The notes beneath the pieces are model-generated. The model saw only the letters and a list, made by a program, of their open reading frames with translations, was not told where the DNA came from and did no database searches. A stretch of 64,000 nucleotides of DNA from Halobellus sp. MBLA0158 (GTDB lineage: Archaea; Halobacteriota; Halobacteria; Halobacteriales; Haloferacaceae). A program made the translations under genes and the position numbers. Of this stretch, positions 1-64,000 are shown piece after piece; position 1 is the first letter of the stretch, and the number at the start of each line of letters is the position of its first letter. The stretch covers positions 248,001 through 312,000 of the forward strand of contig NZ_JBGNYA010000001.1 in NCBI RefSeq assembly GCF_041477585.1. The letters are read 5' to 3'.

Positions 1-853
1 CGAACGGCGAGAACGACCACGCGACGACGCGGGTGAAGTACAGCGGCCGGTACCACGGCGGCAAGAGATGGTCGTCGCCGATCGTGCCCGACATCCACCG
101 TCGCCGCTGCTTGAACATCGCCCACAGCGACGGCGGCGCCTGATTGCGGAAGCGCTTGTCGACCAGCTGATACTCCAGGTCGTACCTGTCCGCGGCGCGC
201 CAGATGAGGTTCGTGTCCTCGGTGATCGTCGCCACGTTCCAGCCGAGTTCCTCCTCTATTTCGCGACGGATCGCGAAGCCGCCGCCCCACGCGTAGAGCG
301 GGTAGCTCAGCCGGTGGAAGCCGAGCTGTTCGAACTGATAGCCCGTCCGGAAGATCTCACAGAGGTAGGTGAGCCGCGAGCCGGTGTAGATCGGCTTTTC
401 TGTGAACTGCACGAAGTCGGCGTCCGGCAGCCCGGTCAGCCCGGTCACGAGCGTGTCCTCGTCGAGATAGAGGATGTACTCCGTGTCGCAGGCGACGTGT
501 CGCCGCGCCCACTCGACGGCCCGGCCCTTGTTCGTCGCCTTGCAGTCGAACTCCTCGGGGACGACGTGGACGGTCGCGCCCTCGACGTCGATGTCGCGCT
601 CGGCGACCACCCGAACGTCGGCGATCCCCTCCGGGAGCGCGTCGACGGTCTGCTGGACGACCGCGGCCGCGTCGATCGTGAGAATCCGGACCTGAATGTC
701 GTCGAGCCCCCACGCCTCGTCGGTGGCGGGCGCCCAGTTCCGCGAGAGGAGCGCGGTCTCGACGAGCCACCAGATCGCGGAGAGACCGTAGACGGCGAGA
801 GCGGCCCACAGGAGCACCGAGAGGACGGTCTGTGGCGACGTGAGATCGACCAC
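1..853 (-). CDS. glycosyltransferase family 2, membrane-anchored (3' truncated by window edge)
   Basis: This is the N-terminal part of a processive-type family 2 glycosyltransferase, and the coding frame runs off the left edge. Translation from the GTG at 853 gives a hydrophobic helix at about residues 9-31. It is followed by a GT-A-like domain with a DED acidic motif at residues 131-133, a second acidic motif (TEDTN) and an RRRRWMSG segment near residue 250, matching the (Q/R)xxRW motif of hyaluronan-synthase-like enzymes. Such enzymes transfer sugars from nucleotide donors at the cytoplasmic membrane; the substrate cannot be read from sequence. GTG was chosen because no ATG lies in this frame just upstream of the helix. 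The family call is confident, the start less so. Confidence 0.8.
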   Translation of the reverse strand, partial: MVDLTSPQTVLSVLLWAALAVYGLSAIWWLVETALLSRNWAPATDEAWGLDDIQVRILTIDAAAVVQQTVDALPEGIADVRVVAERDIDVEGATVHVVPEEFDCKATNKGRAVEWARRHVACDTEYILYLDEDTLVTGLTGLPDADFVQFTEKPIYTGSRLTYLCEIFRTGYQFEQLGFHRLSYPLYAWGGGFAIRREIEEELGWNVATITEDTNLIWRAADRYDLEYQLVDKRFRNQAPPSLWAMFKQRRRWMSGTIGDDHLLPPWYRPLYFTRVVAWSFSPF

Positions 854-910
854 GTTCCGACTCGCCCCCGGACCGAAAAAGGTCTGTCCGTTCGATCGCT
901 CCGGCCCCGC

Positions 911-1210
911 CTACATCCAGAGCAGCTGCGCGTGGTAGGTGCCGTCGACGACGAGCACGCGCTCCTCGTCGACGATGCCGGCCTCGACCGCGACGCCCAC
1001 CGCGCGCTCGCCGACGATGTTGGCGACGCTGGCGCGGGTGAGGCTGTCGATCACGGTCTCCGCGTCGGCCTCGGCGGCCTCCTCGCCGCCGTAGAAGTCC
1101 TCTGTGACCTCCAGGGAGACGTCGCCGTCGACGTAGGTCTCGCCGAGGCACTCGGGGTCGCAGACCGAGACGAGCAGGCCCTCAGGCGTCTGTCGCTCGC
1201 GGAGTAACAT
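911..1210 (-). CDS. DUF424 family protein
   Basis: A 99-residue acidic protein matching the archaeal DUF424 family, whose function is unknown to me. The start ATG overlaps the last base of the upstream TPR gene's stop codon (TGATG), so the two are probably translationally coupled. A GTG immediately before it would add one residue. The conserved look of the N-terminal part (CDPECLGETYVDG) and the pattern of short strands and helices support a real protein. I see no catalytic motif. Confidence 0.8.
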   Translation of the reverse strand: MLLRERQTPEGLLVSVCDPECLGETYVDGDVSLEVTEDFYGGEEAAEADAETVIDSLTRASVANIVGERAVGVAVEAGIVDEERVLVVDGTYHAQLLWM

Positions 1211-2043
1211 CACCGCTCTCGCTGTCTGTCGAGGGGCTCCTGGGCGTCCTCGACCAGGTCACCCAGGCCCTGCGGCTGGCCGCCCTGCTCTGGCTGGCCG
1301 CCCTGACCCTGCTCCAGCAGCTCCTGTTCGCGCTCCTCGCGCAGTTCGTCGGCCTGCTGTTGGGTCCGTTCGGCCTCCTCGTCGCGGCCGAGCTCTTCGA
1401 GCGCGCGGGCTTTCTCTTCGAGGACGTCGGCGGTGCGCATCCCCAGGCGGATGGCGTTGTCGAAGGCGTTGACCGCGTCCTCGTTGAGGCCGCGCTCGTG
1501 GAGGAAGAAGCCGCGGTTGTACCACGCCTGCGGGAAGCGCGGGTCGATCTCGACCGCGCGCTCGGCGTGGTGGAGCGCCTCCTCGACCTCGCCGGCGTTC
1601 CAGAGCGCGTACGCGAGGTTGGTCTCCGCGGAGGCGGCGTGCTCGGAGTCGTCGTCGATGCGGAGCGCCTCGCGGTAGGCGCCGATGGCCTCGTCCCACT
1701 CCTCCAGTTCGGCGTGGGCCGCGCCCTTGTTGACCCAGGCCTCCTGGGCCTCCAGGGAGTCCTCGTCGCCGAACCGCGCCGCGCGCTCGAAGGTCTCTGT
1801 CGCCTCCTCGAAGCGGTTGATCTGCATATACGAGAGCCCGACGTCGATGAGCTTCTCGACGTCGACCTGGTCGGAGGCGATGTTCCGTCGGTCGAGTTCG
1901 TCGGTGACGACGCGGGAGTCCACGGGGTCGACTTTCGTCGGGTCGACCTTCAGCTCCGGCGGGTCGAGGGTGAACTCCTCGTAGTCCTCGTCGAACCCCT
2001 GGCCGGAGGAGAACTCGTGGTCGTCGCGCTCGCCGTCTGTCAT
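1210..2043 (-). CDS. TPR repeat protein
   Basis: A 277-residue soluble protein with an acidic N-terminal tail of about 70 residues, then four to five tetratricopeptide repeats (about residues 75-215), for example the AWVNKGAAHAELEEWDEAI and AWYNRGFFLHERGLNEDAV units with the expected W/G/Y/A pattern. A Gln/Gly-rich, low-complexity C-terminus follows. TPR arrays are protein-interaction scaffolds; the partner is unknown. The frame is open 11 codons further upstream, but the ATG at 2043 gives the acidic N-terminus usual for these proteins. It is coupled to the DUF424 gene by a one-base overlap. Confidence 0.85.
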   Translation of the reverse strand: MTDGERDDHEFSSGQGFDEDYEEFTLDPPELKVDPTKVDPVDSRVVTDELDRRNIASDQVDVEKLIDVGLSYMQINRFEEATETFERAARFGDEDSLEAQEAWVNKGAAHAELEEWDEAIGAYREALRIDDDSEHAASAETNLAYALWNAGEVEEALHHAERAVEIDPRFPQAWYNRGFFLHERGLNEDAVNAFDNAIRLGMRTADVLEEKARALEELGRDEEAERTQQQADELREEREQELLEQGQGGQPEQGGQPQGLGDLVEDAQEPLDRQRER

Positions 2044-2148
2044 ACCGTTCGATTCACGGTCAGGACGGTTAAGCACTACGTCACGGGAAGCGCCAGCGAG
2101 AACGCGAGCGCGCGGCGAGCCGGGCGCTCCGTCTATCGGGCGCTCCGA

Positions 2149-2610
2149 CTACCGCTCGGCGTGCTCGTCGACGACGAGGACGGGCACCTGCGTCTCCCGC
2201 AGGACGTGCTCGGCGACGCTCCCGAGCAGCGCCCGCGAGAGGCCCGAGCGGCCGTGCGATCCCATCACGACGAGGTCGATGTCGTTCTCCTCGGCGAACT
2301 TCCGGATCGCACGGGCCGGCTGACCGGCGCGGACGTGCTCTTCGACCGTCAGACCGTGTTCGGCGGCCGCGTCGGCGACCTGGCCGGTCGCCCGCTCGGC
2401 GCTCTCTTTGACCTCGGGCATCTCGTCGAGGTGGCCCTGACGGATGCGGTCGACCTGTTCGGTCCCCAGCGAGTAGCTGGTGGCGTCGACGTCGATGACG
2501 TAGAGCGCGTGGATCGTCGCGCCGTACTTCTCGGCGAGGTCGATCGCGTGGTCGACGGCGACCTCGGCGGTGTCGCTTCCGTCGGTCGGAACGAGGATGG
2601 TGTCGTACAT
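2149..2610 (-). CDS. universal stress protein (UspA family)
   Basis: A 153-residue single-domain Usp protein. It begins with the family-typical MYDTILVPTDGSD and carries the ATP-binding G-x2-G-x9-G-S signature near residues 117-131 (GSHGRSGLSRALLGS), so it is probably of the nucleotide-binding type. Its ATG overlaps the stop of the upstream symporter gene by one base (TGATG), placing it in the same transcript. UspA genes are often coupled to transporter genes in haloarchaea and may sense energy state for the permease; that role is inference. Confidence 0.93.
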   Translation of the reverse strand: MYDTILVPTDGSDTAEVAVDHAIDLAEKYGATIHALYVIDVDATSYSLGTEQVDRIRQGHLDEMPEVKESAERATGQVADAAAEHGLTVEEHVRAGQPARAIRKFAEENDIDLVVMGSHGRSGLSRALLGSVAEHVLRETQVPVLVVDEHAER

Positions 2611-4262
2611 CAGTCGTCACCGGGGGCGTGACCCCCGTCTGTCGCCGCGACGTCTTCCGCGCTCTCGGTTCGGGACATCGGCTCGGGGCTGTGACACTGC
2701 CGGACCAGCCGCTTCGTCGACTCCGGCGGGTCCTCTGTCACGTACGAGACCGCGATCGTGATCGCGAACACGAGCGGCGTGCCGACCAAGGCGGCGCCGA
2801 TCGCGGGGAAGACGTCCCCGAAGGCCTGGCTGAACGGGAGGATGAGGTCGTTGACGACGGCCGCGATCCAGATCGCGAGCCCGACGGACATCCCCGCGAG
2901 GGCGCCCTGGCGGTTCGTCTTCTCCCACCACAGCCCGAGGAAGAACATCGGGAACAGCACGATCGCCGCCAGCGAGAACGCCAGGGCGACGAGCTGACCG
3001 ATGAGGGCCGGCGGGTCCAGCGCCGTGACCGTGACGATGACCCCCAGGAGGACGATCGTCCCGCGGCCGACGAGCACCTGCTCGCGCTGGGTCGCGTCGG
3101 GGTTGATGATGTTGGTGTAGATGTCGTGAGAGACCGCCGAGGAGGCGGTGATGAAGAGCCCGGCCGTGGTCGCGATGGCGGCGGCGATGCCGCCGGCCGC
3201 GACGAGGCCGACGAACCACGTCGGGAGGCTCGACAGCTGCGCCGCGAGCACGACGATGAGGTCGCCCTCGCCGCCGGACATCCCGCCGGAGGCGGCGTAG
3301 GTCGGGCCGTACTGCGAGGCGTCGTAGAGGTCGACGCCGAAGGCCGCCAGCGCCGGCGCGCCCCAGTACAGCAGCATGATGAAGAACAGCCCCCAGACGG
3401 TCGAGTGGCGGGCGGTCCGCTCGTTCTCGACCGTGTAGAAGCGGACTAAGACGTGCGGGAGCCCGCAGGTCCCGAAGACGAGCGAGAACGCGGTCGCGAT
3501 CCACAGGAAGTACGAGGCGTTGGCGAACGGCTGGGAGAACTCGGCGTTGAGGTCGCTGATGAGCGCGCCGTACTCGATCTGCGGCAGGACGGTCGAGTAG
3601 CCGTTGACGATGCCGACGACGTAGACCGCCGCGAGGAAGGCGACGATGAGGATGACGTACTGGACGGCCATATTCTTCGTCGCGCCCATCATCCCCGAGA
3701 GGGTCAGGTAGGCGACGGTGATCGCCATCATCACGACGACCATCGTGACGTAGTCGGTCCCGAAGACGTAGAGGCCGACGAGGCCCATCCCGCGCGCCTG
3801 CCCGACGGAGTAGACGAACCCGATCAGGATCGTCGTCGCCGCGCCGAGCGCGCGGGCCGTATCGGAGTTGAAGCGGTCGCCCACGAAGTCGGGGGCGGTG
3901 TACTTCCCGAACCGGCGCATCTGCGCCGCGAGGAAGATCAGGAGGACGAAGTAGCCCGCGGTCCAGCCGATGATGAACGCCAGGCCGTAGAAGCCAGACA
4001 GCGCCACCAGCCCGGCCAGACCGAGGAACGACGCCGCGGACATCCAGTTCGCGCCGATGGCCATCCCGTTTTCGATGTTCCCGATCGAGCGGCCGGCGAC
4101 CCACATCCCCTCGGTGTCGGCGACCTTGAACAGGTAGCCGACCACGAGGAACAGCGCCAGCATCGCGACGACCATCACGGCCGGGATCGGCTTGAACGAA
4201 ATGTCGAGCGCCTCCGGCAGGAGATCGCCGGACTGCAGCAGGACCGACGCGGCGGCGCTCAC
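2610..4262 (-). CDS. sodium:solute symporter (SSS family), acetate/monocarboxylate type, large subunit
   Basis: A 550-residue polytopic membrane protein of the solute:sodium symporter family with about 13 hydrophobic segments. It resembles ActP-type acetate permeases (segments such as MWVAGRSIGNIENGMAIGAN and SAASFLGLAGLVALSGFYG). It starts with GTG inside the 3' end of the DUF4212 gene (4-base GTGA overlap), and the UspA gene is attached downstream. The DUF4212 partner and the adjacent acetyl-CoA synthetases indicate uptake of acetate or another short carboxylate with Na+. The substrate is inferred from context rather than shown by the sequence. Confidence 0.9.
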   Translation of the reverse strand: MSAAASVLLQSGDLLPEALDISFKPIPAVMVVAMLALFLVVGYLFKVADTEGMWVAGRSIGNIENGMAIGANWMSAASFLGLAGLVALSGFYGLAFIIGWTAGYFVLLIFLAAQMRRFGKYTAPDFVGDRFNSDTARALGAATTILIGFVYSVGQARGMGLVGLYVFGTDYVTMVVVMMAITVAYLTLSGMMGATKNMAVQYVILIVAFLAAVYVVGIVNGYSTVLPQIEYGALISDLNAEFSQPFANASYFLWIATAFSLVFGTCGLPHVLVRFYTVENERTARHSTVWGLFFIMLLYWGAPALAAFGVDLYDASQYGPTYAASGGMSGGEGDLIVVLAAQLSSLPTWFVGLVAAGGIAAAIATTAGLFITASSAVSHDIYTNIINPDATQREQVLVGRGTIVLLGVIVTVTALDPPALIGQLVALAFSLAAIVLFPMFFLGLWWEKTNRQGALAGMSVGLAIWIAAVVNDLILPFSQAFGDVFPAIGAALVGTPLVFAITIAVSYVTEDPPESTKRLVRQCHSPEPMSRTESAEDVAATDGGHAPGDD

Positions 4263-4765
4263 TGCACCTCACCCCCGTCGGCGGCGGCCGTCTCGGCGTC
4301 GGCGTCGCCGCCCGCGTCGACCTCGGCGGTCGAGTGGTCGATGCCGTACTTCTCGTCGAGCCTGTCGCGCCGGCGCGAGTAGATGAACGCCAAGACCAGC
4401 GAGCTCGTCGGCGCGAGGAACGCGACCGAGAAGTAGTGCGCCGGGAAGTCGATGATCGGGATCGGCTGGGTCATCAGCCCGGGCGCCAGGTACGTCGCCG
4501 TCACCGGGCCCCACGTGAGGACGACCCAGGCGAGAAATCCCGCCCAGACCTGCTTCAGGTGGTCGCGCATAAACGGCGTGCTCGGCTTCAGGAGGTTGAT
4601 TTCGGCCTCCAGGTAGTCGACGTCGCCGTCGGCGACGCCGCCGTCGGGGACGGCCCGGCCTCGGTCGTCGGTTTCGGTGCAGTCGTCCGTCGCGTCTCCG
4701 GCCCGGTCCGCCGCTACGCCCCCGCTGGGAGCGCCGGCCGCGCCGTGAGTGTCTGTGTCTGTCAT
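4259..4765 (-). CDS. DUF4212 protein, small subunit of sodium/solute symporter
   Basis: A 168-residue protein with an acidic N-terminal extension of about 55 residues, then a DUF4212 core with two hydrophobic segments (around residues 75-95 and 115-135) and a charged C-terminal tail. DUF4212 proteins are the small partner of SSS-family symporters and are almost always encoded directly before the large subunit, as here (GTGA overlap). The ATG at 4765 follows the acs stop codon by only 16 nt, so acs, DUF4212, symporter and uspA look like one operon. The frame extends further upstream, but only into acs coding sequence. Confidence 0.88.
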   Translation of the reverse strand: MTDTDTHGAAGAPSGGVAADRAGDATDDCTETDDRGRAVPDGGVADGDVDYLEAEINLLKPSTPFMRDHLKQVWAGFLAWVVLTWGPVTATYLAPGLMTQPIPIIDFPAHYFSVAFLAPTSSLVLAFIYSRRRDRLDEKYGIDHSTAEVDAGGDADAETAAADGGEVQ

Positions 4766-4781
4766 AGATTCGCTCTCTCGG

Positions 4782-6776
4782 TCAGTCCTGTACCTGTACA
4801 CGGATCTCCTCGACGATCTCGGGGTTGCGGAGCGTGGAGGTGTCACCCAGTTCCTCGCCGTTGGCGATGTCCTCCAGGAGCCGCCGCATAATCTTCCCGG
4901 ACCGGGTCTTCGGGAGTTCGGGCGTGAAGATCACCTGCTCGGGGCGGGCGATCGGGCCGATGGCGTTCTCGACGCCCGCGACGATCCGCTCGCGGAGGTC
5001 GTCGTCGCCGGCGTGGCCCTCCTCGGTGATGACGTAGGCGTAGACGGCCTCGCCCTTGACCTCGTGGTCGCCACCGACGACGGCGGCCTCGGCGACGCCC
5101 TCGACGCCGACGATGGCCGACTCGATCTCCATCGTCCCCAGGCGGTGACCCGAGACGTTGATCACGTCGTCGACCCGACCCAGAACGGTGATGTAGCCGT
5201 CGTCGTCGATCTTCGCGCCGTCCTCGGGGAAGTACACCCACTCGTCGGGGTCGTCGCTGTCGGTGTCGGAGTACTCCGCCCAGTACTCCTCGATGTAGCG
5301 CTCGTCGTTGCGGTACAGCGTCCGCAACATCCCCGGCCAGGGCTTCTGGACGGTGAGGTAGCCCGCGCGGCCGGCGCCGACCTCCTCGCCCTCTGTGTCG
5401 ACGATCCGGGCGTCGACGCCGGGGAGCGGCGGCCCCGCCGACCCGGGCTTCATATCCTTCACGCCCGGGAGGGTGGTGACCATCATCCCGCCCGTCTCGG
5501 TCTGCCACCACGTGTCGACGATCGGGCACTGCTCGTTCCCGATGTGCTTGTAGTACCACTTCCACGCGCGGGGGTTGATCGGCTCGCCGACCGTGCCCAG
5601 CAGACGGAGGCTGGAGAGGTCGTGCCGTTCGGGGTACTCCGAACCCCACTTCATAAACGCCCGAATCGCCGTCGGTGCGGTGTAGAGCTGCGTCGCCTCG
5701 TACTCGTCGACGATCTGCCAGAGGCGGTCCTTGTCGGGGTGGTCCGGCGTGCCCTCGTACATCACCGTCGTCGTGCCGAGCGCGAGCGGCCCGTAGACGA
5801 TGTAGGAGTGGCCCGTGATCCACCCGATGTCCGCCGAGCAGAAGTACGTGTCATCGGGCTCGATGTCGAGGACGGCCTGGGACGTCCAGGCGGCCCACGA
5901 GAGGTAGCCCCCCGTGGTGTGTTTGACGCCCTTCGGCTGACCCGTCGTCCCCGAGGTGTACATCAGGAACAGCATGTCTTCGGCGTCGCGGGCGACGGGG
6001 TCGACCTCGGCCCCCTGGTTGGCGGCGACGAGGTCGCCGTAGTCGTGTTGAGTGCCTTTGAGATCGTGGCCGAAGCCGTCGCCGTTCGGGCCGAGACGGT
6101 CGACGACGACCGTCGCCTCGACCTCGTGGTCGACGCCCGCGAGGCCCTCGTTCGCCTTCTGGAGGTGGTCGAGCGGGTCGCCGCGGCGGTAGTACCCGTC
6201 GCAGGTGATCAGGTACTCCGAGTCCGCGGCGTTCATCCGGGTCGCGAGCGCGTCCGCCGAGAAGCCCGCGAAGACGACCGAGTGCGGCGCGCCGATCCGG
6301 GCGCACGCCAGCATCGCGATCGGCAGCTCGGGGATCATCGGCATATACATCGTGACCACGTCGTCCTCGCCGACGCCGAGGTCGCGGAGCGCCGCGGCGA
6401 ACTCGTTCACCTCGCGGTGGAGCTCCGCGTAGGTATAGGTGCGGTCGTCCTCCTCGACCGGTTCGCCGACCCACTCGATCGCGGCCTCGTCGCCGCGCTC
6501 GTCGAGGTGGCGGTCCAAGCAGTTCGCCGAGGCGTTGAGTTCGCCGCCCGTGAACCACTCGTAGAACGGCGGGTTCGAGTCGTCGAGGACGGTGTCGTAG
6601 TCGTCGTCCCACGAGAGCAGGTCCGCGGCGGCCTGCCAGCACTCCGGCCAGTTCTCCTCGAACTCCTCGTAGATCGCGTCGTCCGCGACGTTCGCCTGTT
6701 CGACGAACGCCTCGGACGGCTCGAAGACGTCCTGTTCGGCGAGCCGCGCTTCCAGTTCTACGTCGTCATCTCCCAT
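4782..6776 (-). CDS. acs: acetyl-CoA synthetase (AMP-forming), copy 1
   Basis: A 664-residue acetate-CoA ligase that converts acetate, ATP and CoA to acetyl-CoA via acetyl-AMP. It has the ANL-superfamily P-loop YTSGTTGQPKGVKHT, the Trp-rich acetate-pocket region (DTWWQTETGG) and the C-terminal KTRSGKIMRRLL motif with the lysine that is acetylated in bacterial Acs. Length is normal for the family. It heads an apparent operon with the DUF4212/SSS symporter and uspA, so uptake and activation of acetate would be co-expressed. A TATA-like element about 30 nt upstream predicts a nearly leaderless mRNA. A second acs lies just beyond the neighbouring regulator. Confidence 0.95.
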   Translation of the reverse strand: MGDDDVELEARLAEQDVFEPSEAFVEQANVADDAIYEEFEENWPECWQAAADLLSWDDDYDTVLDDSNPPFYEWFTGGELNASANCLDRHLDERGDEAAIEWVGEPVEEDDRTYTYAELHREVNEFAAALRDLGVGEDDVVTMYMPMIPELPIAMLACARIGAPHSVVFAGFSADALATRMNAADSEYLITCDGYYRRGDPLDHLQKANEGLAGVDHEVEATVVVDRLGPNGDGFGHDLKGTQHDYGDLVAANQGAEVDPVARDAEDMLFLMYTSGTTGQPKGVKHTTGGYLSWAAWTSQAVLDIEPDDTYFCSADIGWITGHSYIVYGPLALGTTTVMYEGTPDHPDKDRLWQIVDEYEATQLYTAPTAIRAFMKWGSEYPERHDLSSLRLLGTVGEPINPRAWKWYYKHIGNEQCPIVDTWWQTETGGMMVTTLPGVKDMKPGSAGPPLPGVDARIVDTEGEEVGAGRAGYLTVQKPWPGMLRTLYRNDERYIEEYWAEYSDTDSDDPDEWVYFPEDGAKIDDDGYITVLGRVDDVINVSGHRLGTMEIESAIVGVEGVAEAAVVGGDHEVKGEAVYAYVITEEGHAGDDDLRERIVAGVENAIGPIARPEQVIFTPELPKTRSGKIMRRLLEDIANGEELGDTSTLRNPEIVEEIRVQVQD

Positions 6777-6801
6777 GGTCTATCACTCACAATCGGACAC
6801 C

Positions 6802-6830
6802 CCCACATAAACGGCGGTTCTAAATATGCC
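6802..6830 (-). promoter_or_regulatory. promoter region of acs copy 1
   Basis: On the minus strand, TTTATG (about 6807-6812) lies roughly 30 nt before the acs ATG, the spacing expected for an archaeal TATA box and a very short leader. A second AT-rich stretch (ATATTTAGAA, 6817-6826) lies directly upstream of it and could be a BRE or an activator site. Its position next to the Bat-like gene makes a site for that regulator plausible, but this is not shown. Confidence 0.5.
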
Positions 6831-6899
6831 AATTATTCACGCGGGAAAACGGGCCACGGGGGCTAACTGTTGCAAAGCGGGCGTCGCCTCGCCGCCCGG

Positions 6900-8543
6900 T
6901 TACAGCTCGGAGCGCGGCGCCGCGTCGTCGAAGAACGCCGTCAGAAGCTTCTGCTGGGCCTTTCGGAGGTGATTGTGGAGCGTCGGCGAGGAGACCTCAA
7001 GCGAGTCCGCCAGCTCCTCGGCGGTCGAGCCGCGGGGCCACTCGAAGTAGCCGCTGTGGTAGGCCGCCCGGAGGACGGTCGCCTGCCGGTCCGAGAGCCG
7101 GTCGGCGAGCCGCTCGCGGAAGCCCACGTCGGTCTCGACGGGGCGGTCCTCCTGCCGCTTCGCCGACAGCGACACCCCCGGGTACGCGTCGGTCACGGCG
7201 TCGACCGCCGCGCGGACGTCGGCGTCGCCGGGGATCTCGCCCGTGAGCGTCGCCGCGCCGTCCTCGGCGACGAGCGAGCGGACCCGCGCGCCGCGGTCGA
7301 CGAGCGCCAGGGCGGGCGCGTCGGTCACGACGACCTCGACGGCGGCGCCGTCGCCGTAGTCCTCGATGAGCCGCGTGTCGGCGACGGCGTCGGCCGCGTC
7401 GGCGTGCGACAGCACCGGATCCGCGCCCGCGCCGCGCGTCACGAGGTAGTAGAGCAGCGACCCGTCGCCGACGGGGACCGCGCCGGAGAGTTCGACCCGG
7501 CAGTCGAGCGCCCCCGAGAGGTCGGCGACGAACGACGACGCCGCGGGACAGCGGAAGTCGAGTTCGACGACGGTGTCCGCGAGGAGGAGGCGCTTCCGCT
7601 GGACCGCCGCGAGCGCGTGACCGACCTGCGTCCCGAGGACGGCGAGGGCGTCCCGGCGGGCGTCGCCCACCGGCCGCCGCACGCCGATCCCGAGCACGCC
7701 CCAGCGGGTGTCGTCCCGACGGACCGGGACCAGCGCCAGCGGGCCGCGCTCTGACTCGCGGACGCGCACGTCCCGCTCGTCGCGGGCGCGGGCGTCCGGA
7801 TCGTAGCCGTCGAGCGCCGTCTCGGCGGCGGCCGCGTCGACGCCGACGGCCTCCCGCACGGCGAACGCCTCCCCGGTCCGCTCGGCCAGCCAGGCGAAGC
7901 GGACGCCCTCGGCGTCGGCGAGGCACGCGCACGCCGTCCGAGCGGTCTCGTCGACCGTGGCGACGCCGAGCAGTTCGGCGCCCAGGTCGGCCGCGAGCGC
8001 GACGTCCCGTCCGAGGCCGTCAAGCGCCGTCGCGGCGCCGTCGAGCGCGGCCGCGACGGCCTCGCGGTCCGGGTCCGACAGGAGCGGCGCGAGGCGCTCC
8101 AGCCGCCAGCCGCCGAGCGCACAGACCACGCGCGGGGGGACGCCGTCGTCTATGAGTTCGGCCGCGAAGTGCCACCGGAGGTCCCGGGAGGAGGCGTCGA
8201 CCCCGTCGACGCGGTCGGCGACCTCGCCCACGAGCATCTGGAGGCGGCGGGGCGACACCGTAAGTAGGGGATCGTCCTCGCCCGCGCCGACGCTGCCGGC
8301 GTACTTCCGGAGGTCGTGTTCCACGCCCGCGGGCAGATAGGCGTCGCGGGCGACGTCTCCGTCCGCGTCCCTGACTGCGAGGAAGTGCGTGCCGTCGTGC
8401 GATTCGACGTCCGCGAGGCGGACGCGCGTCATCTCGCCGGGGCGGAGTCCGACCTCGCCGCCGAGTCGCAGCACGAGGTCCTCGCGGTGGGTTTCGGTGG
8501 CCCGTCGGAGCCGACGGTACTCGCTGGCGGCCGGGGGATCCAT
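6900..8543 (-). CDS. Bat-type transcriptional regulator: degenerate tyrosine-recombinase-like domain + GAF-like region + HTH-10
   Basis: A 547-residue regulator. The C-terminus (about 485-540) is a bacterio-opsin-activator HTH-10 domain (LSDRQATVLRAAY...GSTAEELADSL). The middle resembles a GAF/Bat-associated sensor region. The first 160 residues look like the catalytic fold of tyrosine recombinases: GLRPGEM (R34, box I) and RDLRWHFAAELIDDGVP (R123, box II), then GGW where LGH is usual. The box II His is replaced by Arg (R120) and no Tyr nucleophile follows, so it should not recombine DNA. The gene lies between two acs genes, so it is a good candidate regulator of acetate metabolism. The domain call for the N-terminus is by motif recognition only. 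Confidence 0.85.
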   Translation of the reverse strand: MDPPAASEYRRLRRATETHREDLVLRLGGEVGLRPGEMTRVRLADVESHDGTHFLAVRDADGDVARDAYLPAGVEHDLRKYAGSVGAGEDDPLLTVSPRRLQMLVGEVADRVDGVDASSRDLRWHFAAELIDDGVPPRVVCALGGWRLERLAPLLSDPDREAVAAALDGAATALDGLGRDVALAADLGAELLGVATVDETARTACACLADAEGVRFAWLAERTGEAFAVREAVGVDAAAAETALDGYDPDARARDERDVRVRESERGPLALVPVRRDDTRWGVLGIGVRRPVGDARRDALAVLGTQVGHALAAVQRKRLLLADTVVELDFRCPAASSFVADLSGALDCRVELSGAVPVGDGSLLYYLVTRGAGADPVLSHADAADAVADTRLIEDYGDGAAVEVVVTDAPALALVDRGARVRSLVAEDGAATLTGEIPGDADVRAAVDAVTDAYPGVSLSAKRQEDRPVETDVGFRERLADRLSDRQATVLRAAYHSGYFEWPRGSTAEELADSLEVSSPTLHNHLRKAQQKLLTAFFDDAAPRSEL

Positions 8544-8670
8544 CTGTCGTTTCGGGAGATCGTAACAGTGCGAAATAAATCTGTGCGTGATAGCGATCTT
8601 ATTTCCCGTAACGAACTTTCAGGGCTGTAACCGAGCAAAAAGCCGTTTCGGAATTCGCTTTTTCCCGAAA

Positions 8671-10662
8671 CTACTTGTCGTGGGTCCGCGATCGGAGTTC
8701 GCCGAGGATCTCGGGGTTGCGGAGCGCGGAGGTGTCGCCCAGGTCCTCGTCGTTGGCGACGGCGCGGAGCAGCCGCCGCATCACCTTCCCCGAGCGGGTC
8801 TTGGGGAGGTCGGGGGTGAAGACGACCGCCGCCGGGATCGCGACCGCGCCGATGGCGTCCTCGACGGCGTCGCGGATGCGCTGTCGGAGGTCGGCCTCTG
8901 GGGCGTCGCGCTCGGGGGCGACGTACGCGTAGATGGCGGTGCCGGTCGACTCGTCGTCGGCGCCGACGACGGCGGCCTCGGCGACGCCCTCGACGCCGAC
9001 GATGGTGGACTCTAGTTCCATCGTGCTGAAGCGCCGCCCGGCGACGTTGACCGCCTCGTCGATCCGACCGAGGAACGTGAGGTAGCCCTCTGCGTCCGCG
9101 ACGGCGCCGTCCTCGGGGTGGTACCGCCAGGGGCCGGCGTCGGGCGACTCCGAGGGAGCGACCGAGTCGGACGAGTCGGCGTCGGCCGCCGTCCGCCGGC
9201 CGTCGCGCGCGCCCCAGCCGGTCCCGTTCGCGAGCGCCCGCGGCATCCCCGGCCAGGGCCGGGTGAGCACGAGCTCGCCGGACTCGCCGGGGTCGACGGG
9301 CTCGCCGCCGGCGTCGACGACGGCCGCGCCGATTCCCGGGAGCGGCCGGCCCGCCGAGCCGGGCTTCATCGGGTCGACGCCGGGGAGCGTCGAGACGAGG
9401 ATCGCGCCGGTCTCGGTCTGCCACCACGTGTCGACGACGGGGCACTCGCCGCCGCCGATGTGCTCGCGGTACCACCGCCAGGTCGGCTCGTCGATGGGCT
9501 CGCCGACCGTGCCCAGGAGTCGGAGGCTGGAGAGGTCGTGGCGGGCGGGGTGCTCCTTCCCCCACTTCATGAACGCGCGGATCGCCGTCGGCGCCGTGTA
9601 GAACACGTCGACGGCGTGGCGGTCGACCAGTTTCCAGAGGCGGTCCTTCTCGGGGTGGTCGGCGGTGCCGCCGTAGAGGACCGTGGTCGTGCCGAGCGCG
9701 AGCGGCCCGTAGACGATGTAGGAGTGGCCCGTGATCCACCCGATGTCCGCCGAGCACCAGTGGGTGTCCTCCGGGCGGATGTCCAGCACCGAGCGCGCGG
9801 TCCAGGCGACGTGCGCGAGGTACCCGCCCGTCGTGTGGGTGACGCCCCGCGGCTCGCCGGTCGTCCCCGAGGTGTAGATGCGGAAGAGCGAGTCGGCGGC
9901 GTCGCGGGCGACGGGGTCGACTTCCGCGCCCGCGTGATCGGCGACGAGGTCGCCGTAGTCGTGGTAGCCCGGGCCGAGGTGGACGCCCTGGCCGAGGTGG
10001 TCGAGCACCACGACCTCGACGTCGTGGTCCAGCGCGAGCCGCGCGTTGTCGGCCTTGTTCTTCTGGGCGATGGCGTCGCCGCGGCGGTAGTAGCCGTCGC
10101 AGGTGACGAGGTACGCCGAGTCCGCGCGGGCCATCCGCTCGGCCAGGGCGTCCGCGGAGAAGCCCGCGAAGACGACGTTGTGGATCGCGCCCAGGCGGGC
10201 GCACGCGAGCATCGCGACGGGGAGTTCGGGCACCATCGGGAGGTACAGCGTGACCACGTCGTCCTCGCCGACGCCGAGGTCGCGGAGCGCCGCGGCGAAC
10301 TCGTTGACCTCGCGGTGGAGTTCGAGATAGGTGTAGCTCCGGGAGTCGCCGAGCGGGCCCTCCCAGACGAGCGCCCGTTGGTTCTTGCGCTCGTCGAGGT
10401 GCCGGTCGACGCAGTTGTAGGAGGCGTTCAGACGACCGTCGGGAAACCACTCGAAGGGCGGCGTCTCGCCGCCGCGGAAGACCGTCTCGGGGTCGTCGTC
10501 CCACGAGAGCAGGTCGCCCGCCCGGCGCCAGCAGTCGGGCCACTCGGACTCGAACGCGTCGTACACGTCGGGATCGGACACGGTGGCCTGCCGGCGGAAC
10601 CACTCCGGCGGCGGGATGCGCTCGCCCCCCAGTCGGGGCCGACCCGAGCCCTCTCCTGTCAT
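8671..10662 (-). CDS. acs: acetyl-CoA synthetase (AMP-forming), copy 2
   Basis: A 663-residue paralogue of the first acs, with the same motif set: YTSGTTGEPRGVTHT P-loop, DTWWQTETGA pocket and C-terminal KTRSGKVMRRLL. It differs by an insertion of about 30 residues rich in Asp/Ser in the segment after the PWPGMPRAL motif. The reaction is presumably acetate or another short acyl group to its CoA ester; substrate differences from copy 1 cannot be judged. The ATG at 10662 was chosen because the long upstream extension is low-complexity and overlaps the divergent thpR promoter region. It is followed by the regulator gene on the same strand with a 127-bp gap. Confidence 0.93.
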   Translation of the reverse strand: MTGEGSGRPRLGGERIPPPEWFRRQATVSDPDVYDAFESEWPDCWRRAGDLLSWDDDPETVFRGGETPPFEWFPDGRLNASYNCVDRHLDERKNQRALVWEGPLGDSRSYTYLELHREVNEFAAALRDLGVGEDDVVTLYLPMVPELPVAMLACARLGAIHNVVFAGFSADALAERMARADSAYLVTCDGYYRRGDAIAQKNKADNARLALDHDVEVVVLDHLGQGVHLGPGYHDYGDLVADHAGAEVDPVARDAADSLFRIYTSGTTGEPRGVTHTTGGYLAHVAWTARSVLDIRPEDTHWCSADIGWITGHSYIVYGPLALGTTTVLYGGTADHPEKDRLWKLVDRHAVDVFYTAPTAIRAFMKWGKEHPARHDLSSLRLLGTVGEPIDEPTWRWYREHIGGGECPVVDTWWQTETGAILVSTLPGVDPMKPGSAGRPLPGIGAAVVDAGGEPVDPGESGELVLTRPWPGMPRALANGTGWGARDGRRTAADADSSDSVAPSESPDAGPWRYHPEDGAVADAEGYLTFLGRIDEAVNVAGRRFSTMELESTIVGVEGVAEAAVVGADDESTGTAIYAYVAPERDAPEADLRQRIRDAVEDAIGAVAIPAAVVFTPDLPKTRSGKVMRRLLRAVANDEDLGDTSALRNPEILGELRSRTHDK

Positions 10663-10795
10663 CGTCTCATCGTCGGTGCCGGTACGGGCATAAGCCTCCC
10701 GCTCGCGGCGGGAACCGCGGGGACGTCCGGCGCTCGCGGCGGCGCCGGCCGCGCGTCCCGTCGCATTTTCACCGCCGGCGGACGTGCCCCCCGAT

Positions 10796-11356
10796 ATGCG
10801 ACTCTTCGTCAGCATCGACCTCCCGGACCGGCTGGCCGACGCGGTCGCGGCGGCCCAAGAGCGGTTCGCCGGCGCCGAGGGGCTCCGGTTCGTCGATCCC
10901 GAACAGGCGCACCTGACGCTCTTCTTCCTCGGCGAGGTCGACCCGGGGCGGCGCGACGAGATCGAGGCCGCGCTCGACCGCGCCGTCAACGGCGCCGGCG
11001 TCGATCCTTTCGAGCTCCGCGTCGGGGGCTTCGGCGTGTTCCCCGCGATGGACTACATCAGCGTCGTCTGGGCCGGCGTCCGCGAGGATGGGGGTGCCGC
11101 GGCGACGACTCGGCTGGCCGCCGCGGTCGAAGACGAGCTCACGGCGCTCGGCTTCGAGGCCGACGACCACGACTTCACGCCGCACGTGACGCTCGCGCGG
11201 ATGGACGACGCGCGCGGGAAGGCGCTCGTCCAGGACGTCGTCCGCGACGCCGACCCCGACCTCGGCGCGTTCACCGTCGAGGAGATCCGACTGAAGGAGA
11301 GCACCCTCCGCGACGACGGGCCGGAGTACGAGACGGTCGCGTCGTTCCCGCTGTGA
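10796..11356 (+). CDS. thpR: RNA 2',3'-cyclic phosphodiesterase (2H family)
   Basis: A 186-residue protein of the 2H phosphoesterase superfamily (LigT/ThpR), which opens 2',3'-cyclic phosphates on RNA ends. Both catalytic HxTx motifs are present: H39-L-T41-L and HVTLARM near residue 130. It starts MRLFVSIDLPD, the classical N-terminus of this family, which sets the start at 10796 rather than the GTG four codons upstream. It is transcribed divergently from acs copy 2. Confidence 0.93.
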   Translation: MRLFVSIDLPDRLADAVAAAQERFAGAEGLRFVDPEQAHLTLFFLGEVDPGRRDEIEAALDRAVNGAGVDPFELRVGGFGVFPAMDYISVVWAGVREDGGAAATTRLAAAVEDELTALGFEADDHDFTPHVTLARMDDARGKALVQDVVRDADPDLGAFTVEEIRLKESTLRDDGPEYETVASFPL

Positions 11357-11387
11357 GCGGGAGGCGGGCGCGGCGGGGGACAGCGAA

Positions 11388-12320
11388 TCAGTCGGCGGCG
11401 GTATCGGGACCGGGCCGGTCGCGCCACCGCCGCAGTTCCGCGCGGATGGCCGCCCGCTTGACCAGGACGAACCCCACGAAGATGACCGCGAAGCCGGCGA
11501 CAGTCGTCGGCGCGAGCGACTCGCCGAGCGCGAGCCAGCCCGCGAGCGCGGCGAACGTCGGGATCACGTATTCGAGGAGGCTCACCTCGATCGGCCCGAC
11601 GCGCCGGAGGAGCCAGAAGTACAGCGCGAAGCCGCCCGCGCCCGCGACGACCGCCAGGTAGAGGAGCGACGCGACGGCGGCGGGCGTCCAGACCGCGTCG
11701 CCGAGGGACTCCCAGGGGAGGGCCGCGCTCGTCGCGTGGAGGACCGCGGCGCCGACGAGCATCATCCAGGCCTGCTCGGCGACGGTCGGCATCGTCGTGG
11801 GGGCGTCGTGGGTGAGGACCGCCCCGAGCGCGAACGCGAGCGCGGAGGCGAAGACGAGCCCCACGCCGAGGAGGTCCGCGCCCGCCAGCGCCGTCGGATC
11901 GGGGTCCGCGATCGTGACGACGCCGGCGAAGCCGAGGAGGACGCCGACGAGGGAGACGGGCGAGAGCCGCTCGCGGGCGGCGGTGAGGCGGGTCAGCGCG
12001 GGCGTGACGACGGGGATCAACCCGAGCAGGACGGCGGCGACGGCGCTCGTGACGTAGAGCTGGCCGGCGAACAGGAGCGCGTGGTGAACGCCGACGAGGA
12101 GGACGCCGCCGGCGGCGATGGGGCGCCACTCCGCGCCGGCGGGTCGGAGGCGGTCCCCGCGCCAGGCGGCGAGCGCGAAGAGGAGCGCGGCCGCGACGTC
12201 GAAGCGGACCGCGGCGAGCAGCGCCGGCGGAATCGACGCGAGGGCGACCTTCGTCACGGGGAAGGCGGTCCCCCAGACCGCGGCCACGAGGAGGAACGCG
12301 AGGATCGTGCGGCGACGCAT
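11388..12320 (-). CDS. EamA/DMT family transporter
   Basis: A 310-residue membrane protein with about ten hydrophobic segments arranged as two tandem EamA repeats, the signature of drug/metabolite transporters (YdcZ/RhaT/RarD relatives). Segments such as VAAVWGTAFPVTKVAL and WLALGESLAPTTVAGFAVI are typical of the start and end of these repeats. A basic C-terminal tail follows. The substrate is unknown, with amino acid or metabolite efflux common for the family. It is convergent with thpR and divergent from rpl39e. Confidence 0.88.
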   Translation of the reverse strand: MRRRTILAFLLVAAVWGTAFPVTKVALASIPPALLAAVRFDVAAALLFALAAWRGDRLRPAGAEWRPIAAGGVLLVGVHHALLFAGQLYVTSAVAAVLLGLIPVVTPALTRLTAARERLSPVSLVGVLLGFAGVVTIADPDPTALAGADLLGVGLVFASALAFALGAVLTHDAPTTMPTVAEQAWMMLVGAAVLHATSAALPWESLGDAVWTPAAVASLLYLAVVAGAGGFALYFWLLRRVGPIEVSLLEYVIPTFAALAGWLALGESLAPTTVAGFAVIFVGFVLVKRAAIRAELRRWRDRPGPDTAAD

Positions 12321-12445
12321 ACCGCCGCGGAGGCGGGGTGCGGAGTTGAATGGCTCGAATCCGTTCGGTGATGTCCGCGGGCGGACGCGTCGCCGACGGT
12401 GCGGGGGCTGAGAGGCGCTCGCACGCCCCGGCGGCGAAGGAACAA

Positions 12446-12453
12446 GATTTTAT
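12446..12453 (+). promoter_or_regulatory. TATA box of the rpl39e operon
   Basis: GATTTTAT lies about 30 nt upstream of the rpl39e ATG in an otherwise GC-rich gap, at the position expected for an archaeal TATA box with a nearly leaderless transcript. It would drive rpl39e, rpl31e and aIF6. Confidence 0.55.
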
Positions 12454-12479
12454 GCGGTCCGGGGATAGAGGCGAGCACT

Positions 12480-12632
12480 ATGAGCAAGAAGTCCAAGGCC
12501 AAGAAGAAGCGCCTGGCCAAGCTGGAGCGTCAGAACACGCGCGTTCCCGCCTGGGTGATGATGAAGACTGACATGGAAGTCACGCGCAACCCCAAGCGCC
12601 GCAACTGGCGGCGAAGTGACACGGACGAGTAA
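12480..12632 (+). CDS. rpl39e: large ribosomal subunit protein eL39
   Basis: A 50-residue, strongly basic protein matching archaeal/eukaryotic eL39 ([19 protein letters not shown] start, [10 protein letters not shown] near the end), which lines the polypeptide exit tunnel. Its basic composition stands out from the acidic proteome around it, as expected for an rRNA-buried protein. It is followed after 2 nt by rpl31e and then aIF6, the conserved archaeal gene order. Confidence 0.97.
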
Positions 12633-12634
12633 GG

Positions 12635-12913
12635 ATGAGCGCCAGCGACTTCGAGGAACGCGTCATCACGGTACCGCTCCGGGACGTCAAGGCCGAGCCC
12701 GCTCACGCACGCGCGGGCAAGGCGATGTCCCTGATCCGCGAGCACCTCGCACAGCACTTCTCGGTCGACGAGGGCGCCGTCCGCCTGGACCCCTCGCTCA
12801 ACGAGACGGTGTGGGCCCGGGGGGACCAAAAGCCCCCGAGCAAGCTCCGGGTTCGCGCCGCCCGGTTCGACGAGGACGGCGAGTCCATCGTCGAGGCGGA
12901 GCCCGCCGAATAG
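12635..12913 (+). CDS. rpl31e: large ribosomal subunit protein eL31
   Basis: A 92-residue eL31 protein ([23 protein letters not shown] core, [13 protein letters not shown] motif, basic KLRVRAARF strand) that sits near the exit tunnel of the large subunit. The acidic C-terminal tail is usual for haloarchaeal versions. It is tightly packed between rpl39e (2-nt gap) and the aIF6 gene (1-nt gap), indicating co-transcription. Confidence 0.97.
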
Positions 12914-12914
12914 C

Positions 12915-13580
12915 GTGCTCCGCGCCTCCTTCGCCGGGTCGCCGTACGTCGGCGTCTTCGCCCGCGCGACGGATCACGTCCTCATCGTCCGTTCGGACGC
13001 CGACGACGATGTCGTCGACGCGATGACCGACGAGCTCTCGGTCCCGGCAGTGGCCACCACGGTCGGCGGCTCCGGCACCGTCGGCGCGCTCGCGGTCGGC
13101 AACGAGAACGGGATCCTCGTGACGAGCCAGGCGACCCGGAGGGAGAGAGAGGCGATCGAGTCGGCGGCGGGCGTCCCCGTCGCCGAGCTCGCGGGGCAGA
13201 TCAACGCGGTCGGCAACGTCGTCCTCGCGAACGACTACGGCGCGTACGTCCACCCCGACCTCTCGGACGCGGCCGTCGAGACCGTCGAGGAGGTCCTGGA
13301 GGTGCCCGTCGAGCGCGGGAACCTCGCGGACGTCCAGACCGTCGGGACCGCCGCCGTCGCGACAAACGAGGGCGCGCTCTGTCACCCCAAGTCCCGGGAG
13401 CCCGAACTGGAGGCCCTGGAGGAGCACCTCGACGTCCGCGCGGACATCGGGACGGTGAACTACGGCGCGCCGCTGGTCGGCTCGGGGCTCGTCTGCAACG
13501 CCGCCGGCTACGTCGCCGGCGAGGACACGACCGGCCCGGAGCTGAGCCGGATCGAGGACGCGCTCGGCTACCTGGAGTAG
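12915..13580 (+). CDS. eif6: translation initiation factor aIF6
   Basis: A 221-residue protein of the eIF6 family, a ring of five pseudo-repeats that binds the large ribosomal subunit and blocks premature joining with the small subunit. Repeats are visible, for example [16 protein letters not shown] and [15 protein letters not shown]. It starts with GTG one base after the rpl31e stop, and no better start exists. Its position directly after rpl39e and rpl31e is the conserved archaeal arrangement. Confidence 0.96.
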
Positions 13581-13698
13581 CGCGCTTTTCTCCCGCCGCG
13601 CGGATTCCGTCCGCGAGACGCGTTCGCGGCCGATTTTCCCCTCCCGCCCGAAAGCCCGAGTAGGAAGATACTTCCCGCTCGCTCGGGAATCCGAGGGT

Positions 13699-13884
13699 AT
13701 GAGTCAGTACGCAGTGAGCGGCCGGTTCCAGAGCCGCGACGGGTTCAGCGAGTTCAACACGGTCGTCGACGCGCCCAACGAGGACGTCGCTCGCGAGCGC
13801 GTCTACGCGAACATCGGGAGCCAGCACGGCCTGAAGCGGACCCAGATCGAGATCGACGGCGTCGCAGAGGAGGCCACAGCATGA
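13699..13884 (+). CDS. rpl18a: large ribosomal subunit protein LX (eL18a/eL20)
   Basis: A 61-residue LX-type ribosomal protein (MSQYAVSGRFQSRDGF start, ASRERVYANIGSQHGLKR-like core with RERVYANIGS). It overlaps the prefoldin alpha gene by 4 bases (ATGA), as in other haloarchaea. The 118-bp upstream gap holds an AT-richer AAGATACTT stretch that could be its own promoter. Confidence 0.95.
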   Translation: MSQYAVSGRFQSRDGFSEFNTVVDAPNEDVARERVYANIGSQHGLKRTQIEIDGVAEEATA

Positions 13885-14339
13885 TGGGCGGCGGCCAGCA
13901 GCAACTCCAGCAGCTCTCCCAGGAACTGCAGGCGATCGACGAGGAGATCGAGGAACTGGAGTCCCAGGTCGAAGAGCTCCAGACCGAACAGACCGAGATC
14001 GACGAGGCGATCGAGGCGATCGGGTCGCTGGAGACGGGCTCGACCGTCCAGGTCCCCCTCGGCGGCGGCGCGTACGTCCGCGCGGAGGTCCAGGACATCG
14101 ACGAGATCATCGTCGGCCTCGGCGCCGACTTCGCGGCCGAGCAGTCCGCCGACGACGCCGTCGAGGCGCTCGAAACCAAGCGCGACGCGCTCGACGACCG
14201 CATCGCGGACGTCCGCGAGGACATCGCCGAGCTCGAAAGCGAGAGCGACGAGCTCGAACAGCAGGCCCAGCAGATGCAACAGCAGATGCAGCAGCAGCAG
14301 ATGCAGCAGATGCAGCAGCAGAGCGGCGACGACGAGTAA
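13881..14339 (+). CDS. pfdA: prefoldin subunit alpha
   Basis: A 152-residue prefoldin alpha subunit: N-terminal coiled coil (about 5-45), a double beta-hairpin core containing VQVPLGGGAYVRAEV and IVGLGADFAAE, and a second coiled coil (about 95-135). It ends in a Gln/Met-rich tail. With the beta subunit it forms the jellyfish-shaped hexamer that hands unfolded proteins to the thermosome. It overlaps rpl18a by 4 bases and is followed 73 bp later by ftsY. Confidence 0.96.
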   Translation: MMGGGQQQLQQLSQELQAIDEEIEELESQVEELQTEQTEIDEAIEAIGSLETGSTVQVPLGGGAYVRAEVQDIDEIIVGLGADFAAEQSADDAVEALETKRDALDDRIADVREDIAELESESDELEQQAQQMQQQMQQQQMQQMQQQSGDDE

Positions 14340-14412
14340 GCGCCCCCAGCGCCGAGTCGGGCCGGATCTCCGGGCCGGCGCGGCGCAAACGCGGTACACG
14401 CGGTAGATCACT

Positions 14413-15591
14413 ATGTTCGACGGACTGAAGAACAAACTCAACAGTTTCCGCGAGGACGTCGAGGAGACCGCCGAGGAGAAGCAGGCCGAGGCCGACGAGA
14501 CCGCGGCCGCCGAGACGGCCGAGGCAGACGCGGACGTCGCGGCCGACAGCGGCGAGGCGACCGACGCCGACGCGGCGGCTGCGGCCGATACCGACGCCGA
14601 CGCCGAGACGGACTCCGAGTCCGAACCGACCGACGGGGCGGGCCTCGCGTCCGAGGAGGCGGCCGCCGCGCTCGACGAAGAGCGCGAGGAGGACGCCGGT
14701 CCCGGTCGGCTCCAGCGCGCCGCCGCCTTCGCCACGGGGAAGGTCATCATCGAGGAAGACGACCTCGAAGACCCCCTCTGGGAGCTGGAGATGGCGCTCT
14801 TAGAGAGCGACGTCGAGATGAACGTCGCCGAGGAGATCCTCGACACCGTCCGCGAGAAGATGGTCGGCGAGACCCGCGCCCAGGTCCAGACGACGGGCGA
14901 GCTCGTCGAGGAGGCGCTCCACGACGCTCTCTACGAGGTAATCAGCGTCGGTCAGTTCGACTTCGACGAGCGGGTCCGGTCGGCCGAAAAGCCCGTGACC
15001 ATCGTCTTCACCGGCGTCAACGGCGTCGGCAAGACCACGAGCATCGCGAAGCTCGCGCGCTACCTCGAAGACCGGGGGCTGTCGGTCGTGATGGCGAACG
15101 GCGACACCTACCGCGCCGGCGCGAACGAGCAGATCAGGAAGCACGCCGACAACCTCGATCAGAAGCTCATCACCCACGAGCAGGGCGGCGACCCCGCCGC
15201 GGTGCTGTACGACGCCGTCGAGTACGCCGAGGCCCACGACGTCGACGTCGTCCTCGGCGACACGGCCGGACGGCTCCACACCTCCAACGACCTGATGGCG
15301 CAGTTGGAGAAGATCGACCGCGTCGTCAACCCCGATATGACGCTGTTCGTCGACGAGGCGGTCGCGGGCCAGGACGCCGTCGAGCGCGCCAAGAAGTTCA
15401 ACGACGCCGCCGAGATCGACGGCGCCGTCCTCACGAAGGCCGACGCCGACTCGAACGGCGGCGCGGCCATCTCCATCGCGTACGTCACCGGCAAGCCGAT
15501 TCTCTTTCTGGGAACGGGCCAGGGCTACGACGACCTCGAACGGTTCGACCCCGAGCGGATGGTCGACCGCCTGGTGGGCGAGGAGCCGTAG
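14413..15591 (+). CDS. ftsY: signal recognition particle receptor FtsY
   Basis: A 392-residue SRP receptor GTPase. It has a very acidic, Ala/Asp/Glu-rich N-terminal A-domain of about 100 residues, then the N-domain helices and the G-domain: GVNGVGKTTSIAKLA (P-loop near 200-208), DTAGR near 282 and TKAD near 345. It docks the SRP-ribosome complex at the membrane by pairing with SRP54, which is encoded 2 kb away. Its place after pfdA is the usual archaeal order. Confidence 0.96.
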   Translation: MFDGLKNKLNSFREDVEETAEEKQAEADETAAAETAEADADVAADSGEATDADAAAAADTDADAETDSESEPTDGAGLASEEAAAALDEEREEDAGPGRLQRAAAFATGKVIIEEDDLEDPLWELEMALLESDVEMNVAEEILDTVREKMVGETRAQVQTTGELVEEALHDALYEVISVGQFDFDERVRSAEKPVTIVFTGVNGVGKTTSIAKLARYLEDRGLSVVMANGDTYRAGANEQIRKHADNLDQKLITHEQGGDPAAVLYDAVEYAEAHDVDVVLGDTAGRLHTSNDLMAQLEKIDRVVNPDMTLFVDEAVAGQDAVERAKKFNDAAEIDGAVLTKADADSNGGAAISIAYVTGKPILFLGTGQGYDDLERFDPERMVDRLVGEEP

Positions 15592-15599
15592 TCGGGCGC

Positions 15600-15857
15600 C
15601 TACGCGTCCCCGTCGGACTGGAACGGCTCGCCGACCGCCGACCGGGGAAGCAGACTCAGGAACTCCAGTTCGAGGTCCTCGCTGGAGGCGAAGCGGTCGG
15701 TGTGGGAGTCCCGAAGCACCTCGTCGACGGTGACCGACCCGTCGGCCAGCCACACGGTCACGTCGCCGCACTCGCGGGCCGCCCGCGACGGCGAGAGCGG
15801 GAAGGAAAGCCCCGAGAAGACCGTGCCGATTCTGTTGAGTCTGATCGATTCTGTCAT
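15600..15857 (-). CDS. small conserved haloarchaeal protein (DUF5789-like)
   Basis: An 85-residue acidic protein that I recognise only loosely as one of the small haloarchaeal families (DUF5789-like pattern: start ESIRLNRIGTVFSGLSFPL, end SAVGEPFQSDGDA). There are no transmembrane segments and no cysteines or obvious active-site residues. It ends 8 bp from the ftsY stop, convergently. The ATG at 15857 is preferred over an upstream in-frame start because it follows an AT-rich promoter-like stretch (15873-15905) at a suitable distance. Confidence 0.7.
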   Translation of the reverse strand: MTESIRLNRIGTVFSGLSFPLSPSRAARECGDVTVWLADGSVTVDEVLRDSHTDRFASSEDLELEFLSLLPRSAVGEPFQSDGDA

Positions 15858-15992
15858 AATCACCCCGTGTACGCTCGATAACATAATAAATGTATATGAT
15901 ATACTTCGGTCGGGCGGCGTCCCCTCAGACAGAACGGAAGCGCGGAGAGACGGGTCCGCGGCGGCGACAGCGACCGCGGGCCCGGACGGCGC

Positions 15993-16688
15993 TCACCGGT
16001 CGGCGGGCGGCCGCTGGACCTCCTCGGCGATCGGTTCGTCCAGCGAGAGGTGCATCGAGAGGTTCGACTGGGTCCGCTCTGTGACCTCGAAGTCGACGTT
16101 GCGGTAGACGGAGATGGCGCGGCGGTTCCCCTTGGCGACGTCGAGCCGGAGCGCGTCGTGGCCCCGGTCCTCGGCGTACGCGATGAGGTGCCGGATCAGT
16201 TCGGAGCCGACCCCGCGGTTCTGGTAGTCGTCGTGGACGAAGATCACGAACTGGGGCTCGTCGGTCCCGGCCGGGACGACGCCGACGTGGCCGGCGATCC
16301 GGCCGTCGTCGGCGGCGACCAGATTCCAGCCCTCATCGGTGAGCCTGATCAGCCACTCCTCGATCTTGGTCCGACTCCCCGGCGGCAGCCCCATCGTCCG
16401 GTTCGTCGCGTCGATGTCTTCGTACATCTCCACGAGCGCGTCGAAGTCGGCCTCCTCGTAGGGCCGCACGAGCAGCGGGACCGCCTCGCCGTCGACGAAG
16501 CGGGGGCACCGCGGCGGACACATCGCCGTCCCGGTACACTCCGACGGATCCCAGTAGCGACACTCGGTGTCGATCGCGGTGTCGGTCTCGATCTCGGGAT
16601 CAGTTCCGGCATCGACGTCGATCTCGGTCTCAGGGTCAGCGCCGGAGTCGAAGTCGGGGTCGGGGTCGTTGGGGCCGGTGTCGGTCAT
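15993..16688 (-). CDS. GNAT family N-acetyltransferase with N-terminal Cys cluster
   Basis: A 231-residue protein. Residues 1-40 are an acidic repeat-like stretch alternating Asp/Glu with Thr/Pro. Residues 43-61 hold four cysteines (C43, C51, C57, C61) in a compact pattern that could bind a metal. Residues 72-220 are a GNAT acetyltransferase with the acetyl-CoA loop Q156-N-R-G-V-G161. The acceptor substrate is unknown. The ATG overlaps the end of a 56-codon ORF upstream (ATGA), possibly coincidental. The GNAT call is solid; the metal site is inference. Confidence 0.88.
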   Translation of the reverse strand: MTDTGPNDPDPDFDSGADPETEIDVDAGTDPEIETDTAIDTECRYWDPSECTGTAMCPPRCPRFVDGEAVPLLVRPYEEADFDALVEMYEDIDATNRTMGLPPGSRTKIEEWLIRLTDEGWNLVAADDGRIAGHVGVVPAGTDEPQFVIFVHDDYQNRGVGSELIRHLIAYAEDRGHDALRLDVAKGNRRAISVYRNVDFEVTERTQSNLSMHLSLDEPIAEEVQRPPADR

Positions 16689-16855
16689 AGCCCGTCCCCT
16701 CCGTCACCGCACGGGCGGGCGTCCCCGGATCTACGCCGTCCCGCCGCGGGAGCGCGTCGGGGGCACGGGACGGGACCGCCGCGGATCGCTGTCGCCGGCG
16801 ACGGCGGGCCCGCTGGGAGGTCGCGACCCCGGACGTGGGCTCGAACGTCGGTCAT
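16685..16855 (-). CDS. possible 56-residue upstream ORF of the GNAT gene
   Basis: An ATG-initiated ORF fills much of the 271-bp gap before the GNAT gene and ends with TGA overlapping the GNAT ATG (ATGA). The product is Pro/Arg/Gly-rich, unlike the acidic proteome, so it may be only a by-product of GC-rich DNA. In favour is an AT-rich element (16885-16894) about 34 nt upstream. I do not recognise the protein. Confidence 0.22.
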   Translation of the reverse strand: MTDVRAHVRGRDLPAGPPSPATAIRGGPVPCPRRAPAAGRRRSGDARPCGDGGDGL

Positions 16856-16868
16856 TGCAGAGGAATAC

Positions 16869-16881
16869 GTCCCTTGGGGAC
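16869..16881. promoter_or_regulatory. short palindrome upstream of the GNAT gene
   Basis: GTCCC-TTG-GGGAC is a perfect 5-bp-arm inverted repeat next to the AT-rich stretch at 16885-16894, inside the gap between the LysE-type exporter and the GNAT gene. It could be a regulator site; nothing else supports this. Confidence 0.3.
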
Positions 16882-16959
16882 ATGTATCTTACTTCGAATA
16901 CCTTCGGACGCGTCGGAGGCGACGCGCCCGTGCGAACGGCGGCTCGGGCGAAGAGAGCG

Positions 16960-17574
16960 TCACTCGACCGCCAACGCGGCGCCGAGCGCGATCATCGCGC
17001 CCCCGCCGAGCCACGAGAGCCGGGCGGTCGTCGTCGACGACGACAAGAGCGCGCCGACGCGGCCGGACGCGACCGCGACGCCGCCGAGGTAGACGGCGGT
17101 CAGCGCGGCGTACGTCGCCCCGAGGAGCAGCATCCGAACCGGGGAGTCGGGGCCAGCGCCCGCGAATCCGGGGAGGAACGCGAGGAAGAACAGCGCCACT
17201 TTCGGATTCAGGGCGTTGACGAGGACGCCCCGGCGGAAGCTCCCGGCCGCCGGCTCGGCCGCGGCGTCGCCGGCGCCGAATTCGTCGTTTCGGATCGCCT
17301 GCACGCCGAGGTAGACGAGGTAGACCGCGCCGGCGTACTTCACCGCGCGGTACGCGACGGGCGCGGCGCGGAGGAGCGCCGCCAGCCCGAGCGTCGCCAC
17401 CGCGGTGTGAAAGAGGACGCCGGTCGAGATGCCGAGCGCGGAGCGGACGCCCGCGGCGCGGCTCTGGATCCCGCGGGTGAGGACGTACATCGTGTCGGGG
17501 CCCGGAGTGAGGATGAGCGCGACGGCGGCGGCGCAAAACGCGAGGAAAGTGGGGAGCTCGGGAAAGAGCGCCAT
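16960..17574 (-). CDS. LysE family translocator (amino acid exporter)
   Basis: A 204-residue membrane protein with six hydrophobic segments and the LysE/RhtB N-terminal signature LILTPGPDTMYVLTRG near residues 20-35, plus the NPKVALFFLAFLPGF motif around 120. Family members export amino acids such as lysine, threonine or homoserine by H+ antiport; the substrate here is unknown. The start at 17574 (MALFPELPTFL) was chosen because sequence further upstream belongs to the divergent SRP54 gene. Confidence 0.9.
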   Translation of the reverse strand: MALFPELPTFLAFCAAAVALILTPGPDTMYVLTRGIQSRAAGVRSALGISTGVLFHTAVATLGLAALLRAAPVAYRAVKYAGAVYLVYLGVQAIRNDEFGAGDAAAEPAAGSFRRGVLVNALNPKVALFFLAFLPGFAGAGPDSPVRMLLLGATYAALTAVYLGGVAVASGRVGALLSSSTTTARLSWLGGGAMIALGAALAVE

Positions 17575-17606
17575 CGGCTCGGACTCGGTCGCGCCCGCAG
17601 AAAAAG

Positions 17607-17614
17607 CCTTTACC
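17607..17614 (+). promoter_or_regulatory. TATA-like element of the SRP54 gene
   Basis: CTTTAC within AAAAAGCCTTTACC lies about 27 nt upstream of the SRP54 ATG in the 64-bp divergent gap, consistent with a leaderless promoter. Confidence 0.45.
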
Positions 17615-17638
17615 CGGGCGGCGGCGTAGAGAGGGGTA

Positions 17639-19048
17639 ATGGTACTCGATAATCTCGGGAGTTCCCTGCGCTCCAGTCTGGATAAACTGCAGGGGAAGTC
17701 CCGCCTCGACGAGGAGGACGTCGAGGAGATCGTCAAGGAGATCCAGCGCTCGCTGCTCTCTGCGGACGTCGAAGTCGATCTCGTGATGGACCTGTCCTCG
17801 TCGATCGAAGAGCGGGCGCTCGAAGAAGAGCCCCCGGGCGGGACGTCGGCGCGGGACCACGTCCTCAAGATCGTCTACGAGGAGCTCGTCGACCTCGTCG
17901 GCGAGTCGACGGATCTCCCCCTGGAGTCGCAGACGATCCTGCTCGCCGGCCTCCAGGGGTCCGGCAAGACCACGAGCGCCGCCAAGATGGCGTGGTGGTT
18001 CTCGAAGAAGGGGCTCCGCCCCGCGGTCATCCAGACCGACACCTTCCGGCCCGGCGCCTACGACCAGGCCAAGCAGATGTGCGAGCGCGCCGAGGTGTCG
18101 TTCTACGGCGACCCCGACGAGTCGGACCCGGTGACGATCGCCCGCGAGGGCCTCGAAGCGACGGAGGAGGCGGACGTCCACATCGTCGACACCGCCGGCC
18201 GCCACGCGCTCGAAGACGACCTCATCGACGAGATCGAAGAGATCGAGTCGGTCGTCGACCCCGACCGCTCGCTCCTCGTCCTGGACGCCGCGATCGGCCA
18301 AGGCGCCAAGGAACAGGCCCGCGAGTTCGACTCCTCGATCGGCATCGACGGGGTCGTCGTCACCAAACTCGACGGGACCGCGAAGGGCGGCGGCGCGCTG
18401 ACCGCCGTCAACGAGACCGGCTCCTCGATCGCCTTCCTCGGGACCGGCGAGACCGTCCAGGACATCGAGCGCTTCGAGCCCAACGGCTTCATCTCCCGGC
18501 TCCTGGGGATGGGCGACCTCAAGCAGCTCTCCGAGCGCGTCGAGCGCGCGATGGCCGAGACCCAGGAGGAAGACGACGACTGGGACCCCGAGGATATCAT
18601 GGAGGGGTCGTTCACCCTCAAGGATATGCAAAAGCAGATGGAGGCGATGAACCGGATGGGGCCCCTGGACCAGGTGCTCGACATGATCCCCGGACTGGGC
18701 GGCGGCTTCAAGGACCAGCTCCCGGACGACGCGATGGACGTCACCCAGGACCGGATGCGCGCTTTCGACGTCATCATGGACTCGATGACCGACGACGAAC
18801 TGGAGAACCCGCGCTCGATCGGCGCCTCCCGCGTCCGCCGGATCGCCCAGGGGTCGGGCAAGGACGAAGAGACCGTCCGGGAACTGCTCGAACAGCACAA
18901 GATGATGGAACAGACCATCCAGCAGTTCCAGGGGATGGGCGACGGCGACATGCAGCGGATGATGAAGAAGCTCCAGAACCAGGGCGGCGGTGGCGGAATG
19001 GGCGGCCTCGGCGGCGGGGGCGGCGGCCTCGGCCCGTTCGGCGACTGA
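17639..19048 (+). CDS. ffh: signal recognition particle 54 kDa protein (SRP54/Ffh)
   Basis: A 469-residue SRP GTPase: N-domain (1-90), G-domain with P-loop [15 protein letters not shown] (about 102-116), DTAGR (about 183) and TKLDG, then a Met-rich M-domain (about 300-440) that binds 7S RNA and signal sequences. It ends in a Gly-rich tail. Length is slightly above the archaeal norm because of the tail. Partner gene ftsY lies upstream on the same strand, separated by the small protein, GNAT and LysE genes. No 7S RNA gene was seen in the window. Confidence 0.97.
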
Positions 19049-19117
19049 TCGGCGCACGGACCCCGACCGCGCGCCCGACGCGTCCGATTTTTTACCCCTC
19101 GCGTTCTCGCCTCTCGT

Positions 19118-19699
19118 ATGACCGTCCGGGAGGCCGCGCGAGAGGCGTATCGCGAGGCGCTCCCGGCGCTCGCCGCGAGCCTCGTCGGCGGGCTGATCGC
19201 GGGCGTCGTGCTCAGCGGGATGCGCGCCGAACTCCGCGACGTCTCCGGACTCTTGGTTCTGGTCCCGGCGCTCCTAGCCACCCGCGGGAACGTCTACGGC
19301 TCGCTCGGCGCGCGGATCTCGACGGCGCTCCACCAGGGCCTCGTCGAACCCCGGGTCCGCGGCGGCGACGAGCGGCTCCGGTCGGCGGTCGCGGCCGCGC
19401 TCGCGAACGGCCTGCTCGCGTCGGCGTTCGCCGCCGTCGCGGTCTTCGCGATCCTCACGGCGCTCGGCAGACCGGTCGCGTCGCTCCCGACGCTCGTCGC
19501 CATCGCGCTCGTCGCGGGGCTGCTCTCGGGCGTCGCGCTCTCGGCCGTCGTCGTCACCGCGGTCTTCGCCGGCTACCGCCGCGGCCGCGACCCCGACACG
19601 CTCGTGGGGCCGCTCGTGACGACCACCGGCGACGTCTTCGGCGTGTTCTTCCTGCTCGCGGCGGTCAGGCTGGTGCTCCGCCTCGCGGAGGTGGTCTGA
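19118..19699 (+). CDS. MgtE/SLC41-type divalent cation transporter domain protein A
   Basis: A 193-residue integral membrane protein corresponding to one MgtE/SLC41 transmembrane domain with five hydrophobic segments and the motifs LLATRGNVYGSLGARISTALH and TTTGDVFGVFF. It lacks the cytoplasmic CBS and N-domains of bacterial MgtE. The next gene encodes a second domain of the same kind, so the two probably form a heterodimeric Mg2+ (or related cation) channel or transporter. The stop is directly abutted by the GTG of the partner gene. Confidence 0.88.
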   Translation: MTVREAAREAYREALPALAASLVGGLIAGVVLSGMRAELRDVSGLLVLVPALLATRGNVYGSLGARISTALHQGLVEPRVRGGDERLRSAVAAALANGLLASAFAAVAVFAILTALGRPVASLPTLVAIALVAGLLSGVALSAVVVTAVFAGYRRGRDPDTLVGPLVTTTGDVFGVFFLLAAVRLVLRLAEVV

Positions 19700-20257
19700 G
19701 TGTCGACCGAGTGGACCGTCCGCGCGATCTCGCGGGCGATGCTGCCCGTGCTCCTCGTCCTGACGCTCGTCGAGGTCGGGAGCGGGCTCGTGCTCGGGAG
19801 CTTCGAGGCGCAGTTGCTCGAATACCCGACGCTGCTCGCGCTCGTGCCCGTCACGATCGGGACCGCCGGCAACCTCGGGAGCATCCTCGCGGCCCGGCTC
19901 TCGACGGCGTTCCACCTCGGGACGCTCTCGTTCGATCCGCGCGACGAGACCCTCGCCGGCAACGCGGTCGCGACGCTGGCGCTCGCGGTCTCGATCTTCC
20001 CCGTCGTCGGGATCGGCGCCTGGGGGCTCACCGCGCTGGCCAGCGGCGTCCGGCTGGCGCCCGAGACGGTCGTCGCCATCTCGCTGACCTCGGGGATCGC
20101 GCTGGCGGTCCTGGCGGTCGGCGTGACCCTGACGGTGACGTACGTCGCCTACCGCTTCCGGCTCGACCCCGACGACGTGGTGATCCCGATCGTGACGAAC
20201 ACCTGCGACGTGCTCGGCGTGGTGGTGCTGTTCGCGACGGTGCAGTTGCTGTTGTGA
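19700..20257 (+). CDS. MgtE/SLC41-type divalent cation transporter domain protein B
   Basis: A 185-residue partner of the preceding gene, with the matching motifs TIGTAGNLGSILAARLSTAFH and TNTCDVLGVVVLF. It starts with GTG immediately after the upstream TGA (no gap), implying coupled translation and equal expression. The pair reproduces the two-domain arrangement of eukaryotic SLC41 as separate polypeptides. Mg2+ is the likely cation from the family; not shown here. Confidence 0.87.
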   Translation: MSTEWTVRAISRAMLPVLLVLTLVEVGSGLVLGSFEAQLLEYPTLLALVPVTIGTAGNLGSILAARLSTAFHLGTLSFDPRDETLAGNAVATLALAVSIFPVVGIGAWGLTALASGVRLAPETVVAISLTSGIALAVLAVGVTLTVTYVAYRFRLDPDDVVIPIVTNTCDVLGVVVLFATVQLLL

Positions 20258-20339
20258 CGTCAGCTGCTGAGCCGACCGTCGGGCCGAACGCCGTGCCGCA
20301 ACCGACGCCGATTAGTCCGCGGACGTCCGAGACGAACGC

Positions 20340-21371
20340 GTGCAACTGCCGGGAGCCCTCGACGCCGTCTGGCCGGTGCTCGTCGAGGTAGCGCCGCGTG
20401 TCGCCCGCATCGCGGTGTTCATCGGAATCGGCGTCTTCCTCGCGAACGTCGCCGTCGGCTTCGGGCTCGTCGAGAAGATCGCGGCGTTCTCGAAGTACCT
20501 CACCCGGCCCGCGAACCTCCCCGACGAGGTCGGGACCGCGATCGTCACGACCGCGGCCTCGACGACCGCCGGCTACGGGATGCTCGCTGACTTCCGGGAG
20601 TCCGGGCGGCTGAACGACGCCGAGACGCTGATCGCGGTGACGATGAACACCTTCTTCGGCTTCGTCCAGCACATTTTCACGTTCTACGCTCCCGTGTTGA
20701 TCCCGATCTTGGGCCTCGAAGTCGGCCTGCTCTACGTCGGCGCCCGCGCCGCGATCGCGCTCGGGATCACGATCGCGGGCGTCCTCGCCGGGGCGATGTT
20801 GCTCTCGCGCGGCCCCGCAGGCGACCGGCCCGCGACCGCGGCGGTCGACGGCGGCGTCGAGACGCCGGACGACGGCTCGGTTCCCGACCACGATATCGAC
20901 GACGGCGACGACGAGGAGTCGCCCGCGGCGGTGGTCCGCACCGCGGCCGAGAAGACCTGGCCGAAGCTCAAGCGGATCGTCCCGCGGCTCGCGCTCGTCT
21001 ACGTCGTCGTGACTCTCTTGGTCCGCACGCAGGACCTCCGCGCGGTCACGGGCATCGCCGAGCCGCTGACCGCACTGCTGGGGCTGCCGGGGGCGTCGCT
21101 GCCGGTGATCGCCGTGTTCGCGTTCGACACCACCGCCGGCGCGGCGACCATCGCGCCGATGATCGGCGGGACGTTCACGCCGCGGACCGCGGTCGCGACG
21201 ATGCTTCTCGGCGGGATCGTCTCCTTCGCGGTCTCGACGTTCAAGCGCTCGATCCCGTTCCAGTACGGGATCTGGGGGCCGGCGTTCGGGTCGAAGGTGA
21301 TCGTCGTCAACACGGCGCTGAAGGTCGTCTTCATCGCCGCGGCGCTGGCCGTGTTGCTCGTGCCGGTCTGA
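20340..21371 (+). CDS. nucleoside recognition (Gate) domain membrane protein
   Basis: A 343-residue membrane protein with two Gate/nucleoside-recognition-type domains (SpoVM/SpmA-like family). The N-terminal half (1-160) and the C-terminal half (200-343) each have several hydrophobic helices, joined by a hydrophilic acidic loop (about 160-200). Motifs include TTAASTTAGYGMLADF and DTTAGAATIAPMIGG. Family function is poorly defined (possible small-molecule or cation transport). It starts with GTG at 20340, 82 bp after the MgtE pair on the same strand. Confidence 0.8.
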   Translation: MQLPGALDAVWPVLVEVAPRVARIAVFIGIGVFLANVAVGFGLVEKIAAFSKYLTRPANLPDEVGTAIVTTAASTTAGYGMLADFRESGRLNDAETLIAVTMNTFFGFVQHIFTFYAPVLIPILGLEVGLLYVGARAAIALGITIAGVLAGAMLLSRGPAGDRPATAAVDGGVETPDDGSVPDHDIDDGDDEESPAAVVRTAAEKTWPKLKRIVPRLALVYVVVTLLVRTQDLRAVTGIAEPLTALLGLPGASLPVIAVFAFDTTAGAATIAPMIGGTFTPRTAVATMLLGGIVSFAVSTFKRSIPFQYGIWGPAFGSKVIVVNTALKVVFIAAALAVLLVPV

Positions 21372-21399
21372 GGCAGGGATCGCGACCGCCGGGACCGAA

Positions 21400-21822
21400 T
21401 TACCGCTCTCCCTCGTCGAAGTCGATCGGTTTTCCTTCCTCGGTCGGCGGCGCGACGTGGTCGATGTACGAGTCGACGTCGGGCTCGTGGACGGTGACGT
21501 GGACCTCGATGTCGCCGAGTTCGTCGGGGTTGCCGACGGCGAAGTTGATCGTGCCCTTGAACGCGGCCTGCTTCTTCAGCGAGAAGGAAAAGCCCTCCTC
21601 GTCGGCGCGCTTTGCGAACTCCCGCCGGGCGGTGTCGAGGATCTCCTGTTCGTGCAGCCGCTCGGAGAAGCGCTCCAGCGAGTGGGTCGCGCCGACGAGC
21701 TCCTTGTCTCGGTGTTCGAACTCGACGTTCGGGAACAGATTCCGCACCGCGTCCTCGACGCGGTCTGTAACCTCGGTGTCGCGCACGGGGGCGACGATGC
21801 GGGCCTCGACGCGGTAGATCAC
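21400..21822 (-). CDS. UPF0201 family RNA-binding-domain protein
   Basis: A 140-residue protein of the archaeal UPF0201 family (start MIYRVEARIVAPVRDTE, middle KQAAFKGTINFAVG), annotated in many archaea as an RNA-binding-domain protein with a fold like ribosomal L5. It overlaps the upstream UPF0200 kinase-like gene by 4 bases, the usual archaeal pairing. The molecular role is unknown. Confidence 0.9.
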   Translation of the reverse strand: MIYRVEARIVAPVRDTEVTDRVEDAVRNLFPNVEFEHRDKELVGATHSLERFSERLHEQEILDTARREFAKRADEEGFSFSLKKQAAFKGTINFAVGNPDELGDIEVHVTVHEPDVDSYIDHVAPPTEEGKPIDFDEGER

Positions 21823-22418
21823 GGCGCACCACCCGCCGTTCGGACCTGGACGTAGTCGTCGCCGCCGATCCGGTCGAGGTCCTCGTCGAGGATCGCGCGG
21901 ACCCGCTCGCGGAACGCTTCCAGGGAGTCCGTGTTCCGGACGACGACGTCCGCGCGGTCCATCACCTCGCCCATCCCGAAGCCGAGTTCGCGCTCCTCGC
22001 GCTCGCGGAGGGCCTCGCGGTCGAGGTCGGTGTCGTCCCGGCCGCGTTCGAGCAGGCGGTCCGCGCGGGTCTCGAACGGCGCTTCGACGCTCACGAGGTG
22101 GAAGTCGTCGCCGAACGCCTCGCGGAAGCGGTCGAGTTCGACGTCCGAGCGGAGGCCGTCGACGAGGACGACGTCGCTTTCTTCCAGTTCGGACTCGATC
22201 ATCGGGAGCGACCGCTCGGCGATGGCGGCGGGGCCGTCCTCCTCGCGGAGCGTCTTCGCCATCTCGCCGTGGTGCTCTGCGGGGTCGAATCCGCGCTCGC
22301 GGCAGGCCTTCCGGATCACGTCGCCCATCGTGACGACCGGGACGCCGGCCTCGCGAGCGACCGCGGCGGCCTCGCCCTTGCCGCTCCCGGGCAGTCCGAC
22401 GGTGCCGATGACCTTCAT
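21819..22418 (-). CDS. AAA/adenylate-kinase-like P-loop NTPase (UPF0200)
   Basis: A 199-residue P-loop protein starting MKVIGTVGLPGSGKGEAA, with Walker A GLPGSGKGE at 8-16 and a DGLRSDVE motif near 100, similar to dephospho-CoA kinase and adenylate kinases. It belongs to the archaeal UPF0200 group whose substrate is uncertain. The start at 22418 was set by the family N-terminus; the open frame continues on this strand across the tRNA gene but that part is not protein-like. It is coupled to the UPF0201 gene. Confidence 0.9.
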   Translation of the reverse strand: MKVIGTVGLPGSGKGEAAAVAREAGVPVVTMGDVIRKACRERGFDPAEHHGEMAKTLREEDGPAAIAERSLPMIESELEESDVVLVDGLRSDVELDRFREAFGDDFHLVSVEAPFETRADRLLERGRDDTDLDREALREREERELGFGMGEVMDRADVVVRNTDSLEAFRERVRAILDEDLDRIGGDDYVQVRTAGGAP

Positions 22419-22500
22419 TACGCGACGGTTCTCGGTTGCGGACCTTACGCGTTCCGCTCCCTGCGCGTTCCGGCCGGCGCTCACGACGTCATCCACATTC

Positions 22501-22509
22501 CTTTTTACC
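22501..22509 (+). promoter_or_regulatory. TATA box of tRNA-Arg
   Basis: CTTTTTACC lies about 26 nt upstream of the first tRNA nucleotide, correctly placed for archaeal transcription initiation. Confidence 0.5.
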
Positions 22510-22532
22510 GCCCGCCGACTGCCTTCCGACGA

Positions 22533-22606
22533 GGGCGCGTAGCTCAGTCGGACAGAGCGTCGGACTTCTAATCCGATGGTCGCGGGTTCGAATCCCGTCG
22601 CGCTCG
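22533..22606 (+). tRNA. tRNA-Arg (anticodon UCU)
   Basis: The 74-nt sequence folds as a complete cloverleaf: acceptor GGGCGCG paired with CGCGCTC (one G-U), a D-arm with AGCTCAGTCGG, an anticodon stem TCGGA/TCCGA around the loop CTTCTAA (anticodon TCT, reading AGA), and a T-arm GCGGG-TTCGAAT-CCCGT. The discriminator is G; CCA is not encoded. No intron is present. Degenerate copies of its 3' end follow downstream. Confidence 0.96.
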
Positions 22607-22914
22607 TGCAGCGAGGAACGAAGTGACGAGCGAACCAGCGCGCGGGATTCGAATCAGGGAGCGAACGGAGCGAGCGACCGTGGTTCGAATTCCGTCTCGC
22701 TCGTTCGGCCTTCGGCCTCACTCGCCCGACGTACTCCCGATCGCTTCGCTCTCGGGAGTCCCGTCGCGCTCTTCATCCCGACGAGTAACCGCGAGCGGTG
22801 AGAACAGCGTCGACGCGCTTGATCGAGAGGATTCGGTCGCGGCGGAGTAAGTAACGTGTTGTAACCGGGTTTCTGTGGGTAATCGTTATCAGCCTCGCCG
22901 CTGCAATGGCCGGT
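22607..22914. other. gene-free stretch with tRNA-Arg 3'-end-like copies
   Basis: This 308-bp gap between the tRNA and the HxlR gene shows no convincing ORF. It contains a copy of the tRNA 3' end at 22682-22705 (21 of 24 bases identical to 22585-22608) and, before it, a weaker T-arm-like segment with GATTCGAATC near 22646-22657. Stretches such as GCGAACGGAGCGAGCGAC and TTCGGCCTTCGGCC are imperfect short repeats. An AT-richer segment near 22850-22895 may be the promoter of the HxlR gene. The layout suggests remnants of tRNA-targeted integration. Confidence 0.55.
22682..22705 (+). repeat. degenerate copy of tRNA-Arg 3' end (candidate att remnant)
   Basis: Aligning 22682-22705 with 22585-22608 inside and just after the tRNA gene gives 21 identities in 24 positions; the mismatches are at positions 10, 16 and 24 of the repeat. 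It covers the T-loop, the T-stem 3' half and the acceptor 3' strand. Integrases often target exactly this tRNA region, leaving direct repeats. Confidence 0.5.
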
Positions 22915-23307
22915 ATGGCCGAGAGCACCGGTGAATCGGACGCCGCGATGGAACTGGAGGTGTGGTGTGCCGGCGAGGACTGGTGCCCGGTGACGACGAC
23001 CTCGTCGCTCATCGGCAAGAAGTGGCACCCCGTCATCATCCATCGGCTCCTCGAACACGGGCCGAGCGGCTTTAACGAACTGAAAGACGACGTCGACGGG
23101 ATTTCGAGCAAGGTCCTCTCGGAGAGCCTGGAGGACCTCGGCGAGAAACAGCTCGTCCGCCGAACGGTCGTCAGCGAGAAGCCGTATCGGGTCGAATACT
23201 CACTCACAACCCACGGCGAGTCCCTCGAACCGGTGATCTACGCGATGCGCGACTGGGGGCTCGAACACCTCACTGAGCCGACCGATGAGAACGACGCGAA
23301 CGGCTGA
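22915..23307 (+). CDS. HxlR family winged-helix transcriptional regulator
   Basis: A roughly 130-residue single-domain HxlR/MarR-like regulator: IGKKWHPVIIHRLLEHGPSGFNEL and ISSKVLSESLEDLGEKQLVRR form the helix-turn-helix and wing. Two cysteines lie just before it (WCAGEDWCP, near residues 19-25), so a redox-responsive role as in some HxlR/HypR proteins is possible but unproven. ATGs at 22906 and 22915 are both usable. It is followed 42 bp later by a membrane histidine kinase on the same strand. Confidence 0.9.
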   Translation: MAESTGESDAAMELEVWCAGEDWCPVTTTSSLIGKKWHPVIIHRLLEHGPSGFNELKDDVDGISSKVLSESLEDLGEKQLVRRTVVSEKPYRVEYSLTTHGESLEPVIYAMRDWGLEHLTEPTDENDANG

Positions 23308-23349
23308 CTCCGAGGCTGTCTCGGGTGGGATCGGCGGAGGGACCACACG

Positions 23350-24897
23350 ATGAACCCGACGAAGCGAGTCCGGCTCGGCGGGCTCTTGATCGCGGTCTCC
23401 GGCTTCGGGATCACCCGGCTGTTCGTCGCCGAGACCGTCCGGGTCGATATGCCGGTGCTGTTCATCCTCGCGGGCCTCCTCCCGCTGATCGTCGGGCTGG
23501 TGTTGACCGCCTACGGCGTCGCGCTGGCGGTCGGTCCCTTCGGCGCCGAGTACGTGAACACGGTCGCGCGCTGGCACCTCCTCGGCGTCGGCGGGATGGC
23601 GATCGTGTTCGCGATCACGGGGCTCGATCAGTTCGTCCGCACCGGCACCGTCGCCGTCGGCAGCGAGTCGCCACTCCTCGTCGCGAACGTGCTCCTGGGC
23701 GGGGCCGTCGGCGGGACGCTCACGGGAATCCACGCGGGGACCTCGCGCCGCCAACAGCGCGAGATCAGCCGATCGGCCAACCGGGCGCTCCTCGTCAATC
23801 GCCTCCTCAAGCACGAGGTGCTGAACGCGATCACGATCATCGACGGCCACGCCGACCTCCTGAGCGACGGCGACGGGGACCGCCCGGAGTCGATGTCGGC
23901 GATCCGACGGGCGGTCGAGCGGATCCGGTCGACGATCAGAGACGTCGGGACGGTCGCTCGTGACCGGGGCGGGGGCGCCGGGGTCGACCTCGAACGGATC
24001 GTGCGCGAGGAAGTCGCCGCCGCGGGCGACGCCCACGATGCGGCCGTCGACCTCGCCGTACACACGGCCGACGCGTCGAGCACGGCCGACGAGCGGATCG
24101 CCATCGTGGTCCGCGAGCTGCTCGAAAACGCCGCGATGTACGGCGGCGACCGCGGCGTCTCGGTGTCGCTCGACGAGGCGTCGGGCGCGGTCGAACTGTC
24201 TGTCACCGACGACGGACCGGGACTGCCGGAGCGACAGCGAGCTCTCTTGGAAGAGGGTCAGTTCCCCGAGTACGACGACCCCGCCGCGGGGTTCGGCCTC
24301 CAGATCGTCCGCCTGCTCGTGACCCAGTTCGGCGGGCGGATCCGCGTCGAGGACGCCGCCGAGGGCGGAACGCGGATCACCGTCGTGCTCCCGCGCAACG
24401 ACGAGACGGCCGTGAACGCGGCGACCATCGGGCTCTCGTTTCCGAACCTCACGGGCGCGGTCGTCGGCGGGGTGCTCGGCGGGGTCGCGATGGGCGTCGT
24501 GTTTCAGGCGTCGACCGGACTCCTCCCGGTGATCGGCTCGCTCTACGGGATCGGGAGCCCGCTCGTCGGGTGGGTCACCCACCTGTTCCACAGCGCGGTC
24601 TTCGGCCTGCTCTTCGCGGCGGTCACCGCCGCCGCGCCGGTCGCGCGGGTCGCCTCCGGGACCGTTCGCTGCGCCGTGCTCGGGCTCGTGTGGGGGGTCG
24701 TCCTGTGGCTCGTCGCCGCCGGCGTGGTGATGCCGCTGTGGCTCTCGCTCGTCGGCGTGCCCGCCTCGCTGCCGAACCTCTCGCTCGTCGGCCTCGTCGG
24801 CCACGCTGTCTGGGGCGTCGTCCTCGGGGTGGCCTACGATCGGTTGATCGAGATGGCGCTCGTCGAGCGGCTGGGGCGACGGGCGCGCGTTCGGTGA
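23350..24897 (+). CDS. membrane sensor histidine kinase with extra C-terminal membrane domain
   Basis: A 515-residue protein. The N-terminus has four hydrophobic segments (about 10-125). A coiled linker leads to the HisKA-like phosphoacceptor H155 in LLKHEVLNAI, and the HATPase domain has the N-box N260, G1 DDGPG near 287-291 and GFGLQIV near 314-320. After the kinase (from about 360) comes a second membrane domain of about 150 residues with several helices, which resembles DUF6789/DUF1440-like haloarchaeal membrane proteins. A histidine kinase ending in a membrane domain is unusual. No receiver gene is adjacent, so its partner is unknown. Confidence 0.88.
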   Translation: MNPTKRVRLGGLLIAVSGFGITRLFVAETVRVDMPVLFILAGLLPLIVGLVLTAYGVALAVGPFGAEYVNTVARWHLLGVGGMAIVFAITGLDQFVRTGTVAVGSESPLLVANVLLGGAVGGTLTGIHAGTSRRQQREISRSANRALLVNRLLKHEVLNAITIIDGHADLLSDGDGDRPESMSAIRRAVERIRSTIRDVGTVARDRGGGAGVDLERIVREEVAAAGDAHDAAVDLAVHTADASSTADERIAIVVRELLENAAMYGGDRGVSVSLDEASGAVELSVTDDGPGLPERQRALLEEGQFPEYDDPAAGFGLQIVRLLVTQFGGRIRVEDAAEGGTRITVVLPRNDETAVNAATIGLSFPNLTGAVVGGVLGGVAMGVVFQASTGLLPVIGSLYGIGSPLVGWVTHLFHSAVFGLLFAAVTAAAPVARVASGTVRCAVLGLVWGVVLWLVAAGVVMPLWLSLVGVPASLPNLSLVGLVGHAVWGVVLGVAYDRLIEMALVERLGRRARVR

Positions 24898-24963
24898 GAA
24901 CCGCTATTCCGGGTTACCTCGGGGTTAGGGCGCGCTTTTGGGAACCGATACCATACGTCGAGT

Positions 24964-26079
24964 ATGGATCGAGCGCCGACCCGCAGAGCGTTCCTCGCCG
25001 CCGTCGGCGTCGCCTCGCTCGCGGGCTGTCTCGGCGGGCGGACGCCCGGCGGAGCCCTCGGTTCCGGCGACGAGACCGGCGTCAGTACGACAGCAGAGAG
25101 TCAGGAATTCCCGTTCCCGACCACCGGCGAGACCCGCCCGCTGCCGGCGACGCCGTCGTCGATCCGGGAAGACGCGGTCTCCGGCGGCCCGCCGAAGGAC
25201 GGCATCCCCTCCATCGACGATCCGGCGTTCGTGTCGGCCGAGGCCGCGGAGGGACTGCGACCGGGCGACCCCGTCTTCGGCGTCGCCCGCGGCGGCGATC
25301 GGAAGGCCTACCCACAGTCGATCCTCGTCAAGCACGAGATCTGCAACGACGTCGTCGACGGGACGCCGGTCAGCGTCACGTACTGTCCGCTCACCGGGAC
25401 CGCGATGGGGTTCGAGCGCGGCGAGACGACCTTCGGGGTGTCGGGGCGGCTGGTGAACAACAACCTGATTATGTACGACCGGGCCACCGAGACCTGGTGG
25501 CCGCAGGTGCTCGCGACGTCGATCCCCGGGCCGTGGAACGAGGCGCCCCCGACGCGGTCGCTGTCGGAGTTCCGGGTCGTCTGGACGACCTGGGAGCGGT
25601 GGTCGGAGACGCACCCGGACACGGCGGTCCTCTCCCGCGACACGGGCTTCGCCGACAACTACGACCAAGACCCGTACGGAACGTACAATCCGCGTTCGGG
25701 CTACTACGCCCCGGCGTCGGCGCCGATGTTCGAACCGCTGTCGCGGGACGACAGGCTCCAGCCCAAGCGGGTCGTCATCGGCGCGCGGACCCCCGCCGGC
25801 GCGGTCGCCTTCGGGAAGAACCGCCTCCGGCGCGAGAAGGTGCTCCGCGGGGACCTCGGCGGGACGCCGGTCGTCGCGGTCTACGAGCCGACGCTCGATA
25901 CGGGCTACGTCTACCGCGACCCCGACGAGACGCGCTACGAGTACCGCGAGGGGCGGATCGTCGACGGGTCGGGAGCGGAGCACGATCCGGCGTCGCTCCC
26001 CCGCGATCGCGTGCTGGCGTTCGACGCGATGTGGTTCGCCTGGCGCGGGTTCTACCCGGAGACGACGCTCTATGCCTGA
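24964..26079 (+). CDS. DUF3179 domain lipoprotein (Tat-exported)
   Basis: A 371-residue secreted protein. The N-terminus TRRAFLAAVGVASLAGC is a twin-arginine signal with a lipobox cysteine (C22), so it should be anchored outside the membrane by a lipid. The DUF3179 domain fills residues 85-365, with the conserved EICNDVV and TYCPLTGTAMGF cysteine motifs near 121 and 138. Its function is unknown. It overlaps the next membrane-protein gene by 8 bases, implying a joint role. Confidence 0.88.
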   Translation: MDRAPTRRAFLAAVGVASLAGCLGGRTPGGALGSGDETGVSTTAESQEFPFPTTGETRPLPATPSSIREDAVSGGPPKDGIPSIDDPAFVSAEAAEGLRPGDPVFGVARGGDRKAYPQSILVKHEICNDVVDGTPVSVTYCPLTGTAMGFERGETTFGVSGRLVNNNLIMYDRATETWWPQVLATSIPGPWNEAPPTRSLSEFRVVWTTWERWSETHPDTAVLSRDTGFADNYDQDPYGTYNPRSGYYAPASAPMFEPLSRDDRLQPKRVVIGARTPAGAVAFGKNRLRREKVLRGDLGGTPVVAVYEPTLDTGYVYRDPDETRYEYREGRIVDGSGAEHDPASLPRDRVLAFDAMWFAWRGFYPETTLYA

Positions 26080-26662
26080 GACGCCGGTCGCGGACGGGCC
26101 GCGGCGGATCCTGGGTCGGACGGCCGCAGCGCTCGGAGCCGCCGGACGGCGCCGGGACGCTGCGGGCGTCTTCCTCGTCGCGGGCGCCCTGTACTTCCTC
26201 GCGTACCTCTACACCCTGGGCGACCTCGCCGTGGGCGGCGGCTCCGGCGTGACGATCCGCGTCGCTGACGACCTCTCGCGGGCGTTCGCGAGCCTCGGCT
26301 TCTTCCGGTTCGGCGCCGTCGCTGTCGTCAACGCGGGTCCGGTCACCTACCTGTTCTCGCCGCTGAACGCCCTGCTGGCGCTCTGTCTCGCGACGCTCGT
26401 CGGCGCGAACCTCTCGCTCACGTACCTCGGGGTCGTCCAGCCGCGGGCCTGCGGCCTGGAGAGTTCCGCGGGGGTGCTCGCGGGCGTTCCCGCGCTGCTC
26501 TCGGGCGCCGCCTGTTGCGGGCCGACGATCCTCCTAGCGGTCGGCGTCCAGGCCGGCGCGGCGATCGTCTCGGGGTTTCAGCTCCTCGTGCCTGTCGCGG
26601 TCGCGATGCTCGTCGGGAGCCTGCTGTTGATCGGGCGGAACGTCGATCCGGCGCTGGCGTGA
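26072..26662 (+). CDS. integral membrane protein with Cys-Cys motif, partner of DUF3179 protein
   Basis: A 196-residue protein with five predicted hydrophobic segments (starting around 30, 85, 110, 130 and 165). A GAACCGPT motif near residue 150 inside a hydrophobic stretch recalls the vicinal cysteines of MerT-like or thiol-handling membrane proteins. I do not recognise a defined family. It begins inside the DUF3179 gene (8-base overlap), so expression is coupled. A redox or metal function together with the cysteines of the DUF3179 lipoprotein is a guess. Confidence 0.75.
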   Translation: MPETPVADGPRRILGRTAAALGAAGRRRDAAGVFLVAGALYFLAYLYTLGDLAVGGGSGVTIRVADDLSRAFASLGFFRFGAVAVVNAGPVTYLFSPLNALLALCLATLVGANLSLTYLGVVQPRACGLESSAGVLAGVPALLSGAACCGPTILLAVGVQAGAAIVSGFQLLVPVAVAMLVGSLLLIGRNVDPALA

Positions 26663-26746
26663 CCCGGGGGACGATGACACGCCCGTAACCCGGTTACTGG
26701 TCGGTTCGCGTGCGCTTTTCACCCACCGGGATCAAACGCGAGCGCA

Positions 26747-27103
26747 ATGGCGAACGCAGCAGTCGTGATCCTCGCGGGCACCGAATCGCACGCCGACCTC
26801 GGGCGGCTCGTCAACGGCCTCGAAGCGGCCAAGGAGTTCGCCGAGACCGAGGGCGACGAACTCGAACTCATCTTCGACGGCGCGGGAACCCAGTGGATTC
26901 CCGAGCTCGAAGACGAAGACCACAGCTATCACGAGCTCTACCGGGCCGTCCGCGACGAGACGTCGGTGTGTGACTACTGCGTCGGGGCGTTCGACGTCGA
27001 CGACGCGGTCGAGGACGCCGGCGTACCCACCCTCGACGACCACGAGGGCCACCCGAGCGTCCGATCGCTCGTCGACGACGACTACGAGATCATCACGTTC
27101 TGA
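26747..27103 (+). CDS. DsrE family protein
   Basis: A 118-residue single-domain DsrE/DsrF-like protein (VVILAGTESHADLGRLVNGLEAAKEF start, LIFDGAGTQWIPEL middle). DsrE-family proteins often carry sulfur or act in thiol exchange; here a CDYC pair near residues 76-79 (SVCDYCVGAF) could serve, although the family's usual single Cys position is hard to assign. It is preceded by an 84-bp gap with a possible promoter. Confidence 0.85.
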   Translation: MANAAVVILAGTESHADLGRLVNGLEAAKEFAETEGDELELIFDGAGTQWIPELEDEDHSYHELYRAVRDETSVCDYCVGAFDVDDAVEDAGVPTLDDHEGHPSVRSLVDDDYEIITF

Positions 27104-27184
27104 GGCGACGGCGACCCATCGCCGACGCGCGTGCGGACGGCTTCCGAAGCGTTTAATCGAATTCCGACTCCTTTCTCATCCGAT

Positions 27185-28099
27185 ATGACGAAAGTCAGCA
27201 TCGTCGGCGCCGCCGGGACGGTCGGCGCCACCGCCGGGTACAACCTCGCGCTGCGCGACGTGGTGGACGAACTGGTCTTCGTCGACATTCCCGACAAGGA
27301 AGACGAGACCGTCGGACAGGCCGCGGACGCGAACCACGGGATCGCCTACGACTCCAACACCGAGGTCGTCCAGGGCACCTACGAGGACACCGCGGGCTCG
27401 GACGTCGTCGTCATCACCGCGGGCATCCCGCGCCAGCCCGGCCAGACCCGGATCGACCTCGCGGGCGACAACGCGCCGATTATGGACGACATCGGCTCCT
27501 CGCTCGCCGAGCATACCGACGACTTCGTCTCGGTCACGACCTCGAACCCCGTCGACCTGCTGAACCGCCACCTCTACGAGTCGGGCGACCGCGACCGCCA
27601 CAAGGTGATCGGCTTCGGCGGCCGCCTCGACTCCGCGCGCTTCCGCTACGTGCTCAGCCAGCGCTTCGACGTGCCCGTGAAGAACGTCGAGGCGACGATC
27701 CTCGGCGAGCACGGCGACGCCCAGGTCCCGGTCTTCTCCAAGGTGCGCGTCGACGGCGCCGACCCCGACTTCGCCGCCGACGAGCGCGAGGAGATCCTCG
27801 GCGACCTCCAGGAGTCGGCGATGGACGTCATCGAGCGCAAGGGCGCGACCCAGTGGGGTCCGGCCACGGGCGTCGCCCACATGGTCGAGGCGATCCTCCG
27901 CGACACCGGCGCGGTGCTCCCCGGCTCGATCGTCCTCGACGGCGAGTACGGCTACGAGGACACCGCCTTCGGCGTTCCGATCAAACTCGGCTCGGACGGC
28001 GTCGAGGAGGTCGTCGAGTGGGACCTCGACGACTACGAGGCCGACCTGATGGACGACGCCGCCGAGAAGCTCAGCGACCAGTACGACAAGATCGCGTAA
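27185..28099 (+). CDS. mdh: malate dehydrogenase
   Basis: A 304-residue LDH-like malate dehydrogenase, interconverting malate and oxaloacetate with NAD+. It has the Rossmann [18 protein letters not shown] start (residues 7-24), an arginine in the substrate loop ([10 protein letters not shown]), TSNPVDLLN, and the catalytic His in [12 protein letters not shown]. It closely resembles characterised haloarchaeal tetrameric MDHs, with high Asp/Glu content. The start at 27185 was set by the family N-terminus; an upstream in-frame ATG at 27131 would add an atypical extension. Confidence 0.96.
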
Positions 28100-28139
28100 G
28101 CGCGTCAGCGGACCCGCGTTTTCTCCTCTCGATCGCCGC

Positions 28140-29435
28140 TCAGTCGGTCACGACACCCGCGACCGACGGGATCGCGTCCACGACGCCGGCCGCGACGCCG
28201 TAGGCCGCCAGCGCGTGCGCCCGCGGCCAGTTGTCGAGGATGTCGGTCTCGGTGAGGTAGCCGTCGCCCTTCGAGAGGTAGTAGCCCGCCGCGCGCAGGA
28301 GCCACTGCTCGAACGCGTTGCCGGTCGCGGCGATCCGGTAGGTCCCGTCGACCGCCCGGCGTTTCACGTCCAAGAGCAGCGACTGCGGGACCGACGAGCG
28401 ACCGCGGAGCCGCTCGACCGCGGCCTCCCCGGTCGAAAAGCCGTGGAACTTCGCGAGCGCGGTCGCGAGCGTCGTCGTCTCCAGGCCGTCGAGGCCGTCT
28501 CGGCGGGCCCACTGGGCGTCTTCGAGCGCGCCCTCGCCAGGTTCGAGCGCCAGCAGCCGGTTCCAGGCGGTGTCGCGCGGCGTCTCCTCGCGGACGCGCC
28601 GGGAGTCGTACCACTCCTCGCCGCGGGCGAACTCCTGCACCCGCGACCGGTACGTCTCGCGAGCGGACGCGAGGTCGACCCGGACCGGCACGGACTGCCG
28701 CGCACCGAACGTCCGGTGGAACTGGCGGGCGTCGTCGAGGTAGCGGACCGAGCGCTCGTGGTTCCGGACCGCACGGGCCAGCGCCTTCTCGCGGACGCGC
28801 TCGGAATGCTCATCGAGAGCCGCACGGTCGACCTCGGCGTTCGTGCCGGCGATCGCCGCCACGTGGAGCCGCGTCTCGATCAGGTCGGCCCAGACCATCG
28901 CCTCGGCGGGCGCGTCGCTCTCGTAGCGGAGCCCGGAGCGGAAGTCGTCGATGCCGGGCGCCGGACCGGTCTGTGCCGGACCGTCGGGGCCGATCGTGAC
29001 GTCGTCGAGCGTCGCGGCCGCGGCGCCGAGCGCCAGCGCGACGTATCTGACGTGGGAACGCACCGCACCGAGCGTCTCGAAGGACGGCGGGTGCGACTCC
29101 GCGAGGAACTCTCGGGCGTCGGCGACGCTGCCCTCGATACCGAAGAAGCGGTCGCCGTCGAGGTGGCCGGCGGCGCGGGCGCGGTCGACGATCGGCGCCG
29201 CGCGTTCGGTGAGGTCGCGGAGGTGGTCGATCGCCGAATCGCGGTGTTCGGGGCGGACGAGCGCGACGTCCTGGTGGCTGACGCCGTCGGGGTAGGGGAC
29301 CGCCGCGGGACCGGCCGCGGCGACCGCGCCCGCGCCGAGGAGGCCGGTGACGCCGACGGCGCCGCCGAGTCGGAGGAGCGCGCGTCGGGAGATGGAGGGA
29401 CCAGTCACAGGGACGGTCTTCGACGGTGAGCCCAA
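28140..29435 (-). CDS. Tat-exported haloarchaeal protein of unknown function
   Basis: A 431-residue protein. SRRALLRLGGAVGVTGLLGAGA (about 16-37) is a twin-arginine signal, probably cut after an Ala-rich stretch. The mature part is soluble and helix-rich, with no cysteines or recognised catalytic motifs. A GTG inside the signal region could also be the start. I do not recognise a domain; homologues with a Tat signal are known to me only as hypothetical haloarchaeal proteins. It sits between mdh (convergent) and a CBS gene. Confidence 0.72.
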   Translation of the reverse strand: MGSPSKTVPVTGPSISRRALLRLGGAVGVTGLLGAGAVAAAGPAAVPYPDGVSHQDVALVRPEHRDSAIDHLRDLTERAAPIVDRARAAGHLDGDRFFGIEGSVADAREFLAESHPPSFETLGAVRSHVRYVALALGAAAATLDDVTIGPDGPAQTGPAPGIDDFRSGLRYESDAPAEAMVWADLIETRLHVAAIAGTNAEVDRAALDEHSERVREKALARAVRNHERSVRYLDDARQFHRTFGARQSVPVRVDLASARETYRSRVQEFARGEEWYDSRRVREETPRDTAWNRLLALEPGEGALEDAQWARRDGLDGLETTTLATALAKFHGFSTGEAAVERLRGRSSVPQSLLLDVKRRAVDGTYRIAATGNAFEQWLLRAAGYYLSKGDGYLTETDILDNWPRAHALAAYGVAAGVVDAIPSVAGVVTD

Positions 29436-29474
29436 TACGTCTTGCCCCGGCGGCCGCTCGGCGGGAACCTCGGT

Positions 29475-29873
29475 CTACGCGGTGGCGGCCTGGAGGTCCG
29501 AGAGGTACGACGCGAGATCGGTGGTCGTGACCATCCCGATGACGGCGCCGTCGTCGTCGACGACCGGAACGTGGTGGATCCCGTGGTCGATCATCGACTC
29601 GGCGATCTGGGCGATCGGCACCTGCGCCGTCGTCGTGACCGCGGTGTCGGACATATACGCGGAGACGGGCGTCTGGTCCTTCGGCTGTCGCTCGGCGACG
29701 ATCTGCACGAAGTCCGTCCGCGTGAGGATGCCGACGAGCTGGCCGTCTTCGACCACGACGACGGAGCCGATCTCCTCGTCGAGCATCTTCTGTGCGGCGT
29801 CTTCGACCAGCGTATCGGGCGAGACGGTGTGGACCGGCGAGGACATCACGCGTGCGACGAAAATATCGTCCAT
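29475..29873 (-). CDS. CBS domain pair protein
   Basis: A 132-residue stand-alone Bateman module made of two CBS domains (about 7-60 and 70-125), with motifs such as GSVVVVEDGQLVGILTRTD and HHVPVVDDDGAVIGMVTTTD. CBS pairs bind adenosine nucleotides and regulate partner proteins; the partner is not identifiable. The 3' end is 39 bp from the Tat-protein gene start on the same strand. Confidence 0.93.
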   Translation of the reverse strand: MDDIFVARVMSSPVHTVSPDTLVEDAAQKMLDEEIGSVVVVEDGQLVGILTRTDFVQIVAERQPKDQTPVSAYMSDTAVTTTAQVPIAQIAESMIDHGIHHVPVVDDDGAVIGMVTTTDLASYLSDLQAATA

Positions 29874-30083
29874 ACCTCGGATACGGCATCAACGACTATT
29901 AAGAATTCTGCAGGCGGCGACACCTTCGCCGAGCGGCCGGCGGTGACGCGAGCGTTTATCAGTGAGAGCGGGACCAGGCCCCGCGTGGTGTGAACGACGC
30001 CCCGCGCCGGGCAGCGGTTGTTCGGCACGTCGGCGCGGGAGGCGGTTCGGAGATCAGGTGCCGACTGTTCGCTCTTCCCGCTC

Positions 30084-30166
30084 ATAGTGATTACTCTCGT
30101 CTCTTACCGCCGAACGCCGTCACCGGGGGGTGGCGTTCGGCGGTAAACAGTGAGAGCAATCACTAT
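30084..30166. repeat. 83-bp imperfect inverted repeat abutting the uvrC stop codon
   Basis: Two 35-bp arms, 30084-30118 and 30132-30166, are inverted copies with 29 of 35 positions paired around a 13-nt G-rich spacer. The outer 9 bp (ATAGTGATT) and inner 15 bp (TTACCGCCGAACGCC) pair perfectly; mismatches are at arm positions 10 and 16-20. The right arm ends on the first base of the uvrC stop codon. It can form a long hairpin in uvrC mRNA (terminator or RNA stabiliser) or be a small mobile palindromic element. Confidence 0.8.
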
Positions 30167-31899
30167 CAAAGCCGCTCGCGGATCGTCCGCGCGGTCTGCT
30201 CGCCGACGCCCGGGACGTCCGTCAGGTCCGCCGTCGACGCCGCGCGGACGTTCTCGACGCTCCCGAACCGACGGAGGAGCGCCCGTCTGGTCTGCTCGCC
30301 GACACCGGGGACGTCTTCGAGCACCGTGCGGACGTCGTCGCGGAGCGTCTGGTGGTACTGGACCGCGAAGCGGTGCGCCTCGTCGCGGACGCGCTGGAGC
30401 ACGTGGAGCGCCGGGTGGTCGTCGTCCCAGTCGCGGACGCCGTCGGGGGTGACGACGAGCTCCCGCTCTTTCGCGAGCGCGACGGCCGGGACGTCCCAGC
30501 CGACCTCCGCGAGCGCGTCGGTCGCGGCGCCGAGTTGGCCCTCGCCGCCGTCGATCAGCAACAGGTCCGGATCGGGGCGATCGTCTCGGCCCTCGACCGC
30601 CCGCTCGGCGCGCCAGCGGACGAGCTCGCGCATCCGCGCGTAGTCGTCGTTGCCGTCGGCGAGTCGCTTTCGCCGATACGCCGACTTCTCGGCCGAGCCG
30701 TCGACGAAGCAGACGTTACTTCCGACGACGGCCTTCCCCTGGGCGTGGCTCACGTCGAAGCCCTCGATCCGCGAGACAGAACCGAGGCCGAGCGCGTCAG
30801 CGAGCGCGCCGAGTTCGTCGTCGTGATCCGGCCCGCGTCGGGCGTTCTTGAGCGCGAGGTCGACGAGCTTCGCCTCTCGGCCCGCACCCGGAACGCGGAG
30901 GTCGACGCCCTCGGCGCGGAGCCACGACGTCACGTCCGCGTCGTCGGGGCGCTCCGAGCAGAGGATTGCGTCGGGAAGCTCCCGCTCGGCGTAGTACTGG
31001 GTGAGGAACGCGGTGAGCACCGCGGCCGAGCGCTCGCCGCCCTCCAGCGCGTCGAGTCGGTGCCGCGAGCGGTCGACGAGCTGGCCGCGCTCGCTGTGGA
31101 GCCGCGCGACCGTCGCGGTGTCGCCCTCGACGGCGACGCCGAGGACGTCGACGGTCCGCTCGTCGGACTGCGCCGAGATGGCCTCCTCGCCGCCGGCGTG
31201 GAACGACTCGACCGCGTCGAGCCGATCGTGCAGATTCGCCGCCCGTTCGAACTGTTCGCCCTCGGCGGCGGATTCCATCTCCCGGCGGAGCGGATCCGCC
31301 AGCACGCCGGTCTCGCCCTCGAAGAACCGGATCACGGACTCGACATCCTCCCGATAGGCGTCGACGTCGATCTCGCCGGTGCAGGGCGCGCTACAGAGCC
31401 CCATCTCGTAGTCGAGACACGGTCGGTCGCGGTTGGCGTACTTGTGGTCCGAGCAGCCGCGGAGGCCGTAGGTCTCCCGGAGCGCCTTCACGACGGTCTC
31501 GACCCGGCCCTTGTCGGTGAACGGCCCGAAGACGGTCGCGCCGGGGTCGGGGTCGCGCGTCACCTCGATCCGCGGGATCCGGTGGTCGGTGAGCTGGACC
31601 AAGGGGTAGGACTTGTCGTCCTTCAGCCGGACGTTGTAGCGCGGCTGGTGGCGCTTGATCAGGTTCGCTTCGAGCAGCAGCGCCTGCGTCTCGGTGTCGG
31701 TGACGGCGACGTCGATCGATTCCGCGCGGTCGACCATCCGGCGGATCCGCTCGCCGCGCGGGTCGGCGTACGACCGGACCCGGTCGCGGAGGTCGACGGC
31801 CTTGCCGACGTAGAGGACGTCGTCGCCGTCGAGGAACTGGTAGACCCCGGGGTCGGTCGGCAGCTCCGCGGCGCGGGCGCGGAGGTCGCTGCGCTCCAT
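30166..31899 (-). CDS. uvrC: excinuclease ABC subunit C
   Basis: A 577-residue UvrC, the dual-incision nuclease of nucleotide excision repair. It has a GIY-YIG domain (about 14-95, [17 protein letters not shown]), a UVR/UvrB-binding motif (about 200-235), an RNase H-like nuclease domain with [14 protein letters not shown] (around 380), and a C-terminal tandem helix-hairpin-helix (about 520-577; [12 protein letters not shown] and [11 protein letters not shown]). Length is normal. uvrA and uvrB are not in the window. The gene ends at the edge of a long inverted repeat. Confidence 0.96.
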
Positions 31900-31936
31900 C
31901 GGCCGGAAGTAGCGGATCGAGCGGCTTGAGCGTGAC

Positions 31937-32038
31937 GCGACGGAGCGGAGCGGCTACGCTCGCGCCCGCCGTCGGGCCGCGAGGAGCGCGACGGAGCGGA
32001 GCGGCTACGCTCGCGCCCGCCGTCGGGCCGCGAGGAGC
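31937..32038. repeat. perfect 51-bp tandem duplication
   Basis: Positions 31937-31987 and 31988-32038 are identical 51-bp units. The second copy contains the last codons and stop of the adjacent membrane-protein gene, and the first repeats them outside the gene, so a recent slippage or unequal exchange duplicated the gene's 3' end. Within the unit, GCGACGGAGCGGAGCGGC and its near-inverse are GC-rich and could pair. Confidence 0.9.
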
Positions 32039-32400
32039 GCGACGCCGCCCAGATCGGTGAGGAGGAAGGCGACGGCGGCGCTCGGTGTCGGGCCGAGCCC
32101 GGCCGCCTCCGTCCCGACGAGGTAGCAGGCGACGAACGCCGTCGCCGCAACGGCGCAGGCGACGAGGATCCACGCGACCGCAGCGCCCGCCCGGTCGTAG
32201 GCGGGCCAGTACTCGTCGTAGGCGGTCGGGACGACGACGCCGAGCGTCACCAGGAGGAGGAAGCTCCCCGGACCGGAACCGAAGGCAGAGCGGAAAGCGT
32301 AGGCGGCCGGCAGCGCCGCGGCGACGCCCGCGAAGATGGTGAGCTGTCGTTGCGCGGTCGCCCATCGGTAGATCGCCGATCGGGAGTTCGTGGAGGGCAT
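32005..32400 (-). CDS. small integral membrane protein
   Basis: A 131-residue protein with four hydrophobic segments (about 20-38, 45-60, 72-95, 105-122) and a basic tail. I do not recognise the family. It ends inside the second copy of a 51-bp tandem repeat and lies 105 bp upstream of uvrC on the same strand, so it could be co-transcribed with it. The ATG at 32400 is well placed. Confidence 0.7.
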   Translation of the reverse strand: MPSTNSRSAIYRWATAQRQLTIFAGVAAALPAAYAFRSAFGSGPGSFLLLVTLGVVVPTAYDEYWPAYDRAGAAVAWILVACAVAATAFVACYLVGTEAAGLGPTPSAAVAFLLTDLGGVALLAARRRARA

Positions 32401-32491
32401 ACGTCGAAGATCCGACGGCGGGAGAATAAAACCGAGGGCGCATAGCCGATGGAGACGGTAGCTACAAGCCGCGCCTCGACCACCGTGAGGT

Positions 32492-32788
32492 ATGGACGAA
32501 GGCGAACGCGACGACGACGACGCCGAAACCGTCCGCTGCTGGCTCGTCGAACGGACCTACACGGACCGCGGACTCGTCGATATGGTGTACGCGACGCCCG
32601 ACGGCGCCCGCGTCCGCCGGAAGCAGGTGTCGACGACGGTGATGCGACAGCGGGGGCAGGGAACGTCCGCGGCCGTCGAGGTCGACCGCGACGACCTCGA
32701 ATCGGTGGACGACGACGAGACCCGCGAGCGCTACGCCGCGGAGGTCGAACGCGTGCGCGAGCAGTACGATCCCGACGACGAGATCTGA
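32492..32788 (+). CDS. conserved small acidic protein, function unknown
   Basis: A 98-residue acidic protein with a VRCWLVERTYTDRGLVDMVYATPDG strand region (parts around residues 14-38) and a predicted C-terminal helix rich in Arg/Glu (72-90). No known motif is visible. It is preceded by a 91-bp divergent gap with the membrane-protein gene and followed 90 bp later by an ABC transporter gene. Codon use looks like the neighbours, supporting a real gene. Confidence 0.68.
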   Translation: MDEGERDDDDAETVRCWLVERTYTDRGLVDMVYATPDGARVRRKQVSTTVMRQRGQGTSAAVEVDRDDLESVDDDETRERYAAEVERVREQYDPDDEI

Positions 32789-32878
32789 CGCCGTGCGGCG
32801 CCGACGCCGCCGCCGGACCGATCTCAGAGCTGATTCTCTCACCAAACGCTTTATGAACGGACCAGACAACCCTCGGCT

Positions 32879-33922
32879 ATGGCTGCTATCGAACTCGACG
32901 GGGTGACAAAGCGGTTCGAGGACGTCACCGCCGTCTCGGACCTCTCGTTGACCGTCGAGGAGGGGGAGGTCTTCGGCTTCCTCGGCCCGAACGGCGCCGG
33001 GAAGTCGACGACGATCAATCTCCTCCTCGATTTCGTTCGCCCGACGGCGGGGAAGGTGTCCGTCCTCGGACACGACGCCCGCGCCGAGAGCGTCGCCGTC
33101 CGGGAGCGGACCGGCGTCCTCCCGGAGGGCTTCGACGTGTACGACCGGCTGACCGGCCGCGCGCACGTCGAGTTCGCGATCGACTCCAAGGAGGCCGACG
33201 CCGACCCCGACGCCGTGCTGGAGCGCGTCGGCCTCGCCGACGCCGCCGACAGGCAGGCCGGCGGGTACTCGAAGGGGATGCGCCAGCGGCTCGCGCTCGC
33301 GATGGCGCTCGTCGGCGAGCCCGACCTCCTGATCCTCGACGAGCCCTCCTCGGGGCTCGACCCCGCGGGCGCCAAGGAGATGCGCGAGATCGTCCTCGAA
33401 GAGGCCGAGCGCGGCACGACCGTCTTCTTCTCCAGTCACATCCTCGAACAGGTCGAGGCGGTCTGCGACCGCGTCGGCATCCTCCGGGCGGGCGAACTCG
33501 TCGCGGTGGACTCGATCGACGGGCTGCGGGAGGCCTCCGACGCCGACGCGACGCTCCGGGTCGCCGTCGGCGAGCCCGTCGACGACGACGTCCTCGACGC
33601 GGTGCGGGCGCTCGACGGCGTCCGGCACGTCGAGCGCGACGGCGACGACGCCGTCCGCGTGGGCTGCGACAGCGACGCCAAGACCCGCGTCGTGAGCGAG
33701 ATCGAAGACCACGGGGTGAGCGTGACCGACTTCACGACCGAGGAGGCGTCGCTCGAAGACCTGTTCCTCGCGTACACCGAGGGCGACAGGGAGGAGGCGG
33801 TCGAGGCGGACGTCGAGTCCGACGAAGCCTCCGATTCGACCGAAGCATCGTCGGCTGACGCCGAGGCCGACGATGCGGCCGCCGAAGGGGAAGCGGCCAC
33901 CGGAGAGGAGGTCCAGCGATGA
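32879..33922 (+). CDS. ABC transporter ATP-binding protein
   Basis: A 347-residue ABC ATPase. Walker A GPNGAGKST is near 38-46, the signature YSKGMRQRLALAMAL near 133, Walker B LLILDEPSSGLDPAG near 150, and the H-loop in FFSSHILEQVEAVCDR. After about residue 225 comes a regulatory region and a very acidic Ala/Asp/Glu tail (about 295-347). The 4-base overlap with the permease gene shows they form one exporter of the ABC-2 type (CcmA/NatA-like); the substrate is unknown. Confidence 0.94.
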   Translation: MAAIELDGVTKRFEDVTAVSDLSLTVEEGEVFGFLGPNGAGKSTTINLLLDFVRPTAGKVSVLGHDARAESVAVRERTGVLPEGFDVYDRLTGRAHVEFAIDSKEADADPDAVLERVGLADAADRQAGGYSKGMRQRLALAMALVGEPDLLILDEPSSGLDPAGAKEMREIVLEEAERGTTVFFSSHILEQVEAVCDRVGILRAGELVAVDSIDGLREASDADATLRVAVGEPVDDDVLDAVRALDGVRHVERDGDDAVRVGCDSDAKTRVVSEIEDHGVSVTDFTTEEASLEDLFLAYTEGDREEAVEADVESDEASDSTEASSADAEADDAAAEGEAATGEEVQR

Positions 33923-34836
33923 GCTGGCAGGCCGTCGCCCGCAAGGAGTTCCGCGACGCGATCCGCTCGCGGTGGCTCCACGGCTCGACGCTCTTCTTCG
34001 CGCTCTTCCTGGGCGGCGCCGCGGCGCTGTTCTTCGGCGTCCTGCTCGGTCCCGACAGCCGTCAGGTGTCGAACCTCTTCGGGTTCTTCGCCAGCCTCGG
34101 CGTCTTCAGCTTCTCGTTCCCCGGGCTGCTCGCGCTCGTGCTCGGGTTCATATCGCTGTCGACCTCGTACGGCTCGATCACCGAAGAGCGGGAGTCGGGC
34201 TCGGTGAAGCTGCTCCTCTCGCTGCCGAACTCCCGGCTCGACGTCGTCGTCGGGAAGTTCCTCGGCCGCTCGGCGGTGGTCGTCGCCGCGCTGCTCGTGG
34301 GCTTTTTCGCGGCGTTCGTCGTCCTGCTCGTGACCGGGACGCGCCTCGAACTCGGCTCGTTCGTGCCGCAGATCGCGCTCACCGCGCTCCTCGGCGCCGC
34401 GTTCGTCTCGGTCGGGCTGTGCCTCTCGGCTCTCGCGGACTCGAACCGCGAGGCGACGCTGGCGACGATGGGGCTGTACCTGGTGTTCGCGGTCCTCTGG
34501 GGCTCGATCTCGGAGGGGATCCCGAAGCTCCTGAACTACGCGGCCGAGCAGGTCGGGATGAACGTCGCCAACGTCACCCGGGCCCAGATCGGGGTCTTCC
34601 TGAAGTACCTGAATCCGCTGAAGACCTACGAGACGCTCGCGGCGCAGCTGTACTACGGTCCGGCGCAGGCGCGGCTCGTCAGTACGACCTTCGGCGAGCG
34701 CGCCGTGCTCGCGCCGATCCTTGAGGGGACGCTGCCCTTCTACTTCTCGGGGTGGTTCCTCTTTCTCGTCCTCGTCGCGTGGATCGTCCTGCCCGCGGCG
34801 GTCGGCTACTGGGCGTTCGAGCGCGCCGACCTCTGA
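33919..34836 (+). CDS. ABC-2 type transporter permease
   Basis: A 305-residue permease with six hydrophobic segments (first near 20-45, last near 275-297). It carries an ITEERESGSVKLLLSLPNSR amphipathic stretch, the typical coupling-region motif of NatB/NosY-like ABC-2 permeases. It overlaps the ATPase gene by ATGA. With one ATPase and one permease it would act as a homodimeric exporter. The product ends 7 bp from the convergent ligA gene. Confidence 0.92.
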   Translation: MSWQAVARKEFRDAIRSRWLHGSTLFFALFLGGAAALFFGVLLGPDSRQVSNLFGFFASLGVFSFSFPGLLALVLGFISLSTSYGSITEERESGSVKLLLSLPNSRLDVVVGKFLGRSAVVVAALLVGFFAAFVVLLVTGTRLELGSFVPQIALTALLGAAFVSVGLCLSALADSNREATLATMGLYLVFAVLWGSISEGIPKLLNYAAEQVGMNVANVTRAQIGVFLKYLNPLKTYETLAAQLYYGPAQARLVSTTFGERAVLAPILEGTLPFYFSGWFLFLVLVAWIVLPAAVGYWAFERADL

Positions 34837-34843
34837 TTGCGGC

Positions 34844-37117
<2,274 letters not shown>

Positions 37118-37145
37118 TTATCCCTGCGGACTGCAATCGCCGCGT

Positions 37146-38351
37146 ATGGAAGAGGACTTCCTGCTCCTCAACCCCGGCCCGGTGCCCGTCACCGACGAGG
37201 TGGCGGCGGCGATGGACGAGCCGATGGTGTCCCACCGGTCCGCGGCGTTCGAGGCGGTCTACGAGCGAGCACAGGACGGTCTCGACTACATCTTCGAGGA
37301 GTCCACCCTGGAGGGAGTCTCCACCGCGACGACGGGCGGCGGGACGACGCTTCTCCTCAACGGGACGGCCACGATGGGAATGGAGGCCGCGGTCGCCAAT
37401 CTGGTGGGCGACGGCGGCCACGTGGTCTCGCTCGTCAACGGGAAGTTCGGCCGCCGCTTCGCCCGCATCGCCGAGCGCTACGCCGACGTCACCCGCGTCG
37501 AGGTCCCGTGGGGCGAATCGATCCCCCTGGAGGACGTCCGCGCGGTCGTCACCGACGAGACCGACGTGGTGACGATGGTTCACAACGAGACCAGTACTGG
37601 CCTGCTGAATCCGGTCGAGGGCGTCGGCGAGATCGCCGAGGAGTACGACGCCCGCTTCGTCGTCGACGGCGTCACCTCGATCGGCGGCGACGTGTTCAAG
37701 ATCGACGACTGGAACGTCGACATCGCCGTCACCGACGCGCAGAAGGCGCTCGCGGCCCCGCCGGGCATCAGCGCGATGTACGTGACAGAGGAGGTGAAAG
37801 ACGATCTGGACGGCGAGGCCGCGCCGTTCTACGAGGACCTGGAGTGGCACCTTCGGAAATCCGAATCCCACCAGACGCCCTTCACGAGCGCGGTGCCGCT
37901 GTTCCGCGCGATGGCGGTCGCCGTCGAGGACATCGTCGAGGAGACGATGCCGACGCGGATCGCCCGACACCGCCGCCAGTCGGCCGCCTTCCGCGCCGGC
38001 TTCACCGCGATGGGGCTGGACCTCTTCGCGGACGCGACGGGCGCGACCGAGCTCTCGAACACCCTCACAGCGGTCTCGCTGCCCGAGGAGGTCTACGGCG
38101 ACGACGCCGACGCCTTCTTCGACGGCGTCGACGCGCGAAACGTCAGCATCTCCGGCGGCCAGGCCCACCTCGGCGGGGCGATCTTCCGCGTGAGCAACAT
38201 GGGCGGCCTCCCCGACGAGGCCATCCTCCGGGGCGTCCGGACCGTCGGCGAGGCGATGGCCGACGCGGGCGTGGACGTCGACGTCGACGCCGGTGTCGCG
38301 GCCGCGCGCGAGGAACTGGACCTGACCGAGGCCGCGTCCGCCGACGACTGA
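37146..38351 (+). CDS. class V PLP-dependent aminotransferase (alanine-glyoxylate/serine-pyruvate type)
   Basis: A 401-residue class V aminotransferase starting FLLLNPGPVPVTDEV, with VVDGVTSIGGDVFKID (PLP aspartate region) and the lysine in TDAQKALAAPPGISAM, near residue 200, as the likely Schiff-base residue. Family members use alanine, serine or phosphoserine with glyoxylate or pyruvate; a role in serine/glycine metabolism is plausible beside the methionine cluster. The start at 37146 follows the family N-terminus; the upstream in-frame extension is not supported. Confidence 0.9.
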   Translation: MEEDFLLLNPGPVPVTDEVAAAMDEPMVSHRSAAFEAVYERAQDGLDYIFEESTLEGVSTATTGGGTTLLLNGTATMGMEAAVANLVGDGGHVVSLVNGKFGRRFARIAERYADVTRVEVPWGESIPLEDVRAVVTDETDVVTMVHNETSTGLLNPVEGVGEIAEEYDARFVVDGVTSIGGDVFKIDDWNVDIAVTDAQKALAAPPGISAMYVTEEVKDDLDGEAAPFYEDLEWHLRKSESHQTPFTSAVPLFRAMAVAVEDIVEETMPTRIARHRRQSAAFRAGFTAMGLDLFADATGATELSNTLTAVSLPEEVYGDDADAFFDGVDARNVSISGGQAHLGGAIFRVSNMGGLPDEAILRGVRTVGEAMADAGVDVDVDAGVAAAREELDLTEAASADD

Positions 38352-38447
38352 GCGCCGATCCGCCTCGACCCTCGACCTTCTCGTTCGACGTACTCCCGCC
38401 AGCCGTGCGACCGTCGGGTACCCCGTCGACTCGGCCGTAACCGACGG

Positions 38448-38453
38448 TTATAA
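38448..38453 (+). promoter_or_regulatory. TATA box of the methionine cluster
   Basis: TTATAA in the gap after the aminotransferase lies about 35 nt upstream of the ATG at 38486, so transcription should begin near 38475-38480. That puts the in-frame ATG at 38468 before the transcript start and supports 38486 as the real start. Confidence 0.6.
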
Positions 38454-38485
38454 GCCTCCGAACGAATATGCGTAATGTACATAGT

Positions 38486-39817
38486 ATGGTCGATGGGTTC
38501 CACACCCGGAGTCTCCACGCCGGCCAAGAGCCGGACGAGACGACGGGCGCTCGCGCGCCGCCGATCTACCAGACGACCTCCTACGCCTTCGGGGACGCCG
38601 ATCACGCGGCGGACCTCTACGCGCTGGAGGCCGACGGCGACGTCTACTCGCGGATCTCCAATCCCACGACTCGCATCCTCGAAGAGCGCCTCGCGGCGCT
38701 GGAGGGCGGCGTCGCCGCCGTCGCCACCGCCTCGGGGATGGCCGCGCTCGACTCCGCGACGAGCGTCCTCGCGAGCGCGGGCGACAACGTCGTCGCCTCC
38801 TCGGACATGTACGGCGGCACCGCGACCTACCTCACGAAGATGGCGACCCGCCGCGGCGTCGAGATCCGGGTCGTCGACACCCTCGACTACGACGCCTTTG
38901 CGGACCGGATCGACGAGGACACCGCCTTCGTCCACGTTGAGACGATCGCGAATCCATCGCTGAAGACGCCCGACTTCGAGCGCCTCGCCGACATCGCACA
39001 CGCGAACGCGGCGCCCCTCGTCGTCGACAACACCTTCGCGACGCCGTACCTCTGTCGCCCGCTGGAACACGGCGCCGATATCGTCTGGGAGTCGACGACG
39101 AAGTGGATCCACGGGTCGGGAACCACAGTGGGGGGAATCCTCGTCGACGGCGGGACCTTCCCCTGGGAACACGCCGACTACGACGAACTCTCGGGCGAGA
39201 ACCCCGCGTTCGGCATCGACTTCGTCGAGCGCTACGGCGAGGCCGCCTTCGCCAACGCGGTCCGCCAGCGTGCGCTCCGGACCCTCGGCAATCAGCAGTC
39301 GCCCTTCGACGCCTGGCAGACGATCCAGGGCCTGGAGACCCTGCCGCTCAGGATGCAGCGCCACTGCGAGAACGCCCGTGCGGTCGCGGAGTTCCTCCGG
39401 GACCACGAGGACGTCGCGTGGGTGTCGTATCCGGGCTTCGAGGAGCACCCGACCCACGCGAACGCGACGCGGTACCTCGGTTCGGACGAGGAGAGCAGAA
39501 GCGAGTACGGCGGGATGGTCACCTTCGGGCTCGCCGCGGGCTTCGAGGCGGCGAAGCGGACCTGCGAGGAGACCGACCTCGCCTCGTTCCTCGCGAACAT
39601 CGGCGACGCGAAGACGCTCGTGATCCACCCCGCCTCGACGACCCACGCCCAGTTGAGCGAGGAGGAACAGCGCGCCGCAGGACTCAGCCCCGAGATGGTC
39701 CGCCTGTCGGTCGGCATCGAGGACGAGGCGGACGTCATCGCCGACCTGGACCGCGCGATCAGCGCGGCGACCCAAAGGGTTTCGGGCGGCGACGCGAAGG
39801 GGGGAGACAGCGAATGA
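38486..39817 (+). CDS. metY: O-acetylhomoserine sulfhydrylase / cystathionine gamma-synthase-like enzyme
   Basis: A 443-residue Cys/Met-metabolism PLP enzyme. It starts [20 protein letters not shown], carries the family segments SRISNPTT and ATASGMAA, and the PLP lysine in [15 protein letters not shown] (near residue 208). Together with the overlapping metX gene it would make homocysteine from O-acetylhomoserine and sulfide. The start at 38486 is favoured by the TATA position. Distinguishing sulfhydrylase from cystathionine gamma-synthase needs phylogeny; the pairing with metX and the length favour the former. Confidence 0.9.
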
Positions 39818-41022
39818 AGACAGACAGCGGGACCGTCGACCTCGGGCGGTTCGACTTCGCCTCCGGCGACGAGATCGAGAACCTCGAAGTCGCCTACGAG
39901 ACCTACGGGGAGTTCGACGGCGACAACGCGGTCCTGATCTGCCACGCCCTCACCGGCAGCCAGAACGTCGCGGGCTACGGCTCGGAGACGACCGGCCAGG
40001 CCCGCGCGTGGTGGAACGACATCGTCGGCCCCGGGAAGGCGATCGACACGAACGACTACTACGTCGTCTGCGCGAACGTCCCCGGGTCGTGTTACGGCAC
40101 CACGGGGCCGGCATCCGAGGACCCCGAGGGCGAGGTCTACGGCACCGACTTCCCGCCCGTGACGGTCGCCGACTGGACGCGCTCCCAGCGCCTGCTGCTG
40201 GACGAACTCGGCGTCGGCCGCCTCCACGCGGTCGTCGGCGGCAGCGTCGGCGGGATGAACGCCCTCGACTGGGCGAAGCGCTACCCCGACGACGCCCGGT
40301 ACGTCGTCTCGGTCGCGGCCGCGGCACGTCTCGACGCGCAGTGCCTCGCGCTCGACGCCATCGCGCGGCGGGCGATCACGACCGATCCGCACTGGAACGG
40401 CGGCGAGTACTACGACCGGGACGAGGCACCGACAGACGGCCTCGCGCTCGCCCGGCAGATCGGCCACGTGATGTACCTCTCGAAGGCGTCGATGGAGGGG
40501 AAGTTCGGCCGGCGCGCAGCGGGGCGAGACGCCCGCCGCGACTCCTTCCCCTCGGACCCCGCGGCGGCGTTCTTCCCGTACCGCGACGTGGAGTCGTACC
40601 TCGACTACCAGGCCGAGAAGTTCGTCGACCGCTTCGACGCCAACTCCTACCTCTATCTCACCCGCGCGATGGACGACTACGACCTCGCGGAGGGCTACGA
40701 GGACGACGCCCAGGCCGTCGCCGCCTTCGAGGGCGAGGCCCTGTTGCTCTCCTTTACGGGTGACTGGCACTTCACGACCGAGCAGTCGGAGACGCTCGCG
40801 GCGGCGTTCCGGGAGGCGGGCGCGCCGGTGGCTCACCACGTCATCGAGTCGGACCACGGCCACGACGCGTTCCTCGTCGAGCCCGAGAAGGTCGGGCCGC
40901 CGCTCCGGGACTTCCTCGATTCGGGCGTCGAGGGCCGCGCGGTCCACGACACCGACGCCGACGCCGATTCGGGGCCCGGCGGCGACTTCGCGCCCGTCCA
41001 CGCGTCGCTGTTCAGTCAGTAG
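39814..41022 (+). CDS. metX: homoserine O-acetyltransferase
   Basis: A 402-residue alpha/beta hydrolase of the MetX family. It has the nucleophile S144 in [12 protein letters not shown], an aspartate in [11 protein letters not shown] (around 315) and the histidine in [10 protein letters not shown] (around 350), and ends with an acidic tail. It acetylates homoserine from acetyl-CoA, feeding the adjacent sulfhydrylase. The ATG overlaps the previous stop (ATGA), so the two enzymes of the pathway are translationally coupled. Confidence 0.95.
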
Positions 41023-41088
41023 GCGCGGCGCAGTCGACGGGCTGTCGGAACCCGAACGCACTTTTCGGTCCGCGCCGTCCGGACGCCT

Positions 41089-41457
41089 GTGACTCCTGCC
41101 GAACTCCTCGCGCGGCTCGTCGGCCTCCTCGTCGCCGCCGCGGGCGCCGCCCTCGCGTACGGCGGCTTGCTCGTGCCGATCGCCGGCGCACCCGGCGTGG
41201 CCCCGCTCGCTCGCGGCGCGGTCGCGAACCTCGTCGTCGCCGGGGGACTCGCCGGCCTCGGCTTCCTCGCGGCGGGCCTCGCCGTCGTCGTCGACCGCGG
41301 GCGCCCGCTCGCGGTCTCCGTCGGCGGACTGGTCCTCGTCGCGGTCGTCGCGCTCCTCGCCGTCGGGACCGATTCGTCACAGACCGTCCTCGGCGTGGGC
41401 GTCGTCGCCGCGGCGACGCTCCTCGCGGGCGCCTCGATCGAGGGGAGCCCGGCGTGA
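41089..41457 (+). CDS. small membrane protein between methionine genes
   Basis: A 122-residue protein with four hydrophobic segments, rich in Ala, Val, Leu and Gly, starting with GTG. I do not recognise it. It is in the same direction as the flanking metX and second sulfhydrylase genes (66- and 94-bp gaps), so it may be read with them, but nothing links it to sulfur metabolism. Its low-complexity composition makes the assignment moderate. Confidence 0.6.
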   Translation: MTPAELLARLVGLLVAAAGAALAYGGLLVPIAGAPGVAPLARGAVANLVVAGGLAGLGFLAAGLAVVVDRGRPLAVSVGGLVLVAVVALLAVGTDSSQTVLGVGVVAAATLLAGASIEGSPA

Positions 41458-41551
41458 GACCGTGACGCCGGATCCGCGGACGGCGTCGTAGATACCGGCG
41501 GAATTTGCTCACGTCACGTCGGTTAGGCCGCCGCTCCGAGAAGGGCAGCCT

Positions 41552-42853
41552 ATGGCAGACGACGAAGAGCAGCCACTCGGGTTCGGGACGCGAAGCCTCC
41601 ACGCGGGACAGGAGCCCGATCCGGCCACCGGCGCGCGGGCACAGCCGATCTACCAGACCACCTCGTACGTCTTCGACGACGCCGAGGACGCCGCGGGGCA
41701 GTTCGCCCTGGAGAAGGAGGGGTTCATCTACAGCCGGCTCATGAATCCGACGGTCGCGACGCTCCAGGAGCGCCTGGCGTCGCTCGAAGGGGGCATCGGC
41801 GCCGCGGCGACGGCCTCGGGGATGGCCTCGCTCGACCTGGCGACGTTCCTGCTCGCGAGCGCCGGCGACAACATCGTGACGGCGTCGTCGCTCTACGGGG
41901 GCACCTACACGTACTTCACCCACACCGTCGAGCGCCGCGGGATCACGACGCGCTTCGTCGACACCCTCGACTACGAGGCCTACGAGGAGGCGATAGACGA
42001 GGACACCGCCTACGTCCACCTGGAGACGATCGGCAACCCCGCGCTGGTCACGCCGGACATCGAGCGGATCGCCGACATCGCCCACGACAACGACGTCCCG
42101 CTGTTCGTCGACAACACCTTCGCGACGCCGTACCTCTGCCGGCCGATCGAGCACGGCGCCGACCTCGTGTGGAACTCCACGACGAAGTGGATCCACGGCG
42201 CCGGCACGACGATCGGCGGGGTCCTCGTCGACGGCGGGTCGTTCCCGTGGGCCGAACACGCCGAGAAGTACCCCGAGATCGGCGCCCCCAACCCCGCCTA
42301 CCACGGCGTCAACTTCGCCGAGCGCTTCGGCGACGCGGCGTTCACCTACGCCGCCATCGCCCGCGGCCTGCGCGACCTCGGCAACGCCCAGTCGCCGTTC
42401 GACGCCTGGAACACCTTAGAGAAACTGGAGTCGCTGCCGATGCGGATGGAGCGCCACTGCGAGAACGCGATGGCCGTCGCGGAGTACCTGGAGGACCACG
42501 ACGAGGTCTCCTGGATCAACTATCCCGGCCTGGAGAGCCACGAGACCCACGAGGAGGCCTCCGAATATCTGGAGGGCGGCTACGGCGGGATGATCACCTT
42601 CGGCCTGGAGGCCGGCTACGACGCCGCCCGCGACACCGTCGACAACGTCGAACTCGCCTCGCTCCTGGCGAACGTCGGCGACGCGAAGACGCTCGTGATC
42701 CACCCCGCCTCGACGACCCACCAGCAGCTCACAGAGGAGGAACAGCGCGCCGCGGGCGTGACGCCGGATATGGTCCGCCTGTCGGTCGGCATCGAGGACG
42801 TCGACGACATCATCGCCGACCTCGATCAGGCGATCGAGCGCGCGACGAACTGA
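41552..42853 (+). CDS. O-acetylhomoserine sulfhydrylase-like PLP enzyme, second copy
   Basis: A 433-residue paralogue of the gene before metX, starting [20 protein letters not shown], with [16 protein letters not shown] and the PLP lysine in [12 protein letters not shown] (near 208). The copies differ throughout, so the duplication is old. It could use another acyl-homoserine or act in trans-sulfuration (gamma-synthase/lyase). Presence of both in one cluster suggests divided roles in Met/Cys synthesis. Confidence 0.9.
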   Translation: MADDEEQPLGFGTRSLHAGQEPDPATGARAQPIYQTTSYVFDDAEDAAGQFALEKEGFIYSRLMNPTVATLQERLASLEGGIGAAATASGMASLDLATFLLASAGDNIVTASSLYGGTYTYFTHTVERRGITTRFVDTLDYEAYEEAIDEDTAYVHLETIGNPALVTPDIERIADIAHDNDVPLFVDNTFATPYLCRPIEHGADLVWNSTTKWIHGAGTTIGGVLVDGGSFPWAEHAEKYPEIGAPNPAYHGVNFAERFGDAAFTYAAIARGLRDLGNAQSPFDAWNTLEKLESLPMRMERHCENAMAVAEYLEDHDEVSWINYPGLESHETHEEASEYLEGGYGGMITFGLEAGYDAARDTVDNVELASLLANVGDAKTLVIHPASTTHQQLTEEEQRAAGVTPDMVRLSVGIEDVDDIIADLDQAIERATN

Positions 42854-42939
42854 TCGGCGAGCCGGCTCGGGCGCGTGAGCGACGGGCGCGCCGGCCGTGC
42901 GATGGTGACGTTTTTCCTCCCCTGTCCTGAACGGGGAGT

Positions 42940-44097
42940 GTGGTCGAAGCACTCCTCATCGTCGGGCTCCTGGTCGCGATGTTCGTCGGGTTCAACATCG
43001 GCGGCTCATCGACGGGGGTCGCGTTCGGCCCCGCGGTCGGGAGCGGCCTCGTCTCGAAGCTCGGCGCGGCCGCGCTGATGACGGCGTTCGCGCTGCTCGG
43101 GGCGTGGACGGCGGGCCGCGAGGTCATCGAGACGATGGGCGGCCGGATCGTCCCCGAAAGCGAGTTCACGCTGGCCGCAAGCGTGGCCGTCCTCTTCTTC
43201 GTCGGCCTCGCGCTCTTGATCTCGAACACCTTCGGCGTCCCCGCCTCGACGTCGATGACGGCGGTCGGCGCCATCGCCGGACTCGGGGTCGCCTCGGGCA
43301 CGCTCGACGAGGGCGTGATGCTCGAGATCATCTCCTGGTGGATCGTCGCGCCCGTGATCGCCTTCTGGATCTGCGCGGTGATCGGCCGGTACGTCTACCC
43401 CTACCTCGACGCCAAACTGAAGCTCGATCGCTCGCCGGGGGCGGTCCTCGAAGTCGACCGGAGCGGCGCGATCCCGCGGCCCCGGCTCGGGCCGAACACG
43501 ACGCCACGCGAACTCGGCAGCGTCACTCTCGTGGTCGTGATCGCCTGCTACATGGCCTATTCGGCGGGCGCGTCGAACGCCGCCAACGCGGTCGCGCCGC
43601 TCGTCGGCAACGGCGCAGTGTCGATGAACAACGGGATCTTCCTGGCGGCGGGCGCGATCGGACTGGGCGCGTTCACCATCGCCCGGCGGACGCTCGACAC
43701 CGTTGGCAACGACCTCACCGAACTGCCGATCCTCGCGGCGCTCGTCGTCGAGACGGTGTCGGCGTCGCTGATCGCGATGCTGTCGTACCTCGGCATCCCG
43801 GCGAGCCTCGCGGTGTCGGCGACGATGTGCATCGTCGGGCTCGGCTGGGGGCGGGCCACCCGCACGGTGACGCTCGGCGAGGCGCTCAGCGGCGACACGC
43901 CCGCGATGTCCGTCGACGCGCTGACGACCGAGACCGCCGACGAGGTGCCGCGGATGGGCGAGGAGTCGTCGGCGGACCTCGCCGGAACGGACCTGTTCGA
44001 CCCGGGGACCACCGGCCGGGTCATCTTCTTTTGGCTCCTCACGCCGAGCCTCTCGGCCGCGGCGTCGTATGCGCTCTTTGCGACCGTGCCGCTGTAG
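42940..44097 (+). CDS. inorganic phosphate transporter (PiT family)
   Basis: A 385-residue membrane protein of the PiT family with about ten hydrophobic segments. The two internal signature repeats are visible: FNIGGSSTGVAFGPAVGSG near residue 18 and SAGASNAANAVAPLVGNG near residue 205. They correspond to the GANDVANA motifs of PiT proteins. A hydrophilic loop (about 150-190) separates the halves. It starts with GTG (42940). It takes up phosphate or metal-phosphate with cation gradients. Confidence 0.92.
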   Translation: MVEALLIVGLLVAMFVGFNIGGSSTGVAFGPAVGSGLVSKLGAAALMTAFALLGAWTAGREVIETMGGRIVPESEFTLAASVAVLFFVGLALLISNTFGVPASTSMTAVGAIAGLGVASGTLDEGVMLEIISWWIVAPVIAFWICAVIGRYVYPYLDAKLKLDRSPGAVLEVDRSGAIPRPRLGPNTTPRELGSVTLVVVIACYMAYSAGASNAANAVAPLVGNGAVSMNNGIFLAAGAIGLGAFTIARRTLDTVGNDLTELPILAALVVETVSASLIAMLSYLGIPASLAVSATMCIVGLGWGRATRTVTLGEALSGDTPAMSVDALTTETADEVPRMGEESSADLAGTDLFDPGTTGRVIFFWLLTPSLSAAASYALFATVPL

Positions 44098-44243
44098 CGT
44101 CCGGCGATCCGGTCGCTTCCCGGATCGGTTTCTCGATCGCCCAAAACCCCACGTTCGTTTCGCTGAAGCGGTAATACGGTCGAAGAGCAGTTCTGGATCG
44201 AACAGCAAAGTCTAATGGGGTGGCATACAAACCGGCTGGTGAG

Positions 44244-44633
44244 ATGCCTACCGTAGAATACCTCAACTACGAAGTGCTGGACGATCAGGGCTGGGATATG
44301 GACGACGACGACCTCTTCGAGAAGGCGGCCGACGCCGACCTGGACGACGAGGACCACGGCACGCTCGAGGTCAATCAGGGCGAGTACATCCTGGAAGCCG
44401 CCGAGGCTCAGGGCTACGACTGGCCGTTCTCGTGCCGTGCAGGCGCCTGTGCGAACTGCGCGTCGATCCTCAAGGAGGGCGAGATCGATATGGACATGCA
44501 GCAGATCCTCTCCGACGAGGAGGTCTCCGAGAAGAACGTCCGCCTGACCTGCATCGGGTCGCCCGCGGCCGAGGAAGTCAAGATCGTCTACAACGCGAAG
44601 CACCTCGACTACCTCCAGAACCGCGTCATCTAA
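44244..44633 (+). CDS. fer: 2Fe-2S ferredoxin (halobacterial type)
   Basis: A 129-residue plant-type ferredoxin with cluster ligands C64, C69, C72 and C103 ([10 protein letters not shown] and LTCIG). The acidic insertion of about 30 residues after the first strand is the hallmark of halobacterial ferredoxins, which accept electrons from 2-oxoacid oxidoreductases. The start at 44244 matches the classical [21 protein letters not shown]-terminus; a GTG eight codons upstream is also in frame. The gene is preceded by an AT-containing gap of about 145 bp. Confidence 0.97.
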
Positions 44634-44807
44634 GCCGGATCCCGGGCGTCAGCCCGAGAGCGGACTCCGGAACCGACTCCGACCACCATTTTTCTGAGGC
44701 CGCCCCGACAGCCGCACGCCCGCGAACTGCCGGACGCCGTCGGCGGATCGAGCCCCGTGAGGGTATCGAACCAAAGGCCTAAGCCCGTCGGTGCCGAACG
44801 CGTAGGT

Positions 44808-45170
44808 ATGAGTACGGACGCTACGGGCGGCGACGACGACCTGAAGGAGCGCGTCACGAACTTCCTGCGCCGGAACTTCCCGCAGATCCAGATGCACGGC
44901 GGTTCGGCCGCGATCCAGCACATCGACCGCGAGAAGGGCGAGGTCACGGTGATGCTCGGCGGCGCGTGTTCGGGCTGTGGCATCTCCCCGATGACGATCC
45001 AGGCGATCAAGAGCCGGATGGTCAAGGAGATCCCCGAGATCGAGACGGTCCACGCCGAGACCGGAATGGGCGGTGGCGGCCACGACGGCGGCGGGATGTC
45101 GCCGTCCTTCCCCGGCGAGACCGAGGGCGAAGAGCGCGACAGCGACGAAGGCCCGCAGGCCCCGTTCTAA
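44808..45170 (+). CDS. NifU C-terminal domain (Fe-S scaffold) protein
   Basis: A 120-residue NifU-C/Nfu-like protein. The conserved CSGC motif (C54, C57) follows VTVMLGGA, as in scaffold proteins that bind and transfer Fe-S clusters. A Gly/His-rich, acidic C-terminal tail (from about 85) is unusual and flexible. It lies close to ferredoxin, consistent with cluster assembly or transfer. The start at 44808 gives the shortest sensible product; an upstream in-frame extension is not needed. Confidence 0.92.
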   Translation: MSTDATGGDDDLKERVTNFLRRNFPQIQMHGGSAAIQHIDREKGEVTVMLGGACSGCGISPMTIQAIKSRMVKEIPEIETVHAETGMGGGGHDGGGMSPSFPGETEGEERDSDEGPQAPF

Positions 45171-45308
45171 CGCTTCGCGTCGATTTGCGCCAGTCGGTGG
45201 TCAGCAATCAGCGATCAGATGCGGACTCGGACCGAATTCGATCGACTCCGACACCCCTGGCGACACCGGACCGGTGACTCTTTGACGCCGACGCTGTGAG
45301 AGGTGGGT

Positions 45309-46856
45309 ATGAGTGCCGAATCGCCGGATAACGTCCTCTTCGTGGTGATGGACACGGTCCGGAAGGACCGCCTCACCCCCTACGGGTACGACCGGCCGAC
45401 GACGCCGACGCTCGACGCCTTCGCCGAGGAGGCCACCGTCTTCGAGCAGGCCGTCGCGCCGGCGCCGTGGACGCTCCCGGTCCACGCGTCGCTCTTCACC
45501 GGAATGTACCCCTCCCAGCACGGCGCCGACCAGGAGAACCCCTACCTGGAGGGCGCGACCACGCTCGCGGAGACGCTCTCGGATGCGGGCTACGACACCG
45601 CCTGCTACTCCTCGAACGCCTGGATCACGCCGTACACCCACCTCACCGACGGCTTCGACGACCAGGACAACTTCTTCGAGGTGATGCCCGGCGACTTCCT
45701 CTCGGGCCCGCTCGCCCGCGCGTGGAAGACGATGAACGACAACGACGCGCTCCGGGCGATCGCGGACAAGCTCGTCAGCCTCGGCAACACCGCCCACGAG
45801 TACTTCGCCGGCGGCGAGGGCGCCGACTCGAAGACGCCCGCCCTCGTCGACCGGACGATGGAGTTCCTCGACGACAGCGACCGCGCGTTCGCGTTCATCA
45901 ATCTGATGGACGCCCACCTGCCGTACCACCCGCCCGAGGAGTTCGCCCGGGAGTTCGCCCCCGGCGTCGACTCGACCGAGGTGTGTCAGAACTCCAAGGA
46001 GTACAACTCCGGCGCCCGCGACATCGGCGACGAGGAGTGGGAGGACATCCGGAGCCTCTACGACGCCGAGATCGCCCACATCGACGACCAACTGGGGCGG
46101 CTGTTCGACTGGCTGCGGTCGGAGGGCAAGTGGGACGAGACGATGGTCGTCGTCTGTGCCGACCACGGCGAACTTCACGGCGAACACGACCTCTACGGCC
46201 ACGAGTTCTGCCTGTACGATCCGCTCGTGAACGTCCCGCTGCTTGTCAAACACCCCGAGCTGGAGGCGGAGCGCCGCGCCGACCAGGTCGAGCTCGTCGA
46301 CCTGTACCACACCGTCCTCGACGCCCTCGACGTCGAGGGCGGAACGCCCGCCGCGGCGGGCGAGACGGCAGTCCCGCTCGACCGCACGCGTTCGCTCCTC
46401 TCCGAGTCGTATCGCGAGTTCGGCCGCGTCGACGACGACGCCCGCGACCCGGGACAGCGCGGCGACGGCGTGGACGCCTTCATCGAGTACTCTCGGCCCG
46501 TCGTCGAGCTCAAGCAGTTGGAGGAGAAGGCCGCCGACGCGGGGATCACGCTCCCCGAGGACTCCCGGTTCTACTCGCGGATGCGCGCCGCGCGCCGGAC
46601 CGACGCGAAGTACGTCCGGATCGACCGGATCGACGACGAGGCCTACCGGCTCGATTCGGACCCCGGCGAGACGGACAACGTCGCGGGCGAGGGTGACCCG
46701 GAGGTCGAGGCGACCGAGGCGGCGCTCGCGGACTTCGAGTCGGCGGTCGGCGGCGCCTGGACCGACGCGCTCGACGACGACGTCACCGACGACACCGTCG
46801 AGGAGATGGACGACGAGGCCCAAGAGCGCCTGCGGGACCTCGGATACTTGGAGTGA
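45309..46856 (+). CDS. sulfatase-like hydrolase/phosphotransferase
   Basis: A 515-residue alkaline-phosphatase-superfamily enzyme: metal ligand D15 in VVMDTVRKDRL, the HASLFTGMYPSQHG core (about 59-72) and DHGELHGEHDLYGH with ligands near 283-295. The expected Cys/Ser of the sulfatase (C/S)-x-P-x-R motif is Thr (T55-L-P-V-H59), so formylglycine activation is unlikely. It may therefore be a Thr-nucleophile phosphotransferase or phosphodiesterase. No signal peptide is visible, which argues for a cytoplasmic or cell-associated role. Confidence 0.87.
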   Translation: MSAESPDNVLFVVMDTVRKDRLTPYGYDRPTTPTLDAFAEEATVFEQAVAPAPWTLPVHASLFTGMYPSQHGADQENPYLEGATTLAETLSDAGYDTACYSSNAWITPYTHLTDGFDDQDNFFEVMPGDFLSGPLARAWKTMNDNDALRAIADKLVSLGNTAHEYFAGGEGADSKTPALVDRTMEFLDDSDRAFAFINLMDAHLPYHPPEEFAREFAPGVDSTEVCQNSKEYNSGARDIGDEEWEDIRSLYDAEIAHIDDQLGRLFDWLRSEGKWDETMVVVCADHGELHGEHDLYGHEFCLYDPLVNVPLLVKHPELEAERRADQVELVDLYHTVLDALDVEGGTPAAAGETAVPLDRTRSLLSESYREFGRVDDDARDPGQRGDGVDAFIEYSRPVVELKQLEEKAADAGITLPEDSRFYSRMRAARRTDAKYVRIDRIDDEAYRLDSDPGETDNVAGEGDPEVEATEAALADFESAVGGAWTDALDDDVTDDTVEEMDDEAQERLRDLGYLE

Positions 46857-46912
46857 CGGTCACCGCGGCGCCGTGACGCTGTTGCGATCGCGACCGCGAC
46901 CACCCCTCGGAC

Positions 46913-48343
46913 TCAAGCGTCGGCGGTCTGGATCTCGAATCGGGCGCCGCCGCTGGCGCTCTCGCCGACGTCGAGGTCCCAGCCGTGGCCGGTGACGATC
47001 CGATCGACGATCGCGAGGCCGAACCCGCTTCCGTCCTTGCTCGTCGTGTACCCCCGATCGAAGACGTGTTCGCGGTGTTCCGGCGGGATGCCGGGACCGT
47101 CGTCTTCGATGAACACGCCGCCGCCGTCGAGCACGCCGGCGGTGATCGCCACGTCGCTGCCTCCGTGTTCGACCGCGTTCCGGACGAGGTTCTCGAACGC
47201 CTCGGTGAGGCGCGTCGGGTCGCATTCGAGCGAGACGCTGCCGGTGATTTCGAGCGAACTCCCGGTCGCCCGGACGTTGTCGTAGCTCTCTCGCATCAGC
47301 TCTTCGAACGCCGCCGGCTGTCGATCGCCGATCGTATCGCCCTCTTTCGCCAGCGCGAGGATCTCGTCGATGAGCGTGTCCATCCGAGTGATGGCGTCCA
47401 GCGCCGTGTCGAGCCGCTCGCTCTCCTGTTCCTTGGCCGCGAGTCGGATGTTCCCGTTCGCGATATTCAGGGGGTTTCGGAGGTCGTGGGCGACCGTCGA
47501 CGCGAACTCTTCGAGCTGCTCGATCGTCTCCAGTAGGTCCTGTTGGTACACCTTTCGATCGGAGATATCGCGGGTCAGCCCGACGAGCGAGACGACGGTG
47601 CCGTCGTCGTCGAGGACGGGCTTACACCGGGATTCGACCCACAGCTGGACCGCCTCGGACTTGTCGACCCGGTACTCGACGAGCTGGGGCTCGCCCTCGG
47701 AGGCGCGACGCATCGCCTGTTCGACGCGCGCCCTGTCGCCGTCGTGGATGCGTTCGAGGAACGACGTGGGGTCGGCGCGGAGCTCCGAGGTCGGCTGGCC
47801 GAACAGCGGTTCGTGTCTGTCGTTGATAAACCGCAGCTCCGACCAGTCCGGCGCGAACACCCACAGCACCTGGTCTGTGACCGAGACGATCTCGCGCAGC
47901 CGATCGTTCGTCCGCTCGATCTCCTGTTGGCTCCGCCGGTGCTCGACGTACGTGACGATCTTCTGGACGAGCAGCGGCGCCTGATTCTCGACTGTCTCTT
48001 GGATCACGTAGTCGGTGACGCCCGCCTCGATGGCCCGACTCGCGACCGTCTCGTCGCCGGTGTTCGTAAACAGCAGGAAGGGGACGTCGGGGTCGACTTC
48101 TCGGACCCGCCTGAGGAACTCGACGCCGGTCTGCGCCGGCATATGATAATCGCAGAGAATGCAGTCGATGTCGGCGTCGGCGTCGCTCCGGCCGTCGGCG
48201 AAGATCTCCCACCCGCGGTCGGGGGTCGCGGCCGTCCGGACGTGCAGGCGATCGCTCTCGTCGGTCAGCTGCGTGCGCAGGAGCTCCAACTGCGGCTCGT
48301 CGTCGTTGACGTAGAGAACCTCGATATCCGGTTCGCTGGTCAT
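46913..48343 (-). CDS. receiver-PAS-histidine kinase hybrid
   Basis: A 476-residue soluble signalling protein. It has a receiver domain (1-125) with acidic pocket D14/D15 and phosphoacceptor D65 (ILCDYHMP); the usual Lys near 115 is Gln (VIQE). A PAS domain (about 140-265) precedes HisKA with H286 in STVAHDLRNP, then the HATPase with NLVRNAVEHG, DDGPGIP and GSGFGLAIV. This receiver-first architecture is common in haloarchaea. The start at 48343 (MTSEPDIEVLYVNDDEP) gives a proper receiver start. No clear partner is adjacent. Confidence 0.93.
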   Translation of the reverse strand: MTSEPDIEVLYVNDDEPQLELLRTQLTDESDRLHVRTAATPDRGWEIFADGRSDADADIDCILCDYHMPAQTGVEFLRRVREVDPDVPFLLFTNTGDETVASRAIEAGVTDYVIQETVENQAPLLVQKIVTYVEHRRSQQEIERTNDRLREIVSVTDQVLWVFAPDWSELRFINDRHEPLFGQPTSELRADPTSFLERIHDGDRARVEQAMRRASEGEPQLVEYRVDKSEAVQLWVESRCKPVLDDDGTVVSLVGLTRDISDRKVYQQDLLETIEQLEEFASTVAHDLRNPLNIANGNIRLAAKEQESERLDTALDAITRMDTLIDEILALAKEGDTIGDRQPAAFEELMRESYDNVRATGSSLEITGSVSLECDPTRLTEAFENLVRNAVEHGGSDVAITAGVLDGGGVFIEDDGPGIPPEHREHVFDRGYTTSKDGSGFGLAIVDRIVTGHGWDLDVGESASGGARFEIQTADA

Positions 48344-48436
48344 TGCCGGAAACAACCCCCGATCCGGCATAATACTTCACGTCCGAGCTTCAATTCGGAG
48401 AATCACGCGTCGATCCCGTCGGATCGCAGCCTCGAA

Positions 48437-51400
48437 TCACATAAAGTCCGCGATGCCGGACTGTTTGTTCTTGTCGTTCTCGAAGACGGACTCGAGGGAC
48501 CGCTCCAGGACTTCGAGCCGCTGTTTCGTGTACTCGCGGCAGCCGAACTCCTCGGCGACGTGGATGGCGGTGTCTATGTACTTGTTGACGGACCCGCGGT
48601 GGACCGTCAGATTCACCCGGCCGCCGCACTCCCGGCACTCGCCGGTGAGCGGCATTCGCCGGTACTTCTCGCCGCAGTCGAGACACCGGGTCTCCTGGCG
48701 GGAGAAGGCGCGGAGGTTCCCGATCAGGTCCGGGAGGAAGTGGTACTCGATGACGCGCTCTGCGACGTCGGTCTCGTTGACGGCCCGCAGTTTGCGCGAG
48801 AGTTCGAGCTGGGCGTCCATCTTGTCCATCATCGACCCGAGCGTCTTGTACGCCGAGAGGTCCGGGCCGAGGGCGATGTCGGAGGTGTCGTGGGTGTGGT
48901 CGAAGCCGCGGTACTCGTCGTCGGTGCCGAGGGTGTCCTCGCCGAGTTTTATGGCGTCCTCGACGGCGCCGGGGTCGGCCATCTCGCGGGTGGCCTCGTA
49001 GAATTCGAGGGGGTACTGCCGGACGATGTCCATGTTGTGCGCCTCGTCGTCGATCTCGCTGGGGTCGATCCGCGAGGACATCACCAGGGGCGCGTCCATC
49101 TGACCGCCGCGCTTGTCGGGGAGGTAGGACTTCGAGAAGTTCAGGAGGCCGTCCATCAGCAGCATCACGCAATCTTCGTCTCCGTCGCATTGACCGGCAT
49201 ATAATCTATTTGTCAATAGTGTGTGCGTATCCTGGACGGTGAGACAATAGGTATGATCAATATCGCTTTCGACGTACTCAATCGTCACAATCGTATCCGA
49301 ACTCCGTCCGCCGTCGGCGTGCGCTTGCTCCAGCGCGTCAGTGGCCGTGATGTCATCGATCGGTGGATCTCCCGGAACAGCGAGATTGTCACCAGCGTCC
49401 ATCTCCGTCACCTCGACCTTCTCAATCCCTCTGTTCCACCGACAGAGCCGATGATCCGGAGTGACGGTGATCTCCCGCCCGCTCCGCGTCTCCACGCGTA
49501 CGAGATGCTCCGGCGCGATGTGTTTCGAGACCGCTTCGACCGGTTTCAGGACCTCCTCGCCGTCTTCGGTTATCGACGGGACGTACACGTCGCCGTCGAG
49601 TTCCTGGACGAGCGTTCCGAAGTCGTCCTCGTCGGGGTCGTCGAGTCGCGGCTCTACGAGATCGCGAATCGGCTCGTGGTGCCACTCGTCGGCCTCGTCT
49701 CGGTACCACACCTTCGTCTCGGGGTGGAAACAGTTCCGACGCTTGGCGGCGTGAAAGTACGGATGCGCGTATCCGACGGCCGCGGAGGTGAAGCCGACGA
49801 CGCGGCCGACAACGGCAGCAGAAGTGTGCGGCGCCATCCCGAAGACGAGTTCGCCGACGAGGTCCTCGCGCTCGTCGACCTCGTAGAACGGCGGCAGGTC
49901 GTAGAAGTTTTCCAGGAGGTCGTCGACGAAGTCGGCGGTCTTGAGCATATGCTCTGCCGCGCCGTCCGAGAGGACGATGTCCTGGACTTTGAGTTCGACC
50001 AGCTGGTCGTCGAACTCCAGAGGCTCGCCGTCGATGTCGGTCTCGTAACCGAGCTCGCGGAAGTCCTCGGCCGTGACGTCCAGTTCCGAGGGCCGGACCG
50101 CCGTGACCGGCAGGTCCGTCATATCGTAGCGGACCGTCCCGTCCTTGAACGAGGTGACGCCGTTCTTCGCCCGGAGGACGCCCTTGGCCATCGGCTCGGG
50201 CGTCTTGTCCGCCGAGGTGAGTCCCTGGACGCCCTTCAGGATGTCGTAGGCGGACTCGCGCTCGCCCACCTGTTCGAGCGCGTCGCGGTACTCCTCGCCG
50301 ACGTCGACCGAGAACCACTCGGCGCTCGTGACCTCGCGCTCGCACCCGTCGCAGTAGACGCGGCCGGACTCGTCGGGCTCGACGACGCGGCCGCACTCCT
50401 CGCACTCGTAGTGGGGCTCGGTGTGGGCGTCGCACTCCGGACAGCGGGTCCGGAAGGTGTGGGCGTCGCACTCCGGGCAGAGCCGGTCGCCCACGCGGAC
50501 GTCGACGACGCCGCGGCGCCCCTGGTCGTCCCTGAACCGCGCGGCCTCGCCGACATCGCGCTGGCTGCCGCCGGCGTCGCCGATCGGAAAGAGCGTGTGG
50601 ACCGCCGGCGAGAGGTCGCGGGACTCGGACTTCTCGGGCCGGCCCATCCGGTTGCCGATGCGGGTCGGCGCGCGCTCCCGGACCTCGAACGGGGCGACCT
50701 CGTTGACGGCTTCGAGCGCGCTCTCGCCGTCGTCCCACTCGTGAGCGCGCGCGGAGAGGTCCTCGGGCGTCCAGTCGCGGTCGAGCGTTCCCCCCTCGAC
50801 GTCGAAGCCGAGCGAGCGGACCAAGAGTCGCCACTCCGGCACCGCGATCGTCTCCTCGCGTCGGGTGTGTTCGACGAGCAGGTGCTCCAGGGCGCTCGCG
50901 ACCCGCTCGGAGAGCGGGAGGACGAGCGCGTCGGCGTCGCGTCCCCGGTCGCCCTCTGCGCCGGCGCGGTCGGCCTCGGAGCCGTCACCGGGCGCGCGAT
51001 CTACGACGCCGCCGTCGGCCTCGGCGGCGACGACCCGGCCGGCGTCGACTGCGTCCGCGAGCGCCGCGAAGTCGTCGACCGAGACGTCGTGCCAGAGGTA
51101 GGTGTAGTCCGGATGGAGCGGGCAGTCGTAGTCGGTCGCCCACGCGACCGCCTCCGCGGGCGTCGGGTGTTCTAAGTCGACGCCGGGGTCGTCCGCGAGC
51201 GCCTGGACCGGGGCGCCGGCGTCTTCGAACTCCTGGACCCACCACTCGTAGACGTAGGAGGCGGGCGCGAGCGGGTGATTGTTCTCGACGAACTCGCCGT
51301 AGTTGACCAGGTACTCGCCGAGGTCGATGATCTTCTCGACGCCGTTTCTGATTTCCAGCGCCTCCGCGGGGTCGTCGATCTGCCGGACGTCGCCGTTCGC

Positions 51401-52663
51401 CAGTCTGACGGTCGGCCCCTCGATGGAGTCGACGGGGATGACGCCCGCGGCCTTGCCCGGCCGCTCGGTCTTGATCTGCGTGCCGGTCGCGAGGAAATCG
51501 TCGACGAGGTGCATCGTCGCCGGGTGGACGCCCGCGGTCGCGAAGCCGTGGTTGCGGGCGCGGCCGTAGCGGAGGCGGAAGCCGCCCGCGGCGCTCGGGT
51601 GGCCGAAGACCGGCCGGCCGGCGATCAGGTCCCGGAGGTACTTCTCGGAGGGGTCGAGCCGCGGCGGGCCCGCGGGGCGGTCGTCCTCCGAGTCGGGGGC
51701 GTCGCCGTCGCGCTCGGATCCCTCCTCGGTCTCGTCGCCGTCGCCGTCGCTCTCTGCCGAGTCGTCGGCCTCCTCATCTCCGCCTCCGTCTTTCGCATCG
51801 GCGTCGGCGCCGCCGTCATCCTTTCCGATCGTTCCGTCGATGAGGTCCTGAAGCCACGGCCAGTCGACCTCGTCGAGGCCGCGGGTGTACCGCTGGATCT
51901 TCGGGGCCTTCAGCGCGATCCCCTCCGCGAGGACGAGACACATCCCCCCGCGCGGGGAGTTGGTGTCGACGCGTTCGAGGTCCCGGAAGCCCGAGACCTC
52001 CTCGTCGCCGGTGGCCTCGCCGTCCAGCATAATCGGCATGTGCTCGGCGATGAACTTCGTCTCCTTGTCCTTCGGCGAGTACTGGAGCCCCGTCTCCTTG
52101 TCGTAGAGGCCCACCTCCTCGGCGTAGCGCTCGATCTCCGCCGAGCGGGCCTTGTACTCGTCGATGTCGAGCAGCGAGCGGGCGTAGTCGGCGACGAGGA
52201 CGGAGAGCGCCTGGGCGGTCCCGCCCGCAGAGCGGATCGGCCCGGCGTAGTAGACGTTGACGAACTCCGTGCCGTCGTCGTTCTCCAAGATCTCGACGCG
52301 GTCGATCCCCTCGATGGGCGCGGCGACGACGCCCTCGGTGAGGAGCGCCACGGCGGTCCGGACCGCGCCCTCGACCTTGCCGGCCCGGCCCTCGTAGTCG
52401 CCGACGGTGCCCTCGACGAAGTCGGTGACCAGTTCGAGGGCGGCCTCCTCGCGGGACATCTGGCCTTCGAGCTCGCGGACGCGCTCGGCGACGCCGTCGA
52501 TCCCGAGGATGTTCTCCACGCGGTCGGCCATGTCCTTCGCGACCGGGATCTCGACCTCGGGCTCGGGGTCGCGGCCCTGCGCCTTCGCGCGCTCGGCGCG
52601 GTCGAACGCCTCGTCGAGGCGGGATTCGATCCGCTCGAAGTACCGCTCGTCCTCGGGCCGCAT
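48437..52663 (-). CDS. polC: DNA polymerase D large subunit (DP2) with intein
   Basis: A 1408-residue precursor (1227 after splicing) of the PolD catalytic subunit, the archaeal replicative polymerase of family D. Visible parts are an N-terminal domain, an acidic low-complexity insertion (about 280-345), a cysteine-rich zinc region (about 725-780), the catalytic loop RN-CDGDEDCV at the intein site, and a C-terminal zinc motif (CLDCG...CRECGG, about 1325-1345). The intein lies between Asn and Cys of that loop. The ATG shares one base with the stop of the PPC/DUF296 gene (TAATG), so the two are coupled. The small subunit polB/DP1 is not in the window. Confidence 0.97.
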   Translation of the reverse strand: MRPEDERYFERIESRLDEAFDRAERAKAQGRDPEPEVEIPVAKDMADRVENILGIDGVAERVRELEGQMSREEAALELVTDFVEGTVGDYEGRAGKVEGAVRTAVALLTEGVVAAPIEGIDRVEILENDDGTEFVNVYYAGPIRSAGGTAQALSVLVADYARSLLDIDEYKARSAEIERYAEEVGLYDKETGLQYSPKDKETKFIAEHMPIMLDGEATGDEEVSGFRDLERVDTNSPRGGMCLVLAEGIALKAPKIQRYTRGLDEVDWPWLQDLIDGTIGKDDGGADADAKDGGGDEEADDSAESDGDGDETEEGSERDGDAPDSEDDRPAGPPRLDPSEKYLRDLIAGRPVFGHPSAAGGFRLRYGRARNHGFATAGVHPATMHLVDDFLATGTQIKTERPGKAAGVIPVDSIEGPTVRLANGDVRQIDDPAEALEIRNGVEKIIDLGEYLVNYGEFVENNHPLAPASYVYEWWVQEFEDAGAPVQALADDPGVDLEHPTPAEAVAWATDYDCPLHPDYTYLWHDVSVDDFAALADAVDAGRVVAAEADGGVVDRAPGDGSEADRAGAEGDRGRDADALVLPLSERVASALEHLLVEHTRREETIAVPEWRLLVRSLGFDVEGGTLDRDWTPEDLSARAHEWDDGESALEAVNEVAPFEVRERAPTRIGNRMGRPEKSESRDLSPAVHTLFPIGDAGGSQRDVGEAARFRDDQGRRGVVDVRVGDRLCPECDAHTFRTRCPECDAHTEPHYECEECGRVVEPDESGRVYCDGCEREVTSAEWFSVDVGEEYRDALEQVGERESAYDILKGVQGLTSADKTPEPMAKGVLRAKNGVTSFKDGTVRYDMTDLPVTAVRPSELDVTAEDFRELGYETDIDGEPLEFDDQLVELKVQDIVLSDGAAEHMLKTADFVDDLLENFYDLPPFYEVDEREDLVGELVFGMAPHTSAAVVGRVVGFTSAAVGYAHPYFHAAKRRNCFHPETKVWYRDEADEWHHEPIRDLVEPRLDDPDEDDFGTLVQELDGDVYVPSITEDGEEVLKPVEAVSKHIAPEHLVRVETRSGREITVTPDHRLCRWNRGIEKVEVTEMDAGDNLAVPGDPPIDDITATDALEQAHADGGRSSDTIVTIEYVESDIDHTYCLTVQDTHTLLTNRLYAGQCDGDEDCVMLLMDGLLNFSKSYLPDKRGGQMDAPLVMSSRIDPSEIDDEAHNMDIVRQYPLEFYEATREMADPGAVEDAIKLGEDTLGTDDEYRGFDHTHDTSDIALGPDLSAYKTLGSMMDKMDAQLELSRKLRAVNETDVAERVIEYHFLPDLIGNLRAFSRQETRCLDCGEKYRRMPLTGECRECGGRVNLTVHRGSVNKYIDTAIHVAEEFGCREYTKQRLEVLERSLESVFENDKNKQSGIADFM
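49190..49732 (-). other. mini-intein in polC (DP2), 181 residues
   Basis: An in-frame 543-bp insertion begins with Cys (block A: CFHPETKVWYRDE) and contains block B (REITVTPDHRL with TxxH). It ends with block F/G (DIDHTYCLTVQDTH... then LYAGQ), followed by the extein Cys of CDGDEDC. There is no LAGLIDADG-type endonuclease domain, so it cannot home by itself. The last residue is Gln rather than Asn, a feature known from the Pyrococcus PolII intein. The 3' third is visibly less GC-rich than the host gene. Confidence 0.93.
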
Positions 52664-53082
52664 TACAGCCAGAGGTCCAGATCGGTCGGTTCGTGGTGCT
52701 CGCGGACGAGCGGTTCGTCGAACGCGCGGAGGTGGACCTCGCCGGCGAACACCGTCGCGGCGTTGAGGTGGCCCGCGAGCGCCTGGCCGCTCTCGCGGGA
52801 GAGCACGGCGTGGGTGTGCGCGAAGGTCTCGCCGTCGAGGTCGGCGACGTTGCCGACGCAGGCCGCGACTTCCAGGGGCTCGTCGAAGGTCACAGACCGG
52901 TACTCCTTGTCGTCCTGGTCGTAGAACCACACCTCGGCGTCCTGGACGGCGCCCATCGCCTGGAACCACGCGGCGTCGATGTCTTCGAGGTCGGCGAACT
53001 CCTCGATCTCCGTCCGCCAGTCGGCCCCCGTTTCGAGTCGCAGGAGGAACTCCCGAGTCGACTCGACTTCGCGATACTGCAT
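52663..53082 (-). CDS. PPC/DUF296 domain DNA-binding-type protein
   Basis: A 139-residue single PPC (DUF296) domain protein, of the kind found in plant AHL DNA-binding proteins and many archaea. It has a metal-like HTHAVLS motif near residue 89 and an N-terminal MQYREVESTREFLLRLE. It stands directly before polC with a one-base overlap (TAATG), so it is read with the replicative polymerase. Whether it binds DNA or has a replication role is unknown. The start at 53082 fits the family N-terminus. Confidence 0.9.
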   Translation of the reverse strand: MQYREVESTREFLLRLETGADWRTEIEEFADLEDIDAAWFQAMGAVQDAEVWFYDQDDKEYRSVTFDEPLEVAACVGNVADLDGETFAHTHAVLSRESGQALAGHLNAATVFAGEVHLRAFDEPLVREHHEPTDLDLWL

Positions 53083-53196
53083 ACCCGTTCCGTGGAGAGA
53101 CGCGGACAAAAATCTACGTGTCTGCGCGTCGCGGGGGGGTCCGCGACCGCGGCGCGGACCCGAAAGCGTACGTCGGTGCCGGTCCGAACGCGAACG

Positions 53197-53310
53197 ATGA
53201 GCGACGCCGGAGAGGGTGACGATGACGACGCCGGTCTCGTCGATCGGGCGAAATCGGCCGGGATCGAAGTCGCCGGCGTCGTCGTCGACGCGGTGCTCGA
53301 TGCGCTGTGA
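53197..53310 (+). CDS. small acidic protein, 37 residues
   Basis: An ATG-initiated 37-codon ORF, MSDAGEGDDDD then a hydrophobic helix-like end (GIEVAGVVVDAVLDAL). It is convergent with the next membrane-protein gene and divergent from the PPC gene, filling the gap with haloarchaeal-type acidic coding sequence. I do not recognise it; short length makes the call uncertain. Confidence 0.45.
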   Translation: MSDAGEGDDDDAGLVDRAKSAGIEVAGVVVDAVLDAL

Positions 53311-53316
53311 GCGGCG

Positions 53317-53664
53317 CTACCGTGACTCGCTCGCCTTCGCGGCCAACAGCAGGAAGGCCAGCACGCCCATAAACCAGACCACGAGGGCGAACGCGGCCGA
53401 CCGGCCGCCGTAGTACGATGCGAAGGCGAGCGGGCTCACGCTCAGGCCGAACAGGCCCACGGCGCGGCCGAGGCGGTCGGCCCGGTCGTCGAACCGGAGC
53501 CACTCGCCGAGCAGGGAGGCGTCGGTGGCGAGGGCGAAGTACGCGGCCCCGGCGTAGACGGCCGCCGTCCCGACCGCGACGAACCAATCGGGCACGAGCA
53601 GGACGTAGAGCGCCGCGCCGACCGCGACGCCGACCGCGAGCCCGAGGGCGAGATGTCTGTCCAC
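53317..53664 (-). CDS. small membrane protein
   Basis: A 115-residue protein with four hydrophobic segments (about 8-26, 30-46, 70-88, 92-108). The start is uncertain: GTG at 53664 (VDRHLALGLAVGV) is chosen, and a TTG at 53694 would add ten residues. I see no recognisable family. It may be a haloarchaeal four-helix protein of unknown role. Confidence 0.65.
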   Translation of the reverse strand: MDRHLALGLAVGVAVGAALYVLLVPDWFVAVGTAAVYAGAAYFALATDASLLGEWLRFDDRADRLGRAVGLFGLSVSPLAFASYYGGRSAAFALVVWFMGVLAFLLLAAKASESR

Positions 53665-53776
53665 GGGGAGAGCGTGCCCGTCGGCGGTGTTCAACGTTGT
53701 GGACGGTCCCGAGCGCGGTCGCTACGCGGCGGGACGCGACCGAAGAATGCGGATCCGGATGAGCAGGACCGTCCGA

Positions 53777-53944
53777 TCAGGCCCACTCGTCGAGCGACGG
53801 CGCCTCCGATACTCGCATCGAGAGCCACGCATCGTCGCGGGAGATGTCCGCGATAATGAACTCCGACTGAGCGGGGGTGGAGTCCACCGAGGCCATCACC
53901 TCGGCGCGCGACGCGTCGGACACGGCCGTCGCATTCGGCGTCAT
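53777..53944 (-). CDS. small conserved haloarchaeal protein (55 residues)
   Basis: A 55-codon ORF with the core EFIIADISRDDAWLSM and the end APSLDEWA, a pattern I recognise from small uncharacterised haloarchaeal proteins (possibly DUF7556-like; name uncertain). A TATA-like GTTTATG (minus strand, about 53969-53975) lies about 27 nt upstream of the ATG, as for a leaderless gene. No cysteines or membrane helices are present. Confidence 0.65.
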   Translation of the reverse strand: MTPNATAVSDASRAEVMASVDSTPAQSEFIIADISRDDAWLSMRVSEAPSLDEWA

Positions 53945-54311
53945 GTTTGTGAATGTGTCTCAGCCATACATAAACCCGTCGAATCGATGGCGCGAGTATC
54001 ACACGAATATGTATATTTCGTCGCGAGTAACGACACAGATGAGCGGTAATCCATCGTACTTACCCACGAATGATTTGCTTTGCGCGGATAAATTCGTCGT
54101 TCTGATATGGAATAGTCCGTGAGATGCTATGTCGTGGCAATCGCTCCCAGACGCGGGACGGGTCGCGGGTCGGGCGGCCGGCGGCGAGGGCGACGCGACA
54201 CGAGACCGCTTCGGGGCGGGCGGACGCGCCGCGAAACGGGGGCGACGGGCCGACACGCGGAGCGAACGGGGCTTCAAAGAGTACAAGAGGTGTGGCGCAG
54301 TAAGGCGCCGT
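53945..54311. other. gene-free stretch with AT-rich island
   Basis: This 367-bp gap has an unusually AT-rich part (about 53995-54130, for example AATATGTATATTTCG and GATAAATTCGTCG) next to an ordinary GC-rich part (54130-54300). No convincing ORF, tRNA or repeat was found. The first bases hold the promoter of the 55-residue gene, and the last 60 bp probably the promoter of the CBS/glyS operon (TTCAAAGAGTACAAGAGG). The AT-rich part may be foreign DNA or a large regulatory region. Confidence 0.5.
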
Positions 54312-55160
54312 ATGAACGTTGCCGACGCGATGACTCCCCGCGAGGACGTGGTGGTCGTAGAACTCCCGGGGACTCGCGACGACGTGCTGGAGTATCTCCA
54401 GGAGCGCGGCTTCTCTTCGGTCCCGGTCGTCAAGCGGACCGACGAGGGCGAGGAGTACAGAGGGCTCGTCTCCCGCGAGGAACTGATCGAACGCCCCGAC
54501 GAGGACCAGCTCGCGGTCCTGATGCGGGACGTCCCGACCGTCACGGCCGACGCGAGCGTCGTCGAGGCGGCGCGCCTGATGTTCGACAGCGGGACGCGGC
54601 GCGTCCCCGTCGTCGACGGCGTGCTTGAGGGCATCATCACCGTCACCGACGTCGTCCACGCGATCGCGCGCGGAGAGGTCGACCTGGACGTCACCGCCGG
54701 CGAGATCGCCACCCGCGACGTCAACACGACCTACACGGAGACGCCGCTGCCGGTCGCCGAGCGCGAGCTCTACTACGCGAACGTCCCCTACGCGGTCTGT
54801 CTCGACGACGAGGGATCGATGGCCGGCATCCTCACCGAGGTCGACATCATCGAGGTCGCCCGCGTCGTCGAGGGCGAAGACGACACCGGCGACTCCGTGG
54901 CCGGCCAGGACGACGAGTGGATGTGGGAGGGGATCAAGGCCGTCGGCAACCGCTACATCCCGACCCGGAACGTCGAGATCCCGGCCGAGCCCGTCTCGAC
55001 GTTCATGTCCGGCGACCTCGTGACCGTCCCGAAGAGCAAGCCCGCCGTCGAGGTGGCCCAGGCGATGATCACAGAAGACATCGAGCAGATCCCGCTCGTG
55101 ACGGGCGACCAGCTCGTCGGCATCGTCCGCGACATCGACCTGCTGGAGGCGCTGGAATGA
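54312..55160 (+). CDS. CBS domain protein (four CBS motifs), cotranscribed with glyS
   Basis: A 282-residue protein built from two Bateman pairs: CBS motifs at about 1-55, 70-120, 130-185 and 225-280. GTRRVPVVDGVLEGIITVTDVV and EQIPLVTGDQLVGIVRDIDLL are clear examples. It probably senses adenine nucleotides. It overlaps glyS by 4 bases (ATGA), so a regulatory link to glycyl-tRNA synthetase or its operon is plausible. The start is the ATG at 54312, since the upstream in-frame stretch is atypical. Confidence 0.92.
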   Translation: MNVADAMTPREDVVVVELPGTRDDVLEYLQERGFSSVPVVKRTDEGEEYRGLVSREELIERPDEDQLAVLMRDVPTVTADASVVEAARLMFDSGTRRVPVVDGVLEGIITVTDVVHAIARGEVDLDVTAGEIATRDVNTTYTETPLPVAERELYYANVPYAVCLDDEGSMAGILTEVDIIEVARVVEGEDDTGDSVAGQDDEWMWEGIKAVGNRYIPTRNVEIPAEPVSTFMSGDLVTVPKSKPAVEVAQAMITEDIEQIPLVTGDQLVGIVRDIDLLEALE

Positions 55161-56956
55161 GTCAGGAGGAAACCGAGGGCGAACGGCTCGCGGAACTGGC
55201 CAAGCGCCGCGGCTACTTCTTCGGCGCGAGCGGCGCCTACGGCGGCGCGGCGGGCTTCTACACGTTCGGGCCGCAGGGCGCGTCGCTGAAGTCGAACGTC
55301 GAGGACGCCTGGCGCGAGCGCTTCACCGTCCAGGAGGGCAACTTCGAGGTCGAGGCGCCGACGATCATGCCCGAGCCCGTCTTCGAGGCCTCGGGCCACC
55401 TCGACGGCTTCGACGACATGCTCGTGGAATGTCCCCAGTGCGGCGAGTCCCACCGCGCGGACCACCTCATCGAGGACGAGACGGGCATCGAGGAGGCCGA
55501 GACGCTGCCCATCCCCGAGGTCGAAGACCTGATCGAAGAACACGAGATCCAGTGTCCCGCCTGCGGCGCGCACCTCGCGGGCGAGCCGGTCGACGACTTC
55601 AATCTGATGTTCGAGACGAACATCGGTCCCGGGTCGTCGACGCCGGGGTACCTCCGGCCCGAGACCGCTCAGGGCATCTTCGTGGAGTTCCCGCGGATCA
55701 AGGAGTACGCGCGCAACAGCCTCCCGTTCGGCGTGACCCAGATCGGGCGGGCCTACCGGAACGAGATCTCGCCGCGGAAGAGCATCGTCCGCACCCGGGA
55801 GTTCACCCAGGCGGAGCTGGAGCAGTTCGTCGACCCCGAGCGCGACGAGCCCGATCTGGAGTCGGTGAAAGACGTCGAGGTGACGCTCTACCCCGCGACC
55901 GAGCAGGAGCAAGACGACGGCGGCTACGTCGAGACGACGGTCGGCGCGGCGGTCGAGGAGGGCATCGTCGGCGACGCGTGGGTCGGCTACTTCCTCGGCG
56001 TCGCCCAGGAGTGGTACGAGCGGATCGGCGTGGATATGGACCGCTTCCGCTTCCGCCAGCACCTCCCCGGCGAGCGCGCCCACTACGCCGCGGACTGCTG
56101 GGACGCCGAGAGCGAGGTCGACGGCGACTGGATCGAGATCGCCGGCTTCGCCTACCGGGGCGATTACGACCTCTCGAAGCACGACGAGTACGGCGACGAC
56201 GAGTTCACGATCTTCCGGCAGTTCGACGAGCCGAAGGAGGTCGAAGAGGCCGTCGTCGAGCCCGACATGAGCGTCCTCGGCCCCGAGTTCGGCGGCGCCG
56301 CCGGCGACGTGAAGGCGGCGCTCGAAGACCTCGCCGAGCGCGATCCCTCGGCGTTCGAGGGCGACGTCGTCGAGGTCGAGGTCGACGGCGAGACCCACGA
56401 GGTCGACGCCGACGTGGCGAACTTCCGCATCGAAGAACGGACCGTCTCCGGCGAGCACATCACGCCGCACGTGATCGAGCCGTCGTTCGGCGTCGACCGG
56501 ACGGTGTACACCCTGCTCGCGCACGCCTACGAGCGCGACGAGGTCGACGGCGAGGCGCGGAGCTTCCTGTCGCTCTCGCCGGAGGTCGCGCCGACCGACG
56601 TCGGCGTCTTCCCGCTCGTCTCGAACGTCGAGCGGCTCGTCGAGCGCGCCGAGGGGATCGTCGACGACCTTCGAACCGCGGGCTTCAGCGTCGTCTACGA
56701 CGACTCCGGCAGCATCGGCCGCCGCTACCGCCGCCAGGACGAGGTCGGCACGCCGTTCTGCGTCACCGTCGACCGCGACGGGCTCGAAGGCGACGGCCCC
56801 GACACCGTCACGATCCGCGAGCGCGACACCGCGCGGCAGGTCCGCGTCCCCGTTTCGGACCTCGTCGACGAACTGCGGGCGGTCGAGAGCGGCGACCGGC
56901 CGTTCGACGACCTGGTCGACGCCTACGAGCTCGTCGCGCCGGGCGCCGACGGGTAA
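55157..56956 (+). CDS. glyS: glycine-tRNA ligase (archaeal/eukaryotic alpha2 type)
   Basis: A 599-residue class II synthetase of the alpha2 type: AGFYTFGPQG start, motif 2 region with GRAYRNEISPRKSIVRTREFTQAELEQF (parts near 195-222), two CxxC pairs (C92/C95 and C133/C136) for zinc, and a C-terminal anticodon-binding domain (about 480-590). It charges tRNA-Gly. It overlaps the CBS gene by ATGA and is followed 2 nt later by a dolichol-kinase-like gene. Confidence 0.96.
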   Translation: MSQEETEGERLAELAKRRGYFFGASGAYGGAAGFYTFGPQGASLKSNVEDAWRERFTVQEGNFEVEAPTIMPEPVFEASGHLDGFDDMLVECPQCGESHRADHLIEDETGIEEAETLPIPEVEDLIEEHEIQCPACGAHLAGEPVDDFNLMFETNIGPGSSTPGYLRPETAQGIFVEFPRIKEYARNSLPFGVTQIGRAYRNEISPRKSIVRTREFTQAELEQFVDPERDEPDLESVKDVEVTLYPATEQEQDDGGYVETTVGAAVEEGIVGDAWVGYFLGVAQEWYERIGVDMDRFRFRQHLPGERAHYAADCWDAESEVDGDWIEIAGFAYRGDYDLSKHDEYGDDEFTIFRQFDEPKEVEEAVVEPDMSVLGPEFGGAAGDVKAALEDLAERDPSAFEGDVVEVEVDGETHEVDADVANFRIEERTVSGEHITPHVIEPSFGVDRTVYTLLAHAYERDEVDGEARSFLSLSPEVAPTDVGVFPLVSNVERLVERAEGIVDDLRTAGFSVVYDDSGSIGRRYRRQDEVGTPFCVTVDRDGLEGDGPDTVTIRERDTARQVRVPVSDLVDELRAVESGDRPFDDLVDAYELVAPGADG

Positions 56957-56958
56957 CG

Positions 56959-57588
56959 ATGGCGCTCGCCCGCGTCTCGACAGCCGAACTGCAGCGGCGA
57001 CTCGTCCACGCGAGCGGGACGGGACTGGTGCTGCTGTACGTCTTCAGCGTCGTGACGTGGGCGCAGTTCGGCCGGCTGATGCTCTTTGCCGCCGCGGTCG
57101 CGGCCGTCCTGGAGACGCTTCGCCTCTTCGTCGGCCTCGACTGGGCGATCTACGACCGGCTCACCCGCCCGTACGAGGAGACGAACGTCGCGGGCTACGC
57201 GCTGTATATGTTCAGCATCACCGCCGTCGCGCTCGTCTTCGCGCCGCACCTGGCCGTGCCGGCGGCGCTGATGCTGACGATCGGCGACCCGATCTCGGGG
57301 CTGCTCGGCACGACGCGCGAGGCCGACGAGGCAAAGCGCGTCGAGACGCTCGGCGCGATGTTCCTGGTCTGTCTCCTCGTGTCGGCGCCGTTCCTCGTCC
57401 CCGTCGCGGGCGCCGTCGCCGGCGGCGCGGCGTCGGTCGCGGCCGCGCTCGCTGCCACTCTCGCGGACGGCTTCAAGCCCGTCATCGCGGGCTACGTCGT
57501 CGACGACAATCTCTCGATCCCGCCGGTCGCGGCCGTCGCGGGCGGGGTCGTGCTGGCGGTCGCTGGCGCGGCGCCCGTCGTCGGATGA
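56959..57588 (+). CDS. dolichol kinase-like / CTP-dependent polyprenol kinase family membrane protein
   Basis: A 209-residue polytopic protein with about six hydrophobic helices, similar to the dolichol kinase/phosphatidate cytidylyltransferase-like family; the conserved GDPISGLLG motif is present near residue 112. In archaea it would phosphorylate dolichol or another polyprenol for glycan carrier lipids. It follows glyS by 2 bp, so it is in the same operon; the link with tRNA charging is probably only positional. Confidence 0.83.
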   Translation: MALARVSTAELQRRLVHASGTGLVLLYVFSVVTWAQFGRLMLFAAAVAAVLETLRLFVGLDWAIYDRLTRPYEETNVAGYALYMFSITAVALVFAPHLAVPAALMLTIGDPISGLLGTTREADEAKRVETLGAMFLVCLLVSAPFLVPVAGAVAGGAASVAAALAATLADGFKPVIAGYVVDDNLSIPPVAAVAGGVVLAVAGAAPVVG

Positions 57589-57650
57589 GGGTCTCGGGCC
57601 CGGCGCCGCTCACAGGGCGATTTTTGTACCGCAGGGCCGAACCGGGGAGC

Positions 57651-58166
57651 GTGACCGTCTACGAGAGCGACCTCCCTGGCGTCGGAAAGAAGCACGAGAT
57701 CGACCTGCCGGACGGCTCACAGCTCGTCGTCGTGACCCACAACGAGGGGCGGCGCGAGGTGTTCCAGCGGCCGACCCCCGACGCCGACTCCGAGAAGCTC
57801 TTCGAGCTCCCCGACGACCTGGCGCGCCAGGTGGGCACGATCCTCGAAGGCGCGTACTTCCAGCCCGTCGAGTCGAAGAGCGTCGAGACGCTGCTCGGCG
57901 GCGACACGCTCTTGGAGTGGGTCGAAATCGACGCCGACTCGCCGGTCGCGGGCCAGACCCTCGGCGAGGCCGACCTCCGACAGGAGACGGGCGCGTCGGT
58001 CGTCGCCATCGAGCGCGGCGACGCGGTGATGCCGTCTCCCGGCAGCGACACCACGATCGAGGCGGGCGACACGCTCGTCGTCGTCGGGAGCCGCGAGGCC
58101 TACAAGGCGTTCGAGTCGCAAGTGATAGACGGCGCCGAGAGCGACGACGGCCCGGACGGCGGATAA
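57651..58166 (+). CDS. TrkA-C domain regulatory subunit of cation:proton antiporter
   Basis: A 171-residue soluble protein of the TrkA-C regulatory type. The start VTVYESDLPGVGKKHEIDL (GTG) matches the usual N-terminus of these haloarchaeal proteins, so 57651 was chosen over an upstream ATG at 57585. The C-terminal TrkA-C domain (about 85-160) carries VVAIERGDAVMPSPGSDT and IEAGDTLVVVGS. It overlaps the antiporter gene by one base (TAATG), so it is the regulatory partner, probably ligand-sensing. Confidence 0.9.
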   Translation: MTVYESDLPGVGKKHEIDLPDGSQLVVVTHNEGRREVFQRPTPDADSEKLFELPDDLARQVGTILEGAYFQPVESKSVETLLGGDTLLEWVEIDADSPVAGQTLGEADLRQETGASVVAIERGDAVMPSPGSDTTIEAGDTLVVVGSREAYKAFESQVIDGAESDDGPDGG

Positions 58167-59377
58167 TGGCCGCCGGACTCCTCGAACTCGGCGAACTGTT
58201 CGTCGTCCTCGCGGTCGCCGGCGCCGTCGCGCTCCGGATCGGCCTCTCTGTCATCCCGCTCTACGTCGTCGGCGGGATGGCCGCCGGGCCGTTCGTCGCC
58301 GGTCGGCTCGGGGTTCCGTACGTCCCGAACGGCGAACTGCTCACGGTCCTGGCCGAGGTCGGGATCGTCCTGCTCCTCTTCTTTCTGGGGCTGGAGTTCA
58401 GCCTCGATCGGCTGTTGGCGTCGCGCTCTGCGATCACCCGCGCGGGCGTGATCGACGTCGCGATCAATCTCCCGCTGGGGATCGCGCTGGGGCTCGCGCT
58501 CGGGTGGTCGGTCGTGGAGGCGCTGCTCCTCGGCGGCATCGTCTACATCTCCTCGTCGGCGATCGTCACGAAGACGCTCATCGACCTCGGGTGGATCGCC
58601 AACGAGGAGGCCGAGCCGATCCTCGGCACGCTGGTCTTCGAGGACCTCTTCATCGCGGTCTACCTCGCGGTCGTCACCTCGCTCGTCCTCGGTGGTGGCG
58701 GGGGCGCCGGCGGCCTGGGCGGCGTCGCCCGCTCGCTGGCGATCGCCTTCGGCTTCCTGGGGCTGCTGCTCGTCGCCGTCCAGTACGGGACGGCGTTCTT
58801 CGCCCGCGTGCTCGACGTCCCCGAGACGGAGGCGTTCGTGCTCCGGACGCTCGCGGTCGTCGTCCCCGTCGCCGGCGTCGCGCTGGCGCTGGGCGTGAGC
58901 GAGGCCGTCGCGGCCTTCTTCGTCGGGATGGGCTTCTCGACGAGCGGCCACCGCGAGCGGATCGAACAGCTCCTCACGCCGGTCCGCGACGTCTTCGCGG
59001 CGGTCTTCTTCTTCTGGATCGGCGTCGGCACCGACCCGCTGACGCTCGCGACCGTCGCCGTCCCGCTCGTCGCGGCGGTCGTCCTGACGACGCCCGCGAA
59101 GGTCCTCTCGGGCTACTTCGGGGGCCAGGCGTACGGGCTCTCCGAGCGGCGCTCGCTCCGGGTCGGCGTCGGGCTGGTCCCCCGCGGGGAGTTCTCGCTC
59201 GTCATCGCCGCCCTGGCCGCGAGCGGGTCGACGCCGGTCCTACAGGAGACGATCCCCGCGCTCGCGGTGGGCTACGTGCTCGTGATGAGCGGGCTCGGGA
59301 CGGTCCTGATGCAGCGCTCGGACGTCGTCGAGACGATCGTCGGCCGGATCCGGCCGGTCGACGGGGCCTCGCGATGA
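58166..59377 (+). CDS. cation:proton antiporter (CPA2/KefB type)
   Basis: A 403-residue membrane protein with about twelve hydrophobic segments of the CPA2 Na+/H+ or K+/H+ exchanger family (FLGLEFSLDRLLASR, SSSAIVTKTLIDLGW, FFVGMGFSTSGHRERI). It lacks the C-terminal RCK/TrkA-N domain of KefB, consistent with the separate TrkA-C protein encoded just before it. The C-terminus overlaps the DUF429 gene by ATGA. It probably maintains cation balance and pH. Confidence 0.92.
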   Translation: MAAGLLELGELFVVLAVAGAVALRIGLSVIPLYVVGGMAAGPFVAGRLGVPYVPNGELLTVLAEVGIVLLLFFLGLEFSLDRLLASRSAITRAGVIDVAINLPLGIALGLALGWSVVEALLLGGIVYISSSAIVTKTLIDLGWIANEEAEPILGTLVFEDLFIAVYLAVVTSLVLGGGGGAGGLGGVARSLAIAFGFLGLLLVAVQYGTAFFARVLDVPETEAFVLRTLAVVVPVAGVALALGVSEAVAAFFVGMGFSTSGHRERIEQLLTPVRDVFAAVFFFWIGVGTDPLTLATVAVPLVAAVVLTTPAKVLSGYFGGQAYGLSERRSLRVGVGLVPRGEFSLVIAALAASGSTPVLQETIPALAVGYVLVMSGLGTVLMQRSDVVETIVGRIRPVDGASR

Positions 59378-60075
59378 GCGATGGACCCGCCGTCGGCGTC
59401 GACGCCTGCCCCGCCGGCTGGGTCGCGAGCGTCCGCGACGCCGACGGCCTCCGCGTCGAGACGCACGAGTCGTTCGCGTCGGTCGCCGAGGCCTACCCCG
59501 AGGGGCGGATCCTCGTCGACATCCCGATCGGACTGCCGGCGGGGAGTCGACGCCGCTGCGACGAGGTCGCAAGCGACCTGCTGGGGTGTCGCGGCATCTC
59601 CGTCTTCTACCCGCCGAGCGAGCGCGCGGTCGAGCGCGACGACTACGACGCCGCCAGCGACGCCCACCGCGCGGACGTGGGCTACGGACTCTCCCGGCAG
59701 GCGTTTCACATCCGGGAGGAGATCCGGGAGATCGCCGAGGTCGCGGGCGACGGCTACGACGGCCGGATCCGGGAGGCCCACCCGGAGCTCTGTTTCGCCG
59801 GGCTGAACGGGCAGCCGATCGCCTACGCGAAGTCCGGCGAGCGCGGGCGTCGGCTCCGGCGCGCGCTCCTGAGCGACGCGGTCGAGGGCGCGGAAGCGGC
59901 GTACGCGGACGCGCTGGAGCGATACCCGCGGAGCGCGGTCGGCCGCGACGACGTCCTCGACGCGATGGTGCTCGCGGTCGCCGCCGCGGCGCCGTCGCTC
60001 TCGACCGCGCCGCCGGACCCCGACGGCGACGAGCCGCGGATCTACTACCTCGGGTTCGCGGTCCGAGGCCCGTGA
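59374..60075 (+). CDS. DUF429 domain protein
   Basis: A 233-residue protein of the DUF429 family, with the VGVDACPAGWV start (residues 7-17) and VDIPIGLP near 49 that resemble an RNase H-like fold. Activity is unknown. It overlaps the antiporter gene by four bases (ATGA). The promoter of the downstream small ORF lies just after its end. Confidence 0.9.
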   Translation: MSDGPAVGVDACPAGWVASVRDADGLRVETHESFASVAEAYPEGRILVDIPIGLPAGSRRRCDEVASDLLGCRGISVFYPPSERAVERDDYDAASDAHRADVGYGLSRQAFHIREEIREIAEVAGDGYDGRIREAHPELCFAGLNGQPIAYAKSGERGRRLRRALLSDAVEGAEAAYADALERYPRSAVGRDDVLDAMVLAVAAAAPSLSTAPPDPDGDEPRIYYLGFAVRGP

Positions 60076-60140
60076 ACGCCCGCGTCGGCGCCGACGCGTC
60101 CCGAAAACGTTTAGTGCGACGGCTGAACTGTATACCGACG

Positions 60141-60272
60141 ATGACAGGGCGCTCTCGGACGCTCGCTCGCGTTCTCCCGAGAGCCGCCGCTACGGCCGTC
60201 TCGGCGCCCCACGCGCCGATCGCCGCCGACGTCGACGCCGGCGCGCGACGCCGACGACGACGGGCCGCCTAG
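60141..60272 (+). CDS. 43-residue Arg-rich small ORF upstream of argG
   Basis: An ATG-initiated 43-codon ORF whose product starts MTGRSRTLARVLPRAA and ends in six consecutive Arg codons (CGA CGC CGA CGA CGA CGG) followed by AA. A TATA-like TTTAG (about 60109-60113) sits 27-30 nt before the ATG, so it could be a leaderless gene or a leader peptide of the arg cluster. The basic, low-complexity sequence could also be chance. I do not recognise a family. A 149-nt gap separates it from argG. Confidence 0.4.
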   Translation: MTGRSRTLARVLPRAAATAVSAPHAPIAADVDAGARRRRRRAA

Positions 60273-60382
60273 GCCCACCACTCCTCTCCTTTCCACGTCC
60301 CGTCGATCCGACCCGGAAGCGACAAGCGTCTTTTCGGTCCGGTTACAGGCATTGCTGTGGTTTAATTTCTGAACTCTAAACC

Positions 60383-60397
60383 GTGTAATTTATACAC
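60383..60397. promoter_or_regulatory. palindrome overlapping the argG TATA box
   Basis: GTGTA-ATTTA-TACAC is a perfect 5-bp-arm inverted repeat that includes the likely TATA box TTTATA (60389-60394). A repressor bound here would block transcription initiation. The argG ATG at 60422 lies about 30 nt after the TATA box, and a GGAGGT at 60413-60418 is too close to the ATG to be a good ribosome site. An additional inverted repeat GGTTTA/TAAACC (60359-60364, 60377-60382) lies upstream. Confidence 0.5.
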
Positions 60398-60421
60398 GAG
60401 AGCGACTGATTCGGAGGTATA

Positions 60422-61636
60422 ATGACAAGCGTGGCACTCGCGTTCTCCGGCGGGCTCGACACCACGGTGTGCGTGTCGCTCCTGCAGGAGGAGTACGGCT
60501 ACGACGAGGTCGTCGGCGTCACGGTCGACGTCGGCCAGCCCGAATCGGAGTTCGAGGAGGCACAGGAGACGGCGGACGCCCACGGCCTGGACCTGCACGT
60601 CGTCGACGCGAAAGAGGAGTTCGCCGAGCTCTGCTTCGACTCGGTGCGCGCGAACGCGACCTACCAGGGCTACCCCCTCGGGACCGCGCTGGCGCGGCCA
60701 GTCATCGCGAACGCCATCCTCGAAGTCGCCGAGGAGGAGGGCTGTGACGCGCTCGCGCACGGCTGCACCGGCAAGGGCAACGACCAGCTCCGCTTCGAGG
60801 TCGTCTGGCGCGCCTCCGACCTCGACGTCGTCGCGCCCGTCCGCGAGATGGAACTCACCCGCGAGTGGGAACAGGAGTACGCCGAAGAGCACGATCTCCC
60901 CGTCCAGTCCGGCAACTCCGGTGTCTGGTCGATCGACACCAACCTCTGGAGCCGCTCGGTCGAGGGCGGCCAGCTGGAAGACCCCAGCTACGTGCCGCCG
61001 GAGGACATCTACGAGTGGACCCAGGACCCCGCGACGAACACCGAGACCGAACTAGTGGAGATCGAGTTCGAGGACGGCTACCCCGTCGCGCTCGACGGCG
61101 AGGAGCTCTCACCCGTCGAACTCATCGAGCAGCTGAACGCCCAAGCGGGCAAGCACGGCGTCGGCCGCACGGATATGATGGAAGACCGGATGCTCGGGCT
61201 GAAGGTCCGCGAGAACTACGAGCACCCGGCGGCGACGACGCTTCTCACCGCCCACGAGGCCCTAGAGCAACTGGTGCTCACGAAGGACGAGCGCGACTTC
61301 AAGCGCTCCATCGACGACGAGTGGGCCCAGAAGGGCTACGAGGGCCTCGTCGAGCACCCGCTCGTCGGCGCGCTGGAGGGCTTCATCGACGAGACCCAGT
61401 CGCGCGTGACCGGCACCGTGACCGTGAAGTTCGAGGGCGGCCAGGCCCGCGCGGTCGGCCGCGAGTCCGGCTACGCGGTCTACTCCGAGGACGCCGCCTC
61501 GTTCAACACCTCCGGCGTCGGCGACATCACCCAGCAGGACGCCACGGGCGTCGCGAAGTACCACGGCTTCCAGTCGCGCCTCGCCAACGCCGCGACCGAG
61601 GCCGCGGAAGGCGACGACGAAGGCGACTGGGAGTAA
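60422..61636 (+). CDS. argG: argininosuccinate synthase
   Basis: A 404-residue enzyme that joins citrulline and aspartate using ATP. The PP-loop ATPase motif SGGLDTT is at residues 9-15, and GCTGKGNDQLRFE near 120 and the GRTDMMEDR region near 245 are characteristic. Length is normal. It is followed 6 bp later by argH. The promoter (60389-60394) places it as the first enzyme gene of the arginine cluster. Confidence 0.97.
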   Translation: MTSVALAFSGGLDTTVCVSLLQEEYGYDEVVGVTVDVGQPESEFEEAQETADAHGLDLHVVDAKEEFAELCFDSVRANATYQGYPLGTALARPVIANAILEVAEEEGCDALAHGCTGKGNDQLRFEVVWRASDLDVVAPVREMELTREWEQEYAEEHDLPVQSGNSGVWSIDTNLWSRSVEGGQLEDPSYVPPEDIYEWTQDPATNTETELVEIEFEDGYPVALDGEELSPVELIEQLNAQAGKHGVGRTDMMEDRMLGLKVRENYEHPAATTLLTAHEALEQLVLTKDERDFKRSIDDEWAQKGYEGLVEHPLVGALEGFIDETQSRVTGTVTVKFEGGQARAVGRESGYAVYSEDAASFNTSGVGDITQQDATGVAKYHGFQSRLANAATEAAEGDDEGDWE

Positions 61637-61642
61637 GCGACG

Positions 61643-63115
61643 ATGACCGAGGGCGAGGGACCGGACGACGCGAGCGTGGTCCGGCGGGACCGCTTCAGCG
61701 GCGGCCCCGCCCGCGGATTTCTGTCCAGCCTCGCGGCCGACGAGCGCATCTTCCAAGCCGACCTCGCGGTCGACCGCGCGCACGTGGTGATGCTCGCCGA
61801 GCAGGGCATAATCGAATTCGACGTCGCGGGCGAGATCCTCGCCGCGTTGGAGGAAGTCGAGGCTGCGGGCCACGGCGCGCTCCCCGACGGCGAGGACGTC
61901 CACGAGGCGATCGAGACGGCCGTCGTCGACCACATCGGCCCGGACGGCGGAAAGATGCACACCGCCCGGAGCCGCAACGACGAGGTCGCCGCCTGCATCC
62001 GCCACCGCCTGCGCGAGGACCTGCTCGACGCGGCCGAGGGCACCGTCGCGCTGCGCGAGGCGCTCGTCGAGGTCGCCGAGGAGCACGTCGACACCGTGAT
62101 GCCGGGCTACACACACCTCCAGCCGGCCCAGCCCACGACCCTCGCGCACTTCCTCCTCTCCTACGAGTCCGCGGTCGCCCGCGACACGGCGCGGCTGCTC
62201 GACGCCTACGACCGGACGAACCGCTCGCCGCTCGGCGCGGCGGCGTTCGCGGGGACGCCGTTCGATATCGACAGGGAGCGGACCGCGGCGCTGCTCGGCT
62301 TCGACGGGATCGTCGAGAACTCGATGGACGCCTCGGCGGGGAGGGACTTCCTCGCAGAGGCGACCAGCGCGCTCGCGACGCACGCGGTAACGCTGTCGGG
62401 GCTCGCCGAGGACCTGGTGATCTTCGCGAACAAGGGCTTCGTCGACCTCGCGGACGACTACTCCTCGACGTCGTCGATCATGCCGCAGAAGGTCAACCCC
62501 GACACGCTCGAACTCGTCCGCGCGGTCGCGGGCGACGCCGTCGGCGACCTGACCGGCCTGCTGACGACGCTGAAGGGGCTGCCGCGGGCGTACAACCGCG
62601 ATCTCCAGCGCGCGACGCCGCACGCCTGGGAGACCGTCGACGCCGTCTCGGAGGCGACGGCAGTCGCCGCGGGCGCGGTCGCGACCGCCGACTGGCCCGT
62701 CGAGACGCTCGCCGCGGAGGCGGGCGCGGGCTTCTCGACGGCGACCGGCGTCGCCGACGCGCTCGCGATGGCGGGCGTGCCGTTCCGCACCGCCCACGAG
62801 GTGCTCGCCGAGGCGGCCGAGCGCGCCGGCGGCGAGACACCCGACGTCGCAACACTTGACGAGGTCGCAGCCGACGTACTCGGCGACTCCCTCTTCGAGT
62901 ACGTGGACCGGGCGGATGTCGAGGCCGTGCTCGATCCCGGAGAGAGCGTGACGAGCCGGGACTCCGTCGGCGGCCCCGCCCCCGAGGCGGTGGCCCGCCA
63001 GCTCGACGCCGCCGAGGAGCGCCGCGCCGCGGACTCGGCCGCGATCGCCGAGCGCCGCGACGCGCTCGACAAAGCGGCGTCGACGCTGGAGGCGGAGGTG
63101 GCCGGCTATGTCTGA
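61643..63115 (+). CDS. argH: argininosuccinate lyase
   Basis: A 490-residue member of the fumarase/aspartase superfamily that splits argininosuccinate into arginine and fumarate. The signature segment SSIMPQKVNPDTLE lies near residue 280 and the substrate-binding HTARSRNDEVA near 105, with HLQPAQP near 160 carrying the second catalytic histidine. It is downstream of argG by 6 bp, so they form an operon. Confidence 0.97.
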   Translation: MTEGEGPDDASVVRRDRFSGGPARGFLSSLAADERIFQADLAVDRAHVVMLAEQGIIEFDVAGEILAALEEVEAAGHGALPDGEDVHEAIETAVVDHIGPDGGKMHTARSRNDEVAACIRHRLREDLLDAAEGTVALREALVEVAEEHVDTVMPGYTHLQPAQPTTLAHFLLSYESAVARDTARLLDAYDRTNRSPLGAAAFAGTPFDIDRERTAALLGFDGIVENSMDASAGRDFLAEATSALATHAVTLSGLAEDLVIFANKGFVDLADDYSSTSSIMPQKVNPDTLELVRAVAGDAVGDLTGLLTTLKGLPRAYNRDLQRATPHAWETVDAVSEATAVAAGAVATADWPVETLAAEAGAGFSTATGVADALAMAGVPFRTAHEVLAEAAERAGGETPDVATLDEVAADVLGDSLFEYVDRADVEAVLDPGESVTSRDSVGGPAPEAVARQLDAAEERRAADSAAIAERRDALDKAASTLEAEVAGYV

Positions 63116-63219
63116 CGCGCGACCCGAGCCGCGCGCCGACGGCCGCGCGTCGCGGGGGCCGCCGGACCCGCCGCGCGGGCGTCGATCGCGACGGTCCCCC
63201 TCCCGGGGACGATAACATA

Positions 63220-63240
63220 TGAAATCAGACATAGATTTCA
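63220..63240. promoter_or_regulatory. inverted repeat between argH and lysW
   Basis: TGAAATC-AGACATA-GATTTCA has perfect 7-bp arms. It lies about 107 bp before the lysW ATG and about 105 bp after the argH stop, so it could be a regulator site or a transcription/RNA end for argGH. Confidence 0.4.
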
Positions 63241-63292
63241 CACGGGCGGACTGATCGACTGTTTCACGCCGTTAGTAGTATCGCCGTTCAGG

Positions 63293-63323
63293 TAATTTAT
63301 CCGATAACTTCGATGGGTTTAAG
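63293..63323 (+). promoter_or_regulatory. promoter of lysW
   Basis: TTTAAG at 63318-63323 lies 27 nt upstream of the lysW ATG, as expected for a leaderless promoter. TAATTTAT at 63293-63300 is an 8-mer shared with the argG palindrome (60386-60393), so both could respond to one regulator. Confidence 0.45.
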
Positions 63324-63347
63324 TCGCTTCCACGCCGACCGACGGGT

Positions 63348-63527
63348 ATGGCAGAAACCGTCACCGCAGAAGACCCGCTTACCGGAGAGGAGATCGAGAT
63401 CCCCGCCGACGTCGAGGTCGGCGAGATCGTCGACAGCCCGGCGACCGGCGCCGAACTGGAAGTCGTCTCCGTCGACCCGATCACGCTCGAAGAAGCCCCG
63501 GAACTCGAAGAGGACTGGGGCGAGTGA
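63348..63527 (+). CDS. lysW: LysW/ArgW amino-group carrier protein (cysteine-free)
   Basis: A 59-residue carrier protein whose C-terminal EDWGE (residues 55-59) carries the Glu that is linked to the alpha-amino group of glutamate or alpha-aminoadipate during arginine or lysine synthesis. The middle GAELEVVSVDPITLEEAP (34-51) matches LysW. The four zinc cysteines of typical LysW are absent: the CPxC positions read DPLT (9-12) and SPAT (30-33). It sits between argH and a lysX/argX gene, so it serves the LysW arginine route. Confidence 0.93.
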   Translation: MAETVTAEDPLTGEEIEIPADVEVGEIVDSPATGAELEVVSVDPITLEEAPELEEDWGE

Positions 63528-63528
63528 G

Positions 63529-64000
63529 ATGAAGGTTGGGCTGCTCTACTCCCGGATCCGGAAAGACGAGAAGCTCCTCCTGGGGGAGCTCCGCGACCGC
63601 GACCACGAGATCGAGAAGATCGACGTCCGGAAGGAGCAGTTCAACGTCTCGGAAGCGCCCGACGTCTTCGCGGACGTGGACGTCGTCGTCGACCGCTGTC
63701 TGGCGACGAGCCGGAGCGTCTACATCACGCAGTTCCTCGACGCCTACGACGTGCCCGTCATCAACTCGGCCGAGACCGCCGACGTCTGTGCCGACAAGGT
63801 GAAAAACAGCTTAGCGCTGGAGGACGCCGGCGTCCCGACGCCGAACACGGAGGTCGCGTTCACGACCGACAGCGCCCTGGAGACGATCGAGAAGTTCGGC
63901 TACCCCTGCGTGATCAAGCCCGTCGTGGGCTCGTGGGGGCGGCTGATGGCGAAGGTCGAGTCCCGCTCGGCCGCCGAGGCCATCCTCGAACACAAGGCGA
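63529..64000 (+). CDS. argX: LysX/ArgX family LysW-amino acid ligase (3' truncated by window edge)
   Basis: The first 157 residues of an ATP-grasp ligase of the LysX/RimK family. It opens MKVGLLYSRIRKDEKLL and has VINSAETADVCADKVKNSLAL near 85-105, and CVIKPVVGSWGRLMAKV near 125-143 forms the start of the ATP-grasp nucleotide-binding site. It attaches glutamate (ArgX) or alpha-aminoadipate (LysX) to the LysW C-terminus. Context with argG and argH favours the ArgX role. It starts 1 nt after the lysW stop. Confidence 0.9.
   Translation, partial: MKVGLLYSRIRKDEKLLLGELRDRDHEIEKIDVRKEQFNVSEAPDVFADVDVVVDRCLATSRSVYITQFLDAYDVPVINSAETADVCADKVKNSLALEDAGVPTPNTEVAFTTDSALETIEKFGYPCVIKPVVGSWGRLMAKVESRSAAEAILEHKA

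Follow-up and report, generated by a model that had tools for sequence, protein, structure and literature searches.

Introduction

Regulators of the Bat / HTH_10 (bacterio-opsin activator) family have a BAT domain followed by a C-terminal HTH_10 domain. This order is present, by Pfam, in the 547-aa protein analysed here, which is encoded in the window (the whole 64-kb stretch of DNA that was analysed). GAF, BAT and HTH_10 are common to both, but this protein has an extra N-terminal recombinase domain, a putative operator pair at its own promoter and acetate genes rather than bop nearby. The fusion architecture is already known: according to the part of Badel et al. 2021 (PMC8371274) available to this work, the archaeal tyrosine recombinase family fam30-04, grouped as such by network clustering, combines Phage_integrase, BAT and HTH_10, with GAF_2 in some members. 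For fam30-04, the same part of that article mentions neither lost catalysis nor an operator, a link to acs or a role in regulation. The 547-aa fusion fulfils the combination of Phage_integrase, BAT and HTH_10, its Phage_integrase match being under the Pfam gathering score, and fam30-04 and the acs-linked fusions are almost certainly the same proteins.

In eukaryotes, the recombinase folds of Ndc10/Cbf2, Gcr1 and the DUF3504 genes have lost catalysis and serve DNA binding (PMC3212892; PMC6077249); a domesticated eukaryotic tyrosine recombinase is also treated by Perriches and Singleton 2012 (cited in PMC6077249). As in the fusion, further DNA-binding domains accompany the fold in some of these proteins, which are transcriptional regulators. 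Unlike the fusion, they are Crypton-derived and of separate origin, and the DUF3504 genes lost the second Arg, which the fusion keeps. We know of no lox-like operator pair for any domesticated eukaryotic recombinase.

XerA/XerD and Cre have the catalytic-domain fold in common with the fusion, and the arm spacing of loxP (TTCG-N16-CGAA) is like that of its dyads, but the fusion is without their core-binding domain and has lost the catalytic Lys and His and, in many orthologues, the Tyr. The closest domain homologues are stand-alone plasmid integrases of ~200 aa (e.g. H. salinarum PHS4 WP_012289605), with ~35-40% identity in the copies compared. Like the fusion, they have dyads upstream of their own genes (at ~112 bp, sometimes at 28 bp); unlike the fusion, they usually have a complete catalytic set, lack the sensor and HTH domains, and vary in recognition-helix residues and sites.

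In H. volcanii, the operon acs7-HVO_A0155-ssf-uspA28, located downstream of the fusion orthologue, appears as a 4.6-kb transcript on acetate, with no transcript on glucose/casamino acids, and the acetate-specific induction of acetate-uptake and activation genes was published without a named regulator (PMC7746861). Inferred by locus-tag order, the H. volcanii orthologue of the fusion should be HVO_A0157, between acs8 (A0158) and acs7 (A0156); no study of such an acetate regulator (HVO_0895, HVO_A0157) turned up in our literature search. The inactivity of the family, the operator pair, the acetate linkage and the regulatory model appear to be new, no report having been found in a search that left out subscription literature and supplements.

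The fusion gene and its neighbourhood

The fusion gene and its neighbours lie on one strand, in the order acs, fusion, acs, DUF4212, SSF:

8671..10668 (-), acs2 (acetate-CoA ligase), upstream of the regulator; start approximate
6900..8543 (-), fusion regulator gene, 547 aa: recombinase-like domain, GAF, BAT and HTH_10
6807..6826 (-), acs1 promoter element TATTTAG-8 nt-TTTAT (TATA-like), a candidate HTH_10 site without binding data and without a TTTCG dyad
4782..6776 (-), acs1, the other acs gene, on the downstream side of the regulator
4259..4765 (-), DUF4212 small membrane protein, so called for its position and likeness to the Haloferax cluster; start approximate
2610..4262 (-), SSF (ActP-type) sodium:acetate symporter homologue

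The first-pass annotation, made from the sequence alone, had placed the regulator between two acs genes and advised a search for the same fusion beside acs in other haloarchaea. The placement was confirmed at this locus, and the search gave the same arrangement widely: in 59 fused loci with enough sequence, sampled across Halobacteria, acs was present on both sides in the same orientation in 55, and an SSF gene lay downstream in 53. A plasmid record of H. alexandrinus lists acs, bacterio-opsin activator domain protein, acs, DUF4212, sodium/solute symporter and universal stress protein, an order also found in H. gibbonsii as far as it is shown there. It is this conserved synteny on which the acetate link of the regulator rests; it suggests control of the acetate genes, which has not been shown experimentally.

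A pattern TAN[CT]TAG-N6..12-TATA-like, with the element ~8 nt upstream of the TATA-like box, was present at the acs1 promoter of 37/56 loci (0.3 expected). The element is a candidate HTH_10/activator site, for which there are no binding data. Its position by the TATA box of the presumed target is comparable to that of the bop upstream element.

Domain layout and predicted fold

The following features were assigned within the fusion protein:

8040..8543 (-), residues 1-168, predicted tyrosine-recombinase catalytic-domain fold; R34 and R123 kept, catalytic His (R120), Lys and Tyr (Leu) replaced
8214..8252 (-), helix 98-110 with the fused-clade signature R99 R100 x Q102 M103
7581..8024 (-), residues 174-321, helix and GAF-like sensor domain; Pfam GAF E=0.016
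7116..7577 (-), residues 323-476, BAT domain; PF15915 E=1.5e-45
6942..7097 (-), residues 483-534, HTH_10 DNA-binding domain; PF04967 E=1e-20

BAT (PF15915) and the C-terminal HTH_10 (PF04967) were both above the Pfam cut-off, in agreement with the fusion to a Bat-like sensor and HTH-10 read from the sequence at first, and HTH_10 is near invariant across the fused family. The GAF match of the 547-aa protein is sub-threshold in Pfam; Foldseek with the full-length predicted model also returned GAF/phytochrome folds, ranked behind the recombinase matches. Other arrangements were observed at a few loci. At L050 (7463-9237) the fusion is read as two overlapping ORFs (220 + 432 aa) with both dyads retained, by a frameshift or as a real split gene. 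L093 (5890-6684) and L094 (6633-7856) encode proteins of 264 and 407 aa in which the recombinase domain is joined to different additional sequence, away from acs. L148 (7001 bp, domain start ~1104) is a divergent recombinase-domain fusion, the second in its genome beside an acs-linked one, and has no good pair of TTTCG dyads upstream.

The motifs GLRPGEM, RDLRWHFAAELIDDGVP and GGW, on which the recombinase assignment was originally based, are present within residues 1-160 in the order claimed. The Pfam Phage_integrase model matched residues 8-147 under the gathering score (E=1.3e-4) and NCBIfam XerA_Arch matched residues 7-143 (E=7e-8). PDB entry 4a8e (archaeal Xer) was matched at E=1.4e-4 with the single sequence and at 4.4e-19 with a 54-member family profile, the profile search listing XerA, IntI4, XerD and Cre lower than 4a8e. 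AlphaFold2, run with an alignment of relatives, modelled residues 1-184 with pLDDT 93.5 and pTM 0.86. Foldseek of the domain model against the PDB matched Cre, XerA, XerH and IntI (best E 3.8e-7), and tyrosine recombinases made up 50/50 among the matches listed. Structure prediction with Foldseek was the check set in advance, with a fold unlike tyrosine recombinases as the refutation; the predicted fold was that of a tyrosine recombinase and no other. Residues 1-165 are thus modelled as a tyrosine-recombinase catalytic fold. Chance similarity to recombinases was ruled out by the NCBIfam, PDB (single-sequence and profile) and AlphaFold plus Foldseek matches, and another sensor fold for residues 1-160 by Foldseek. 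An N-terminal core-binding (SAM-like) domain, as in Xer/Cre, is absent, the model opening directly with the catalytic fold; the ~200-aa stand-alone relatives have no room for one either.

Paired TTTCG dyads upstream of the fusion gene

Two putative operators lie between acs2 and the fusion gene:

8550..8575 (-), proximal putative operator TTTCG-N16-CGAAA; left arm overlaps the TATA-like TTTATTT, right arm stops 6 nt short of the start codon
8646..8670 (-), distal putative operator TTTCG-N15-CGAAA, immediately behind the stop codon of acs2; its centre is ~96 bp from that of the proximal dyad

Dyads were scanned at spacings from d=8 to 24 in 157 non-redundant upstream regions. Exact TTTCG/CGAAA pairs were concentrated at d=15 (64) and d=16 (103), with at most 5 at any other spacing; when the dyads were first detected, shuffles had given 0.2-0.3 at these two spacings. 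With one mismatch allowed, at least one dyad was found in 152/157 regions (two in 106, one in 46, none in 5). The five dyad-free regions include that of L103, for which there is no upstream sequence, and those of L093 and L094, probably not true fusions. Control windows within the neighbouring acs contained dyads in 3/177 cases, and the dyads are not simply shared descent of the block, because their interior is unconserved. TTTCG dyads were found at none of 56 acs1 promoters and none of 59 acs2 promoters.

The only two exact dyads in the 64-kb window are those upstream of the fusion gene. Across the whole genome the exact pattern occurs 5 times and the reversed pattern 2 times; one of the three remaining exact sites is within a gene, the other two are without an obvious target, and no genome-wide regulon was seen. 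A whole-class scan for the paired pattern gave many matches within genes and was too noisy for a co-occurrence test.

Across loci, between 1 and 8 nt (mostly 1-4) separate the end of the proximal dyad from the first ATG/GTG. Leaderless transcripts are common in haloarchaea, and if this transcript is leaderless, the proximal dyad would cover the core promoter. Separations of the two dyads, centre to centre, are mostly 95-99 or 104-111 bp, with none at 100-103. Phasing was tested on 50 clusters at 72% identity, using one median for each: vector strength was R=0.61 at 10.5 bp, a value reached by 0/5000 uniform-phase null draws, and the best period was 10.6. The null count is strong rather than exact, because the clusters are not fully independent. 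Since the separations are phased at ~10.5 bp, the two dyads lie on one helix face, mostly 9 or 10 turns apart. Such phasing usually points to protein contact across looped DNA, looping itself being an inference here.

Sites of the lox/dif type have inverted arms that span ~26-28 bp in all around a centre of 6-8 bp. Compared with these, the outer arms of the dyads stand at the loxP distance (d=15/16) and there are no conserved inner arms; no cleavage data exist. The right half of loxP (P1 record) fits the TTCG-N16-CGAA geometry, and the left half follows by symmetry.

Which domain reads the dyads

Stand-alone relatives, which lack GAF, BAT and HTH_10, have 27-28 bp dyads (11-5/6-11) upstream of their own genes. 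These are centred at -106 to -122 (near -112) in 22/47 and at -24 to -42 (near -28) in 15/47, against 1.85 and 2.9 expected in shuffles. Their sites have other sequences and, in part, other spacings (TCG-N15 to N18-CGA), with outer arms AATCG-N15/16-CGATT in one subgroup and TGTCG-N17/18-CGACA in another, and a strict TCG-dyad test was passed by only 10/47. The -112/-28 dyads are possibly recombination or autoregulation sites, undescribed in the literature examined. Among the stand-alone proteins at L073, L075, L076, L079, L095-L098, L106, L107 and L189-L217, many intact ~200-aa integrases have such dif/lox-like upstream dyads, of clade-specific sequence.

The recombinase domain is the element shared by the fused and the stand-alone proteins with dyads, and for this reason it is probably the domain that reads them, a reading made without binding data. 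Residues at the start of helix 98-110 point to how it might do so. R99 and R100 are each present in 170/170 proteins of the fused clade, M103 in 169/170 and Q102 in 163/170, while all are variable in the stand-alone set; judged from the alignment, the fused set has gained constraint at these four positions. With HHalign, a sequence-profile alignment only, R100 falls on Cre R259 and M103 on Cre E262. In Cre, R259 forms hydrogen bonds with the C-G pair at position 10 of the loxP half-site, where its loss abolishes specificity, and E262 contacts position 9 (PMC6486577). The R100/R259 pairing could slip by one residue, since the stand-alone enzymes often have Arg at 99 and not at 100.

HTH_10 could instead bind the TTTCG dyads, leaving the recombinase domain only to dimerise or sense. 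This would be ordinary for an autoregulating HTH protein, and HTH_10 is a DNA-binding domain kept almost without change in the family; yet similar dyads stand in the same place beside relatives that have no HTH_10, and no TTTCG dyads were found near three BAT/HTH_10 paralogues of the same genome that have no recombinase domain. Arms 20-21 bp apart, moreover, fit recombinase half-sites and not a compact HTH dimer, and the fixed R99/R100/M103 sit on the recombinase recognition helix. We consider this alternative unlikely, though it keeps some weight, and the GAF/BAT/HTH part could contact the dyads in addition to the recombinase domain.

Loss of the catalytic residues

The columns R(I), K, H, R(II), H/W and Y were scored from an alignment of 170 fused proteins and 47 stand-alone relatives. 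The complete R-K-H-R-Y set was found in 0/170 fused proteins vs. 43/47 stand-alone ones. The 547-aa fusion has R34, no Lys, R120 in place of the box-II His (the change from HxxR to RxxR was read correctly at first sight), R123, W146 and Leu for Tyr, and so does not fulfil the R-K-H-R-(H/W)-Y set. In the fused set as a whole, Arg I is kept in 150/170 and Arg II in 170/170, the box-II His is lost in 164/170 (kept in 6) and the beta-strand Lys is nearly always gone. The absence of a Tyr nucleophile, also reported in the first-pass annotation, holds for the 547-aa fusion but not for its orthologues, 78 of which (from ~150 with the column filled) still have Tyr. Tyr was apparently lost later, and more than once, in the fused clade.

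By these column counts, the residues for cleavage are gone and the arginines that hold the DNA phosphates are kept. The annotation had proposed a non-cutting DNA-binding or dimerisation module, and the non-cutting DNA-binding role is supported by the incomplete catalytic set of all fused proteins, the conserved recognition-helix residues and the dyads of lox geometry at the gene's own promoter; both the inability to cleave and the binding are inferred. The DNA-binding role gains support because the dyad type is also found with stand-alone recombinases, which have no HTH_10.

The same two arginines (R34 in 150/170, R123 in 170/170), kept as the cleavage residues were lost, might instead hold a small anion or phosphorylated ligand such as acetyl-phosphate or an AMP-like molecule, the likeness to a DNA binder being mere inheritance. 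This we find doubtful: in recombinases these arginines bind the DNA backbone, and the dyads, their lox spacing and the fixed recognition-helix residues would be left unexplained. That the domain still cuts, as an unorthodox recombinase rearranging the two dyads or acting in trans, is very improbable; the mostly retained R34, R123 and W, the Tyr in about half of the orthologues and the likeness of the paired sites to recombination sites speak for it, but the set is complete in no fused protein, Lys is nearly always and His mostly lost, the 547-aa fusion has Leu for Tyr, and site and gene order are stable over 59 loci, with no inversion or loss of intervening DNA seen. We give hardly any credence to the view that the dyads have nothing to do with the protein and are hairpins or terminators in the RNA of the stretch from acs2 to the regulator: the distal dyad does abut the acs2 stop codon, but arms of 5 bp around 15-16 unconserved nt are poorly suited to form a hairpin, the dyad is found again at the core promoter, and only two spacings are allowed in a pair that is helically phased.

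Distribution and origin

At the threshold used, a single-sequence search found the domain in 217/292 Halobacteria genomes and missed it in 75. As the domain is present in so many genomes with clade-specific fixed residues, a pseudogene or recent decay was ruled out. Even within the window's own genus the regulator looks patchy, with a domain match at E 1e-5 in only 3/9 genomes. The stand-alone proteins of ~200 aa form a second population, annotated as site-specific integrase on many haloarchaeal plasmids (including those of Halobacterium and Haloarcula).

In a maximum likelihood tree of 156 sequences from both sets, one branch separates fused from stand-alone proteins (100/97 support; 100% of bootstrap trees). 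The tree is compatible with one fusion event and does not by itself fix the direction; a passage from stand-alone to fused is favoured, because intact enzymes are unlikely to have been rebuilt from dead ones.

Proposed model

The reading that we prefer is that a non-cutting, recombinase-derived domain binds the dyads of its own promoter, loops the DNA and autoregulates an acetate regulator. We regard it as probable. The predicted fold, the lost catalytic residues, the single fused clade, the synteny, the phased dyads and the dyad type in common with stand-alone relatives are results of the analysis, with the binding by this domain, the looping, the direction of regulation, the ligand and the HTH_10 target all inferred. 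The N-terminal domain would derive from a tyrosine recombinase of the haloarchaeal plasmid family that lost strand cleavage and kept site recognition. Two protomers may bind each TTTCG-N15/16-CGAAA dyad, much as Cre binds the loxP arms, and the proximal dyad would cover the regulator's own TATA box and start region. Because the distal dyad is mostly 9 or 10 turns upstream, bound dimers would be on the same side of the DNA and could come together like the partners in a recombinase synapse; the promoter would then be looped and the gene autorepressed. GAF and BAT may sense a signal tied to acetate or carbon state, and HTH_10 may act on the promoter of acs1/DUF4212/SSF, at the TAnTTAG beside the TATA box.

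In its wider form the claim is of a prokaryotic transcription factor in which a domesticated, cleavage-dead tyrosine recombinase recognises the operators and loops the promoter. It would bring about synapsis, but no cutting, at two operators of lox geometry, 9 or 10 turns apart; this ability and the site layout would come from plasmid recombinases and have become fixed in the acetate cluster throughout Halobacteria. Here we see the chances as even.

Automatic annotation puts these fusions among the recombinases, which calls for caution. If the preferred model is right, they would be a class-wide prokaryotic case of a mobile-element recombinase turned regulator, for which the intact plasmid relatives offer a before-and-after comparison. 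The model names a specific operator and specific recognition residues that can be tested, and, for the haloarchaeal genes of acetate uptake and activation, it puts forward a regulator that has apparently not been studied.
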